Shown here: one piece after another, positions 1 through 64,000 of the stretch
How the letters are laid out: each line of letters starts with the position of its first letter
Position numbering within the stretch: the stretch's first letter is position 1
Notes under the pieces: generated by a model
What the model saw: only the letters and a program-made list of their open reading frames with translations
Databases searched by the model: none
Told to the model about the DNA's origin: nothing
Position numbers and translations under genes: made by a program
Source: Cokeromyces recurvatus
Lineage: Eukaryota > Mucoromycota > Mucoromycetes > Mucorales > Mucoraceae
DNA length: 64,000 nucleotides
Direction: 5' to 3'
NCBI RefSeq assembly: GCF_025118155.1
Contig: NW_026251415.1
Span: 273,426-337,425, forward strand

Positions 1-120
1 TTATTGGCATCTTTATTGCAATGAGCCAAGTGAGCTAAAATACGATCTACTCCAGCAATCCAAGCTGAACCATTTTTAAGTAATGGAAGTTCACCTATAG
101 TATATAAACATGCAATAACT

Positions 121-158
<38 letters not shown>

Positions 159-331
159 AAATTAAACACTAACAATATATTACCTGTTGGACTTTGTTGA
201 GGATCGTTGCATCTTACAATTGTATAACTTTGCTGAATTAAACGTAAATAACTCTCAATAACAACACATTTTGGATCTATAGAGGGTGCATTCAAAGCAG
301 GACCCCATACATAAAGTTGCATAGTTGACAT
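1..331 (-). CDS. SAM37/metaxin-like mitochondrial outer-membrane sorting protein, 5' part (partial)
   Basis: Exons 184..331 and 1..94 (continues off the left edge), with a GT-AG intron between them that is mostly a 33-nt homopolymer. The N-terminus reads MSTMQLYVWGPALNAPSIDP, and after splicing continues GELPLLKNGSAWIAGVDRIL. This is the thioredoxin-like N-domain start typical of Sam37/Tom37 and metaxins (LxVWGPAFxLPSIDPxC, then LPxLxxGxxWxxGxDxIL). Family knowledge: Sam37 is a peripheral subunit of the SAM complex that inserts beta-barrel proteins into the mitochondrial outer membrane. The start at 331 is the first ATG; Met4 is an alternative. Only about 80 residues are visible, so the C-terminal half cannot be checked. 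Confidence 0.8.
125..157. repeat. 33-nt poly(T) run inside SAM37 intron 1
   Basis: Uninterrupted T run on the + strand, so poly(A) on the sense strand of the intron. Confidence 0.95.
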
Positions 332-430
332 TTGTGCTAATAGGAAATAATAAATATTTATAAAAAAAAAAAAAAAAAATTAAAGTGAAGAATAATTTCG
401 CCCTTGTTAGGAAGAATTAATAACCCTAGA

Positions 431-480
<50 letters not shown>

Positions 481-1640
481 AAAAGAAAAAATTAGCCTCT
501 CTCTACTTAAGTGAAAGTGTAATAACAATTGCACTACTTCCGTTTTCAAATCACCCAAGATAATAACTCCAATATAGTAAATAAGATAAACAGGCACTTA
601 ATACTAGCTAAGCAATCTGATTTATTATCTAAGTTTAACATATACAGACTAACACTAAGTTGCAGCCCATTTTACTCATAGATCATTTCGTTATACGTCA
701 ACTCAGTCAAATACGTAAATAGATATTCGATATATAAAACCATCAGAACCCTTACCCTCCCCCCCACTTTTTATTTTACTTACTTCAGAGAAACCATTCA
801 TATTAAAAAAAAAATAAAATAAATAAATCAGTGTATATCATATTCGGACATATCAAGTAATTATATACAGAGTATAGAAAGACCAAATATTATCCAAGTA
901 AAGTTATGAAAAGAAAAAAAAAAAAGATAAAGTCAGACTTAAAGGAAAGATACAATACGTTTTATAGCTGTCATCAAGGAGTAGGCAGCTGGAAAATAAT
1001 ATGTTCCTGAATAATTTGTGTGATAGATTAACTTTACACTTTTTGAGGTAAACGTGAAGAGAAATTTACCCCTTAAATACATCGGTTTACAACAGCCATA
1101 GTAAATAAATAACTAGTAGAAACAATCAAGTCGGCCGTTTAGAACTGTCAATGATGTATATGTCATCCTTAACATACTATTATATTGCAAATCTAACGAT
1201 TCTTAACAAACTTCTGTTTTAATTCCATTGTTGGTCTGTTATTCTGTACCATTCTTGAAGAATTAAACTATTTGGTGTATGCTATATTCCTCTCTTCCTC
1301 TTTATAAAGTTGGGTAATAGCTATTGATTAGACTATTTTTGCTTTCTACTCTTCCTATTACGTACTTACAATAGTAGTCATCAATTCTCTTCTTTTTCTT
1401 ATAAATGACTAATTGCATTTTAGTAGAGAAATACAAACAACTTTAAGAATATGATAACCATTACAAAATTTATCCTCTCCATGTCAAAATAATAAAAAAA
1501 ACAAGATCGTATCGAATGTAGTAAAATGATACACATTGAGTTTATTTGCCATATCAACTATGCTTTTGATCTATCTATAAACAAAGTTATTTAAATTGAA
1601 GCAATGTATGATGACTTTATATAAATGTTCCATCTCTATT
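332..1640. other. Intergenic, no gene seen
   Basis: Between the SAM37 start and the dehydratase stop. It contains a 44-nt poly(T) run (433-476) and otherwise AT-rich sequence with stops in all frames. The SAM37 promoter should lie just right of 331. I see no RNA gene or coherent exon. Confidence 0.6.
433..476. repeat. 44-nt poly(T) run
   Basis: Uninterrupted T run, about 100 bp upstream of the SAM37 start codon. Confidence 0.95.
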
Positions 1641-2446
1641 TTAATTTATCTTTTTGTCGGTTCCTTTAAGGTACTTTTTACGTTGTATTCTCATGTGATT
1701 ATACATAACAGGTGAACCAGGAGCATATAATATGATGACAGCAATATAGATGTAATAATACAAATCTCCCCAAGCAGCCTTAACATAAGGTAACGACTGA
1801 TAAATCATGATCAATTCAGAAGAGATACCAGTTGGGTATAGGACTAAAAAGAATGTGTAACGAGCCCAAGTAATAATAGCAGGTACAGAAGAGGCTAAAT
1901 TTGTTGCATAATAAGAATATCTTACACATTCAGCAATACTCCAAGAGATGACCATTGTAGTGTATGACCAATGAGAATGAATTTCAGGGAATGGATAATT
2001 TACGGCCCAAACCAAGAAAATACGTGAGAATACTTGCATAATAGTTGTCATCAGAGGTGTTCTCACCCATCCTAATAAAGCATGAACAATCTACCATGTA
2101 CGTTAACATCACTTACATCTTCGCTCATTATATATAATTGCATATACTTTACTTCAAACAAAGCTGTTGTTTGAACAACAATCAATACAGGCCATGTTGC
2201 TTCAAATACATTTTGATAACTGCTTTCACGAGCAATTTGTGCCAGAGCTAAAAATAGAACATACGCCCATCCAGCAAGAGAAGCAAAGTTATAAGTAATC
2301 AAATAAAGTTTCAAAAGTCCAGTAGGCCCTCTTTTTGAAGCTTGAGCACTAGTAGCTTTAAAAAATGAAAATAACAGAAAGATAATATTGTTTTAATTCA
2401 TCATTGCAGTTGAATGAACTTGAAATATTTCAATACCTTTAGCCAT
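1641..2446 (-). CDS. PHS1: Very-long-chain (3R)-3-hydroxyacyl-CoA dehydratase (PHS1/HACD family)
   Basis: Exons 2437..2446, 2153..2355 and 1641..2090 give 220 aa, the usual family length (yeast Phs1 is 217). The enzyme does the third step of very-long-chain fatty acid elongation, dehydrating 3-hydroxyacyl-CoA in the ER membrane. Visible signature: VFSRIFLVWAVNYPFPEIHS, then LYPTGISSE, which holds the catalytic Tyr156 and Glu163 at the family spacing of seven. Several hydrophobic spans fit the six-TM fold. The protein ends KKIN, a KKXX-type ER retrieval signal. The first coding exon is only 10 nt (Met-Ala-Lys plus one base). The splice at 2152/2091 restores the conserved segment IVHALLGWVRTP. 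The gene is divergent from QCR1 with 275 bp between start codons. Confidence 0.93.
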
Positions 2447-2721
2447 TATGCGAGTATATGCTTTTTAAGTCGTGTTAAAAAAAAAAAAAGTTTATTTAAA
2501 ATGTTTCTTCTTGAAAAAAAAAAAAAAAAAAAAGAGAAGAAATGATGACGTGATATATACAGCCCGCCAGGGGCGGACAACTAAAAAAATGAGGGTTGAC
2601 CCCCACAGAAAAAGGACATCAAGCAAGATTGAAGGTAAAAAAAAAAAAAAAAAGGCCAGTTATTATATTTATTTATTGTTTCGTCTCCCCACTCTTACAT
2701 TCAAATTTCTTCATTTTTAAA
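2447..2721. promoter_or_regulatory. Shared divergent promoter, PHS1 / QCR1
   Basis: 275 bp between two opposed start codons. It holds three A runs of 12 to 17 nt, a GC-richer patch near 2560-2575 (CCGCCAGGGGCGG, an imperfect palindrome) and, just before the QCR1 ATG, a pyrimidine-rich stretch. No clear TATA box. Confidence 0.45.
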
Positions 2722-4442
2722 ATGGCTTCAAGGCTTCTTACTAATACCCTTCAAGCTAATGCTGGTTTAACTAAGCAGGTACATTCAACATAACAGATCT
2801 TTAACAATTCGCATACACCTATAAAGCAACTCCAATTTTAATTCGCATTTTTTTTTTTTTTTTTTTTTTCGCAACTATTATAGTTCATCCGTTCTATGGC
2901 TACGAATTCCAAGCAAGCCTTAGCAACTCGCATCACTAACTTACCTAACGGCCTTACAGTTGCTACCGAGGAGAACCCTTCTGCTGGTGCTGCAACTGTT
3001 GGTGTTTGGATTGATGCTGGTTCTCGTGCTGAATCCGCAAAGACCAATGGTATCGCTAACTTATTTGAACATGTTGCTCTTCAGGTAAATTATTAAAGCA
3101 AAAAGGGAATATGAAGAAAAAAAAAAAGAGGATACAATCTACTTTAAGATAAATTTATATTTTTCGAAGGAATGATACATATGAAAAAAAGTATTTAAAA
3201 AGTTGAAAAAGAGGGAATAAAAAAAAAAAAAAAAAAAGAGAGAGAAAGAGAAAGAAGGTGCCCTGAGATACCGAATACTGTTTAAAAGCTTATAATTTGA
3301 TTTTTTTTTCTTTTTTTTTAAAAAAAAATTAGGGTCAAGCTTCTAAATTTGAAAATATCGGTGGTGTCCTTACTGCCAAAACTGGTCGTGAAATCACTTC
3401 ATTCTCAACCAAGACTTTGGGTAGTAAAATGAGTGAATCTGTAGAAATCCTTGCTGACCTTATTCAAAATACAAAGATTGATGCCGCTACTGTTGATAAG
3501 CAACGACAAGCTGTTTTTAAGCAACAGCTTGCTGCAGAAAATGATTATGAATCTGTTGTTTTCGATCATTTGTATGCTACTGCATTCCAGGGCGAATCTT
3601 TGGGACGCCCTGTGAATGGTATTAAAGAAACTGTTGAACAAATAACTGTCGAGGATTTGATTGCTTTCCAAAAGGACAATTATAGCGCTGATCGCATGGT
3701 TATTGTTGGTTCTGGTGATGTCGACCACGAAGCTCTTGTCCGACTTGCTGAGAAAAAGTTTGGAGGACTTGGTACATCTACTCGTGTTCCTCAGCCAAAG
3801 CCTTCTTTCACTGGTTCTGAAATTCGTATGCGTGATGATACTTTACCTCAAGCTCGTATCGCTTTTGCTGTTGAAGGTGCACCTTATTTATCAAAGGATT
3901 ATTTCAATTTACTCGTTATGCAAGCCATCATTGGAGCTTGGGATAAGAACTTGGGAGGTGCTGGTAATCTTTCTTCTAAATTATCAGCTATTGTTAATAA
4001 CAACCATCTTGCCGATTCTTTTGCTTCATTTACAAAGGGTCATAAGGATACTGGCTTGTGGGGTCTCTATGTTGTCACTCAAAACAGAGATCAAATTGAC
4101 GATTTTGTTCATTTCCTTCAAAAAGAATGGGTTCGTCTTTCTACAACTGTTACTGCTTCTGAAATTGAGTGTGCTAAACAACAAGTGAAGGCCGGATTAT
4201 TATTAAGTCTTGATAGTACCTGTGCTGTTGCTGATGATATTGGTTCTCAAGTTCTTACCACTGGAAAACGTTTATCTGAAGCAGAATTGAAGGAGACTAT
4301 TCATAAGATTACTGCCGACGATGTTCGTAAGACTGCTTACAAATATGTATGGGATCAAGAACTTGCTGTTGTTGGTCATGGCCCTGTTGAATGTTTGACT
4401 GATTACAATAGAGTTCGTGGTAATATGGCTTACAACAGGTAA
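2722..4442 (+). CDS. QCR1: Cytochrome bc1 complex core protein 1 (M16 peptidase family, zinc site degenerate)
   Basis: Exons 2722..2778, 2884..3084 and 3333..4442 give 455 aa, close to yeast Cor1. The N-terminus (MASRLLTNTLQANAGLTKQF, basic and hydroxylated) looks like a mitochondrial presequence. It has the two-lobe M16 fold: LPNGLTVATEE, GVWIDAGSRAE, then IGGVLTAKTGRE and DNYSADRMVIVGSGDVDHE. The HFLEH zinc motif of beta-MPP is NLFEH here, so the first zinc ligand is lost. This indicates the structural core subunit of complex III in the inner membrane rather than an active presequence peptidase. The first ATG opens the presequence and Met23, in exon 2, is not needed. It converges with the MBOAT gene downstream. 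Confidence 0.9.
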
Positions 4443-4801
4443 AGTAGTTTTTTTCTTTTCTTTTCTTTTCCTAGACTAATATATATTTTTTTTTCTTTTA
4501 TTATAGATTCTAAATTACACATATATTTATATTTATATATTTTTTTTATCAAAATTAATAAAGAACTTTTTTTTAAAAAAAAAGAGTCAAAAAGGGGATA
4601 TATAGAATAATGATATAAAGTAAGAAGAAGAGTATACAAGATAAGGGTTTGTCTTGTCAACACTAATAATCATTAAGGGGCAGAATAAAGATGACAAATA
4701 GTAGTCCATTTTTATTTTGTTTTATTTTTACAAATGCTCAATATATACACATATTACATATACACGAGGGAAAGAATATTAAGTTATAGTGGGTAATTTT
4801 A
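4443..4801. other. Convergent 3' intergenic, no gene
   Basis: Holds the 3' ends of QCR1 and the MBOAT gene, AT-rich with T-runs; AATAAA-like sequence at about 4557. No ORF with family resemblance. Confidence 0.6.
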
Positions 4802-6261
4802 CTAAATATTTGAACCACAATATTTTCTAAGAAATGGTGTGGAAGCTAAATAATGACGCAAAATAGGCTCAAGGGGAGTAAAGTTGCCTAATTTATAAAA
4901 ACCCCAATGGGCAAAACTGTTGATAAAGTAAGGAAATGTCCAATTGGCAACTGAGAGTACATAAATATGCCTTAAAAGTAATGCAAGTGGTGAATTTACA
5001 AAGGATGAAGGTAAATAAGGTTTCAACAAAATAGCTATGATTTTCTCCATGATGATGACTAAGCCTTGTATTCCAAAGAATATTATTTGTTGACCCATAA
5101 ACCTTTCACTATAGATCTTCCAACCTGCATTACATAACGCAGCATATTCATGAGTAAAGCCTGATGCTATAAAAACTGAGAGAGAAGCAAGAGAGATGGC
5201 TAATAGTCTATATTTTGGCTTTTTGTTTGTTCCTTCGCGAACCAAGAAATAAACAGGTTTATATGCAAATGATACCCAAGCAGGTCGTAAGATTCTATGC
5301 CAACGATAAGACCATACATCCTCTATAGAGGTACCAAAAATCGGGGTTTCCATCATATTCCTCCATTCCTCTATAATGGTGTAAAATGCGATTTTTTTTT
5401 TTTTTATTATTAGTTTAATTATCATATATTCTACATCCTTTCATTTTGTCTTACCTGGAGCATAAAGACCATGATCAAAGAGTATGCAATAGAATAGTTG
5501 CATTATTTTACCAAACATGTTATATGTAAATGTCAATAACATGATACCGGAACAGCATACCAAAAACGTTTGAATTGGATGATATTTTTGCATTTCGAAT
5601 ATATCCTTAGATGTAAATGTTTTTATCCATGAAACAACAATATCATAACCAATGGCATTTAAAATTATAGAAGGAAAGAGATGATAAAATTTCTAATACA
5701 CATGTACAAAGGTATAAACATATATAAATTATCAAATTCATAATTACCTTCAAACTCGAAAGAAAAAAAAAATGCTTACCTTTGATTTCAAGTATACCTT
5801 TTTCTCGTCATTTGGCTTATGACGGTTATTGGCTCTTATACTAAACAAAAGCTCTGCATTGAATTCAGAAGCAGATATATAAGCATCCTTTTTGTAAATG
5901 ACAGGATGAATTAAAAAGATATCAATAAAACGTTGAAACATAGTAAATGAAATCACTTGACAGAAAATACAAAAAACGCCTATATTACAAAACAATAAAA
6001 TGAATTATTTAGCGAAATAAACTGGTTTTTCTTTTTTTTTTTTTTTTATTTACTGTTTTCAAAATCTCTATAGCGATAGGGCATAACTAGTAAACATATT
6101 AAAAAAGGAATAGAAATAACTTGCTTTACTTTTGTGCCTAGTACATTTATGTTAAGAGTTGATAGTATAGATAAAACCAGAACAGGAGATAGTGTATAAA
6201 AGGCAATATGTGAGGCAGGTACAGCAGTACGCCATGTATCGATTATTTCCTCTTCATACAT
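4802..6261 (-). CDS. Wax-synthase-like membrane-bound O-acyltransferase (MBOAT_2)
   Basis: Exons 6054..6261, 5780..5979, 5455..5692 and 4802..5370 give 404 aa. Family marks in the last exon are a W-[TS]xIxxxWSYRWHRILRPAW block (RWHR at 238-241) and GFTHEY with the presumed catalytic His289, matching plant and fungal wax synthase/MBOAT_2 proteins. Multiple hydrophobic segments imply an ER polytopic protein. Likely reaction: transfer of an acyl group from acyl-CoA to a fatty alcohol, sterol or diacylglycerol; the acceptor cannot be read from sequence. I start at Met 6261 (MYEEEIIDTWRT); the in-frame extension upstream to 6312 is low-complexity Leu/Phe from a repeat and is unlikely. Each splice restores an open frame. 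Confidence 0.82.
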
Positions 6262-6902
6262 TTTTGTTAACAAAAAAAAAAAAAAAAAAAATAATAATAA
6301 TAATAATTTCACATGATAATGAAGAAAACTTATTTTTTTTTTATACTGTGCTGAATTATAATATTTTACTGATAGGATTCAAACTTAATTTCTTTTTTTA
6401 GAATAACGCTGTGTTATTATGCTATTACATAAACAATCTATGAATATAGACATCTGCGTGTTACTTGATACACTATTTTCTTTATCTTTATTTATGATAT
6501 AATTGAAACCCAGTTATATACGTTTAACATTTGTAAAATTAAATTTGAAAAAAAGGAAAAAGGTTAAATGTATGAAATAGAGTTGAATATAATATATTTT
6601 CTATGCTGCATTTAACATTCTAAAATAGAAAATAAAAAATTTTCTTTTTTTTTTCTTCTTCATTATATCTTTTTTTTTTTAAATACGAGTGATTTATATA
6701 CAATTCGTCATTTCTCTCCATTTTTCTTGTTGTAGGAATAAAATTAAATGCTATAAATATTGATATTATTAAAAGGAATATCCTTGTATCACGTTCTTGA
6801 CATTTACTTTATTAATCAAATGATTTTTACATTTTATTTTGTAATAAATTTATCCAAACTCCTCGGGTTGTTTCGGGGGGGGAGTAAGGGAATGTAATTG
6901 GC

Positions 6903-6910
6903 TATATAAA
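6903..6910 (+). promoter_or_regulatory. TATA-like box upstream of an orphan ATG-AAG/GTATGT
   Basis: TATATAAA about 115 bp before an ATG AAG (7022-7027) that abuts a good donor (GTATGT). The layout resembles other genes here whose first coding exon is tiny, but the downstream exons are uncertain. Confidence 0.3.
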
Positions 6911-9259
6911 AAAAGCGATTTTTCAATGAATAAAAATAAGCAAGAATAATAGTGTGATTATCAGTTCAGCAAAGAAAAAAGAAAAGAAAACTGGTCAATT
7001 CTTTTCTTATAGATTCTGGAGATGAAGGTATGTTTTTTTTTATGATATGATAGGTAATTAAGCTTATAAAATACAATACGTATAATGAAGCAGTATATAA
7101 ACCGAGAAATTATATTGAGAAAAAGGAGTAAGGATTAACGTTTAGAAGAGCATTGGTTCTTCAATAACTCCAGACATTTGTAATTAATAGTATACTTTTA
7201 AGCATTATATGTTGTTTGGTACTATAAAGAAATAAAACGTGGTATAATTGTCAAGTAGCCTTCTTCAAAGTTAATCTAGGGGTAAAATTTTAAATGTATA
7301 TACATGGATATGTATTTTTGGCTCTCGAGATAAACACAGAAATGTAGGCAACAAATAAGCTGATAATCATGTATTTTAATCTTCAGTCTAACCAATTTAC
7401 AATAAAAAGTAAAGTAATATCAAATGCTAACTTTATAAGCATTTATGTTGCCTTATGATGCAACAATTTTAATCAAAATTACTTATCAATACTATACAAG
7501 CTTGAAGATTACTATGTATCCAACTGCACATTATTGACTACGTTATATTTCAAACATATCATTAAAGGCTTCTAAAAAAAATGAATAAAAAATTATATAT
7601 TGAAAGGTAAATTCATAGTATTCTGTTTGTCTGTTAGAAAATATTTTGGGTTCACTTTCAATAGAGTAATTTTAAAGTCGATGAAATAGAGCGATATTTT
7701 TTTTTTCACTCATATACTTTAGGCTCTAGAACAAACATCATATTTAATAATCATGAAATATCAGATATTCAAATCAAATCTGTACATGCTAAGGGAAAAA
7801 TATTCATATGCTGGCTATGTTAGAAGGAGCCAATATATCGATAAGTGAAAGATACAGAAATGAATTAAAGCTAAAGCAGCTAGGCAACTACTATATCTAC
7901 ATTGTTCGCCGTATACATTGTTTCATTATGAAAAGTTTTCATTTTATTTTATTTTTTGGCTTCAAACAACACAATTTAGTTTTTTATGATTATCAAAAAA
8001 AGTAGGGGAGAGAATAACAACAAAAGCATGATAATAATTTTAAAATGCTTATATAACTAAAATACACTCTATATTTCTAACAATAGAGAGAAAGAATCTA
8101 TTCATTGGCAGACTACTAAATCTTCTACCACATACTTAATTGTGTGCAAGGAAAGAATCAAATTCTAAATAAAGATTTTAGATAAAGTTAGACAAAGTAA
8201 ATATAAATGAAGTTTGAATACCAATAGCACAACATCCTTTCACTATTTCTCATAAAGCAAAGGAAAAAAAAAAGAATATCATTGTAAAAAAAAAAAAAAG
8301 AAAAATAGGCTTGCAGTACGTGTTTATAAGACAACACAGAAGCTTTGGAAATTAACAAATGTGAAGCGTTGCTATTGTATTGAAGATTGTAAAACTTGCC
8401 ATATACAGTGCTAATCTGACATAAATGCATACAAGAATATGTACAACATACTAGTTTCTATTCTTAATAGTCATAGACTTCCAACGATGTTTAACAGGAA
8501 TCATTGTAGCAAATAGAATTCATCAAATTATTAAAATTGTATTTTTACTTCATTTTAAAATAGTATCCATCCATGCGTCTTTATCTTAAATATCATTTTC
8601 TTAGTTAACTATTTAAGCCTATTTATTATTGATGTCTCTCATCATTTTTATTCTTATTACTTTAGCCCTACAAAAGGAGTTCTTTAATCTATCTTCAGTA
8701 AAAACTACAATGTCACTGGTTCGTCAAGCGTAAACAAAAAAAAAAAAACTAGTCCAAATCTTTAAAATAATGATTTATTACTTTATTTTCCACCTTTATC
8801 TCTCCTTTTTTTTTATTTTATTTCATTCTTGTTATTGGATAAGATTACAAAGTAGCTATTTAATTAACTGATCTGATCCGATAAATAATGTTGGTTCGGA
8901 TCATTCAACACTTTAAAATTCAGACGATACATAGGAAAATTAAAATTCAGATGGAGGATTTAACTAAAAGAAATCTTTTCTTACAAGATAGATTTTGCTC
9001 GTCTTTGTAGTGGTATCAATTCCAAGTTGATCACAGTTTGTTGTCCTTCTTTGGAACAGAATACAATACTTTGATTAGATATGATGCACGTTGACTGTAG
9101 TTGTGTCCTTCGTTGATACCTTGGTTGGTTTCCTCCCATAGTGTTTCTCGGCTATGTTTTCATCATCTATATCATTACTTTACCCGTAAACGCTCTATTA
9201 AATATTTCCACATGTACTATCGACTTAATGTATCATTCTCCATTACTAATACATTTTTT

Positions 9260-9345
9260 TTCTTTCTCAATCAGCTTCCTCTGAAGAAACCAAAGTCGCT
9301 GCTATTAGCTTCTCCTTAGTTAGTTTGTTGGCTCGACGATCTGTT
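9260..9345 (-). pseudogene. Coding-like scrap, possible decayed ORF
   Basis: On the minus strand a short open stretch reads FDETDRRANKLTKEKLIAAT and ends SSEEAD-stop. Its composition is coding-like, unlike the surroundings. Another minus-strand scrap near 9030-9170 contains HYGRKPTKVSTKD. Neither has a start or clear splice sites. I do not recognise the family; a dead mobile element is possible. Confidence 0.2.
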
Positions 9346-9442
9346 TCATCAAACACTTTCTTCTACTAGTGTTAAACTAATGTATTGGCTATCCTTTCCT
9401 CCCCCTTTTTTTTTTCCTTTTAACTGCTAAGAAATTTTTATT

Positions 9443-9446
<4 letters not shown>

Positions 9447-9478
<32 letters not shown>
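9447..9478. repeat. (TC)16 microsatellite
   Basis: Perfect dinucleotide repeat, directly followed by AG and a T run. Confidence 0.95.
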
Positions 9479-9483
<5 letters not shown>

Positions 9484-9726
9484 TTTTTTCTTGGAACTGG
9501 TGAGGGTAGTATATTGTATAAATAAATTACTATATACTTATTGGTTGTTTTTATTTTACCTTAATAAACTCTTTTATTCATATAATTTGCTTGGTAATCA
9601 AATTATAGGGTTTAATACATAATTTAGGCTAAATTTACGGCTATATTTTCATTAAATAATTTTTGTTAACAAATCATACTTCCAATATATACATATTATC
9701 TTTATAAATAATAATAATAATAGTCA

Positions 9727-9748
9727 TAGTAGTAGTAGTAGTAGTAGT

Positions 9749-9786
<38 letters not shown>
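9727..9786. repeat. (TAG)n trinucleotide repeat followed by 35-nt poly(A)
   Basis: Seven or more TAG/GTA units to about 9751, then 35 uninterrupted A. It lies about 150 bp beyond the 3' end of the thioesterase gene. Confidence 0.9.
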
Positions 9787-9789
<3 letters not shown>

Positions 9790-9938
9790 CATGTTCATAT
9801 CAAGAGAAAAAGGATAAAGAATGTTATAATACTTTATATTTGAGAATAAATAATCTAATATGCTTTATTATTGTATAAATAGAGGAATATGTAGCTAAAT
9901 AAATAATGTATATATTTATGTATATTGTTTTGAAACAT

Positions 9939-11295
9939 TTACAACTTGCTTCTACTCTCAATTAAATTTCTTCTTTTTTCTTGTTCACGTTTGGATAGTC
10001 TGAGAACACCTTCTTGTGCAGTAGTAGCAACCAATGTGCCATCTTTACTATAAATTCTACCAAATGCCATTCCACGTCCGTTGCTAGTTCGAGGGCTATG
10101 CATATCATATAATAGCCTATTCATATATACATAGTATGATAAACATAAATACATTGTATTCAGAATTGTATATATATATATATATATTTACCATGAATCA
10201 GCTTTAGCAGGCGCATGAAACCACATAGAATGATCTAAACTTGCAAGCATACCAATACCTCTTGAAGGTACTCCATTTACTTTTGCAGCCGTACCAACAA
10301 AACCACTATCTGAAGCATATGCAATAACACAAGCATGGAGTCTTTTGTCTAAACCAAGTTGTCCTCTTGTCTTAAACCAGCGTCGCTATACAGGCATATA
10401 TATATGTATGTATAGAAATAAATTTAATAACTTTGAATATATACATATATAAAGATATAGAATTAACTTACAGCAATTAAGCTAGGCTGAGGAATATTGA
10501 TTTCTCTGTAATCTACTGGTGAACTTTCTTCAATTTGTATTTTAATAAATTCACGATATTTAGGAGGTAAATCATTTTGATCCAACGCCTTTTGTAATAA
10601 TTCTACATCACTAATAAAGTAATTATTTAATTTTTAAAAGGTCTTTTTTTTTATCTTATTTTCATACATTTATATACACTTACGATGGAAGTGAGTCTGG
10701 TTCAGGTACTTTTGGTATCTCAGTTTGATGATTCAATTGAACACTAGTATCTGGTTTTGTAAAACTAAAACTACATACAAAGATGGCTTTGCCTTTTTGA
10801 GAAGCAGTAACAAATCGAGTAGCATATGATCTACCATCCCGAAGCCGTTGAACTTGGTAAATAACCGGTACCTCTACATTACCAGGTAAAATAAAATAAC
10901 TATGAAGCGACTATATATGTATAATTAGTTAAATATATATAAATATATATAAATATATGTATATACATGTATATCGAATTCATCTGCAACAGTGTAGAAT
11001 GCGGCTCTTAAAGCTTGAGCTACAATCTTATAGAATTAAATATGAGTGTACAAAGAATAAAATAAAATTCAACTTTTAATTTTACCTGACCACCAAATGC
11101 ACCACGTGCACCTGCTGGTAACCATAATTCTTTACTCATATATAAATTAATATCTATTTCTTGCACTTCAACAGCATTAGCCATACGGACACCAAAATCT
11201 TCATCATCCTCGTCACCGAATCTAGCGGTGATAACGGGGGTAGAATTTTTTTTATCCGCAAAAGAAATGACAGCTGGGAAAGTTGAATTAGGCAT
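9939..11295 (-). CDS. Peroxisomal acyl-CoA thioesterase (TesB/ACOT8 type)
   Basis: Exons 11086..11295, 10967..11026, 10684..10910, 10472..10610, 10192..10385 and 9939..10116 give 335 aa. It hydrolyses acyl-CoA to free fatty acid and CoA. The double hot-dog TesB signatures are present: GARGAFGGQIVAQAL, SLHSYFILPGN, RDGRSYATRFVTASQKGKAIF, RRWFKTRGQL, then ASLDHSMWFHAP and SNGRGMAFGRIYSKDGTLVA. The C-terminus is Ser-Lys-Leu, a canonical PTS1, so the enzyme is predicted in the peroxisome matrix alongside beta-oxidation. Exon 2 is 60 nt. The donor of exon 2 (CAT/GTATAT) sits in an AT repeat and is the least certain junction. Confidence 0.92.
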
Positions 11296-11989
11296 TTTGA
11301 AGAAGAAAAAAAAAAAAAAAAAAAGAAAAAGAAAAATGTAGCATATTTGTTTTTTTCATTTTATAATTAAAAATAGTCACTAGGAAGAATAGTTTTACCA
11401 TCCATCATCATATAATTCATTACAAACCTTTTTTTATTACTAAATAAACACTTTTAAATTTTCACATGTGGCTTTTAGCAGTATCAACCAGGTTTGATTT
11501 TATTATAAGACAACACTCTTTTTTTTTTATTAATCTTGGTGTAAATCTACTTTAGTTCTAATCAAAGAGTGACAATGATGAAATCATTAATAAAACTGAA
11601 GTTTCTATGGTACTATTAAGAAAAAAAAAGCATTATCAATAGAGTTCTAAATAAGTTTATACCTCTTATCGGCTCTCAGATGTAGTTGAGAAATATATCG
11701 TGAATCATGAATCGTTTTATAAAAAAGAATATTGGCCTTTAATCCTTTGGAATGCTTAGATGGTGATAATTTTGAAAATGTTATATAAATAATTTCGATC
11801 TTTATGCATCGAATAGAATGCATGGTACTTAGTTTTGACTCCATTGGGCATTAGCAGCTAGTGAGTAATCTTTATATTTTACAAACAAGTAACCTTTAAG
11901 ATTAATGCTTTGCTCCAACAGAAATTACAAAGCAAACTTTCAACGACAAAAAAAAAAAGTTAGTTACATGCTCCTTATGGCAGTCATCT

Positions 11990-12590
11990 GACTTGCTTTT
12001 AGGAAGGACGAGTAGGTCCCAGGTTTGTCATTCTGTAAAGTACAAAGCCGTCTAGGTCTTCTTTTCCCTGTTGTCTCCATTTTTGTGTAGTATGATAATT
12101 TAAGTTAGCAGCCATGGCAGCCTCTTTAGGTTTCATACCTTTCTGTTTCAAGAAAAAGAAATACATTTATCGATCCTTGGCTGTGTATCTACTGTATTCA
12201 GTTTCTCTTTCTTTCTTAGGGCTCACTTTAGTCATATTTAAGTCAGGTTCCTCGACTAACTATAAATCAAAATCAGAGTCATTCTTAACCATCTTCTTCA
12301 GATCTTTTATTTATTTTTTAAGCGAAACGAAGGAGCTTCATCGTATTGAGTAGCTTCATTCCTTCTATCATCAAAGATACTTCCTCTTCCATCTTTATGG
12401 TAAAAAGGCATTTCAGAGTCCATTGCTAAGTTTGAAATTGTAGAAAGAAGAAAAGTGTTTAGATTTTGATCAACTCGTCGATTTGGAAAAAGTGACCAAT
12501 TGACCAATTGGTCTTCAAAAAGCTGATCAATTGAGTTCAAAAACTTGACCGATTTTTTTTTTTTTGGTGAAGTGACCGAATACTGCATTG
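11990..12590 (-). mobile_element. Decayed DNA-transposon transposase, N-terminal HTH part
   Basis: Minus-strand pieces in shifting frames read MDSEMPFYHKD (near 12400), then ETEYSRYTAKDR, stop, MYFFFLKQKGMKPKEAAMAA and NYHTTQKWRQQGKEDLDGF. The KPKEAAxAANxxxxTxxKW segment is a helix-turn-helix of the Tc1/mariner-like (DDE superfamily) transposases that I associate with Mucorales. Frameshifts and stops break it, and no intact DDE part is seen downstream to 11640. No terminal inverted repeats were found by eye. Confidence 0.5.
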
Positions 12591-12644
12591 TTCTAGCTGC
12601 TTACTTTACGCCAAGCATATTCATCATATACAAAAAGTATTCAT

Positions 12645-12645
12645 C

Positions 12646-12677
<32 letters not shown>

Positions 12678-12715
12678 TTTCTTTTTTCCTTTCTTTTCTT
12701 TTCTTTTCCTTTTTC
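12645..12715. repeat. (CTTTTT)n/(CTTTT)n pyrimidine repeat
   Basis: About 70 nt of T with regularly spaced C, adjacent to the start of the transposase relic. Confidence 0.9.
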
Positions 12716-13019
12716 AAAGAAATGAATAAAGTTTCTTTGAACTAATAAAGTATGTAAAATTCATCTTTGAAATTGTAAGAAAATAAAAAAAAAAGAATTT
12801 ATACACTTGTTTGCAAATATCCACACATTAATAACTAAAGGAGTAAACAACATTTATACATGCGTGTGTAAAAAAAGATGAAATAAAGTTTAATACGTTC
12901 TCCTTAAAAAAAAAAGGAGAAAAAAGTACTTTTTCTTATCTTTTTTATCTTTTCTTTTCCTTTTCTTTTCTTTTCTTTTCTTCACAAATGTTGCCTTTTT
13001 TTTTCTTTTTTTTTCCCTA

Positions 13020-13950
13020 AAGTTAGAGAAAGTCAGGGTTATGAAGTGTGCTCAAGTCACATAGCTTGGCTTACTTGAGTTTGTAGAACTGTCCGTTTAT
13101 AACATGGCTAAAGGAGAGGGCCTAGACTCTCTTTTGGTTACTACATGCATATCCGCCTTCACCTTGGGTTATTGCAACCTTAGATAATTGATGGGACCTT
13201 ATCGAATTTTGACTGCTCAAGTTTGATTTATTTCCAAAGGAGGAGGGAAATAAAAAGGATACTTGGGGTTGGAAATTGTAAACCTGTTCCTTTTTTAGGG
13301 AGATTAGCGTACTCTTTGTCTGCACCATTGAAAGGGCTTATCTCAAGGTTTAGTTTTTCTGTTTTTCTTTTTGGAGGTTTTTCCTTCTTTTTATTTTTAT
13401 CTAGTTGCTGTTTATAAAATAAAAATAGATAAGGATGCACAGCTTACGTTTCTGACCGTGGTTTTTTCATCTATTTATTTAGTTGAAGAATCCCAACTTG
13501 TATTTACTGTTAAGTCAAAAGTAGATGCTAGGGGTCAAAGAAGGGACATTCTCAGGTAAACAATAGTCAGGTCGTGCACTTTATATATCTGGATTCCTTC
13601 CACTTCGCCACGCTACAGGTCAGAATGTTTAGCCCGGCTTCCAATGAAACTTACATCCAACTGTATTTTTTATTGGGGTAGGAAGTGAGGAATCCTATCT
13701 TTTTCTTCTAGCAAGGCTTGGGCCAGGTTGGACTTTGCCAAGTGTCTACTAGTTGAAATTGGACGTTTATCTTTCAAGTAGAAGTTTAGAGGGAGAAGAA
13801 AAAATTACAGCCCGTATCAATTTGTGTATGGGTTGTAATATTATTTTTGGGATTAGATATGCTTTCACCTTCTCGTGGTTAATCCTGTTAGTATCAAGTC
13901 TCTTCTACTAAAGAGATTTGAGAACTAAGAAAAGCATCTTTTTTTTTATA
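13020..13950. other. GC-elevated, non-coding block of unknown origin
   Basis: Base composition is visibly less AT-rich than the flanks and free of long homopolymers. All six frames are broken by stops, the longest being about 60-70 codons with no recognised family. It may be a decayed mobile element or an untranslated RNA locus. Confidence 0.3.
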
Positions 13951-14069
13951 AAATATTAATAAAAATGAAAAAGAAGTTTTTATAAAAAAACGTATTATAA
14001 CAACCCTGTAAATTAATTACTTCACTTTAAAAATCGGATATTAATAGCTGTTAAATTGTTTACCAAAAT

Positions 14070-14350
14070 GATATGTATTCTTGTCTTGTCTATAATATCT
14101 TACAAACCATTATATTTATTAGTATATAGTCTCAATCAAGGACACTGTATTAACTTTGTCTTGGCAAGGAATTGATAAATGAAGGAGAGTTCATCTTATA
14201 AAGAGAGAATAACAATTTGTCTTTCTCCTTAATCCTCTGCCATCTCTATAAGCTCATTCTATATCACTTTTATTGACTATAAGCTATTTCCTGCTCAATA
14301 AACTTATGGTAACTGTCGCTTGATAATCCTGGGACAATTGCTTCAACAAG
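14070..14350 (+). mobile_element. Possible solo LTR
   Basis: The stretch has a TATA-like TTATAAAGAGAG (about 14196-14207), a CT-rich segment, an AATAAA (about 14298-14303) and a TTCAACA end, the order seen in LTR promoters. No target-site duplication or second copy was found in the window, so this is weak. Confidence 0.2.
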
Positions 14351-14537
14351 TAAACATGATGTAATATGATATATATTTTATTTGTCTCCAAAAAAAAGAA
14401 AAGTTAACTATATGTGTATACCTGGATTCACTTCTGTTGGATTTAATCACCTCAATAAGAATCTACTCAGGCTTTCTAAATATTTCCCTTGTACATTGAT
14501 GTATATGTATGTGTATGTTTTCCCTTTTGTCCCTGAG

Positions 14538-14540
<3 letters not shown>

Positions 14541-14578
<38 letters not shown>
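14541..14578. repeat. 38-nt poly(T) run
   Basis: Uninterrupted T run in a gene-free stretch. Confidence 0.95.
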
Positions 14579-14936
14579 CGTACTTAATACTACAAGTTAG
14601 ACTGGTTTAAAGGGATTTTATTAGTGTTTAAAAACATTCTTGTTTAATTGGGGTATTATTAAAAATAAGAAACTTCCCACCCTGGATATCTAACTTTATC
14701 TAAATATATATGCATACATATACAAAACTATAGGGAATGGAGATAAGACCATGCCTCGTTCCTTTTCTCTCTTCCCAGTATAAAATGATTCTATTTATCA
14801 TTATTATTATCTAATTTTGATACACGTATTATAAAAGAGTAACTAATAAATTGGTAAAGCTCTTTAGACAGATACTTTGAGTATTAAACGTTGGTGACAC
14901 GCATACATCATCATTGTGAAAAAAAAAGAAAAAAAA

Positions 14937-15092
14937 ATGCAGAGTTTTTATTTACAAATGGAAGAATTTACTATTATAGAGTCATTCCATGTATATCATC
15001 CTTCCCAATCTAGTGTTAATGATTTGAATCAGGGAATAAAGCATACCTTTATTAGGGAAGAAAAACAAAAAATAAAAGGAAAATATCAGTAA
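14937..15092 (+). CDS. Hypothetical 51-aa ORF
   Basis: ATG at 14937 to TAA at 15090-15092, starting MQSFYLQMEEFTIIESFHVY. Composition is more coding-like than the surroundings, and it is preceded by an A-rich leader. No family recognised and no TATA box. It may be chance or a lone exon. Confidence 0.18.
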   Translation: MQSFYLQMEEFTIIESFHVYHPSQSSVNDLNQGIKHTFIREEKQKIKGKYQ

Positions 15093-15969
15093 AATAAGAA
15101 ATAAAATAAAGATTATATACAAATAAAGTGAGAATGATTAGATTTGATGGGTACTTTGTATAAGTAATATTGACATGCTGTTATTCCATCTTTACACATT
15201 GGTGTTACAGTATTTCATGATAATTACTATTTCGAGTGGCCTGTTGTAGAATGTGAATTATACTGATAGGGATTTTCATACTAAATCAATTATTATAAGT
15301 TTTGCAGATTTACTTTATATCTTATTGTTAGCCCAGCCTAAACTTTGTTTAAAGATATATTAAACAAACAAAAAAAGTCAGGAGTTATTTCTTCGAACGT
15401 TATAATAATATACAGATATATGAGACTTATTGTAAGTTTATTTATATTTATATTTTTCGTTATTATTATGTAAAAAAATGTCATCTTCATTACAAATTAG
15501 AACAAAGCTTGACCTTAGCTTGTGTTCAAATTGTGCATATATGAAAGCATCTGATAAAAGTTACAAAATAATATAAATTGCATAATAAAAAAAATAAATA
15601 AATAATGGAAGCGGGTAGCAGCAAAATTAAAAAAATAAAAAAAAAAATGGTATACTTATTAATCATTCTATCTTGCATATAATGAAATATCTATCATAAA
15701 TAATTTCAACTAAATCCTATATTTTTTTTTTATTTTTTTCAATTATAGGCCAAGAATCTTAATGAAGGTTAGCTTATAAAATTTGGAAACAAATAGAAGG
15801 AGGAAAGGGGGAGAGAGAGAGGGAGACAGAGAGAGGAGAAGGAATAAATATTATGTCAATGCATGTAATACTTTATATGGGAAAAAAAAGATATAAATAT
15901 ACATTTATATAAAGGAGAAGATAAAGAAGAAGAAAAAAGTCCCTTTTTCTTCTTCTTTTTTTCTTTCTT

Positions 15970-15971
<2 letters not shown>

Positions 15972-16006
<35 letters not shown>
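15972..16006. repeat. 35-nt poly(T) run just upstream of the TLD gene
   Basis: Ends 19 nt before the TLD gene start codon, so it is probably in its 5' UTR or core promoter. Confidence 0.95.
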
Positions 16007-16025
16007 CATTTAAAATTATTATCAT

Positions 16026-17552
16026 ATGAAAAAATTATTTAATTTTTCTTCTACTTCAGCAAACTATGGGATGAGCAAAGAACGCTTAACTCCTTTATAT
16101 CGTTCATTAACTCAAGATAGTCAATATACGAATGACGATTCACCTATAACAAAATTAGTATGCAAATTATTAGGTACATTTATATTCATAATAATGACAA
16201 TAAATGATATACATATATAAACCTCTAAAACCAAATACAACTTGTTTAAATATTTATATATAAAGGTTTACCTAGTCCAGCAGTAAGACCTCGGTTACGG
16301 CATAAATCACGATCAACGACATCAATCACCAAAAGTTCAGTTATTTCTTCATATCAAAATACAACTTTAATAGACTCTAATACTTCCGAAGAAAAAGCTG
16401 TACGAAAGCCATCAGCTATCACCATTGTGACACCGTCATGTACAGCAGCATCGTCCATTATCATGGACTGGGACCAGATTGAAGTATCAACCACTAATAA
16501 AGAAAAAGACGATACAAGCTCAATTTCTTCCAGTTTATCATCTACAAGTTATATTTCAACTGTAAATAGTTCAATCTATTTTATTGATAGTTCGAATAAT
16601 AAATGCATATCACCTGCGGTAGATGCGCTTGTTACAGCTAGTTTGATTCCCACAAAATATACAAAGTCAATTCTTGAATATATACCTTCAATAAAATTAA
16701 TCCATCGAAAACAAGATACAGAACCTGTGTTAACTGAAGCAATAGCTGAACGAGTAAGCTCATCATGTCATGTTTGATTTATAATTTTTTTTGTCTGTAG
16801 TAATCATGTTTCTATAGATTCGACCGTATATTCCTAAAAGATATAAAATAGCAGAAAAATGGAATCTTCTATATAGTCTAGATCAGCATGGAGTTAGTCT
16901 TACCACATTATATTCACTTATGAAAAAATATGATGGACCTTGTGTTATAATTTTAAAAGATGCAGATGAACAAGTAATATATTCATATATAAATATATAT
17001 ATATACATATCTGTATATACTTTATACATATACATTTCATGAGATTGATTGTCATAATAATTGCATGTCTAGATATTCGGTGCATATTTAAGTAATACAC
17101 TTTCTTTACAAAATTACTATTATGGAACTGGTGAATGGTAAACGTATATTTATACATACATACATAACATGATTTAGGTAATACTTAAACCTTTTTTTTT
17201 TCCTTTCCCCTTTTCCCTTTTTCCCCCCCCCCAAACCCCATTTAGTTTTTTATGGAAATTAAATGGAGAGACAATTAAAGTTTTTCCATGGACAGGAAAA
17301 AATGATTACATGATCCTGTCAGATTCTGATTTCATAGCTATAGGTGGAGGGTATGAATAAGTTATACGTTAAATTCCAGTTTCTTTATAAACGAATTTTT
17401 ATTATATTAGGGATGGTACATTTGGATTATGGTTAAACTCAGAGCTCGAGAAAGGTTATAGTAATACGTGCCCTACTTTTGATAATGAAATTTTATCTCT
17501 TAGACATGAATTTCGATGTCTAGAATTGGAAGCTTGGGGATTGTACATATAA
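16026..17552 (+). CDS. TLD-domain protein (OXR1 family)
   Basis: Exons 16026..16173, 16266..16753, 16818..16973, 17073..17137, 17246..17350 and 17411..17552 give 367 aa. Residues 1-212 are a Ser/Thr-rich, probably disordered N-region. Residues 213-367 are a complete TLD domain: IRPYIPKRYKIAEKWNLLYS, then IFGAYLSN, YYGTGECFLWKLNG, FPWTGKNDYMILSDSDFIAI, GGGDGTFGLWL and the closing FRCLELEAWGLYI. TLD proteins of the OXR1 group protect against oxidative damage and bind V-ATPase, promoting its disassembly. No LysM or GRAM domain is seen, so this is the short fungal form. The start is the first in-frame ATG, 19 nt after a poly(T) run; a further upstream exon cannot be excluded. Intron 4 contains a C10 run. 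Confidence 0.92.
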
Positions 17553-18043
17553 AGTATACCCTTTATCACTTTTGTGTATGTGTACGTGTGTAAATATAAA
17601 TATTATATTCATTTATAATATTCAACATTAAAATCAAGTTTGTAAAATATTTATATGTATATATAGAATCAAAAAAAGAAGTTTTATGTACGTTTACGCA
17701 AAATGATATTCTACTAATTTTATATACATAATTACCTTTTTATTATTATTCAATATATTTGCATTCTATCTTATTTTAACGGTCAGCTTATAAAGTCATT
17801 ATATTAATGATATATTATTTATTTATTTCTGCATGTGTAATAATAATCATGAATTATCATAGTTAATATTCAATGACTTTTTAATACTGAAGAGTATGAT
17901 TATTTATCGTAAATGTATAAATCAAGTCTTTTGTGTATGTCTGTGTATTTATTTATTGAATATATTGTCTTTGTTCTTCTTGATTATTAAGAAAATACTC
18001 TAAACTTAAGATAGTCGTTAGAAGTGATATATCATGGTCATAA

Positions 18044-18082
<39 letters not shown>

Positions 18083-18603
18083 CTTAAAATGTACAATTTT
18101 AATTTAAACTGGACCACACATGTATATGATTGATTACATAATTTTTTTTATACCACTATTTGGGCGCCCCAAACAGATATCAGTTTAAAGTAGTTTTAGT
18201 AACCTTTTTGACACTAATGCAAATTTGAAAAGACAGTTTAAAAATGGAAGGAGGGGGGGGAGAAGAGGGAAGGTTCATGATTTATTGTAGATTACCAAGT
18301 AACTAGTAATTCATATCTATAATTAAGAATCCTTTTTTTTTGTGGTTATTATAGAATTTAGTCACTTTTAGTATCCATAAAATGGTTATTTTTTTAAGAG
18401 TTTTTTCTTTTATTGTTATGAAGCAAAAAAAAATATTAACAAAATGAAAGCAATACAAAATAAAACAATTTTTAAATACTTTCGTACGCCTCCTTTTCTT
18501 TTTTGGTAAAAGTATCATTATTTTTATCTATATATAGCCTGAGGATTTCAGTGTGTATATTTAAATATGTATATACATATATGTATATATAAGGAAGAGT
18601 CAT
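17553..18603. other. Convergent intergenic, no gene
   Basis: 3' flanks of the TLD and PDA1 genes. It holds a 31-nt poly(T) run (18047-18077) and a short G7-8 tract near 18255. No coherent ORF. Confidence 0.6.
18047..18077. repeat. 31-nt poly(T) run
   Basis: Uninterrupted T run between two convergent genes. Confidence 0.95.
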
Positions 18604-20018
18604 TTAGTAATGGTAAATTTCGTTGGGTTCACGTCCACGAACTGAAGAAGGTTCAGAACCAGGAATATAAATATCAGTAAAGAATTCAGATGTAGATGGC
18701 TCAGGGGCTGCTTCTGCCTTCTTAAGTGCATCATCGACCAACTTACGTGCTTCCTTATCAATATTCTTGAGATCAGCTTCAGTAGCCAATCCATGTTCAA
18801 TCAAGACATGCTTCATACCCATAATAGGATCAGAAGTAGAACGCATATGTTGAATTTCTTCACGTGTTCGGTATGTGGTGCCAGGATCAGACATAGAATG
18901 ACCACCATAACGATAGGTAGACATTTCCATGACAAGGGGACCCTTTCCAGATGTTGTCCATTCCTTAGCATATTGACAAGCTTTATAAACTGAAAGAACA
19001 TCCATGCCGTTCACCTTAAGGCCAGGGATATAATCACCACGTTTATAATATTCAGTGGATGCAGATGATCGATTAGCAGAGGTACCCATACCATATTTAT
19101 TGTTTTCACAGACAAAGACACATGGGAGATCCCAAAGCTTAGCCATATTATAGGCTTCAAATACTTGACCTTGATTGGATGCACCATCACCATAAAGTGC
19201 AAAAGTGACTGAAGGGTTTTCAAGGTACTTTTGTGCAAAAGCAACACCAGCTCCTAAGGGTACTTGTGCGCCAACAATACCATTACCACCATAAAATGAG
19301 GGAGCAAACATGTGCATAGAACCACCTTTACCCTTTGAAATACCAGTACTACGACCCATTAACTCGGCTAAAATACTTTCAACTGATCCACCACGAAGAT
19401 AAGTAAAACCATGGCATCGATAAGCAGTAATGACATGATCATTTTGAGTGATGGCAGCTTCCATACCAACAGAAACAGCTTCCTAAGAAATCCAAAAAAA
19501 AAAACAATTTAGTCTCCGAACGCAAACTTGTGACATCAAACGCGGGGTTCATTTACCCAGCATCCCCCGCGTTTGCCCGCTGCAATCCTTTTCCTCCCCA
19601 CAAAAAAATAAAATAAAATAATTTTTTTTCTTTATTATACCTGTCCATTACATAAATGACAGAAACCACGAATTTTCTTGGCCTTGTAAAGACCATCAGC
19701 TGCTGTCTCCATACGTCTCATAGTAGCCATCTTAGTATACATATCAATTAATTGATCCTTAGTAATTTCAACTTCAAGACCGGGTTTCTCACAATTATAA
19801 GTTTCGAAAGAAGACTCAGGTAATGCAATTGTCAACTTTTCCTCCGAAAAACGAGGCATACTAGTAGACATAGCACGCTACAATATATAAATGATTTAAT
19901 TATCTTCTCTAAAGCATATTTGATTTCTTTCTTGTGGAGGTTTTTTTTTTATTTTTACCATGGGATTTATAGCGACCATACGCTTAGTAGCAAATAATCG
20001 AGATGCTGAACGAAGCAT
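18604..20018 (-). CDS. PDA1: Pyruvate dehydrogenase E1 component subunit alpha
   Basis: Exons 19959..20018, 19641..19877 and 18604..19482 give 391 aa, the usual length. With the beta subunit and thiamine diphosphate it decarboxylates pyruvate in the mitochondrial matrix and passes acetyl groups to E2. Residues 1 to about 25 ([14 protein letters not shown]...) form a basic presequence. The ThDP/Mg motif runs from GDGASNQG to CENN. The regulatory loop [12 protein letters not shown] then TYRTREE keeps the serine phosphorylated by PDH kinase in other eukaryotes. [10 protein letters not shown] follows directly after the exon 2-3 junction and confirms it. It is divergent from MOT1, separated by 867 bp that include two long poly(T) runs. 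Confidence 0.97.
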
Positions 20019-20110
20019 TTTTGATGATTAAAGAGGAAAAAAAAAGAAAGAAAAGAAAAAAAAAGAAAAATAAAATAAAATAAACAAAAAGGCTTTTTCA
20101 AGTTTTTTTT

Positions 20111-20112
<2 letters not shown>

Positions 20113-20160
<48 letters not shown>
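20113..20160. repeat. 48-nt poly(T) run
   Basis: About 95 bp upstream of the PDA1 start, so on its template this is a poly(A) run. Confidence 0.95.
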
Positions 20161-20163
<3 letters not shown>

Positions 20164-20755
20164 TAAACAAGGTCCCGCAAGATTACTAGAATGTTTTTTT
20201 TGGGGAATAATCGGGAGAAAATAGTTTGATTGGCTAAAATAGAATGTTTTTCAGGAGGGTATACAGGGATTTGCTAATGAATACTAAAATTTGTGATAGG
20301 CTTTGTAGAAATTATTATCGCTTAGGACAAATTTTATGCTAAGTGACTTTGTGCTATCATATTTTATTTTTATTTTTATTTTTATTTATTTTGTTTTATT
20401 TTTATTTTCATTTTTTTTTTTTTTTTTTTTTTGATGGAGAAAAAAAATATAAAAAGCTTTTAACTTTTTACAAAACCAGGTTTTAGCTGCTTGGATATCC
20501 TATTGTAAATTATTTAAAATAGGATACACCAGGTAAACATATGTATAAATATATGCAAAGCATTTTACATGAATACAGTAATTTTATTACTGGTAAAAAG
20601 AGGCATATATCCTTTTATTTATCAATAACATGCAGAAGAAAAGTCTTCTAAAATCTAAAACTAAAAAAGCAAACTGAGTATGAACTTCACAAGAAATAAA
20701 AAATTTTAAAGCATATTTTCTAACTGTATATAAAATAATCATAATTAAAAAGCCT

Positions 20756-20757
<2 letters not shown>

Positions 20758-20794
<37 letters not shown>
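20758..20794. repeat. 37-nt poly(T) run
   Basis: About 90 bp upstream of the MOT1 start. Confidence 0.95.
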
Positions 20795-20885
20795 CTTATT
20801 TTTTTAATATAACTATATATATTCATATATATAAAAAAAACACACACACACATTTGCACATACTATAAGTTGAACTGGTTATAAT

Positions 20886-23800
20886 ATGGCCACAAGGTAA
20901 TAAATTCATGTTAATCGTAATGCACAATTTATTTAAATTTTGTTTTACATTAGACTCGATCGGTTGGTTTTATTATTAGACACCGGCTCAACAACTGCCG
21001 TTCGACGTACAGCTGCTCAACAGCTCGGTGAAATTCAAAAACAACACCCAGGAGAACTTTATAATCTTTTATCAAGAGTAATGGACCATTTTTTCTATAT
21101 TCACTACATTACACTAACTTGTTACTTAGGTTGTTGTACATTTAAAAAGTAAAGCATGGGATACTCGTTGGGCTGCAGGTCAGGCATTAGAAGCAATAGC
21201 TGCTAATGTTCCTGTTTGGGATCCGCCCATCGATAGTCCTGATGCAATTGAAGATAACGATGTTGACCAACACAAACTACAGTTTAACCAGTTTGATCTT
21301 GCATCCGTTCTTCAACATGGCAAGCTATTATTAGGTTCGGCTGGTAAAGAATATGATATTGATTTTTCAGATATGACACCACAAGAACGATTGGAACTTC
21401 AGAGACGTAATTTAAAAGAACGTTTAGGTCTAGCAAGTCAATTTATGGATGGTAAAATAAATTATATTATTGATCAGCATCAACCATAGATTCTTACATT
21501 ATATAATTTGTAGTTGATTTGGTAGAAGACGCTGATTTAGAAACAAAACACAACAAAAAGACTGTATCTAAAAGTCCTTCACCTTCACCATCTACTACTA
21601 CCACTACTACCACTACCACTACCACTACTACTAATACTACTACTATTTCACCTGCTATTGCTGAAATCAATATGGCTGGGTTATCAGCTCGTGAACGAAA
21701 CATGTTAAAACGTAAAATGAAATTAGAGTCAAAGATGAAGAATAAAAAAGAAAAGTAATGATTTCATTAAATTTTTTGCAACATGCTTAAAATTAATCTC
21801 CTTTTGTTGATAGAGTCCGTGTACTGGATTTGAAAGGCAAATCACCAAAATCTATTAAAGTAGAGAGTAAAGAAGGTAAATCGTGCTAAATCTATTCTTC
21901 AAAAAAAAAAAAAAAAATATGTGTTGTAAGCTAAATAGTTAATATTAGAATTCGAATTCACTGCTCAACCTCAATCAGATAAATTTGTTGTAGAAGTAAA
22001 AAAACCTGTAAATGAAAATAATCCAGATGAGGTTCAAAGAGATTGGCCATTCAAAATGATTTGTGAGCATTTATGTTTAGATTTATTTGATCCTGCTTGG
22101 GAAATTCGTCATGGAGCTGGTATAGGTTTACGTAGTATTTTAAAGGCTCATGGTAACGGTGCTGGCAAAAGACGTAAGTTTTTGTTTTTGTAATACTACT
22201 TTCTTCTTGCAACATATTACTAAATTATTAGAGTATAGTGGTAAAGGATAAAAATAAAAATGATGAACTACATAATGCATGGTTAGAGGATGTGGCAATT
22301 CGTTTACTATGTGTCTTTGCATTAGATCGATTTGCCGATTTTGTATCTGATCAAGTCGTTTGTCCTGTCCGTGAGACATGTTCACAAACATTAGGCGTTG
22401 TATTGCAATATATGACACCCAATTCTGTACAAAAAGTTCATGAAAATTTATTAAAACTCATTAACCAAGATGATCCTGCTTTTGGCGGACGCTCGATTTG
22501 GGAAGTACGACATGCAGGTTTATTAGGACTCAAATATACAGTAGCCGTCAGAAAGGATTTAGTAGAACTGTTAGTAGAAGGTACTACAGGCGCTATCATT
22601 TTAGGTTTAAGAGATCATGATGACGATGTAAGAGCCGTCAGCGCTGCTACATTATTGCCTATTACAGCTGAATTTGTACGTATGAGTTCAAAGGATCGTA
22701 TTCAGATTGTCATGTCAACTTTATGGGACTGTCTTATCGATCTAAAAGATGATCTAACAGCTTCTACTGGAGCTGTCATGGATCTAATCGCAAAGATGTT
22801 TGAACAGCCGGGTGTAATGGATATGGTTCGTGAACACTGCAGTTTATCAGAACTTGTACCCCGTCTTCATCCATTTTTTAGACATACCATTGCTAGTGTT
22901 CGCATGGCCGTTTTGAATACTTTACTAACATTTATTGACTGTGGTACAGCCTCTGAATGGATTGATGAACGCGTTTATCGTCTTACGTTTCAAAACTTGA
23001 TTGTGGAAGAAAAGTTAGATATTATCGAAAAGACATTAGCAGTTTGGAAAGGTCTGACGATTAGTGGTAAAGTAGAAACAGCGCTTGTATTACAGGGAAC
23101 ACAAAATTGGCTTGGTAGTTGGTTTGAGATTACCATGACACCTATTGGCCAGCCACTTGACACTGCATCTTACTTTTATAAACCTCCTGGAGCTTTTGGT
23201 AATGGTGGAACATTAGCCAAAACAACGTCAGCGCCTATTATCGATAGAGCTAGTAAGAGGAATAAAAGGGCAAATACAAATGTGAATGTTGGGGATGCAG
23301 AAACTCTATCTAAGGACATAGATAGAGAAGATGGACACAATTTAGATGCAGGTATGATTGCTCAAGATTTCTCATTGATTACTACCGAACAAGTGATGCG
23401 CTGTCGTGTTGCCTGTACAACTGCATTAGGTATGGCAATGAGCACCTGGCCGGACGATTCGATGGAAATGTCATATCAGGAAGTTTTATTAAACCTCTTA
23501 ACTTCTCAGTGGGCGCTTAAACGACAATTAGGAGCAATGGCAGTCGAAGAATGGGCTAAAGCTGTCTTAAAAGCCCGTTACAATGTTGATCGTATCAGTC
23601 ATGCTCCTCCAGATGCTATCTTAGCCACAACTCATAACTTCCCTAAATCACTCTCAAACGCCATGATTGCCAACTTGGAGAATGCTGCATCTAACACAAC
23701 TGCGTTTTATTTTGAGCTTGTTCATGTCTTAAAACGTATTCGAAATGAATGTCAAAATCTTATGAATGCGTTCAATATTGAAGCAAAAGTACCAATCGAA

Positions 23801-26800
23801 CATATTCCTACTCTTCCAATTTTAGTGCCTGGAGAGGGGCTACCAGAACAAGGACCATTATTTACAATTGAAACTGCAACTAAGGTAGTAAGTGAGACTT
23901 TTGGAGCGCTATTGGCTAAGGTGCCTCGTGCAAAAGGTCGAGCAGCCCTTATAACTGCTCTGGAAGAACGTCAACGACGTATAGTTGCTTCTATTGGCTA
24001 TTTCGAAGAACTCAAACAAAAAATTGAAATCAACGTTTACGCAAGTACAGCAGGGGCAGTAGTTGAATTGGGTGTCTTACCTACGAAACTAAATCCAATT
24101 ATTCGCAGCATTATGAATAGTATAAAGTATGATGAAAGCTTAGAATTACAACGACGATCAGCAGCTACTTTAACAGATTTAATTGCCTTATGCGAGCGAT
24201 TTAAGGCACGTACAAACCCTAACGACAAAATAATTAAAAACCTATGTACCTTCTTATGTTCTGATACAACTGTAACACCTATTCTTCAAGAAAATCAAAC
24301 GAAATTAGGTATTCTATCAGTTATTAAAGAAGATTCTGGAAAGAACTTGGTTAAGGAAGAACTCACACAAGAACAAAAGGATGCTCAACTGATGAAGCGT
24401 GGTGCTGAACTTGCTCTTAGTGAACTTTGTGATACATTTGGTGATCGTGTTTTCGATATTGTACCTAAATTAAAGGAATGTATTAGTCAGAGAATTATGG
24501 AAATTTTCCCTGAAAGTATGAGTGGTGTAGATGGTGTTGAAAAATCAGATGAAATGATTGCCAAAGATTTACAAGCAGGACAGGACGTTGTTGATTCTCT
24601 TACTATTTTAACAAACATCATTCCTTACCTTTCAGAAGGGCTTTGGGAACAAATTGTTGAAATTGTGCCTTATATATGTCGATCACTTCAGTCTTGTTAT
24701 GCTGTCATTCGTAATATTAGTGCCCGCTGTCTTGCTGCCATTGCCAACGTTATAACGTCCAAGACAATGCAAATGATTGTTGACAATGTTGTGCCACAAT
24801 TAGGCAACTCTTTGAACTCCTATTATCGTCAAGGTGCCTCTGAATTGGTCTATCATCTTGTTCAGCTCCTAGATACTAAGATTTTACCCTACACAATTTT
24901 CTTAATCGTGCCAATTCTAGGTCGCATGAGTGATCCTGATGAATCAGTCCGTCTTGTCTGTACTAATTGTTTTGCACTCTTGATTAAACTCGTGCCATTA
25001 GAGGCTGGTATTCCTGATCCACCAGGAATGTCTCTTGAAATGCTAGCTCATCGTGATGAAGAACGTCGTTTCTTGTCTCAATTATTGGATAGTTCCAAGG
25101 TTGAAAATTATGAAATCCCAGTTAAGATCAATGCAGAACTTCGAAAGTATCAGCAAGAAGGTGTTAATTGGTTAGCTTTCTTAAATAAATTCCATCTTCA
25201 TGGTATTCTTTGTGATGGTAAATTTGTGTATTTAGCGGTTTTTTTTTCAATTAATTAAATACTAATCTGTTCATTTAGATATGGGTCTTGGTAAAACTCT
25301 TCAATCAATTTGTATACTTGCTGGAGATCATTTCCATCGAGCACAAAAGTATGCAGAAACCAATAGTCCAGAATTTATAGCTGTCCCTTCACTTGTAATT
25401 TGTCCACCTACCCTTACAGGCCATTGGTATCATGAAATTAAAAACTATTGTGATAATTTAAGACCATTATTATATACAGGCGGGCCTGCGGAAAGAAAAA
25501 AGTAAGTCTCTAATATAAACCTGAAAATCATTTAATAATGTTCCCCCCCCTTATTTTTTTTTGTAATAGATTGCGCTCTATAATTCCTAAACATGATGTA
25601 ATAATTATGTCTTATGATATTATTCGTAATGATATTGACGAACTAGCACGTATTACATGGAATTATTGTATTCTGGATGAAGGACATATTATCAAGAATG
25701 GAAAAACAAAAATTACAAGAGCTATTAAGTCACTTCAATCTAATCATCGCCTTATTCTTTCTGGTACACCTATCCAAGTAAGTAAAGCTCTATTTTATAA
25801 ATTTCGACTATACTCATTTTTTTTTTTTTTAGAATAATGTATTGGAATTATGGTCTTTATTTGACTTTTTAATGCCAGGATTCTTAGGCTCTGAAAAGAT
25901 ATTCAATGAAAGGTTTGGAAAACCTATTCTAGCGAGTAGAGATAGTAAATCATCATCTAAAGAACAAGAAGCAGGTGCACTTGCGTTAGAAGCATTACAT
26001 AAACAAGTGCTTCCATTCTTATTACGTAGATTGAAAGAAGACGTATTACATGATCTTCCTCCAAAAATTATCCAAGATTATTACTGTGAGCTTAGTGATT
26101 TGCAGGTAAATAACAAATACACACAGATATGGTACAAATATGTATATACATGTATATTCATCGTTTTTTTTAGAAATCATTGTATGAAGAGTTTGCTAGA
26201 TCACAAGCTAGAACATCAGTTGAGCAAGATCTTGGAGAAAAGACTAAAGGAGCTACACACATTTTCCAAGCATTACAATATCTTCGTAGATTATGTAATC
26301 ATCCTTCATTAGTTGTAAGCGATAAATATCCTTACTATAAAAAAGTACAAGCATTTCTGGAAAGGACAAACACAAGTATACATAGTATTTCAAACGCACC
26401 CAAACTACAGGCTTTGAGGTAAATATATATATAGATAGATAGATATGGATATAGATATATATAAAAAAAGACTTTACTAAACTAATATTGTGTTAATAGA
26501 CAACTATTAGGTGAATGTGGTATTGGTGCAACTCCATCTGCAGAATCTGAGTCTGACCCTTCAGCTATGGCTATTGGCGCAGTGAGTCAGCATCGAGCCT
26601 TAATCTTCTGTCAACTCAAGCCTATGTTAGATATTATTGAAAATGACCTATTCAAAGAACTTATGCCAACTGTGAGCTATTTGCGTTTAGATGGTTCAGT
26701 TGAAGCCAATAAACGACATGAACTTGTACAAAAATTCAATGCTGATCCATCTATTGATGTCTTATTACTTACAACCCATGTAGGTGGTTTAGGTCTAAAC

Positions 26801-27217
26801 TTGACAGGAGCTGATACCGTCATTTTTGTGGAGCATGATTGGAATCCAATGAAGGACTTACAGGCCATGGACCGTGCCCATCGTATAGGTCAAAAAAAGG
26901 TAGTCAATGTTTATCGATTAATCACGCGTGGTACCTTAGAAGAAAAGATTATGGGCTTACAAAAGTTCAAGTTGAATATTGCTAACTCTGTTGTGAATCA
27001 ACAAAATTCTGGCTTACAAAGTATGGATACAGATCAAATACTAGATCTCTTTACAGTTGGTGATGAACAGCCCAAAAAGAAGTCTAAGAATAGCGATGTG
27101 GCTACAGAAGGATTGGGATCTGCAAAAGCTATTTTGGAAGATCTTGAAGCATTATGGGATGACAAAGAATATAAAGAAGAATATAATATTGATAGTTTCA
27201 TAAATAGCTTAAATTAA
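20886..27217 (+). CDS. MOT1: TATA-binding-protein-associated ATPase MOT1/BTAF1 (Snf2 family)
   Basis: Twelve exons: 20886..20896, 20954..21077, 21130..21451, 21514..21754, 21814..21875, 21949..22173, 22239..25217, 25279..25501, 25570..25777, 25833..26105, 26174..26418 and 26500..27217. They give 1876 aa (yeast Mot1 is 1867). It uses ATP to strip TBP from DNA in the nucleus. The N-terminus MATRLDRLVLLLDTGST starts a long HEAT-repeat array; the C-third is a Snf2 ATPase with Walker A DDMGLGKT (1322-1329), the Mot1-typical LDEGHIIKN, LSGTPIQNN and a helicase C domain (LRLDGSVEANKRHELV, GLGLNLTGADTV, DRAHRIGQKK). Exon 1 has 11 coding bases; it supplies the MATR start missing from the larger exon. 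A run of 13 Thr lies in the linker near residue 180. The exon 6-7 junction (AGAC/GTAAGT to TATAG/TG) is the least certain. Confidence 0.96.
21590..21650 (+). repeat. (ACT/ACC)n coding repeat, polythreonine
   Basis: About 20 tandem ACN codons within MOT1 exon 4, encoding Thr13, Asn, Thr3 in a linker of the HEAT region. Confidence 0.9.
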
Positions 27218-27758
27218 CACACTATAATGTGTATATATAGACAATAAAAATAAAATAAAAATAAGAAAGTAAAAGTAAATAATACATAAGTATGTATAGT
27301 ACTCATAAATAAAATTTATACATGTATAATAGTATGCTTATTAGTAAAGTACATTTATGATTACAGTGTTATTCAAGCTAATATGGGCGAGTATAAATTA
27401 AGCCGAATAATATGAAAAGCAGCCACTGCATATGACAAGTCTTTTTTTTTCTTCAAGTAAGGAAGTAGTAGCTCGATATTAAATACTGAAATCTCTGTCT
27501 ATAATTATTTATTTATGGTGAAATCACAACTTTGTCGCACCTACTAAGCTTTAGTTTTATTTATAAAGGACTGTATGTCCCCCTTATCTACTAAAACAAA
27601 TAAATTATTAATATACACTATAATAAAATAAGGAAAGGATCATAAAGAGAGAAAGAGAGAAAGAATGGTGGTGGTTAGGGTATCAAATAATTGACTTATA
27701 AACATAATAATAAATAAATTCATAAATAAATAAATAAATAAACATATAATAGCTTAAT
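27218..27758. other. Convergent intergenic, no gene
   Basis: 3' ends of MOT1 and the coiled-coil gene. AT-rich with an (AAAT)n stretch near 27722-27742. No ORF. Confidence 0.6.
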
Positions 27759-28419
27759 TTAAAAACTCCATTTTGGCTTTTCAATATCCTGTTGGCGTAA
27801 ATGTCGAGGTGAAGAAGACCTTCTTTGTGGAGATGTAATCATAACAGGTGGAGAGGATCGTCGATATGAGTTTTTAGTTACTAATTTTATACTTGATGAA
27901 CAAATATCTGAGCCACGCCTTCTTAACGTCGATGCTATGTTAGCGCCTATCAATCATCACAAGTGAGTAAGTAAATATAAAACATCGTTCATATTTATTT
28001 CCACCTAACAATAAACACTAACCTTCACTTTTATGATTATATTCATTTAGTACTCTTCCTCCTGTTTGCTTTGATTTTTGAATTAATGCAGTTTGTGCTT
28101 GTAAAATAAGATTTTCTAGCATTAGTTTTATACGTTGAAATACTTGGTCATTTGCAATCTCCTTTTCTTCTTCTGTTTGAAAATTTGAGTCATTTTTATT
28201 AAATAATAAAAGCTAAAAAAAAAAGAAAAAAAGAAAAAAAATCAAACAATATTCATTAATAATGAAGTATATATTTATGCATACTATATACCTCATCTAC
28301 TTGATTGTCTGATACAGGTGTAAGAGGTCTATCATTTCTATATACATACATACATATTATATATTACAAAGAAAAAAGTAATGAAAAGAATAAGTATATT
28401 CAATAGACTTTTATCAAGA

Positions 28420-28474
<55 letters not shown>

Positions 28475-29264
28475 TCTTTACCTTTGTTGTAATTGCTTTT
28501 GTAGTTCAGCAATTTGTACTTCTTGTTGTTTTAACTTGGCTTCCAATGTACTATTCAAAACTAATAACGATGATTTCTCTATCTCAAGATCTGCAATCTA
28601 TTTATATAATAAGCACTCATATATATACACAAACAAGCCAAATATATAAATATATATGTATATACATATACACATATAAACCTACTTTACGATTTGCTCT
28701 GGCTTCATCTAACCATGCACTTTGTTCTTCAGATATTCTTCCTTTATTCACAAATTCTCCTTTACCATTCATGATGATTCCATCCTTTACTTTAGCTACA
28801 ATCTTTTTAGTAGTAGTAGTCGTAGTACTAGGCATTTCATTTTCACTATCTGACGATGATAGACCATCGATACTATCATCTAAATTTTCATTATCGCTCA
28901 CAATATCAGAAAATAAAGGTATAGATTTTGAAAGACTCGAATTACTTCTCGGTCTTTGTAAAAACCGATGTACACCTATAAGTGAGCCTACTGCTGCTGC
29001 TGTTGTTGTTGTTGGTTTATTATTTGAGTAGTAGTAGTAGTGGTAGCTATTTTGAAAATCAGAAGAATTTATCATCGTTGTTGGTTGTTGCACTCGAATA
29101 TTATAATTACTACTGCTATTAGATAAAGTAGAGACAGTAGAAGGTGATGATGAAGAATAAGTGCTTGATGAAGAATAATCGTGTCGTTGAATTAATGGTG
29201 AAGAAGGCCTGATAATATTTAATGCCTTGGGAAATGAAATCTGCTCTTTAATAGTGGTAGACAT
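27759..29264 (-). CDS. Unknown Ser/Asn-rich coiled-coil protein
   Basis: Exons 28686..29264, 28482..28597, 28292..28337, 28023..28212 and 27759..27946 give 372 aa. I do not recognise the family. Residues 1-150 are Ser/Thr/Asn/Tyr-rich and probably disordered. A more ordered block (IVAKVKDGIIMNGKGEFVNK, then ISEEQSAWLDEARANRK) precedes a coiled coil at about 194-232 (IADLEIEKSSLLVLNSTLEA, then KLKQQEVQIAELQKQLQQR). A second helix-rich part ends in a basic tail with RRSSPP and RRSSSPR motifs, possible kinase sites. The exon 2-3 intron carries a 52-nt poly(T) run (+ strand). Every splice junction preserves the frame, which supports the model although the family is unknown. It may be a cytoskeletal or polarity factor, but that is a guess. 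Confidence 0.75.
28422..28473. repeat. 52-nt poly(T) run, longest in the window
   Basis: Lies in intron 2 of the minus-strand coiled-coil gene, 8 nt downstream of the exon 2 donor, so poly(A) on the sense strand. Confidence 0.95.
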
Positions 29265-29285
29265 AAAGTAGATGTGTATATATAA

Positions 29286-29345
29286 AAAAAAGGAAAAAAA
29301 AAAAAAAAAAAAAAAAAAGAGAGAGAGAGAGAGAGAAAGAGAGAG
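29286..29345. repeat. poly(A) followed by (GA)n tract
   Basis: Purine tract directly upstream of the coiled-coil gene start (its 5' UTR or promoter, read as CT and T on its sense strand). Confidence 0.9.
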
Positions 29346-29418
29346 ATTAAAAAGGAATATTTAAGTTTAATTTTCATTCGTGACACATAAGAGGATAAAT
29401 AATAAAATGGCTTTCTTT

Positions 29419-29894
29419 TTATTTTCGCCTTTTTTCTCTTATTCCACTTGAAGATCCTGCATTGCTGCCTGCTCGTTTCTATTTACAATAATAATCAATA
29501 TTTATATTCGAATATAAATATTCACTAAAATACTTACTCTTCCTGCTGTTGGTGTGCCATCTCTTGCTTTTTGTACCTTAACTTTGTACTCAACTTCAGT
29601 CTTATCAACTACTTTCTTTAGGTCAAACATATTCAAGATTGAATTTTGTAAATTTTCAAATTTTTGACAGATTTGACTTGTAGGCATTATAGGTCTAGGT
29701 CCTAATAAGTTGTATAAGTTAGAAATGTATCTGTGTACTCTAATCATTTATTCATTCATTTTACCTATGCCCATCTCATCTAATACTTTAATCACTTTAG
29801 CTTGCATAGTAGGTTTGACAATTGGTAACTTCTGACTTCTAATATAAACTCCTGGTGTAAGTTTCTCTTTCTTATTTTCATGAATTTCGGCTAC

Positions 29895-29931
<37 letters not shown>

Positions 29932-31265
29932 AAAAATTATGCATTTGTATTCTATCTATAAATCATATGACTTACGTGCTTTTTTACTGTCATCATGAAT
30001 ACTATTTGACTTCTTCTTTTTCTATTCAAAAAAAAAATGGTTCGATGTACAACAATGTAAGGTGATATATCCTCTTCCCTTTCTCTTTTACACTATTATA
30101 ATCATGTATTACCTTTAATTCTGACGAAATACTAGTTGTGCCACCCGTAATTCCGATGCCTCCGGGTGATGCCAAAATTCCACCACTAGTAGGGCTGTTC
30201 AATGACGCATTTAATGGTGTACTGGGTGTAGAAGGAATTTGTTCCAACTGAAGTGAATTTAATAAACTCTCTCTTTCCTTAGAAAGTCTTGCTTCATTCA
30301 TTTCAATACGTTTTGCTTCCACAAATAAGGCTTCTTCTTCTTCAATTTGTTCCTTTGTACGATTAAATAACATAATGAGGGCATTCTTTCGTTCTACTTC
30401 TTTTGATTTATCATAAGCATATTGTTGTGCTAATGAGTGTCGATCTGGTATATAATCGCCTGAAATAGGACCTTTCCCTTGTAATATTAATTTACGATTA
30501 ACTGAATAAAATCGATCTTTTAGGTCTTCCATCGTTCTAGTCTTTGATTCAAAGCTATAGCGATCTTCAATCACTGGAAATCGTAAATCGTATTTGCGGC
30601 ATAAATCGAATAAATAATCAGTTTCTTCTTTACTCCAATCCGTATCTATAATAGATGACTAATAAATTTTCCATATGACACGATTTTAAACACTAGCCAT
30701 CTGACCTGTTAAATACTTTTCATAATCCTCATCTGTGTAATCAATAATGTCAATTACTTTATTAAATTTGGCAAAATGATAATCTACTTTGATCCATTTA
30801 TTAGTATAACTTGCTAATCTGTCATATCTAACATACCATGGTTGTCTACTTCACTCGCTTTAATCCAGTGTTTTAATTCTAAATCATCAGCTCTAGCTGG
30901 ATTTGTGAATGGTTGTAATATCCTATTGCAATTAAATTAGATTCACAACACATGTACTTTCATAATTACCTACCATGGCGTAGCTTTCTTCTTTGTCTGA
31001 TATTTAGCTTTAAATGTTGGTTTAATGAACGCAATAGGTGGTGCACCACCAATTAATGAATATAATTCCCGACTAATGCCTTCTATAAACTTAATATTAA
31101 CAATAGTTATGATCATCTTTTTTTTTTTTTTTTTTCTAAGAAAAAAAAAAGATAGAGCTACAAGTATTTACCAGGTCTTTTTTCAGCAGTAGGCTTTGGT
31201 TTCCTTTGAGATGTCTCTGTAGGAGCATCAATTTGTAAGATATCCCTAATATCGGAACTACTCAT
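29419..31265 (-). CDS. SWC4: SWR1/NuA4 complex subunit SWC4 (DMAP1 homologue)
   Basis: Nine exons: 31172..31265, 30974..31082, 30837..30922, 30706..30813, 30113..30645, 29976..30021, 29765..29890, 29538..29701 and 29419..29478 give 441 aa. It is shared by the SWR1 (H2A.Z deposition) and NuA4 (histone acetylation) complexes in the nucleus. Visible marks: the N-term MSSSDIRDIL, then ELYSLIGGAPPIAF, YTNKWIKVDYHFAKFNK, a SANT-like segment from about residue 133 (DTDWSKEETDYLFDLCRKYD, then RFPVIEDRY and RTMEDLKDRFY) and the DMAP1-binding C-part (LTPGVYIRSQ, KVLDEMGIGPRPIMPT). A Pro/Ser/Gly-rich linker sits near 280-310. The last exon encodes a basic tail ending REKRRK. The gene is divergent from SEC39 with 204 bp between starts. 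Confidence 0.94.
29896..29929. repeat. 34-nt poly(A) run
   Basis: In the SWC4 intron before exon 7; on the sense strand it is a poly(T) tract two bases before the AG acceptor context, acting as an extended polypyrimidine tract. Confidence 0.95.
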
Positions 31266-31469
31266 CTTGATGAATAAAAATAATAAAAAGGAAACAATTT
31301 ATTTATGTAAAAAAGACCATTTTTTGTATAGTTGCAAACGATAGTCACAATCTCATGCTTAAATGTAATTATTGGTTTTATTTAAGCTGCTACTATTTTT
31401 TATTTTTATTTTTATTTTATTTTATTTTATTTTTTTTTTTTTTTTTTTTTTTGATATTTTACAATAATA
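31266..31469. promoter_or_regulatory. Shared divergent promoter, SWC4 / SEC39
   Basis: 204 bp between opposed start codons, with (ATTTT)n and a 22-nt T run immediately before the SEC39 ATG. No clear TATA box, as is common for housekeeping genes. Confidence 0.45.
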
Positions 31470-34318
31470 ATGGAACAACCAACACATCGAGATTTCCTTA
31501 TTCATTTAAATCAGGGCAATTTTCAGGCTGCCGTTGATTTAGCCAACGAATTAAAACTAGATAAGGACTTGATTTATAAAACTCAATGGACAAAACGAAA
31601 AGAAGAACGCGGACCTCAGCTTCAACTTGCAGATATAGAACTTCTTAAGCTTGTGACTGATGATGTTTGGGTAGCTGGACAATGTCTTGATGTATGTCTT
31701 GATGAACCAGATGCACAAAAGGAATTGTTAACCCTGGGACACTCACGCATCTACACTCTTACTGAACCCATCTTGAAACAACTCGAAACAACTACACAAC
31801 TATCAGCAAAAGAAAGGACATTCTTACGAACTCATCTTTACTTTCTTCAGTACTCTGATCGCTTGCAAACATTTACCAAGATATGGCCAAGTTTATCCCA
31901 TGCCAACTCCTTTGCTAATGAATTCGCTCAGTTTCGTGATTGTAATCTGATTGCTCAAGCTATTGAATTTGCTCGATCAGAAAATAATGTGGCATTAGAT
32001 GCCATCTTTATGCATCACGGTCAAACTGTCTTACCCTATCGTCTCTTCATTCTCTCTCAAATCCCTGAAACGGTTGACCCAAGTCGATTTGATCTACCCC
32101 ACGTCACACACGACCACGAAGATAAATGGTTAGAAGAATCATGGCGAACTCATCAGGATATAGTAGAACAAGATTGGGTGCAACGAATGATCGAACTCGA
32201 CGTGCAAGAGCAAATAGATTATTTATCAAGATTAAAGGCAGGCATTGAAGCCACTGAGTATCCAAGTTCAGCACATGTGATCGCGGACTGGTATCTTGAA
32301 CGAGCTAGAGCTGCTGATAAGATAGGACTTTGTAGCACAGCTTTAGAAATATGTCGATATGCTCAAGTGATGGGTATTACGGAGATTGAATCTATTACGG
32401 TTGATTATGAATGGTTATGCAAATATGTTTATGCCTCTACCTCAGTAACCAACGACGATGAGGAAAATTATGTGGATTTAGAAAAGTTCAGAGAATTATC
32501 TAGCTATGATGTTTTAGAAGGCTTATTAAGGAATACAAATGCATCGACTATTCTGGATGATATGACGAGGTTAGCATTGCCTTGGATTGAAGTATCTAAA
32601 AGGAAAATAAAAGAGGACGACGAAGAAGAAGAAAAGGGAGAGATTTTATTATATCGTTGGTTACTTGCGCCCACCATTGTGAATAACCATCTAGATTGGC
32701 TATGCAGTATCTTTGAGATGTCAAAACCGACCATTCCAGTAGAGGATCGGATCATTAAAGACGATCTTGATTTATCTCGACTTATCTTGGCTATTGTTTA
32801 TTCAAGTGGTGAGTTGATGGACTATCTTATTCGACTATTTGAATGCTTGCCCATCTTTGAACAAGTGGATGATGATGAGCCCTTGGTAGAAATGGCTCAG
32901 ATTTTTCCTAAGGCTGATTCACCCTTTAATCTCTTTCTTGAGCTTCAATCGATAGGCTCTTATGGATTAACACGTATGATGGATACATTACAAAATCATT
33001 TAGGGTCAGCAGAGGTATTGGCAAGATATCATGCGAGTGTTCCACTTCGTTGGTTTCTAGAAGATCAATCATTAGAGGCACAACGACATCTTTGTATTCG
33101 TATGGCATCTCGAGCTTCTGGAGGTGTAGAATCAGGAGGTGTACAATTTGATCGAGATGATGATTGGCGTGAACTTTTAGATGATATGCTTCGTTTATGT
33201 GATCATGGACAAGGTATCTTTGGAAAATTAGATTCTACTGAAATTATAGAGATTTTCTTTAGTACCTTATTACGGTGTGGACGTAAGTTGATATCAACAT
33301 ATACCATAAAATTGTTAATGTGTAGTCTTAAAAAATAATTAATGGTGGGCCTTTTTATTTATTTTATTTTATTTTATTTATTTTTTTTTTTTTTTGCTTA
33401 GGTTTCCGTCTTGCTAAAGAGCTTATTTTGGGATCTAGACGAATCATTGATGTTACAAAAGCTGAAAGATTGGTTATTGATGCAGAGAGAGAATTTTTTG
33501 ATAATGCAACATCTGGTAATAAACATTCAGGAAGTATGAAGCAAGCTTGGGAATGTTTGAGTATTTTACCACCTACTACAGAAATTAAAAAGGAGATGGC
33601 CTTAATTGAGGCTACACATACGTTAATATCAGAATATAAAACACAAGATCGTCCGGGTATGATCTTGATGCCAATTCAGATCCGACAGTCTAAAAACCGT
33701 CTAGAGTTGATCTCTAAATTAATCCATACTAAACAGGATATTTATCTTCGTCACGAAAAGGTCCTAGAGTTAGTACAACAACTAGGTCTAGTAGATGTAT
33801 TAGCAAAAGTAAAGACCTTAAGTCTATTAGCAAGTGCGGCTTTAGTAGAGGAGGATTATCTTGAATCGTATAAACTCTGTCAACTCGCTGTAGATGCTGC
33901 TCGATCGAAACCAGCAGCCAATTCAAAAAGTTATAATGACGAGGTCAATCAGACAGCCTGGCAAATTTGTTTAAGTTTGGGTAAAGTAGATGCATTTAAT
34001 GATACAAGTAGACGATTGGACGTACTATCGATGGCCATGACATTAAGCCCTGTAGAAAACATTCGTGATGTATTGGCAATTTGGAGAAAATTAGATCAAC
34101 AGAAACCAAGTCAAATAGCTTTAGCTCAATTGGGTACAATTCATCATGAGAATCCTGAGGCTAAAAAGGGATGGCAAGGATTATTACAAAATGCAACGAA
34201 ACAATGGAACTTGACGGATCTTTTAACAAGGGGAGGAGAACAGGAAAGCTCAGAAACTCATAATAAGAGGAAAAGAGATATTATTCGTGATGCCGTAGGT
34301 GGTTGGCTTTTTCAATAA
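31470..34318 (+). CDS. SEC39: SEC39-domain protein (Dsl1/NBAS-type Golgi-ER tethering subunit)
   Basis: Exons 31470..33282 and 33402..34318 give 909 aa. Sec39/Dsl3 (NBAS in animals) is part of the Dsl1 tether that captures COPI vesicles at the ER. Visible family marks are the Sec39 signature LPYRLFILSQIPETVDPSRF near 190-210, VIADWYLERARAADKIGLCS, and the C-terminal helical repeats (SYKLCQLAVDAARS, then AWQICLSLGK). The rest is an alpha-helical solenoid without catalytic motifs. The single intron is 119 nt, phase 1. The start is the first ATG after a poly(T) leader. Other helical membrane-traffic solenoids could look similar, but the ILSxIPETxxP signature favours Sec39. Confidence 0.82.
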
Positions 34319-34885
34319 ATTCAATAGTAAACTATTAATATAAGGGAATTATAATACACATGCGAAAAAAAAAAAAAAAAAAAAAAAGGAAGGTGGCGTA
34401 TCCTCTTTTCAGGGACCAGAATAAAGTTTATTCTTGTTGGTTTATATAAACAAGTCTTCGTCTAGAATAATAACTTGCTTGGAGCATTTGTATTAATAAT
34501 GCGTCTTGAAGATTGATAAAGGCAATGTATATACACATACAAATATAGACATTTTTTTTTTCAAGAGTATGCTTTAATTATCATGACAACATTCTAAAAT
34601 AATAATAATGAATGGTTGCTTAGTAATAGATTAGTTAATCTTTTTTTTTTATTTTTGATCAGAAAGTTATAAATGAAAAATGATGAGCTCTTTACTGCTG
34701 ACAAGATTCTTAAAAGTTTTAGTCATCCTCTCCATTAAATATTTGAGTAACGTGCTTACGTAATCAACACTGATCTTGATAATAGTCGATATTTTCTTAT
34801 TTATTATCTTTTCTTTTTTTTTTTTTTTTTTTCCTTCTTCGCCGAAAGAATCAAAAAAATAAAATAAAATAAAATAAAAAATAAA
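34319..34885. other. Intergenic SEC39-ZWF1, no gene
   Basis: Tandem (+) spacing. A 24-nt A run follows SEC39 and an 18-nt T run plus (AAAAT)n lie directly before the ZWF1 ATG. No ORF of interest. Confidence 0.6.
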
Positions 34886-36557
34886 ATGGACCCCATCGAG
34901 GAAATGCGTCAACAAGTTTGTAAAGAGCTTCATGGTTCTGTTACTATTATTGGTAAGATTGTAATGCATAGTCAGTATTTGTCTCTTACTATAAAAAATA
35001 AAAATAAAAATGTGTAGTCTTGGGCGCTTCAGGAGATTTAGCAAAGAAAAAGACTTTCCCAGCCTTATTTGGTTTATTCAAGAATGGATTTTTACCAGCC
35101 AGTACACGCATCTTTGGTTACGCACGTACTAAGATGGATCACGATCAATTTATCGAGCGTGTTACTCAATATATAAAAAGAACAAAGACAGTTGATGAAG
35201 GAGAAAGAAAATTGGAAGAATTTAAAAAGATTTTAACTTATTTACCAGGACACTATGATGAAGATGCTTCGTTTATCAAGTTGGATGAGGCTATTCATGA
35301 AAGTGAAGAAGAACGAGGGATTGAGATGGGCAAGAGGCATCGTGTCTTCTATATGGCCCTACCTCCATCTGTCTTTATTCCTGTTGCAAAAGGTTTAAAG
35401 AAAAACGTCTATGCTAAAGAAGGTCTTAATCGTATTGTGATTGAAAAGCCATTTGGTCAAGATAGTGCATCCTCTGCTCATCTTGCAAAGGAATTAGCCA
35501 CTTGTTTTACAGAAGAAGAAGTAAGTGACCACAAGACTTTCTCACAAAACACACAAAAAAAGGCTAACCTGTTCTATTGTTATTATAGACTTTCCGTATT
35601 GATCATTACCTTGGGAAAGAAATGGTGAAAAATGTCATGATGGTTCGATTTGCAAATATTTTCTTTTCTCAAATTTGGAATCGTATGAATATTGATAACA
35701 TTCAAATTACGTTTAAAGAACCTTTCGGAACAGAAGGACGTGGTGGTTATTTTGATGAATTTGGCATCATTCGTGATGTGATTCAAAATCATTTATTACA
35801 AGTATTATCTTTGATTGCAATGGAACGACCTGTTGGTACAGATGCTGAATCCATACGTGATGAAAAAGTAAAGGTGCTCAAGTGTATTTCACCCATTTCG
35901 ATTGATGATGTACTTCTTGGACAATATGTAGGTGCTAATGGGAAGCCTGGTTATCTTGAAGATGATACAATCAAAAATAAAGATAGTTTAACACCTACAT
36001 TTGCTGCTTTAGTCTTACATGTTCAAAATGAACGTTGGGAGGGTGTTCCGTTTATCTTAAAGGCAGGCAAGGCTTTAAATGAAGCAAAAGTCGAGGTTCG
36101 TATTCAATTCCGTAATGTGGCTGGTAATCTCTACAAGAACGCTGCTCGTAATGAGCTTGTTATGAGAGTTCAACCGGATGAAGCAGTTTACATCAAGTTT
36201 AACAACAAACAACCTGGCCTTTCATATCAAACTATTCAAACTGAACTTGATTTGACCTATCATAGTCGATACTCTGATTTATCTATTCCTGATGCTTATG
36301 AATCTTTAATTTTAGATGTCTTGAGAAATGATCATAGTAACTTTGTTCGAGATGATGAATTAGAAGCTGCCTGGAAGATTTTCACACCACTACTGCATAA
36401 AATCGATGCACACGATAAAGATATTCATATCACAAACTATGAATATGGTTCAAGAGGTCCAATGGAATTAGATGCATTTGTAAAAAAGTATGGATATGAT
36501 CGTTCTAACATTAATTATAATTGGCCAATTCAAAGTGTTGCACCTCAAAAGAATTAA
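34886..36557 (+). CDS. ZWF1: Glucose-6-phosphate 1-dehydrogenase
   Basis: Exons 34886..34952, 35018..35520 and 35589..36557 give 512 aa, normal for eukaryotic G6PDH. It oxidises glucose-6-phosphate to 6-phosphogluconolactone, making NADPH for lipid synthesis and redox defence in the cytosol. The NADP-binding [16 protein letters not shown] is at about 25-40; the active-site motif RIDHYLGKE starts at residue 193 and holds the catalytic His; IEKPFGQD and [15 protein letters not shown] are also conserved. Exon 1 encodes the 22-residue leader [17 protein letters not shown]. The splice at 35520/35589 joins EEE to TFRIDHY. Confidence 0.97.
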
Positions 36558-36593
36558 ATAAAGACTATATCTATTTAATTATTTTAAAACATT

Positions 36594-36594
<1 letters not shown>

Positions 36595-36635
<41 letters not shown>
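36595..36635. repeat. 41-nt poly(A) run downstream of ZWF1
   Basis: Starts 38 nt after the ZWF1 stop codon, within its probable 3' UTR. Confidence 0.95.
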
Positions 36636-36636
<1 letters not shown>

Positions 36637-36796
36637 CCTTCAAAATTTATTAGGTAGATAATGCGAATGTAATTGGTGTAAATAAATAAATAAAAAAAAA
36701 AAAAAAAAAAAAAATTTACAACAAAATTCTTTTTTATTTCATTTTATTTTACTTTTTAATTCTTTTTTAATTTTTTTTTTTTTAAGGGGAGGGGAA

Positions 36797-36913
36797 ATGT
36801 CTGATAGCATTGCAAAGACATACCCTTATGCAAATACAAATAAGCCAAAAGAATACTATGATTATGAATCACTTCAAGTAACTTGGGGGTAATATACTTG
36901 ATCTTTTAAAAAG

Positions 36914-36985
<72 letters not shown>

Positions 36986-38295
36986 AAAAAGAGAGAAAAA
37001 GAGAGAAAGAGGGAATAGATTACAATAATTAAACAATCTATTCTATTAAATTCTCAGATCTCAAGACTATTACGAAATTACTAAAAAGATTGGTCGAGGC
37101 AAATATTCAGAAGTATTTCTAGGGGTCAATGCTTTAAATCAACAAAAATGTGTCATCAAAGTTTTAAAGCCTGTTAAAAAGAAGAAGATTAAGAGAGAGA
37201 TTAAGATTTTACAAAACTTGACAGGTGGGCCTAATATTGTTAGTTTATTAGATGTCGTTCGTGACCCTGAGGTATATTTATATATTTATTTAAAAAAAAA
37301 AAAAAAATTAAGGGGAGAGATGATTACTAAACTTTGATTTTTTATTTATTTATTAGTCTAGAGTGCCTTGTTTGATTTTTGAAAGTGTTAACAATATTGA
37401 CTTTAGAGTATTATATCCTACTTTTACTGATTATGATATTCGATTTTATATGTATGAACTTTTAAAAGCACTTGACTATTGTCATTCCATGGGCATTATG
37501 CATCGTGATGTTAAACCACATAATGTGATGATTGATCATGAAAAGAAACAGGTACGAGAGAGAGAATAAATAAATTGTACTCACTCACTCATTTATATGT
37601 TCTAGATCCGATTAATTGATTGGGGTTTGGCTGATTTCTATCATCCAGGAGAGAAATATAATGTTAGAGTAGCTTCTCGTTGCTTTAAAGGACCTGAATT
37701 ATTAGTTGACTTTCACTATTATGATTATAGTTTAGATTTATGGAGTTTTGGATGCATGCTTGCTGGCATGGTAATAAATATAAAATAGATATATGCATGT
37801 ATATGTATTTCTTATCATTCATTCATTATAGATATTCCGTAAGGAACCTTTCTTTTGTGGTGCTGATAACTATGATCAGTTAGTCAAGATTGCAAAAGTA
37901 CTCGGTACAGATAAATTACATGAATATTTAAAGAAGTATGATTTGAAATTACATCCACATATTCAAAAAGTATTGGGAAAGTAAGTTGGTTATAAAAGAG
38001 AAAAGATGTGATTATATAAAATTAAATTAAATTAAATTACTCTTCATAGATATCCTGTCAAGCCTTGGAACAAGTTTATTACAAATGAAAATCAAAAATA
38101 TATGTCAAATGAAGTATTTGATTTATTAGATAATTTGTTATGCTATGATCATCAAGATAGACTTACTGCAAAAGAAGCAATGAATCATCCTTATTTTGGT
38201 AAATGAACTATATTTTTTTTTTTTTTTGATAGGAAGGTCGAACTAACTAAGTTGTATATAAAATATGTGTAGCTCCTATTCATCAACAAAAATAA
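36797..38295 (+). CDS. CKA1: Casein kinase 2 catalytic subunit alpha
   Basis: Exons 36797..36888, 37058..37271, 37357..37551, 37606..37770, 37832..37980, 38050..38198 and 38273..38295 give 328 aa. This acidophilic Ser/Thr kinase acts in nucleus and cytosol. Hallmarks: [12 protein letters not shown], the basic substrate-binding cluster [12 protein letters not shown], the catalytic loop HRDVKPHN with Asp153, the CK2-specific DWG (172-174) in place of DFG, and GPELLVD replacing the APE motif. Introns are short except intron 1, which is nearly all poly(A) and GA repeat. The last exon is 23 nt and adds APIHQQK. It converges on the unknown gene at 38409. Confidence 0.97.
36914..37013 (+). repeat. 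42-nt poly(A) plus (GA)n purine tract in CKA1 intron 1
   Basis: A 42-nt A run followed by about 55 nt of GA/GAAA repeats. Together they form most of the 169-nt intron. Confidence 0.95.
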
Positions 38296-38408
38296 TAAAC
38301 ATAGTAAATAAAATAATAATGAAAAAGGAAAAGAGGTTAAATAACGATGTACAAATTATATGAGGACCCCCCCCTTTTTTTTTATTATTATTATTTGATT
38401 CTTTTTTT

Positions 38409-39118
38409 TTAATCTTTTTGTTCGAAAAAGGGCTTTGATCTTCTTCGAACTTTCTTCATTCTCATTCCAATCCAAGCTTTTTTTCTTCTTCTTCCTGGAT
38501 GAGGTGCGCCTTCTACTATCTTTCTTTCTAATACAAATGCGCCTTCAGAAGAGACAACAATACCTTTTGTATGGTATGGTATGGTATGTTATGTTAGGAA
38601 TGTACACAGTCGTGATAAATAGATAAAAGCATACGATTACCTTGAACCATATCAGCCATACAATATCCACCAAGATTAGCTTGCCAAAAATAAAAATCAG
38701 CAATAGCAGAACCTACATTAAATGAATTCTCTAAATCACGTTGATGTTTAAGGGTTAAAGGATGAAAATTTTGATCTCTGATAACACCCCATTCTGGATG
38801 ATATTGTTTTGTAGGGTCCAAGATAGGTGGAGGAGGAGCTATAGCAGGATTAGTAGTATTGATGGTAGGTAATAGTGTTGAACTTATAGAAGAAGTTGTA
38901 TTTATCTTGTTGGATGGATTAGTAGTAGTAGTAGACGTAGAAGATTCAACTGCCTGCAGTGGCATCTCTACAGTTAAAGATGAAGAAGTCACTGTTGTAT
39001 TTGTATTAGTGTTAGATTGATGATAGTCCAAGACTGTAGAATGTTGTGTTGACCAACGTAGCATATCATTGTTGAATATCATATGTTCCTCATTTTCACC
39101 TCTATCATCGTATGTCAT
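38409..39118 (-). CDS. Unknown protein, possible WWE-like domain
   Basis: Exons 38641..39118 and 38409..38563 give 210 aa. Residues 1-100 are Ser/Thr/Asn-rich and probably disordered, with a PPPP stretch. A compact part (about 105-180) reads HPEWGVIRDQNFHPLTLKHQ, then LENSFNVGSAIADFYF and GGYCMADMVQG. The spacing of W, the LE pair and the Tyr/Met-containing strand recalls WWE domains, but this is only a resemblance. The C-terminus is strongly basic (GRRRKKAW, MKKVRRRSKPF), possibly a nuclear localisation signal. The junction is phase 1 and restores QGIVVSSEGAFVLERK. Function unknown. Confidence 0.68.
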
Positions 39119-41142
39119 TTTTTTTTCTTTTTACTTTATTTTTTTTTTAAGTAAGAAAGAAGGAAAGAAAGAAAAAAAAAAGAAAGGAAGAAAGGAAGAA
39201 AGGAAGGAAAAAAAAAAAAAAAAGTAAATGTATTTCTTTCTTCTTTTTTTAGACATATAAAAAAAAAAAAAAAAAAAAGAGCCGTATTATATGTTGAGAA
39301 AGACAAGTTTTAAATTGCTTATGTTTAGTATAATGAAGGGAGGGAAGAAAGGGACAATAAGGAGCTATATAATAAAAGGCGCACGTTGCTGTATACTTTA
39401 CAAAGTAAATCCTATATCCTCACTCACACTCACTCACTCACCCCTTTTTATGTATATTAAAATTAATAAACTGCATGCATGCATATATAACTTGTTTTAA
39501 ACATGTACAATCACTTTTATATTTAACCCTTAAAATTCATGCTATTTTTGAAACAAAGAATCCCTTAACATCCTTTCTTTCTTGAAAGGTTATTAAAACA
39601 CGTAATAATTTTATTTTATTTTTTTTGAAACGGTAAGTTGGATGTATCATTACTTTTTTTTTTTTTGGCTTGTGTCTATCTTGTCCAACGAAAGAAAGAA
39701 AAAAAAAGGCATCAATGATGGATAAGTTGAAGTTTATATGATTAAATCATAGACTGAATAAAAGTAATTAAAAAGGAGAAGAGAGAGGGAGGAAAGCATA
39801 AAAATACTTATTGTGTACAGTAATTATCAAGGAAATGTTTCCAAATACAGTAAAATAGGAATTTCGTTTTTGATGAATTACTATCTTTAAAAAATGTGTC
39901 ATACCTGTGAACCCTCCATTAAGAAATAGTATAGTAAACACTATACACTGTGCTACAATGTGCTAGACATAAAGTCAAACTTTGATTTTATTTTATTCAA
40001 GGATTCCGTTTTCCGAGAATATATTTGCAAGCATCTTCACTCACTTACTGGGAGAAGGACTAAAGAGATTTATTCTAACTACCATCTTTACATTAAAATC
40101 AACTGTTGATTCCATTCATTTTGCTATAAACTTCAGTCCAAAGTTATGTTATTGTTTGATTTTTTATAACGCCTCACCTAAATCATTCGACCTTTTTTTT
40201 ATTTATTTATTTATTTTTTGTTGTTTTAGAACAGAGTTTAGCTTAATTCTTACTGCTCAATTAAGTCATTGCTTCTATCATAAAAAAAAGAAACTCATGT
40301 TGAACAAAAACTCTCTTTCTATACAACAGTAAAAAGGAGATAGTTAACAAGATTATATTCTTTGAATGCCTTGCAAATCTTCCCTGGTATAGAAATAGAT
40401 CTATATTTATGCGTTATACAAAGCCAATTATGGATCAGCAACAACAAGATTGATTTTATCGCGTACCTTGGAGGAGTTTTTTTTTTTTTTTTCTATAATT
40501 ATCTTTCAATTAAAGGAAAAAGATAATTCTGGAAGTATTCCCAAGTCTAAAATAGAATCTTAAAAAAAAACAAAATTACCTTGACCAAAAAAAATAAAAA
40601 TAAAATACCAAGTCCCTCAATAACTTTATTGTATCTGTTTGAATAGATGGAAACTACCTATTTCACAAAATAGACGGAACTCTTTTAAATATAGAACACA
40701 AAGCTCCTCACGGGACCAAAAAAAAAAAAAAATAAATAAATAAAAATAAAAATAAAATAAAACATAAAATTTGATAGGTTACAAAACTTTAGAATTGACA
40801 TTTGGATCGGCCAACCAACAGATGAATAATAATAACAAACATCTTTTATGAGGCAAAAAAAAAAATCCTGCTTTATTGAAGAAAATAAAAAAAAAAAATC
40901 AACAACAAAGTATCTAAAATAATAATGTCTTTTTTTTTTTTTCTTTAATTTGTTTGTTATTGTGAACATAATATTTACATGAACTTTTTTTTTTTTTTTT
41001 TTGTTATTAAATGGTAAAGAAATGGGTATTATAGAGCTTTTTTTTTTTTTTTTCTTTTGGTTGAATTTGTTTCAGTGTTTCTTTTTTGATGATTATGTAC
41101 AAATAAAATAAAATAAAAATTCACGAAAAGGAGACTTTTCTG
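39119..41142. other. 2-kb region without a recognised gene
   Basis: A purine-rich GGAAA repeat (39160-39220) lies just upstream of the 38409-39118 gene. A 116-codon open frame at 39982-40332 (+) has low-complexity, membrane-like composition and no recognisable family; I do not call it. A and T runs of 12 to 20 nt are common. Confidence 0.5.
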
Positions 41143-41319
41143 TTACTTGAGTAAAGGGCAAGTAGGTCGTTTGTGGCCATATTTACCACACCAAGAGCTA
41201 TATTTTAATTAATAAAAGGATGAGTATATATATATAAAAAAAAGGTTGAAATTAAAATACCAAATCATTTTTTACCATTGACCACCTTGCAAGTTTAATG
41301 GTTTAATATATTGAGACAT
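41143..41319 (-). CDS. 32-aa CCHC zinc-knuckle microprotein, two exons
   Basis: Exons 41276..41319 and 41143..41197, with a 78-nt GT-AG intron (TG/GTAAAA to ATATAG/CT). The product starts MSQYIKPLNLQGGQ and continues CSWCGKYGHKRPTC, a perfect C-X2-C-X4-H-X4-C zinc knuckle with ligands Cys15, Cys18, His23 and Cys28, then PLLK and stop. The motif exists only after splicing, since Cys15 is split by the intron. A TATAAATA box lies about 95 bp upstream of the ATG, followed by a pyrimidine-rich leader, the usual promoter layout. Zinc knuckles bind single-stranded RNA or DNA; here the knuckle is the whole protein. It may be an exon pair of a longer gene, but a stop ends exon 2 in frame. Confidence 0.62.
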
Positions 41320-41412
41320 GATAAAGTATTTGGCTTGAAATATATGTATATATATAAAAAGAAAGGGAAGAAGAAGAAAATAGGATGAAAGAAAAGAAAT
41401 TAAATCCTCTTC

Positions 41413-41422
41413 TTTATTTATA
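41413..41422 (-). promoter_or_regulatory. TATA box for the zinc-knuckle gene
   Basis: TATAAATAAA on the minus strand, about 95 bp upstream of the start codon, followed by CT-rich leader sequence. Confidence 0.5.
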
Positions 41423-41525
41423 CACGTTGTATAAGTATTTTTTTTTTCAAGTCTCGGTGTAATCAGAAAAATTAGTAAAAACTTTGAGTTATCGGATTAC
41501 CATTTAACCCCTAGTTTCTTCCTTG

Positions 41526-41530
<5 letters not shown>

Positions 41531-41568
<38 letters not shown>
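41531..41568. repeat. 38-nt poly(A) run
   Basis: About 210 bp upstream of the zinc-knuckle start codon. Confidence 0.95.
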
Positions 41569-41574
<6 letters not shown>

Positions 41575-42249
41575 ATCTAGAATTCCTTATTTATTACTGC
41601 TTGTAGATATCGATTTTCAAAGAATTTGGAAGTAATACTTGTACACACTCGATTCATTTCTCTTTCCTTCTCTCGATTTTTAATAGTTTAGTGTTTATTA
41701 TGTTGACATTTGCCTAACAGTGACACTTTTAGGCTAGAATAGATAATATAGTCCTACCTCATTTTTTACTTCTATTTTTGTAAAAAGAGAGAATAAATAA
41801 CAATGCTGATAATTGTATCATGATAACCCGGATATAGGAAAAAAAAAAAAAAGAGAGAGAGGGTGAAATCTTTTTACATTAATAAAGATGCAATATTATT
41901 TTTTTTTCAATAAAAAAAAAGCGTATAATAATTGAAAAAGGAAGACACATTTTTATAAATACAATATACATTGCAGATTTAACGCCATGATAAGTCTTGT
42001 TAATAATAATAAGGGAAAGAAAGGACCATTTCAAATATTGACTTGACCTATTAATACGCACATCGTACATGAATATACAAAGAATCTTTAATTACAAGTG
42101 ATTCCAACATATAAATTATTTGGCTGTATTATATAATCCTTTGGAAAATAAAATAATATTTTATTTAATCAAGTAGTAGCAGTAATAATAATAAGGGTAT
42201 CTTTCTCTCTTTATAATAGACTTTCTCTTTTCTGGTTTTTTTTTTCTTT

Positions 42250-45066
42250 TTAAAGACAAAATCTATTTAAGATACCCATAATAATTAAAAAGGCAAAAGA
42301 CTTGATCCAATAATTGTTCATAAAGAAATGAAATAATCGTCTGTACCAGCAACGGCTTTTCTTTTCCATATTATATTCCCAATCATTAACTTCTTCTTCT
42401 TCTTCTGTTTCAAGATCAGATATATCGCATTGTGATTCTTTACTTGTAGTGGTTTCCTTCTTTTCGATAAAGGGCTGTAACACATTCTCCTCTGTTTGAT
42501 GAGTTGTAGGTAACAAAGGAACTGAATCCATCATTTTGGCTGAAGACGTAGTTTTGTTTTCTGATTTACAACATTTTTGAGCACCAGAGAGGATGGATCG
42601 TGTAATGAGATTTGTTGCTTGACCAAGGTAATAACAGATAAATAGAAAGAAAGTAGTAGATATCATCATATTGACCCACCAGCCTATTCTGGATTGAATA
42701 ACCCAATTTGCATTAGGTAAAACAATCAAGATACCACGCGTATCAGCAGCGAGCCACATATGAAATTGTCCAATAAATGTCTCCAACGAGATCTTCCCGA
42801 TGAATGCAAAGAAACGAGAATACGTATTTTGACTCCAGCTGGTAAAGTTACGAATGATAACGAAGGAAAGGATAGGGATCCAAGAGATATAAGGATGATA
42901 GATGACATAGGATGACTTGGTTTGTTTCAACTCAAACCAAAGGAACCAAGCCAGACCGATGATAGAGGCAATAAGAGAGATGAATTTAGAAAGAGACGAT
43001 AGACGCGGATAAGTGATGAGAAGACGGTGGTCAGATAGTTTAATCGTAATAAAGGCACAAAGCATACCTATGTAAACGATCCATGCATCAAGGGATAATC
43101 TAAATCGCCATTCTGTCACATTCCATTGAATATGAAATAAAAATTGAAGCACATTAAAAATAGATTCAAGTACACCAGGACAATGAATCACGATCCCTGT
43201 TATCACTGACATCGTCGCCATCTTGGTCAAGATAAACCAACTTTGATCATTATAACCCGACATCACTCTCATCGTGATCCAAATGATGATAAACCAAAAG
43301 CTAACTAAAGGAGAAAAGTAATAAAACAAGTAATTGGTCTTCATGACATAGGCAAGTACAAGCGTCAATAAATTTAAACGCACCAAGACATTCAAGATAC
43401 GTGTGATACTAAAATCTGCCTTCTTGTAAAAGAAATAAAAATGTCCATATCCAGTCTGAAAAAGATAAGCTGCAACGAGGACTCGAACTGGATTATAGAT
43501 ACCAGGGATTTGAGAGGCACCTACGAAATGATAAACCAAGATAACAAGTTGCATCCAACCTTTCCATTCATTCGTTTGGTCACGATTTAAAAAGTTGCTA
43601 TTAATAGCGGTTGAAGTAGTAGTAGTAGTATTACTTGCTTCTTTCTTATCATTTGTTTTCAATGTCACGATACCAAGGGTAAATAGGATAAAGATCAATA
43701 CGATAAATGTAAGACTATCAAACTGTTTAAACATTTTTCCAAATAATTGACTACGATCACAGATGTACATATAGAGGACAGCTAAACCAAAAATAAACAA
43801 TGAAGCAAGTGTTTGCATGTTTGAAGGAAATAAGATACGAATCATATTCATCATTGGTCCTGAATAAAATATATAAATAAATATTCAGAGGAAAAAAAAA
43901 GAAAAAAAATTAAAAGTAAAGCCTCTTACCACTACTAGAAGAAATAGACACTACTAAAAGGACAATAATCGGAATGATACATAAAAAGTAAATGAAAAAG
44001 AAAGTTTGATACCAAGCAGGTCTTGAATAGCTGGAACAACATGTTGTATCCAAGGGGGAGAAAAGAGTTGATGTTGTTGTCGATTTTAGATGTCTTTGGT
44101 CACTATTGCAACGATAATTTAAAGCTAATTGTGCCTGAGCTTTAGTCACTGGCTCTTTAAAATGGAGACCATCTAAAGTTTGGTTCCTTGAAGAGGTTAC
44201 TATTTTATTCCATACAAATGGTACTACTAAAGGTGTGACAAGATGTTCAGGAAGAGAACTCGATCTTTCTCGAAGATAATTATTCATGATTGTGATTTTA
44301 TCAAATGTTAAGGTGGCCTTCCTTTCTGGTATAAGTAAATCATATTCTACTATTTCCACTGGGGATAACATTAAATTGTCAGCTATTTTATAGACTTGAA
44401 CACTATCAAAGATTCGGTCCATAGCTGTCTTCCAACCACTTAGATAATTAGAACCTAAACGTCTCATGTACCAAACACCAGAACCCATAATTAGTAAACT
44501 TGGTTTCTCCGACTCTTTCCCTTGTAAAAGATGTAGCGTTCTTGAAGTATTCAAGAAGGGATCCCACCACATCTCTATCGTTATATTTTCAGATTTAGAA
44601 TAAGCTTGTTGATTAGCATGTATGGCTTCTTGATTTGGCTTCTTTAAATGTAAAAATTGCGTCATAGCGTAATACTGTTCTCTCATGATTGAATCTCCAA
44701 TATAAATTATACGTCTATGACCTAAACAACTTTTCATTTCTGAACTTCCATATGTTTTCGACATACAACCTGAAGGTTGCCATTGTTTATATTCCTCAGT
44801 CAACCATTTACCTTCAGTTAGCATACCATGGCACCGAGTATTATCCTTAGGATCTAAAGCAGAATAATAATAATAATAATAAAAAGGAGGGGGGTAGTGA
44901 TGGTGGTGAAGGAGAAATAATTAGATTATTAAAATTTTCTGTAATAAATGACGATCTTACTTTCTATATATCTTGTTATTGACAAAATGAAGATCACTAA
45001 TAATAGACTTGAAATCAATCCTCGTACAATAACACTACCTATTGATGTCTTTTCTTTTACAGTCAT
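42250..45066 (-). CDS. CAS1: CAS1-type polysaccharide O-acetyltransferase (SGNH + 10-TM acyltransferase)
   Basis: Exons 44961..45066, 43930..44853 and 42250..43859 give 879 aa. Order: N-terminal signal anchor (about 15-35, LISSLLLVIFILSI); a lumenal SGNH/PC-esterase-like domain with RIIYIGDS (nucleophile Ser90) and the catalytic Asp263-x-x-His266 (TLDGLHF); a TM link; then a ten-TM acyltransferase domain (WKGWMQLVILVYHFVGASQI, FLFICYYLG). This is the Cas1p/CASD1 architecture. Family role: O-acetylation of capsule glucuronoxylomannan in Cryptococcus and of sialic acid in animals, in the Golgi. In a mucoralean fungus the substrate could be a glucuronan or other wall polymer, which is inference. 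The C-terminal 100 residues are acidic and Ser-rich before a final hydrophobic helix. Confidence 0.92.
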
Positions 45067-45819
45067 TGATACTCTTTTATTCGCAAATCAAACTAAATAA
45101 GAAAATAAAATGAAGGAAAAGTAAAAAAAAGAAAAAGTAAAGTAAAAAAAAAGAAACAAAAAAAAAAGTAGAATGTGGAGAAGACTATTATTTAAGTACA
45201 TTTAGCTAGGCTAGACTAGATTTAGTTTCTTTAGTGGAAAAAAAAAAAAGTTTGAGCTTATTTGGTATTTAAAGCGCCTACTAAATTAAAACGTCGATCT
45301 TTTTTTTTTTTTACTTTTATTATTTCTTTTAGAATTTATTACATAAATAAAAAGGGCAAGTATAAATAGAAAAGAAGAATATACACTAGAAATGATATCC
45401 TTTTAGTAAATTAGGTTTATTTTTTCTCTACAAGTAAGTTAGTATTACATATATAAAGTAGTAGCACTATATGATATGATATAATTCCTTTTTATCATAT
45501 ATTAAAAATGAAGTAATAGTAAGATGGTATATGTTGCACTAATTGAATCTGTAAACATTGTAACCTGACAATAATTAACTTGTATATTAAATAAATAGAA
45601 CTACTGTTCTTCTATTTCTTATATAAAAGACGTATGTATTATGTATTCCTTTAATCTCTCTTTTATATTGAAATTAGTTGAAATACAACAAATTTATATT
45701 TAATAGATGACTATATTCTTTGATAAAATATAATCGTGTTTTTATTGCACTATGTTGTCAATTATAGATAAGAGTAATAAAGACCTATTTCTTTTACACT
45801 ATTGACTTTTACTTGTTTG

Positions 45820-45859
<40 letters not shown>

Positions 45860-46204
45860 GCTATGAGTGGATAATAATTAATTTCCTTTTTTGTATATAT
45901 ATCGAAGTAATCCTCTTCTTTGCTGTTTAATATATACTGAAATGAATTTAAAAAGTTTTTTTTTTTTTTTTTTTTTGTTCGTTGGATATTATAAATTACC
46001 AAAATTAGTAAATTAATATCGCGTTAAATTGACTTATAAATAAAAATGACACATCCTACACACACACACATATATATATCATATTTCATCTTTATATTCC
46101 TTTTAACAAAAAAATTGAATCTTGTTTAATTTTAATAGCATTTTATGTCATCAAGTGTTAATAACAAAATCAAAATAAAAAAAACAAGTAATAAAGAAGT
46201 AGGC
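45067..46204. other. Intergenic, no gene
   Basis: 5' flank of CAS1 and 3' flank of the DPBB gene, with a 37-nt poly(A) run at 45820-45856 and a short (CA)n at about 46060. No ORF of interest. Confidence 0.6.
45820..45856. repeat. 37-nt poly(A) run
   Basis: Uninterrupted A run between CAS1 and the DPBB gene. Confidence 0.95.
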
Positions 46205-46843
46205 TTAAATGACAGACCAAGTAATGTCACCAACACCAATATTCAAATCACCTACAACTTTTTTAAAGAGAACAGGAGTAAGATCTAGACTGCCCTGCTT
46301 ACATCCAGGACAGGCATCGTTAATAGTAGCAGTGGCAGTACCAGCAGGACCTGTGATTGAAATCTTTTTACCACACCATGGAGAGACTTTATTCATGTTA
46401 CCATATTGATGAGCATTCAAGGCAACAATAAGACTCTTGTTATTTTCTTTAGGACCACAAGCTCCTGTAGAACCACCTTCAGTAGCAGGTGTGAACCAAG
46501 TAGCAATACCAGAATATTTTCCATGGCCTGAATGAGAAGACGACGATGATGATGATGTTTTCTTGGTGTTTTTGGTTCTTCTAGATCTAGATTTTTGAGA
46601 TTTTTTAGATGTTGATTTCTTACTAGTTGATGACTTGTGGTGTTTTGACTCTCTATGCTTTTTATGCTTTTTATGCTTTTTGTGCTTCTTATGCTTCTTT
46701 TTATGTTTGTTTAAATTGATCATATTAGAAACAGCACTACTATTTTCAATTGGAGAAATAGAAGTATTGCTAACAGGAGCTGCAGCAACCAAGCAGCTGA
46801 AAGCAAGAAGAGCAATTATAAGTAAAGGGAATGTACGGGGCAT
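46205..46843 (-). CDS. Secreted double-psi beta-barrel (expansin/RlpA-like) protein with Lys/His-rich linker
   Basis: Single exon, 212 aa. Residues 1-22 form a signal peptide (MPRTFPLLIIALLAFSCLVA). Residues about 45-65 are a tandem KKH repeat, followed by Ser/Lys/Arg-rich sequence to about 105. Residues about 108-212 are a DPBB domain: YSGIATWFTPA, GACGPKENN, VALNAHQYG, PWCGKKISI, then NDACPGC and the SLDLTPVLFKKV motif with the conserved Asp. Cysteines suit disulphides. Related fungal proteins are small secreted wall-loosening or protease-inhibiting DPBB proteins; exact activity is not readable. The polycationic linker may bind acidic wall polymers or metals. A TATATAAATA box about 130 bp upstream (near 46970-46980) fits strong expression. 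Confidence 0.88.
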   Translation of the reverse strand: MPRTFPLLIIALLAFSCLVAAAPVSNTSISPIENSSAVSNMINLNKHKKKHKKHKKHKKHKKHRESKHHKSSTSKKSTSKKSQKSRSRRTKNTKKTSSSSSSSHSGHGKYSGIATWFTPATEGGSTGACGPKENNKSLIVALNAHQYGNMNKVSPWCGKKISITGPAGTATATINDACPGCKQGSLDLTPVLFKKVVGDLNIGVGDITWSVI

Positions 46844-49800
46844 ATTTTAAACGAATGTGAATAAACGACCAGCGTTAAAAAAAGAAAAAGAAGTTGAATA
46901 GAAGTTTGATAAAAAAAAAAAAAATTAAAAAATGAAAAAAAATACAAAAAAAAAATTTTTTTATTATTATATTTATATAATTTTTTTTTTTTTCTTCTTT
47001 AATAATATCAGGAAGTAAGTAATAAGGAAGAAGGTACTCCGGTCACTCCGATTTTGTATTTTATTAGAAGGACATGAACCCACACTTTTTTTTTAACGGA
47101 GAATAATCTCTCTTTTTTTTTTGAGGTACAACAACAAAAATATCAGTCTTCTATGTCCCAGTTACCGAAGTCGGGAAGAAGAAGACTGCAATCATATTCT
47201 AGACTCAAAAATGACCGTTTATTATTTACTTTAGTGAACAACAATAACAATAAATTATTATGAGTAATTCATTGCTTGACAACATACAATTCGTGCTACT
47301 TGCTTTAATAAAAACTGTCATTTTTTTTCCTCAACATGTGAGCTAAACCTTTTTTTTTTTAAGTTAAATTAAATAATAGTTTGACTCACCAATAATAAAT
47401 TCGTTAGTAACAAATATTATAATAAATTAATCCATTTATTGTAATTATTATATCATAAAAATTATATATATATGCATTAAAAGCACTCTTTCTTACTGTA
47501 TGGCATTAACTGCTTATTGATCTATACAAAATAATGTTCCATAAAAGGGAAATTAATTTTTAATTTTTTTTTTAAAGAAAACAATAGGATTTATATGAGA
47601 TAAATAAACATAGTTTTTGGAAATAATTAAGTATCACTTTTTTTTTTTTTATTTTGAAATAGATTAAAAAAAAAACCTAATGAATCTACTACATTGGTAA
47701 TAAAAAAGAAGAGTCCTTAAAGAGTTGTATTGTATTATTACAGCTTTGTAGTAACATTATCATAATGTATTCATTTGATTATATACTTTATTTTACAGGG
47801 CCATATCTTCTTCTATAATTAACATTTAAAGGTCAGGTTATTAAGAGAAGGGTTGTAAATGTTTTCTCTTGTTAATAGGCTTTCAATAATAGATACATAG
47901 GTTTAAGTAAATAACTAAAACTATTATTATTAGCACCAATCATTTTATGGCAAGCTATGATTTGTATATCTACAATAATTACACGAGTTCCTTTTTCAAC
48001 ATTGAAAGATTGCTATTCAAGTAACTTCTTTGTTAGCTATCTTCAAACTCATTCTATTTAATATTTTAAATACGGAAGGGGGTTTTTTTTTAATGAGTAT
48101 AATAAGCAATGAATACTCTTTATATTTACTCTTAAAAAACTATTATGCTTATCATTTTGACTCTTGTTATGGTTTATTTAAAGCATTTGTTCATGGTTAA
48201 AGTCCTATATTTCAATATTGGCTTTCTTTTATGCGAGATACTTTTGATATTGAATTTTACTCGCTCTAAATGGTTTCAGAAAAAATAAGTTTATAGACGT
48301 CATATTTCTCTACCTACGATAATTGCTTATTAAATGAATAAAACCAATTTAGTAAATAATGATATGTTTGCTATTTTTATTTTAATAGTTTTATTATGGA
48401 AGGAATAAGTAAATAGCATTTTTGTAATCCTTTAAGTAGTTGTTTGTTTCTAAACTAAAACGACTTGGCTTATTGTTTATGTTGGCTTATATCAACTCTG
48501 TAGCTACAATATGACATAACCCTTTTATACTCTATCAACGTAGAACATCGGATAAAAAATTAGAAAAAAAAAAAAAAAAAAAAAAAACACTATCCTAAGA
48601 AAATCAGAAACATTGAAACAGTAAATAAGACATAGAGTAACTCGATCCGTGTGAGTACCTATAAAGATCTTTTTTAGATGTAAAAATATGATTTATAATG
48701 TAAATTTCTACTTTTAATTTACATTCACGGTACATGTTTACTAATTTTGTTAAATGTTTCAAATTATATTAATGAGTAGTATAATAATGTCTTATCCAGC
48801 AATAAATATCGTAATCATATTATTATAAGTCTCTCTATTCCTTATAGTAAACAATCGCTTTTTTTGGTTTTTTTTTTCTATTTTTTTTTTTTTTCTGTAT
48901 TCTTTTTGTTTGACTAGTTTTCTAAGAATTTCTTTTTTTATGCCAGTAACCAGTTCTATATCAAAACCAAAAAAAAATAGAATAAATGCGAAAACACGTA
49001 TATATTCTTCCCCTCTTGTGTCTGTCTATCATTCCATGGTATTATTTCTTTAATTATAAAAGACATGTAGGGTTATTTTATTTAACAAGTTAGCAACTTT
49101 AAAATATGATCCTTTTTTTTATTATTATTATAAAGGTCATGTTCCGTCTTTTTTTTTTTTTTTTTTTTTTTTTAAATGGGGCCTGACCCTGACAAAATAG
49201 AACAATTAAGCAGATCATGTAGGAATAAAAAAAAAAATAAAATAAAAAGAATCGGGCACATCACTTAAAATAAATTTCTCCTGGTCCTTTTTTTATTTTA
49301 TTTTTTTTATCTTTTTTATTTTTATTTTTTATCTTTTTTATTTTTTGTTTCAATCAAGTTCAATTTTATAACAATAGCTTATATATTATACTACATGTAA
49401 CATTATTATATATGATAATATAAAAGGAATAGAATATCGTTTCTACTTCACTTCCTTCTCTTTTTTTTTTTTGACTAATTTAGTTATAATAAAAGCTGGC
49501 ACAGATTCTCGTTGGAATTGTAAATCCATAACACAAGATCAAACATAGATACTTTTAACGTATGCTTTTTTTTTATGATGCTAACATCAAATGCTGTCTA
49601 ATTCTCGAGCCCTTTTTTTTTTTTTGAAACAAATGTTTACTAATACATGTTTAATTCATAAACGAGCGAGGATCAACAAGTTTTATTTCCGCAAAAAAAA
49701 AAAGATATGATATAGTTTTTTTTTTTAGCATGTAAACACAAAAAAACTTTATTAGACTATCTATTTTTTTTTTTTACAAGAAAACTGAGTTGTTATTATT

Positions 49801-49854
49801 ATATAATACATGTTGATGCAAAATATAAATTATTATTATTATTATTATGCAAAT
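46844..49854. other. 3-kb region without a recognised gene
   Basis: AT-rich. Near the DPBB promoter, CAGTCTTCT (47141-47149) and AGAAGACTG (about 47179-47188) could pair as a 9-bp stem. Poly(A) at 48563-48585 and poly(T) at about 49150-49172. No coherent ORF, tRNA or exon chain seen. Confidence 0.5.
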
Positions 49855-52800
49855 TTAAAATAAGAATGCAAGTTTGTCTCTTGCTTTTTCACGATCTTCA
49901 GGTCTCATCTGTAATAGTAATTTTCTAAAACCTTCAATAATAGCCGAGTTATCTTCGAGTCCAAGTTGAATAACTTTTTCTTTTAATGTCTCGCTCTTTA
50001 ACTCAGAGACACGATGTTGAATGTGTTCCTTATAACGATCAAACCATTCAGATACACATTTTTCATCATTTTCGTCGCCTGTAGTAATGTCGGCCTTGAA
50101 CCATACTTGAATAAGGTTCATCATTTCTGTACGGCTTAATCGTCCATCTGTCGCAGCTTGGATGTCACGAATTAAATATTCTTCGTTTAGTCTTCTACGG
50201 ACACGCCAGTAGAAATAGGTACGAGCGTGACGCCATTCAAGAGCTTTACGAATCACACCTTTAGCCTTCATACGGCCCGTGCGGTCATGAAGATCAGCAA
50301 ATTGAATAGCTACCTGTTGATAGACAGGTAATAGCTCTTGTTCACGGACTTCGAGTTGACGTTTAAGCTCAGCTTTTTCTTCAGCAGGGAGATCAGTTGC
50401 GGATTCTAAACGCTTCTTTAAATCACTGTAACGTTCATCTAAGCGAGCCATCGTTGCCAATAATTGAGGTTTACGGTACTTGATTTCAACAATACCTTCA
50501 GGCTCAAGGACACCACCACGAGCTTGTCTATCAGCATACATCTCCATCATGTCCTTATTGATGGTAGGATCGACAACGACCCAGGCACCGCCACGAAGCT
50601 CACCATTAGGAATGATATAGACAAAGACAGGTTGTTTATAATTTCTAAGGGCATCTACGATTTGAGCACCGTATTTCAATACTTCGTTATACATATCACG
50701 TTGTCCACCCGAGAAACCTCGCCAGTTGGCAAAGATCATCAATGGTAATTCTTCTCCCTTGTTGAAATCGTTAATCGCTTGAGCCGTCTTGTAAGCAGAG
50801 TTGGGGAACCAAACACCACCAGCTTCCATAAAGACTTGTTCAGTAGAATCAGCATTAGCAGGATCTGCAGGTACAATGTTCTCAACCGTACGTGTCTCGA
50901 CAGCGATCACACCCATCGGGATACCACCTAAGCGTGCACGACCCACCACAACCGTACGAGCCCATCCACATAAGGTCTCCGTAAATGATCCTTCATCAAA
51001 GAACCCGCTTATCCATGTATCATCATTATTATATTTACCAGCTAAAAACAGACGAGGATCACTAGGTCCCTTGGGTGGCATATATTCAATCTCACGATCT
51101 ACGGGGTCAAAGCCCAGGGACATCGAAAGAGGTCCCCCACGAATAGCTGGGACATAGGAGAGCCATTGAATGATCTTATCAATACCTTCAAGATCATTCT
51201 CTGCTGTCAAATGAGAGACACCGTTTTTATACATAATTTGAGTACCACCCAATTGTAAGTTAGAGGTGTAAACTTCACGACCTAATACCTTATTTAAGGC
51301 GGGGGCACCGGTTAAGATGATCGGTTGTCCCTCGTTTTGAATTGTACGTTGGCCTAGACGGACAAGGTAAGCACCAATACCTACTGAACGGCAGGTAACT
51401 AGCGTGATTGTAAAGATATCATCATAGGCACGAGAGGTTTCACCCGCAATCAATCCAGATCCCTTCAAATTTTCAACACCCAAGCCATCCGTCAAACCAA
51501 TAATATCCGTAATACGATATCTCTTTTCTCCCTCATCTTCAATCTCTTCAGCAATGAAGCTTTGCTTTTCACTATTATCGGTCGAATTTAAAAGTTGATA
51601 ATCTTCAGGCGTGACATAGAGATATTTGAAACCTGAGGCAGGGTTACCGGCTTCATTCCAGGCAACATTAAATTTATTCATCAATTCTTCAGCAAGACCA
51701 ATACGAGCACCCGAATTAGCAGAGAGATAAATACGAGGGATACCCAACTTGCGAGCTAATTCGGAGGCCTTAAAGAAGACGTTATCTTCCGCGACACCAA
51801 AGGAACCGATCTTGAAGGTAATGTCATTAGCAATCACAATCAGACGACGGCCATTGGGGTACTCCGGGGTACGAAGGGTTACGATCCAGGCTACCATACC
51901 TACAGTATTTGTACCATGGGGTTGATTTAATTCGTGAAGTTCATTGGTTTCTTCATTCAAGACAAGTTCTACAGCTTCCATGATTTGAGAGGGCATAGTT
52001 AATTTGAGTTTGTTACCTAATTTCTTTTGATGACGCAAATATTGACTCCAATGGTTTTGAGTGGCCTGACGGAAAAGCTCGGGGAAATCATAAACATAGG
52101 TGGTACCCATAAGATGAGCCTTGTATCGACGAGGTTGAAGCCATTCTTTCGTAGGGTAAGGTGTAGAGACAGGTAGCATGTTCATGGTGCCAGTAACACG
52201 GCCCAGGGACTTGAGTACCCATTCGTTCTTTTCTGACTTGACCTCTTGATAGATGTCTACCTTCAGGACAAACCCAGAGACATTATCGACAACGAAACGA
52301 ATCGGGATAGGGGCCTGATTAGGATGCTTGGGTTGAATGTTGAAACGAATTTCAGCACCTGTCACACGAAGTTTCCATAAACGTTTACCATGACGATCCA
52401 CAAAATCAGTTAATGCCTGTTCGACTTCATTGATTTCGATAGCAAAAGTAGGAATAAAGTTGATGAAAAGATGGTTACAATCTGAATTCTTGTATTCGTG
52501 AGAGACAATCTCAAGTGTATCCAAGATTTCCTTCAATAAACGATCACTCTCAGAGATAAGATAGTCGGCGGTACGCATTGAGTCCTTGACACGACCAGGA
52601 CGAACTAAAGCACGAATAAAGAATCGACAGTCTGAGGGGTTTTCTTTAGCAACAGCATAGTAAACATACAATTGTCTTGTTTCGATCGTCACTGGCTTAA
52701 TATTGAAGTTAGAGAGTCGTGCCAACTCAAGTTGGTAGGCCATAGCAGGCTCAATATGACGAATTGTTTCATCCTCTTCATAATTTTGACTTTCTCTAAA

Positions 52801-55800
52801 GGTGAAATAGTCAGGCCATTGATCAGGACGACATACGATAATTGACAAACGACGCAAATGGGCTTGACGGAACTTCTCTACATGAGACTTGACAACTTCC
52901 TTAATCTTGGGTTGCCAATAAGCATTGTCGTATTCAGTGCTACTTTGAATAGCTATATTCAAGATATTTTCCATACGTCCATCCTTTTTATCTTCTATAA
53001 AGGCAGTCAAGATACGAGGCAACTCGGTAGCTAATTCTTCCAGGGAGCGGACAGCGGTCATAGCACCTGTACGAATAGGTTCGGCCTCTGTCTTGTTCAA
53101 CAAGAAAGTCAAGTCAGAGTAAGAGGCAATACGCTTATCATCTGAGCCATAGGAGGCATTACCCAAAAGGAATTTCCAAGCAAAGATATAAGGGCGTTCG
53201 GCAAGATTGTAAGCAACGTCTAAAATCTTATATGCATGATAAGAACGACGACAATAGACTTCGATAGCAGCGAGTGCAATATAAGGATCTTCATTATAAA
53301 AGAAGCTGGGTAACACGTCAAAGACATTAAATTTGGTATCAATCAAGTCCTTGTAAGCCTCAAGGTTAGGGGTACGGCTTTCAATACCTCCACCATAAAC
53401 ACGTTCAGTAACTGAATTCTTGAGGATTTGATACATCTGAGCTTGACGTTCCTCATATGAGGGCATTTGGCAGAGGATTAAGAGTTCACGAGCCTTAAGA
53501 GTCACCTTTTGAGTAGCACGACTATCAATTTCAGATAACTGTTTGAGGATTGACAAAAAGTATTTATCAAGTGTACCACCAACAGATGATGGATAGATAA
53601 TGTCAAGCATCATTAAAACCAAATTGTTTTTGCTAGCGATCTTGGAATGAGAAAGAATTATCTCGACTACTTTGTCTAAATTATCCTTGTATTGATCACG
53701 AAGATGAAGAGCCACCTCTTCCTCACGGAACTGACCACTAAACAAAATTTCAACATCATAGTATTGTTCTAATAATTGAACATATACTGAGTATTCATGA
53801 TATTTAAGTCCATTCTTGTATTGTTCTAATACAGTTGTGATAGGTATGACGGAATTTTTGTAGGCAATGAGATCTGATTGAGAGTGAATATTAGTGTTGG
53901 CAAATTCTTCAATCAAATCATTGAGTTCAGCTACAGGGAAAGGCTTTTCCTCTTGTTGATATTTGTTAATGAGATTGTGTAAGGCATTTTCAAGACGAGT
54001 AGGGATACGACCAGATAGAACAGACATTTCAGAATTCATTTCAGAATAAGGAAGTTGAGGGTCTCGAAGAATCTCTGTCATTTCTTTTAATGCAGTCTGT
54101 GCAAGCGCTTGATTATCATAACCTTGCATAATATTTTCAAGAGAGGCCTTGACGGCTTGAAGTCTTTGATGAGGCTTTTCACCATAATTGTAAGGTGAGT
54201 TGAAAACAGGTATTTGACCAGTAAAAGGAAGAGCATGCTTCACACGACTAGGATCATCCAATGCTAAAATACCAATGATATCACCAGCTTCAAGGGTAGC
54301 GCCAACTTGTTTAATATATTGAACATGACCATCCTCTGTTGCGATCAAGGGCATATACATTTTCATGACCTCGATTTCAGCATATGCCTGACCTGCCTTT
54401 ACATGATCTCCATTTTCTAAAAGCAGATTGACCAATTTACCAGGGGAGGGGCTTCTTAATTGAGTAGGATCACTTTCTTTCTCCAAAAGGCAAGTCTTAC
54501 CATCAATCATCAAACGTGTTGCTTGTACCTCTTCCCTTGAATAAGTAGTATGAGATTTGCCGTCAAGAGAGATCAAGAGACCCCCATCTGAGAGATCACG
54601 GACACCAACTTGAGTTTTAGTACCATTGAGGTATAATGTATAAAGTCCAGGAGCTGAGCGAGTGACAGTAAAGTTGTAACGTATATTTTCATAAATAAAA
54701 TCAATAGTGAAAACAGTTTTGAGTACATCTTTACTAGGAACTTGACCTCTCTCTAAATGTTGTTTACATGCATTCCAGCTTTCAATGGAAAGAGAATGGG
54801 CCTTGGTGACAGCACCACAAAAGACAGCCAACATAGTATCGGGACGTTCGGCAGTTAATTTTTTAGAGATCAGCATATCGAGCCAGCCTGTATTAATCGT
54901 ATTATCGGCAAATTCTTCTGTTTCTAAAAGACGGATAATATATTCTACAGTTGTTCTAAAATCACCACGAATAGAGAGCTCCTTTAATGCAATGACCATA
55001 TTCTTACGTGCCTGTTGACGATTCTCACCGTATGCAAAAATGTGACCAAATTGAGAATCAGCATATTCATGGAGGCCACCTGAAGTAACAACAGAGAAAT
55101 AGCCCCATACATTTGTACTAGAACGGAAGTTAAGTTCATGCATAATACCAGATGAGGGCTTAAAGCCAGCATCAGGGTTCTCTGCAGTAATACGGACAGC
55201 GATAACATGGCCCTTAGGAGTAGGGCGACGAAGACTTTGAAGGGAGGCAGGATTAACAAAATCAAAATCGATTTCAGAAGCACTATTAGGCTGAACTCCA
55301 TAGAGAACACGAATATCACGAATACGATAAAGAGGAATACCCATAGCAATTTGAAGTTGAGCAGCAGGTAAATTAACACCAGAAACCATTTCAGTAGTAG
55401 GATGTTCAACTTGTAATCTAGGATTCAATTCCAAGAAATAGAATTTTTCGTCATAATGGCTATAAAGATATTCAACAGTACCAGCGGAGACATATCCGAC
55501 TAATTTGGCAAGACGAACTGCAGCTTTCTCCATTTGTTCAAAAACATCAGTTTTAGCAATCGTAACTGGAGCTTCTTCAATAATTTTTTGGTGACGACGT
55601 TGAACAGAACAATCTCTGCCAAACAAACTGATTGCATTACCATATTCATCAGCTAAAAGTTGAACCTCTAAATGTCTTGCGTTACCTGCTAATTTCATAA
55701 TAAAAATAGGGGAGCCAGGAATTTCACCTTGGACTTGAGAGAAGCAACTAGTAAATTGTTCAGGACTATCTACTTTACGAATACCTTTACCACCACCACC

Positions 55801-56658
55801 TTCTGATGCCTTGATCATAACAGGGAAACCAATCTTCTTTGCAGCAGCTAAACCCTCTTCAGCTGAATTCACACAAGCTTTCTTATATGCTGAATCTGGT
55901 ACAACTACATGTCCTTCCTTATCTTTTATTGTTTCAGTAATACCATCACCACTCCAACCCATTGTAGGCACATCAGCACTTTGTGCAACAATTGTAGATG
56001 AAATTTTATCACCAAGCGAGTGCATAGCTGATGCTGGAGGACCAATAAAAAGACATTTGTACTTGGATTTTGCAAGCATTTCTGGTAAACGAGGATTTTC
56101 TGAAGCATGACCCCTATTGTAATAATAAGTGAATAAACTTACTCCTTTAATTTTTTTTTCTTTCTTTCTCTCTTTCTTTCTTTCTCTCTCTCTCTCTTTC
56201 TTTCTTACCAACCAGCCCAAACGGCATGTACAGCTGTTCTTTCGGCAATGTCAACAATTAATTCAACATTAGCATAGTTATTATTATTAGATCCACCAGG
56301 GACTTCAACATAATTATCTGCCATACGAATATATTCAGCATTAGCTTTTAAATCTTCAGGTGTAGCCATAACGGTGAATTCAATGGCACGTTCATTGCCA
56401 AAAGTCTCATATGCCCATTTACGTACTGATCTAATCTCTTTCATAGCAGCCATACCATTGTTAGCAATCAATATTTTTGTAATCACTGTATGACCTTCAT
56501 TGGCAACTACAAAATCTCTAACTGGCCCTTGAGGAGCTACATCAATAGAGTTTCCACCTAAATTAAAAAAGTTGAGTGTAACATTATAATATTTGATTTA
56601 TGTGTGTGTGTGTGTTACCGATAAAATGAGGTGGTAGTTTACTATGATCCGCAACCAT
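49855..56658 (-). CDS. ACC1: Acetyl-CoA carboxylase, cytosolic multifunctional
   Basis: Exons 56619..56658, 56209..56557 and 49855..56113 give 2215 aa (yeast Acc1 is 2233). It carboxylates acetyl-CoA to malonyl-CoA, the committed step of fatty acid synthesis. Domains: biotin carboxylase (about 45-540; [48 protein letters not shown]); biotin carrier with EVMKM, biotinyl-Lys714; ACC central region; carboxyltransferase N- and C-halves ([64 protein letters not shown]). No mitochondrial presequence: the N-term is [15 protein letters not shown]. The exon 2-3 splice joins AVWAGW to GHASENP, a universally conserved stretch. Intron 1 holds (TG)8 and intron 2 a (TTTC)n repeat. Confidence 0.98.
56157..56206. 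repeat. (TTTC)n/(TC)n repeat in ACC1 intron 2
   Basis: About 50 nt of pyrimidine repeat filling half of the 95-nt intron (56114-56208). Confidence 0.9.
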
Positions 56659-56897
56659 TTTTTATTTAATTTATGGTTGTCTTCCTCCCTTTCTATTTTA
56701 AAACAAAACAAAAAAAAAATGAAAAAAAGTTGAAAAAAATAACTCTTCTCGATTTGTTTAACGCGTATAACCTACAGCTGTCCCCAACCGACTGTCAGTC
56801 TCGTAGGAAAAGAAAGCAAGTGTAAAGTTTTTTTCCTTAGCAAATCATAATAGTTTATTTACTATAGCCGAAACATTTAATAAAATTCATCCAATCA

Positions 56898-57115
56898 TCA
56901 ATACATCTGGGTTTGATTCTTCAAGACTGCATCAATTGCCTCAAAGTTTATACCCCAACCGGGAGTATTTGGATGGGGAGAAATTCCCTATTTTGCAAAA
57001 GGATAATAAATAAGCACATATTTTATGCTTAATGTTTCATTGTTGTATAAAATAAGGTTTTCTTCTTTTTTTTTTTTACCTGAAATAGAATCGATATTTC
57101 TTCATATATTTTAAG
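56898..57115 (-). pseudogene. Orphan 3' coding fragment, possible gene remnant
   Basis: An exon-like piece 56898..56987 (after TAG acceptor) reads GISPHPNTPGWGINFEAIDA, then VLKNQTQMY and stop. An upstream piece ending at a good donor (57080/57079) reads SLKYEEISILFQ and joins it in frame. The TPGWGI segment weakly recalls the C-terminus of mandelate-racemase/enolase-superfamily dehydratases. No start codon or further exons upstream could be found, so this may be the tail of a lost gene. Confidence 0.3.
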
Positions 57116-58532
57116 CTCTTATTATATATGACAATTCATTAAGTTTATTATTATTTTTTGAATAATGTAGTAGTAGTAGTAGTATCTAGATTATATGAAT
57201 AATATATTCATCATATGCCCCGCATAATTCTTTATTTGACTTTTTTTTTTTTTATTCCCTCTTAGAAGAAGTAAAGCAAATTATTTTATGCTATTTTGAC
57301 AGCAAGTCTTTTATACAAACATGCTTGTATAAACCATCTTTATATAAAGAGATTCGATTTAAACTAATAGTGATTGGTTGCTATTTGTCCCTTTTTACAT
57401 GTACAAAATCATCCTCGGAGTTATTTATGCCAAATTTTATGCTTTATAGTTTAATTTCAAGCATTATAATTTTCAAATTATATATAATATAATGTATATA
57501 TTTATATATATATTGCATACATATTGTAAAAGTAGGAAAGGAACGATTTCAAAGGATGGGTTTTATTTTCCGAAAAGATGGCTTTCTAAATCATAATAAG
57601 CGGGAGTTGTCAATGGTCGAGTACTTTTCAACTGTATTTATTAAATACTGTACAAATGTCTTAAAATGCCTGCAAGAAACGAGATTACAAGTCTGGATCC
57701 TTATTTTTCTTTTTGATGAATGCTCTTATGAAAATTGCATTAGTATTAAAAGCAGTCACGATAGTGAATGTATCCTTTACTGTAGAGCATCCTCTTGAAG
57801 GTTTTATGCTGATATCAAAACATGATTCATTGATAAAATTGTATTTTTTTTTTCACGATAGTTTGTATTCATTTTATTTCATATTTTAATATATGTTATA
57901 CAATATCTGCAATTTTAGTTGAATTGTTTATTTCTGCTAGTGGGAGACAGGTGAATTTCCTTCTATGAAAGGTTATATGCATCTTTCAGGAAGCCTTTAA
58001 CACTAAATCTCTTTTAATGTAAGGTCCTCCAGGTTGTTGTTTTTTTTTGTAATTAACACAAGAGAAAGGATTATAATATGTTATAATCCATATTTGTACT
58101 TGGTAATTAAGCTGTCTAGCAGTTGTCGTCATTTTAAATGAATAAACTATAGTCATGTCAAGACAAACATTCTATTGTTACATGGTAGATCAAATAAGTT
58201 TAACCGTTTTGTAAAATGCCTAGTAAATCTCTTTGATCTGTCAGTTAATGACGTAAAAATTATTTGCCAAAGTGCTTTTATCTGATCTAATATTTTTTTT
58301 CCAAATAAACTGAATAAGTACTTATTTAATTTTGTGAATAAGAGACATTAGTGTATCTGCACCTTACCAACAGTAGGTACACTCAAGCTTAAATATAATA
58401 TCACTGCCCTGCAACTGAGAAAGTATTAATTTTTTTTTGTCTCTAAAGAAATCAAATAGAATCTTATTGAAATTTATAACAACACACTTGCTGATATCTT
58501 AAGATTCTCCAATATCAAGCACATTAAATTAA

Positions 58533-58533
<1 letters not shown>

Positions 58534-58573
<40 letters not shown>
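58534..58573. repeat. 40-nt poly(A) run
   Basis: Uninterrupted A run about 515 bp upstream of CSN5. Confidence 0.95.
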
Positions 58574-58574
<1 letters not shown>

Positions 58575-58961
58575 GATACGGAGCAATAAAACTAATTTGT
58601 TTAGAGAAGAATGATGGACTTTTTTTTTTAGCATGATAAGCGTAGCATCAATATGTAAATAAAAATCAAACCTTGAAATATTGAGTACTTGTCTATTATC
58701 ATTATTCTTATTTTTATCTTGAATCAATGTAATTGAGATTCTATGTTTTTTAGACTGTTTTTTTTATGAATTAGATCAGCGCATGGAACTATAAGTCATG
58801 AATTTGCTACCTATTTGAGATGTTGTAAGTCAACTCTTTAAACGTTTTTCTTCTCTGCCCTTTGACGTTGTTTTTACAGTAAATATGCAACATTTTTTTT
58901 AATGAGTTGTGCGACAGTTTTTTTTTTTTTTTTTTTGTACATTATTTTGGCAGCAGAAGGT

Positions 58962-58970
58962 GTATAAATT
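58962..58970 (+). promoter_or_regulatory. TATA-like box upstream of CSN5
   Basis: GTATAAATT about 120 bp before the CSN5 start codon. Confidence 0.4.
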
Positions 58971-59088
58971 CTATCATATAATCCAATAAGGTTTTTTATT
59001 GAATAAAATAAATAAATTTATCGTTTTACGCATTTTTTGTTTTTTTTTTCTTTTATTAAGCATCTATAAAAATATAAATAAAAAAAAA

Positions 59089-60444
59089 ATGGATTCAAGC
59101 ATTGCGCAAAAAAATTGGGAATTAGAAAATAATATAATAACAATTGATCCAGCTCAAGATCAAATCTATTATTATGATTCTGAACAAGATAAAGAAATTG
59201 TTTCCCAAAAACCTTGGACAAATGAGTAAGCATGTTGTATATAATTATAATGAATTTTGATCTCTGATAATGCTTAGTCCTCATTACTTCAAACATGTAA
59301 AAGTTTCAGCTATTGCACTCATAAAAATGGTATGAAAAATATATATATGTTAGTTTTGAATGGAAAACTAATAATGATAATAAGGTCATGCATGCTCGTT
59401 CTGGCGGTAACATTGAAGTTATGGGTTTGATGCAAGGTAAAATTCAAGGTGATACTATGTATGTTATGGATAGTTTTGCTCTTCCAGTAGAAGGAACTGA
59501 GACAAGAGTAAATGCACAGAATGAAGCTTATGAATATATGGTATCATATATTGAGAAGTCAAAAGAAGTAATGTTGCAGTATTATTGTTCGATTAATACA
59601 TCATTTAACAGTTATTATTAGGTTGGTAGACTAGAGAATGTCATAGGATGGTATCATTCTCACCCAGGCTATGGCTGTTGGTTATCAGGAATTGATGTTA
59701 GTACACAAATGCTCAATCAGCAATATCAAGAACCATTTGTAGCTGTCGTGGTAATAATAACTCGCGTTAATAGGAAAAGATAAAAGATGATGACATTAAT
59801 ATTCTTTATTTAGATCGACCCTAACCGTACTATGTCTGCAGGTAAAGTAGAGATTGGCGCATTTAGGACTTATCCAGAAGGTTATAAAGCTCCAGATGAA
59901 GCACCTTCTGAATATCAAACTATACCCCTTAATAAGATTGAAGATTTTGGTGTTCACGCCAAGTCGTAAGTGTAAAATATACAAATGAATGAATGGTTAA
60001 TAATTGATATTTTCATTAGTTATTATTCACTTGAGGTTTCTCATTTCAAATCCACATTGGATACTCAACTCTTAGAAGTTTTATGGAATAAATATTGGGT
60101 AAACACTTTATCGCAATCACCTCTCTTAACTGTATGTATACCCAAACCCAATTCTATTATGTGTATAATAATATGCTATGCTATGCTAATTATATATTTA
60201 GAATAGAGAATATACAACTAGACAAATGTCAGATCTTGCTCAAAAATTGAGTAAAACAAACGATAGTATGATAGGTAGAATGGGAGGTTATTATGGTGAT
60301 AGAAAAAAGAATGACGAAAGTCAGCTTAGCAAAGTGACAAAGGATAGCTCTAAAATAACAGTAGAAGTTGTTCATGGCTTACTCTCACAAATATTAAAGA
60401 ATGAAGTATTTAATAATCCCAGAGAAGAAGAAAAAACTTCTTGA
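59089..60444 (+). CDS. CSN5: COP9 signalosome subunit 5 (JAMM metalloprotease)
   Basis: Exons 59089..59225, 59278..59329, 59385..59567, 59622..59750, 59814..59965, 60020..60131 and 60202..60444 give 335 aa, the human CSN5 length. As the catalytic subunit of the signalosome it removes NEDD8 from cullins. The JAMM zinc site is complete: Glu74 ([10 protein letters not shown]), then His136-x-His138 and Asp149 in [17 protein letters not shown]. The MPN flanks [20 protein letters not shown] and the C-terminal [11 protein letters not shown] are typical. I chose the ATG at 59089 ([16 protein letters not shown]); the in-frame ATG at 58999 would add a hydrophobic Phe-rich stretch unlike the family. Confidence 0.97.
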
Positions 60445-62040
60445 ACAAAGTGCATCTTAATACAATAAATAAAGTATGATTAGTATACATATAATTACTG
60501 TTAACAGAAAGTAGATATGTGCTACATAGATAAAAATACCTTTTTTTTTTCTAACATCTGAAAACACATAACGATTAGAACCTATTCTGTATGTTTTAGT
60601 ATGGTTTCTTCTATTGTTGTTTTAAAATCGACGAATTTCAAAAGCTCATTTGAACAAATAATGTGAATAATCTTCCTATGATACATCAATTGGTGTTTAT
60701 ATCATTTCTTTATTACTGTCAATGCCAACACTAGGCTCAAAAAGACGTGTATTTTTTAACTCAAGCTTAGTAAACTATGATAATGGAGTTATATATTCTA
60801 AGGATAATATCTATTCATTTTTTTTTTTTTAGCACTAGATAACCTTTTTGATAAGGAAGGATATTGTAATTTACTACTGCTGTTGTTTACCTATTAGACA
60901 ATAACAAATGCAAGTCTATTTCTACCGCTAATTATGTATATAACGTACAGGCTATAGTTAAAATAAATATCGTTGTAAACAGATAAAACTTTAAACACAT
61001 TGCTATTTTAATCGTTTTACAAATAATTAGATTGTAATGCATCGTAAGAAAGTTTTTTTTAATCTTGGCCCTCAAACAACCAAGTATTTTCCGAAAAAGT
61101 TAATATAGAAATTTACTGAATCCTTTCGACTTTTCTCTTTAGAACTTCTATTAAAAAAAAATCATAAATTGCATAGGAATTATCATTGAATCATTAAATA
61201 AAAAATGCTGCTTTCCCTCTCCCCTTCCTATGGATAGTTATAATAGTTTGCTCTATTATATTATTTTCGGCATAACAATATGCGTTGCAATAAAAGTATT
61301 ATGATATAACTAGACAGCTCGTCTATAATGTTATAAATACAAATATAATGTAAAACAAAAAGAGCAAGACACCTCTTTCTCTTTTCCATTTTTAAGAATT
61401 AATGAAGAACAAAAACATAATTCATATAATTATTAGCATCTATTATATTTTTATAATAATTAGCTGGAACCATGATTGTCTTGTCGTAAAGAGCACGATA
61501 AAAGAACAACAAATATAAGTTTATAATTTGATAACATATCTAAAAGAAAAAAAGAGACTTTCGTCGTAAGTCTGACGATCAGATAAGCAATATTATTTAA
61601 TGGGGTTATATTTATTTGTGAAATCAATAAGGTATGAATTTATATAGATTTTTTTATTTATGTAAGAGGAGAAGACAGTCTACAATGATTATTATATTGT
61701 TGTGCAATCAAGAAATAGTAATCATACCTTTGTTTGACATCAAAAGAACTATATAAATTATAGATACTAACATGAAATAAAAGTGAATCTTCTTTCTTCT
61801 CCTTATTAAATATTTATATACATCATCATATCATTAATATTAAGTAAAACTCTAACATTAGACATCAAGCAGGATAATACAAAGAAGTGCTGATCGAAAT
61901 TAGTTAGGTATTTTATATTAGATCCATCTAAAAATGTTATATTTGGACTATCTTGTAATGATATGACAAGAGGTTAATCCTAATGTTAAACAAAGTGTCT
62001 AATTAAAAATAAAATGAAATAGAGAGAAAAAAAAAGTTAA
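60445..62040. other. 1.6-kb intergenic, no gene
   Basis: From the CSN5 stop (with AATAAATAAA about 20 nt downstream) to the tRNA. AT-rich, stops in all frames, no exon chain seen. Confidence 0.6.
62027..62035 (-). terminator. RNA polymerase III terminator of tRNA-Lys
   Basis: Nine T on the minus strand starting 6 nt after the tRNA 3' end. Confidence 0.75.
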
Positions 62041-62112
62041 GCCCAACGGGGGGGTCGAACCCCCAACCTTGAGATTAAGAGTCTCACGCTCTACCGATTG
62101 AGCTAGCTAGGC
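62041..62112 (-). tRNA. tRNA-Lys, anticodon CTT
   Basis: The minus strand reads GCCTAGC at the 5' end, pairing with GTTGGGC at the 3' end (seven pairs including two G-U). The A box is TAGCTCAATCGG, the B box GGTTCGACC. The anticodon stem TGAGA/TCTCA closes a seven-base loop CTCTTAA, giving anticodon CTT for lysine AAG codons. The T-arm stem GGGGG/CCCCC is perfect. There is no intron and CCA is not encoded, as expected for a nuclear gene. Confidence 0.95.
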
Positions 62113-62187
62113 TTTGTTAATTTTGTCGTTTCTTGACTTCTTGAGATACAAAAGAGTAAAACTTTAGACCACTGCAAAAAATTTGTC

Positions 62188-62400
62188 CGTTGTACGTATG
62201 GAGTATTATATGGCGTACGCGAGTACGACGTATAGTACGCTGGTATATGCAGTACGAACGTACTACATATATACGTCGTACTATACGTCGTATTCACGTA
62301 CTGCATATATGTTGTACTATATGGCGTACTCGCGTACTACATATATGTTGTACTATATGGCGTACTCGCGTACGACGTATAGTACTCCATACATACAACG
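62188..62400. repeat. 213-bp inverted-repeat (MITE- or foldback-like) element upstream of the tRNA
   Basis: Left arm 62188-62238 and right arm 62350-62400 are inverted repeats of each other, 45 of 51 positions identical (outermost CGTTGTA...TACAACG). The interior holds two tandem 36-bp units (62297-62332 and 62333-62368, one mismatch: CGTACTGCAT/CGTACTACAT). The sequence is dominated by GTAC, CGTACG and TATATG modules, quite unlike the surrounding AT-rich DNA. No target-site duplication is evident. It sits 75 bp upstream of the tRNA-Lys 5' end. Being palindromic, it opens short frames on both strands; these are not genes. Confidence 0.85.
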
Positions 62401-62752
62401 TATAACTTTTTACATTTGATTGGTTATTTCTTTGAAAACCATGAACCATCATTGGTATTTTGCAGAATAAATAACGTTTATTTACGTTTGATCTTTATTA
62501 CTTATTGGCTTATAAAATACATTTAATACATATTAGGCTTTTATTATTGCCTTGTTTATTGGACGTTATTTAAAAATAAATATATCGTTTGTTTAGATAA
62601 AATGTGGCTTTATTTACATTTAGAATAGTAATAATAATAATAATGGAAATATATAGCAAATGAATTATTACAAATAATAAATAGCTTTTGAAATAATAAT
62701 AAAAAAAAGGGTATTTCTTGCAATTGATAATAGAAAATACGATTGTACTTAC

Positions 62753-63312
62753 CTTTGCATCTTTAAGAAGAAACAGTACAGATACGCTGCAAATAGTGAC
62801 AAATGGATAAGAGAAAAGGATAGAGATAATAATGACAGGGGGTCCAGGAAGCTAAATTATAGCAGTTAAACAGAAGCAAAATAAACAATCTATAATAAAC
62901 AAAACTGATTAGTTAGTAAATAAAGAATATTGGTATTCAAAAGAATAAAATGCTTACCGAAAACAAAGAAAAAAGGGGTTTTCAAAAAGGACAAAAGCTA
63001 TTTGAAAAAAAAAAAGTAAAAAGTCCTAAAAAAGAGAATAAAAGATAAGATTGGTATATCTTATATTAGACAAAGAAAGTATACTTTTGGAATTAACAGA
63101 TAAATGTTATATTTTATTTTACCTTTTTATATACATTTGTTTATCTGTTTAAAAAGCGTTTGATTAACGATAATAGACAAGTCAGTATATGTGTTAATAT
63201 AAAGAACAAGAGTTATATACAATAGTTATTATCTTACCTTTAACATATCATTGAAAAATGCTCTGTATAAAAAGAAGAAAACGCTACTACCAATATAAAC
63301 AAGACTCTTTTG
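62753..63312 (-). CDS. Candidate small membrane-protein gene, three exon-like pieces
   Basis: Three pieces each begin after an AG acceptor and end at a strong GTAAG donor: 63238..63312, 62958..62997 and 62753..62851. The first reads QKSLVYIGSSVFFFLYRAFF then NDMLK; the second continues in phase LLSFLKTPFFFVF; the third is open in frame as LPGPPVIIISILFSYPFVTI, but the 40-nt second exon shifts into another frame that stops at about 62763. A possible start MFILVIF lies upstream near 63430, preceded by a long pyrimidine leader. No family recognised. AT-rich DNA gives hydrophobic frames by chance, so the splice signals are the main support. Confidence 0.28.
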
Positions 63313-63478
63313 CTATAAAACTATTATTTTTTTTTAAAAAAAAAAGAAATAAACCTAGTTAGTTTAAACTCGTTGATAAGAATGTTTTTATGTTTTTGTA
63401 CTACGTTGAATATAACCAAAATAAACATCTATAGATAGAAAATATGATAATTGTAAGTAAATAAACATTAATCTAAAG

Positions 63479-63602
63479 TAAAGAAAAAAAATGATAAAAG
63501 AAAAGAAAAGAAAAAGAAAAGATAAGAGAAAAACAATAAAAGAAAAGAAAAGAAAAAAAAAGATAAAAGAAAAACGGTAAATGAAAAGAAAAAAAAAGGA
63601 AG
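63479..63602. repeat. A/G purine tract (GAAAA-type repeats)
   Basis: About 120 nt of AAAAG/AAAAGAT repeats; CT-rich on the minus strand, where it lies upstream of the candidate start near 63430. Confidence 0.85.
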
Positions 63603-63693
63603 CGACTCTGACGTAGAAATATAGTAGTTTCTTTTTATTTAGTCCGAAAAAGGAAATTTTCTGGCAGTAATGGATAATGCTAGACGGCTAACA

Positions 63694-63700
63694 TATAAAT
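63694..63700 (+). promoter_or_regulatory. TATA box of the last gene
   Basis: TATAAAT 94 bp before the ATG at 63788, followed by a CT-rich leader. Confidence 0.6.
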
Positions 63701-63787
63701 ACCTTTACCAACAAATAATTTATTCTTCAATTACTTACTTTTTATTTTATTCAATCAATTTTTTTACCAGTAAAATCCCTTTTTAAC

Positions 63788-64000
63788 ATGTCTCGCTCAC
63801 AGTATCCTCCTATTGTTCTTAACACTTCTTCCACTGCTCGTTTGCATCCTTCTAGACAAACAGCATCTATTGGTGGCAACAATATTAATGCTGATAATAG
63901 AATAAATCAGCTTGAAGAGCAGATCGGTTCTCAAAGCCAAAGAATCTCTCAGTTGGAAGAAGAGATTACAAACTTAAAAAATCAAAATCTGTATCATCAG
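63788..64000 (+). CDS. Coiled-coil protein, 5' part (partial)
   Basis: Open from ATG 63788 to the window end (71 codons). The N-terminus MSRSQYPPIVLNTSSTARLH is Ser/Thr-rich and is followed by a Gly/Asn spacer and a heptad region starting INQLEEQIGSQSQRISQLEE. The clear TATA box and leader support a real start. Family not recognisable from this part; it could be a cytoskeletal, septum or scaffold protein. Confidence 0.7.
   Translation, partial: MSRSQYPPIVLNTSSTARLHPSRQTASIGGNNINADNRINQLEEQIGSQSQRISQLEEEITNLKNQNLYHQ

Follow-up and report, generated by a model that had tools for sequence, protein, structure and literature searches.

A predicted spliced gene for a 32-residue zinc-knuckle protein of Cokeromyces recurvatus and its family in Mucorales and Umbelopsidales

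The window analysed here, a stretch of 64,000 nucleotides from Cokeromyces recurvatus, very probably carries a real and strongly conserved microprotein gene. Its two exons, on the minus strand, join into a frame for MSQYIKPLNLQGGQCSWCGKYGHKRPTCPLLK and a stop codon, giving a product of 32 residues with an estimated mass of about 3.6 kDa. Judging from the sequences compared below, the gene and its membership in a family of similar proteins are close to certain. On balance, we favour as the best explanation of the whole a spliced family gene whose product would be a zinc-folded knuckle that docks on a partner.

Gene structure

The features of the gene and of its neighbour are reported in table 1. 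The gene covers 177 nt from ATG to stop, of which 99 nt are coding. Exon 1 reads ATG...CAATG and exon 2 reads CTCTTGG...AAGTAA. The initial annotation had proposed a two-exon frame with a 78-nt GT–AG intron and a product of 32 residues with the zinc ligands Cys15, Cys18, His23 and Cys28 (CX2CX4HX4C); all of these coordinates and residues were reproduced, and the TATA box and pyrimidine leader that it had placed upstream were found again. The product is composed of a short clamp (IKPLNLQGGQ), the CCHC zinc knuckle CSWCGKYGHKRPTC and a tail of four residues (PLLK). Without splicing, the frame of exon 1 meets a stop after 15 residues (...GGQW).

Table 1. Features of the knuckle gene and of its neighbour in the window. 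Positions are those of the window; C14 is a contig carrying another copy of the gene.
Feature	Position	Strand	Description
Exon 1	41276..41319	-	ATG to TG; codes for MSQYIKPLNLQGGQ and the two leading bases of the Cys15 codon
Intron	41198..41275	-	78 nt, GT–AG (GTAAAA...ATATAG), phase 2, within the codon of the first zinc ligand
Exon 2	41143..41197	-	Cys15 finished, then SWCGKYGHKRPTCPLLK and TAA; paralogous exons at the C14 and C8 copies
Pyrimidine-rich leader	41339..41404	-	-85 to -20 from ATG, 82% C+T
TATA-like element	41415..41422	-	TATAAATA, -103 from ATG; consensus match only
CAS1-like acyltransferase reading frame	42250..43884	-	PF07779, E 9e-118; 47% identity to L004:6414-7958 (C14 flank)
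Esterase-like reading frame	43910..44920	-	PF24536, PF13839; taken as part of the CAS1-like neighbour; 46% identity to L004:5501-6556

None of the six frames of the window contains the motif CX2CX4HX4C without splicing (mean over shuffles, 0.07). Spliced frames were scanned with a length of 20–60 residues, a GT–AG intron of at most 120 nt and the motif spanning the junction; the motif was found once, at this gene. The same scan gave no match in 30 dinucleotide shuffles, and a chance frame was rejected on this result. Far stronger evidence than the shuffle test is provided by the sequences of three genomic loci and 51 named relatives (E <= 5.4e-10), which are described below.

Copies in the genome

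The genome (28.05 Mb, 64 contigs) was searched with the window protein and with one relative. The two queries gave the same three loci, namely the window, C14:63832 and C8:332480; as such counts are lower bounds, the genome has at least three loci of the family. The intron is at one place in all three, in phase 2 within the codon of the first Cys (TG/GT...AG/T), with a length of 67 nt in the C14 copy and 59 nt in the C8 copy versus 78 nt in the window copy. The spliced models code for 58 residues at C14, identical to the public C. recurvatus protein BX663DRAFT_516317 (P0001), and for 53 residues at C8, where the clamp has a different form, KPLDLSHGQ. In a blastn comparison of the three loci, the exons align and the flanks do not.

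Only 27 core codons can be compared, a very short core for which ratios are rough. Between the window and C14 copies, differences are found at 14 of 17.0 synonymous sites and at 4 of 64.0 nonsynonymous ones (dN 0.065, synonymous differences saturated). The counts are 14.5 of 17.0 synonymous and 9.5 of 64.0 nonsynonymous sites for the window and C8 copies, and 8.5 of 16.7 and 11.5 of 64.3 for C14 and C8 (dS 0.85, dN 0.20). As judged from these counts, the family copies of this genome are under purifying selection.

A CAS1-like gene lies directly upstream on the same strand at the window and C14 copies alike, and is 46–47% identical between the two places. The other matches between the C14 flank and the window are small frames that lie antisense to that of the acyltransferase and a 38-residue kinase-like match. 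In this comparison, which covered stop-to-stop frames of at least 40 residues, nothing in the window or in the C14 flanks matched the 20 kb surrounding the C8 copy. The single shared neighbour is modest evidence that the window and C14 copies are duplicates of one old block.

Distribution and conservation of the family

Relatives were collected from a set of 5.8 billion proteins, which was searched twice with a profile. Of the 72 proteins retained, 51 have both E <= 5.4e-10 and an organism name (P0001–P0026 and P0034–P0058) and are treated here as the named family; P0001 is the genome's own C14 copy. Proteins without an organism name were used for the study of read-through only; one of them, P0059 (E 4.3e-9), is a family member as well. 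By a count of the printed names, the 51 proteins come from 33 species and 24 genera of Mucorales or Umbelopsidales, orders that we presume for the genera other than Cokeromyces and Umbelopsis. The sequences thus almost certainly represent a single-knuckle family of these two orders, to which the window gene belongs.

Conservation in close relatives, named at the outset as a test of the gene, is found throughout this set. The Mucor plumbeus protein INT46_000427 (P0009), which represents a cluster of four sequences, is annotated with 32 amino acids identical to the window product, and the same 27-residue core occurs inside a longer frame in Thamnidium (P0013). The spacing CX2CGX2GHX4C is present in the window protein and in 51/51 named proteins. 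Residues other than the ligands are also conserved: relative to the first Cys, Gln-1, Trp+2 and Leu+16 are found in 51/51, Tyr+6 in 50/51 and Lys+5 in 48/51. The family core can accordingly be written Q-C-x-W-C-G-x-x-G-H-x4-C-x-x-L, which holds for the window protein and all 51 and has a clamp such as KPLNLxGG ahead of it. The residue after the first Cys is Ser or Thr, not an aromatic one, in 48/51. After the last Cys, there are three or four residues in 48 proteins, five in one, six in one and 95 in P0038, so that the knuckle ends within six residues of the C terminus in 50/51, with P0038 as the exception. P0038 was left out of the family alignment, and 50 of the 51 proteins were therefore used for the Pfam tally, the comparison with solved sequences and the searches of viral and prokaryote contigs.

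The named proteins have lengths of 32–142 amino acids. The window form is the shortest, and the 50 longer members carry 13–76 more residues ahead of the first Cys (17–35 in 42 of them). Their annotations are hypothetical, uncharacterized or CCHC-type domain-containing proteins. The suggestion that such a gene would be missed by cut-offs on reading-frame length thus holds in part: the gene is far below the usual cut-offs, but some of its relatives have been annotated.

Cys is found at position 2 or 3 (MC.. or MxC..) in 18 of 50 members, compared with 1.8 expected from the Cys rate in the rest of the N-terminal parts, the members being related and not independent and P0009, whose N-terminal part is too short, being left out. 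This Cys, absent from the window protein, is possibly a second conserved element.

Literature searches, which included the locus tags of members and the terms zinc knuckle and Mucorales and covered subscription journals thinly, gave no paper on the family among the matches listed. One Mucor circinelloides gene, HMPREF1544_12387, carries the same label as the family member P0021 and is by this label a possible member; when nitrogen is limiting, it is reported to be upregulated 15.5-fold in a Kog1 knockout (PMC13117352).

Intron position in other species

In fourteen of the proteins that lack an organism name, the frame continues past the clamp as ...GGQW; 10 of them end at this point and four go on. 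Their sources are marked lgn, ena or jgi, and they were apparently called regardless of introns. Three further read-throughs of this kind are P0074–P0076. The unnamed protein P0027 is identical to window exon 1 at all 14 residues counted from the ATG and then reads through the donor as Trp. This pattern fits a TG/GT donor common to many species. Together with the identical M. plumbeus protein and the intron shared by the paralogues, the GGQW read-throughs bear out the initial reading of a stand-alone CCHC knuckle protein with one intron.

P0059, which resembles the Umbelopsis protein P0017, has a read-through insert after CSWC. From the protein sequence, the second Cys codon or its immediate vicinity seems to hold the intron, a few bases beyond the Mucorales place, as a result of what seems to be either a shifted intron or a separate gain; the place of the intron is therefore probably not fully constant across the family. 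In P0080 and P0081, exon 2 is read through with Trp at the expected stop (CPLLKW and CPYLKSSW). TGA was probably called as Trp in both, so their stops may be TGA.

Comparison with known zinc fingers

The window protein does not reach the Pfam cut-offs for zinc knuckles: it scores 21.8 of the 26.2 bits needed for PF16588 and 13.4 of 27 for PF14392. Seven further proteins for which bits were obtained are also below the cut-offs; of the 50 members submitted to the Pfam tally, bits were given for the first, and the best E value was 6.2e-5. The nearest class is nevertheless the zf-CCHC group (PF00098, PF14392 and PF16588; retroviral NC, Lin28, TUT4/7, Air2 and Slu7), to which the family shows weak similarity of profile, sequence and structure and with which it has in common the CX2CGX2GHX4C spacing and both glycines. 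Unlike proteins of this group, the family has a knuckle that is C-terminal and nearly the entire protein, an N-terminal clamp such as KPLNLxGGQ, Ser or Thr after the first Cys and an invariant Trp at +2.

The C1 domain (PF00130) gave matches at E <= 1 in 25 of the 50 members. In the window protein, the match covers profile positions 21–42 of 53 and reaches 19.7 of the 26.5 bits needed. C1 domains carry H-X2-C at the corresponding position and bind metal at a second site as well, whereas the family has H-X4-C and one site. C1 was rejected as a partial-profile match below the cut-off.

An AlphaFold model of the protein gave 23 Foldseek matches, none of them significant. From their titles, we take most or all of these to be zinc-knuckle chains (T. 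brucei RNase D, Lin28, retroviral NC, TUT7, CLIP-170 and Slu7, among others). The nearest solved sequences include knuckles of gag/nucleocapsid, TUT7 and Lin28, all at E >= 0.06 and not significant. PHROGs contained no family for the two knuckle proteins compared. Searches with the family gave 14 pattern stretches in viral contigs, with no relative among them, and 41 stretches in prokaryote contigs; one of the latter, in an Akkermansia contig, is an 11-residue match of 82% identity (E 1e-5 among the candidates) and was taken as chance.

A likeness of kind exists with the one-domain zinc-finger micro-proteins of the archaeon Haloferax volcanii. These are reported to be shorter than 70 residues with one zinc-finger domain constituting the whole protein, as in the window protein, and 12 of 16 deletion mutants were reportedly unlike the wild type in at least one condition (PMC6562870). 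They are not known as members of the same sequence family.

Proposed function and alternative explanations

We propose the following mechanism. Splicing would complete the codon for Cys15, the first zinc ligand, and the peptide would then fold around one Zn2+; zinc binding is very likely. The folded peptide would be a small soluble module for binding a partner, and would dock on one conserved target, either a nucleic acid in single-stranded form or one of the proteins in a complex that handles RNA or DNA. The KPLNL clamp and the nearly invariant Gln14, Trp17, Lys20, Tyr21 and Leu31 would form the contact surface.

Contact with nucleic acid is a prediction that we hold at about even chances. 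From residue 5, P0009 (identical to the window protein) has a net charge of +5, and acidic residues are absent. The position right after the first Cys, at which an aromatic residue stacks on bases in the knuckles of retroviruses and Lin28, is Ser or Thr in 48/51 family proteins; this calls for caution before the family is described as an RNA binder of the retroviral type. The knuckle may instead fit into a conserved protein, serving it as an adaptor or small subunit, and make no nucleic-acid contact, an explanation that we regard as a real contender, if somewhat doubtful. It would agree with the near invariance of residues beyond the ligands, with the Ser or Thr that replaces the aromatic residue and with the presence of the CAP-Gly-bound CLIP-170 knuckle among the non-significant Foldseek matches; the Air2 knuckles, which bind Trf4, are a precedent. 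However, the basic core of the window protein suits nucleic acid at least equally, and the nearest solved knuckles, of gag/nucleocapsid, TUT7 and Lin28, point the same way without being significant.

A second alternative is a longer gene, of which the two exons would form the 3' end and the 32 residues would be a fragment. All other named members, 50 of the 51, are longer (45–142 amino acids), and the Cys at position 2 or 3 may mark an N-terminal element that the window protein is without. The upstream residues look coding in P0003, from Mucor lusitanicus, and in the unnamed proteins closely related to it, P0028–P0031; the longer forms of this group are probably real. Several observations nevertheless make a longer protein improbable for the window gene. 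Upstream of its ATG, an in-frame stop is reached with no other ATG on the way; M. plumbeus is annotated with the identical 32 residues; and P0027, unlike the window upstream of the ATG, is identical to it over the 14 residues that follow. The models of both paralogues carry their N-terminal extension within one and the same exon. Moreover, in 12 of the 16 members with KPLNLQGGQ, the first Cys is preceded by a Met at a distance of 13 or 14 residues; of the 35 others, two have a Met anywhere between -12 and -16. A start at this Met may therefore be more general than is annotated.

Longer relatives were sought with a query built from seven cores and open to proteins of about 108–343 amino acids, the family searches having covered 32–101. 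Eleven matches were obtained: P0038 of Sporodiniella (E 1.0e-8), P0048 of Rhizopus (E 6.1e-7) and nine at E >= 3.4e-4. P0038 and P0048 look like over-extended gene models. The nine weak matches are read-throughs (P0074–P0076, P0080 and P0081), environmental proteins with twin knuckles (P0077–P0079) and one unrelated-looking knuckle (P0082). No larger protein with this core and clamp as a domain was found among proteins in these two ranges of length.

The environmental proteins P0077–P0079, of 180–284 amino acids, begin with two knuckles, CSWCGKYGHNRRGCP and CSYCxSTGHNRKTC, that are strikingly core-like; their CSWCGKYGH knuckle comes without the clamp. P0077 is below every Pfam cut-off, and a search of viral contigs with it gave two pattern stretches and no relative.

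The small single-domain form would also suit a microprotein in the strict sense, an inhibitor competing with a larger paralogue that has the same knuckle. This appears very improbable: only P0038 and P0048 are clear among the 11 matches at about 108–343 amino acids, both seemingly over-extended, and the genome searches gave the three loci only, although 18 other zf-CCHC stretch matches occur in the genome. An inhibitory role was rejected, as no larger relative with the same domain was found in the genome or among proteins of 32–101 and about 108–343 amino acids.

Finally, although some weak matches outside the family are retroelement-like knuckles and P0066 has DUF4283, which we take to be linked to retroelements, a functionless remnant of a retrotransposon gag knuckle or other transposon fragment has next to no probability in view of the unshared flanks, the fixed intron, the purifying selection and the identical protein in another genus. 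A gag nucleocapsid was likewise set aside on the unshared flanks and on the stop four residues past the last Cys.

Implications

Our preferred reading thus remains that of a spliced family gene whose knuckle would fold around zinc and dock on a partner. More tentatively, the family might be an undescribed one-knuckle subunit dedicated to a conserved machine that handles RNA or DNA, with a contact surface frozen throughout the group and an intron that could serve as a splicing switch. If this is true, metal binding would hinge on splicing, and the unspliced RNA would yield just a 15-residue peptide. The family indicates that a knuckle unit of about 28 residues has persisted in a large group of fungi as almost an entire protein; the residues beyond the zinc ligands are frozen, and a defined partner would therefore be expected. 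The small size of the protein permits full chemical synthesis and NMR, so that what a lone eukaryotic knuckle can do is directly testable, and family members presumably exist in fungi that are worked with in laboratories. The gene is also a concrete case of a spliced gene far under the usual length cut-offs.
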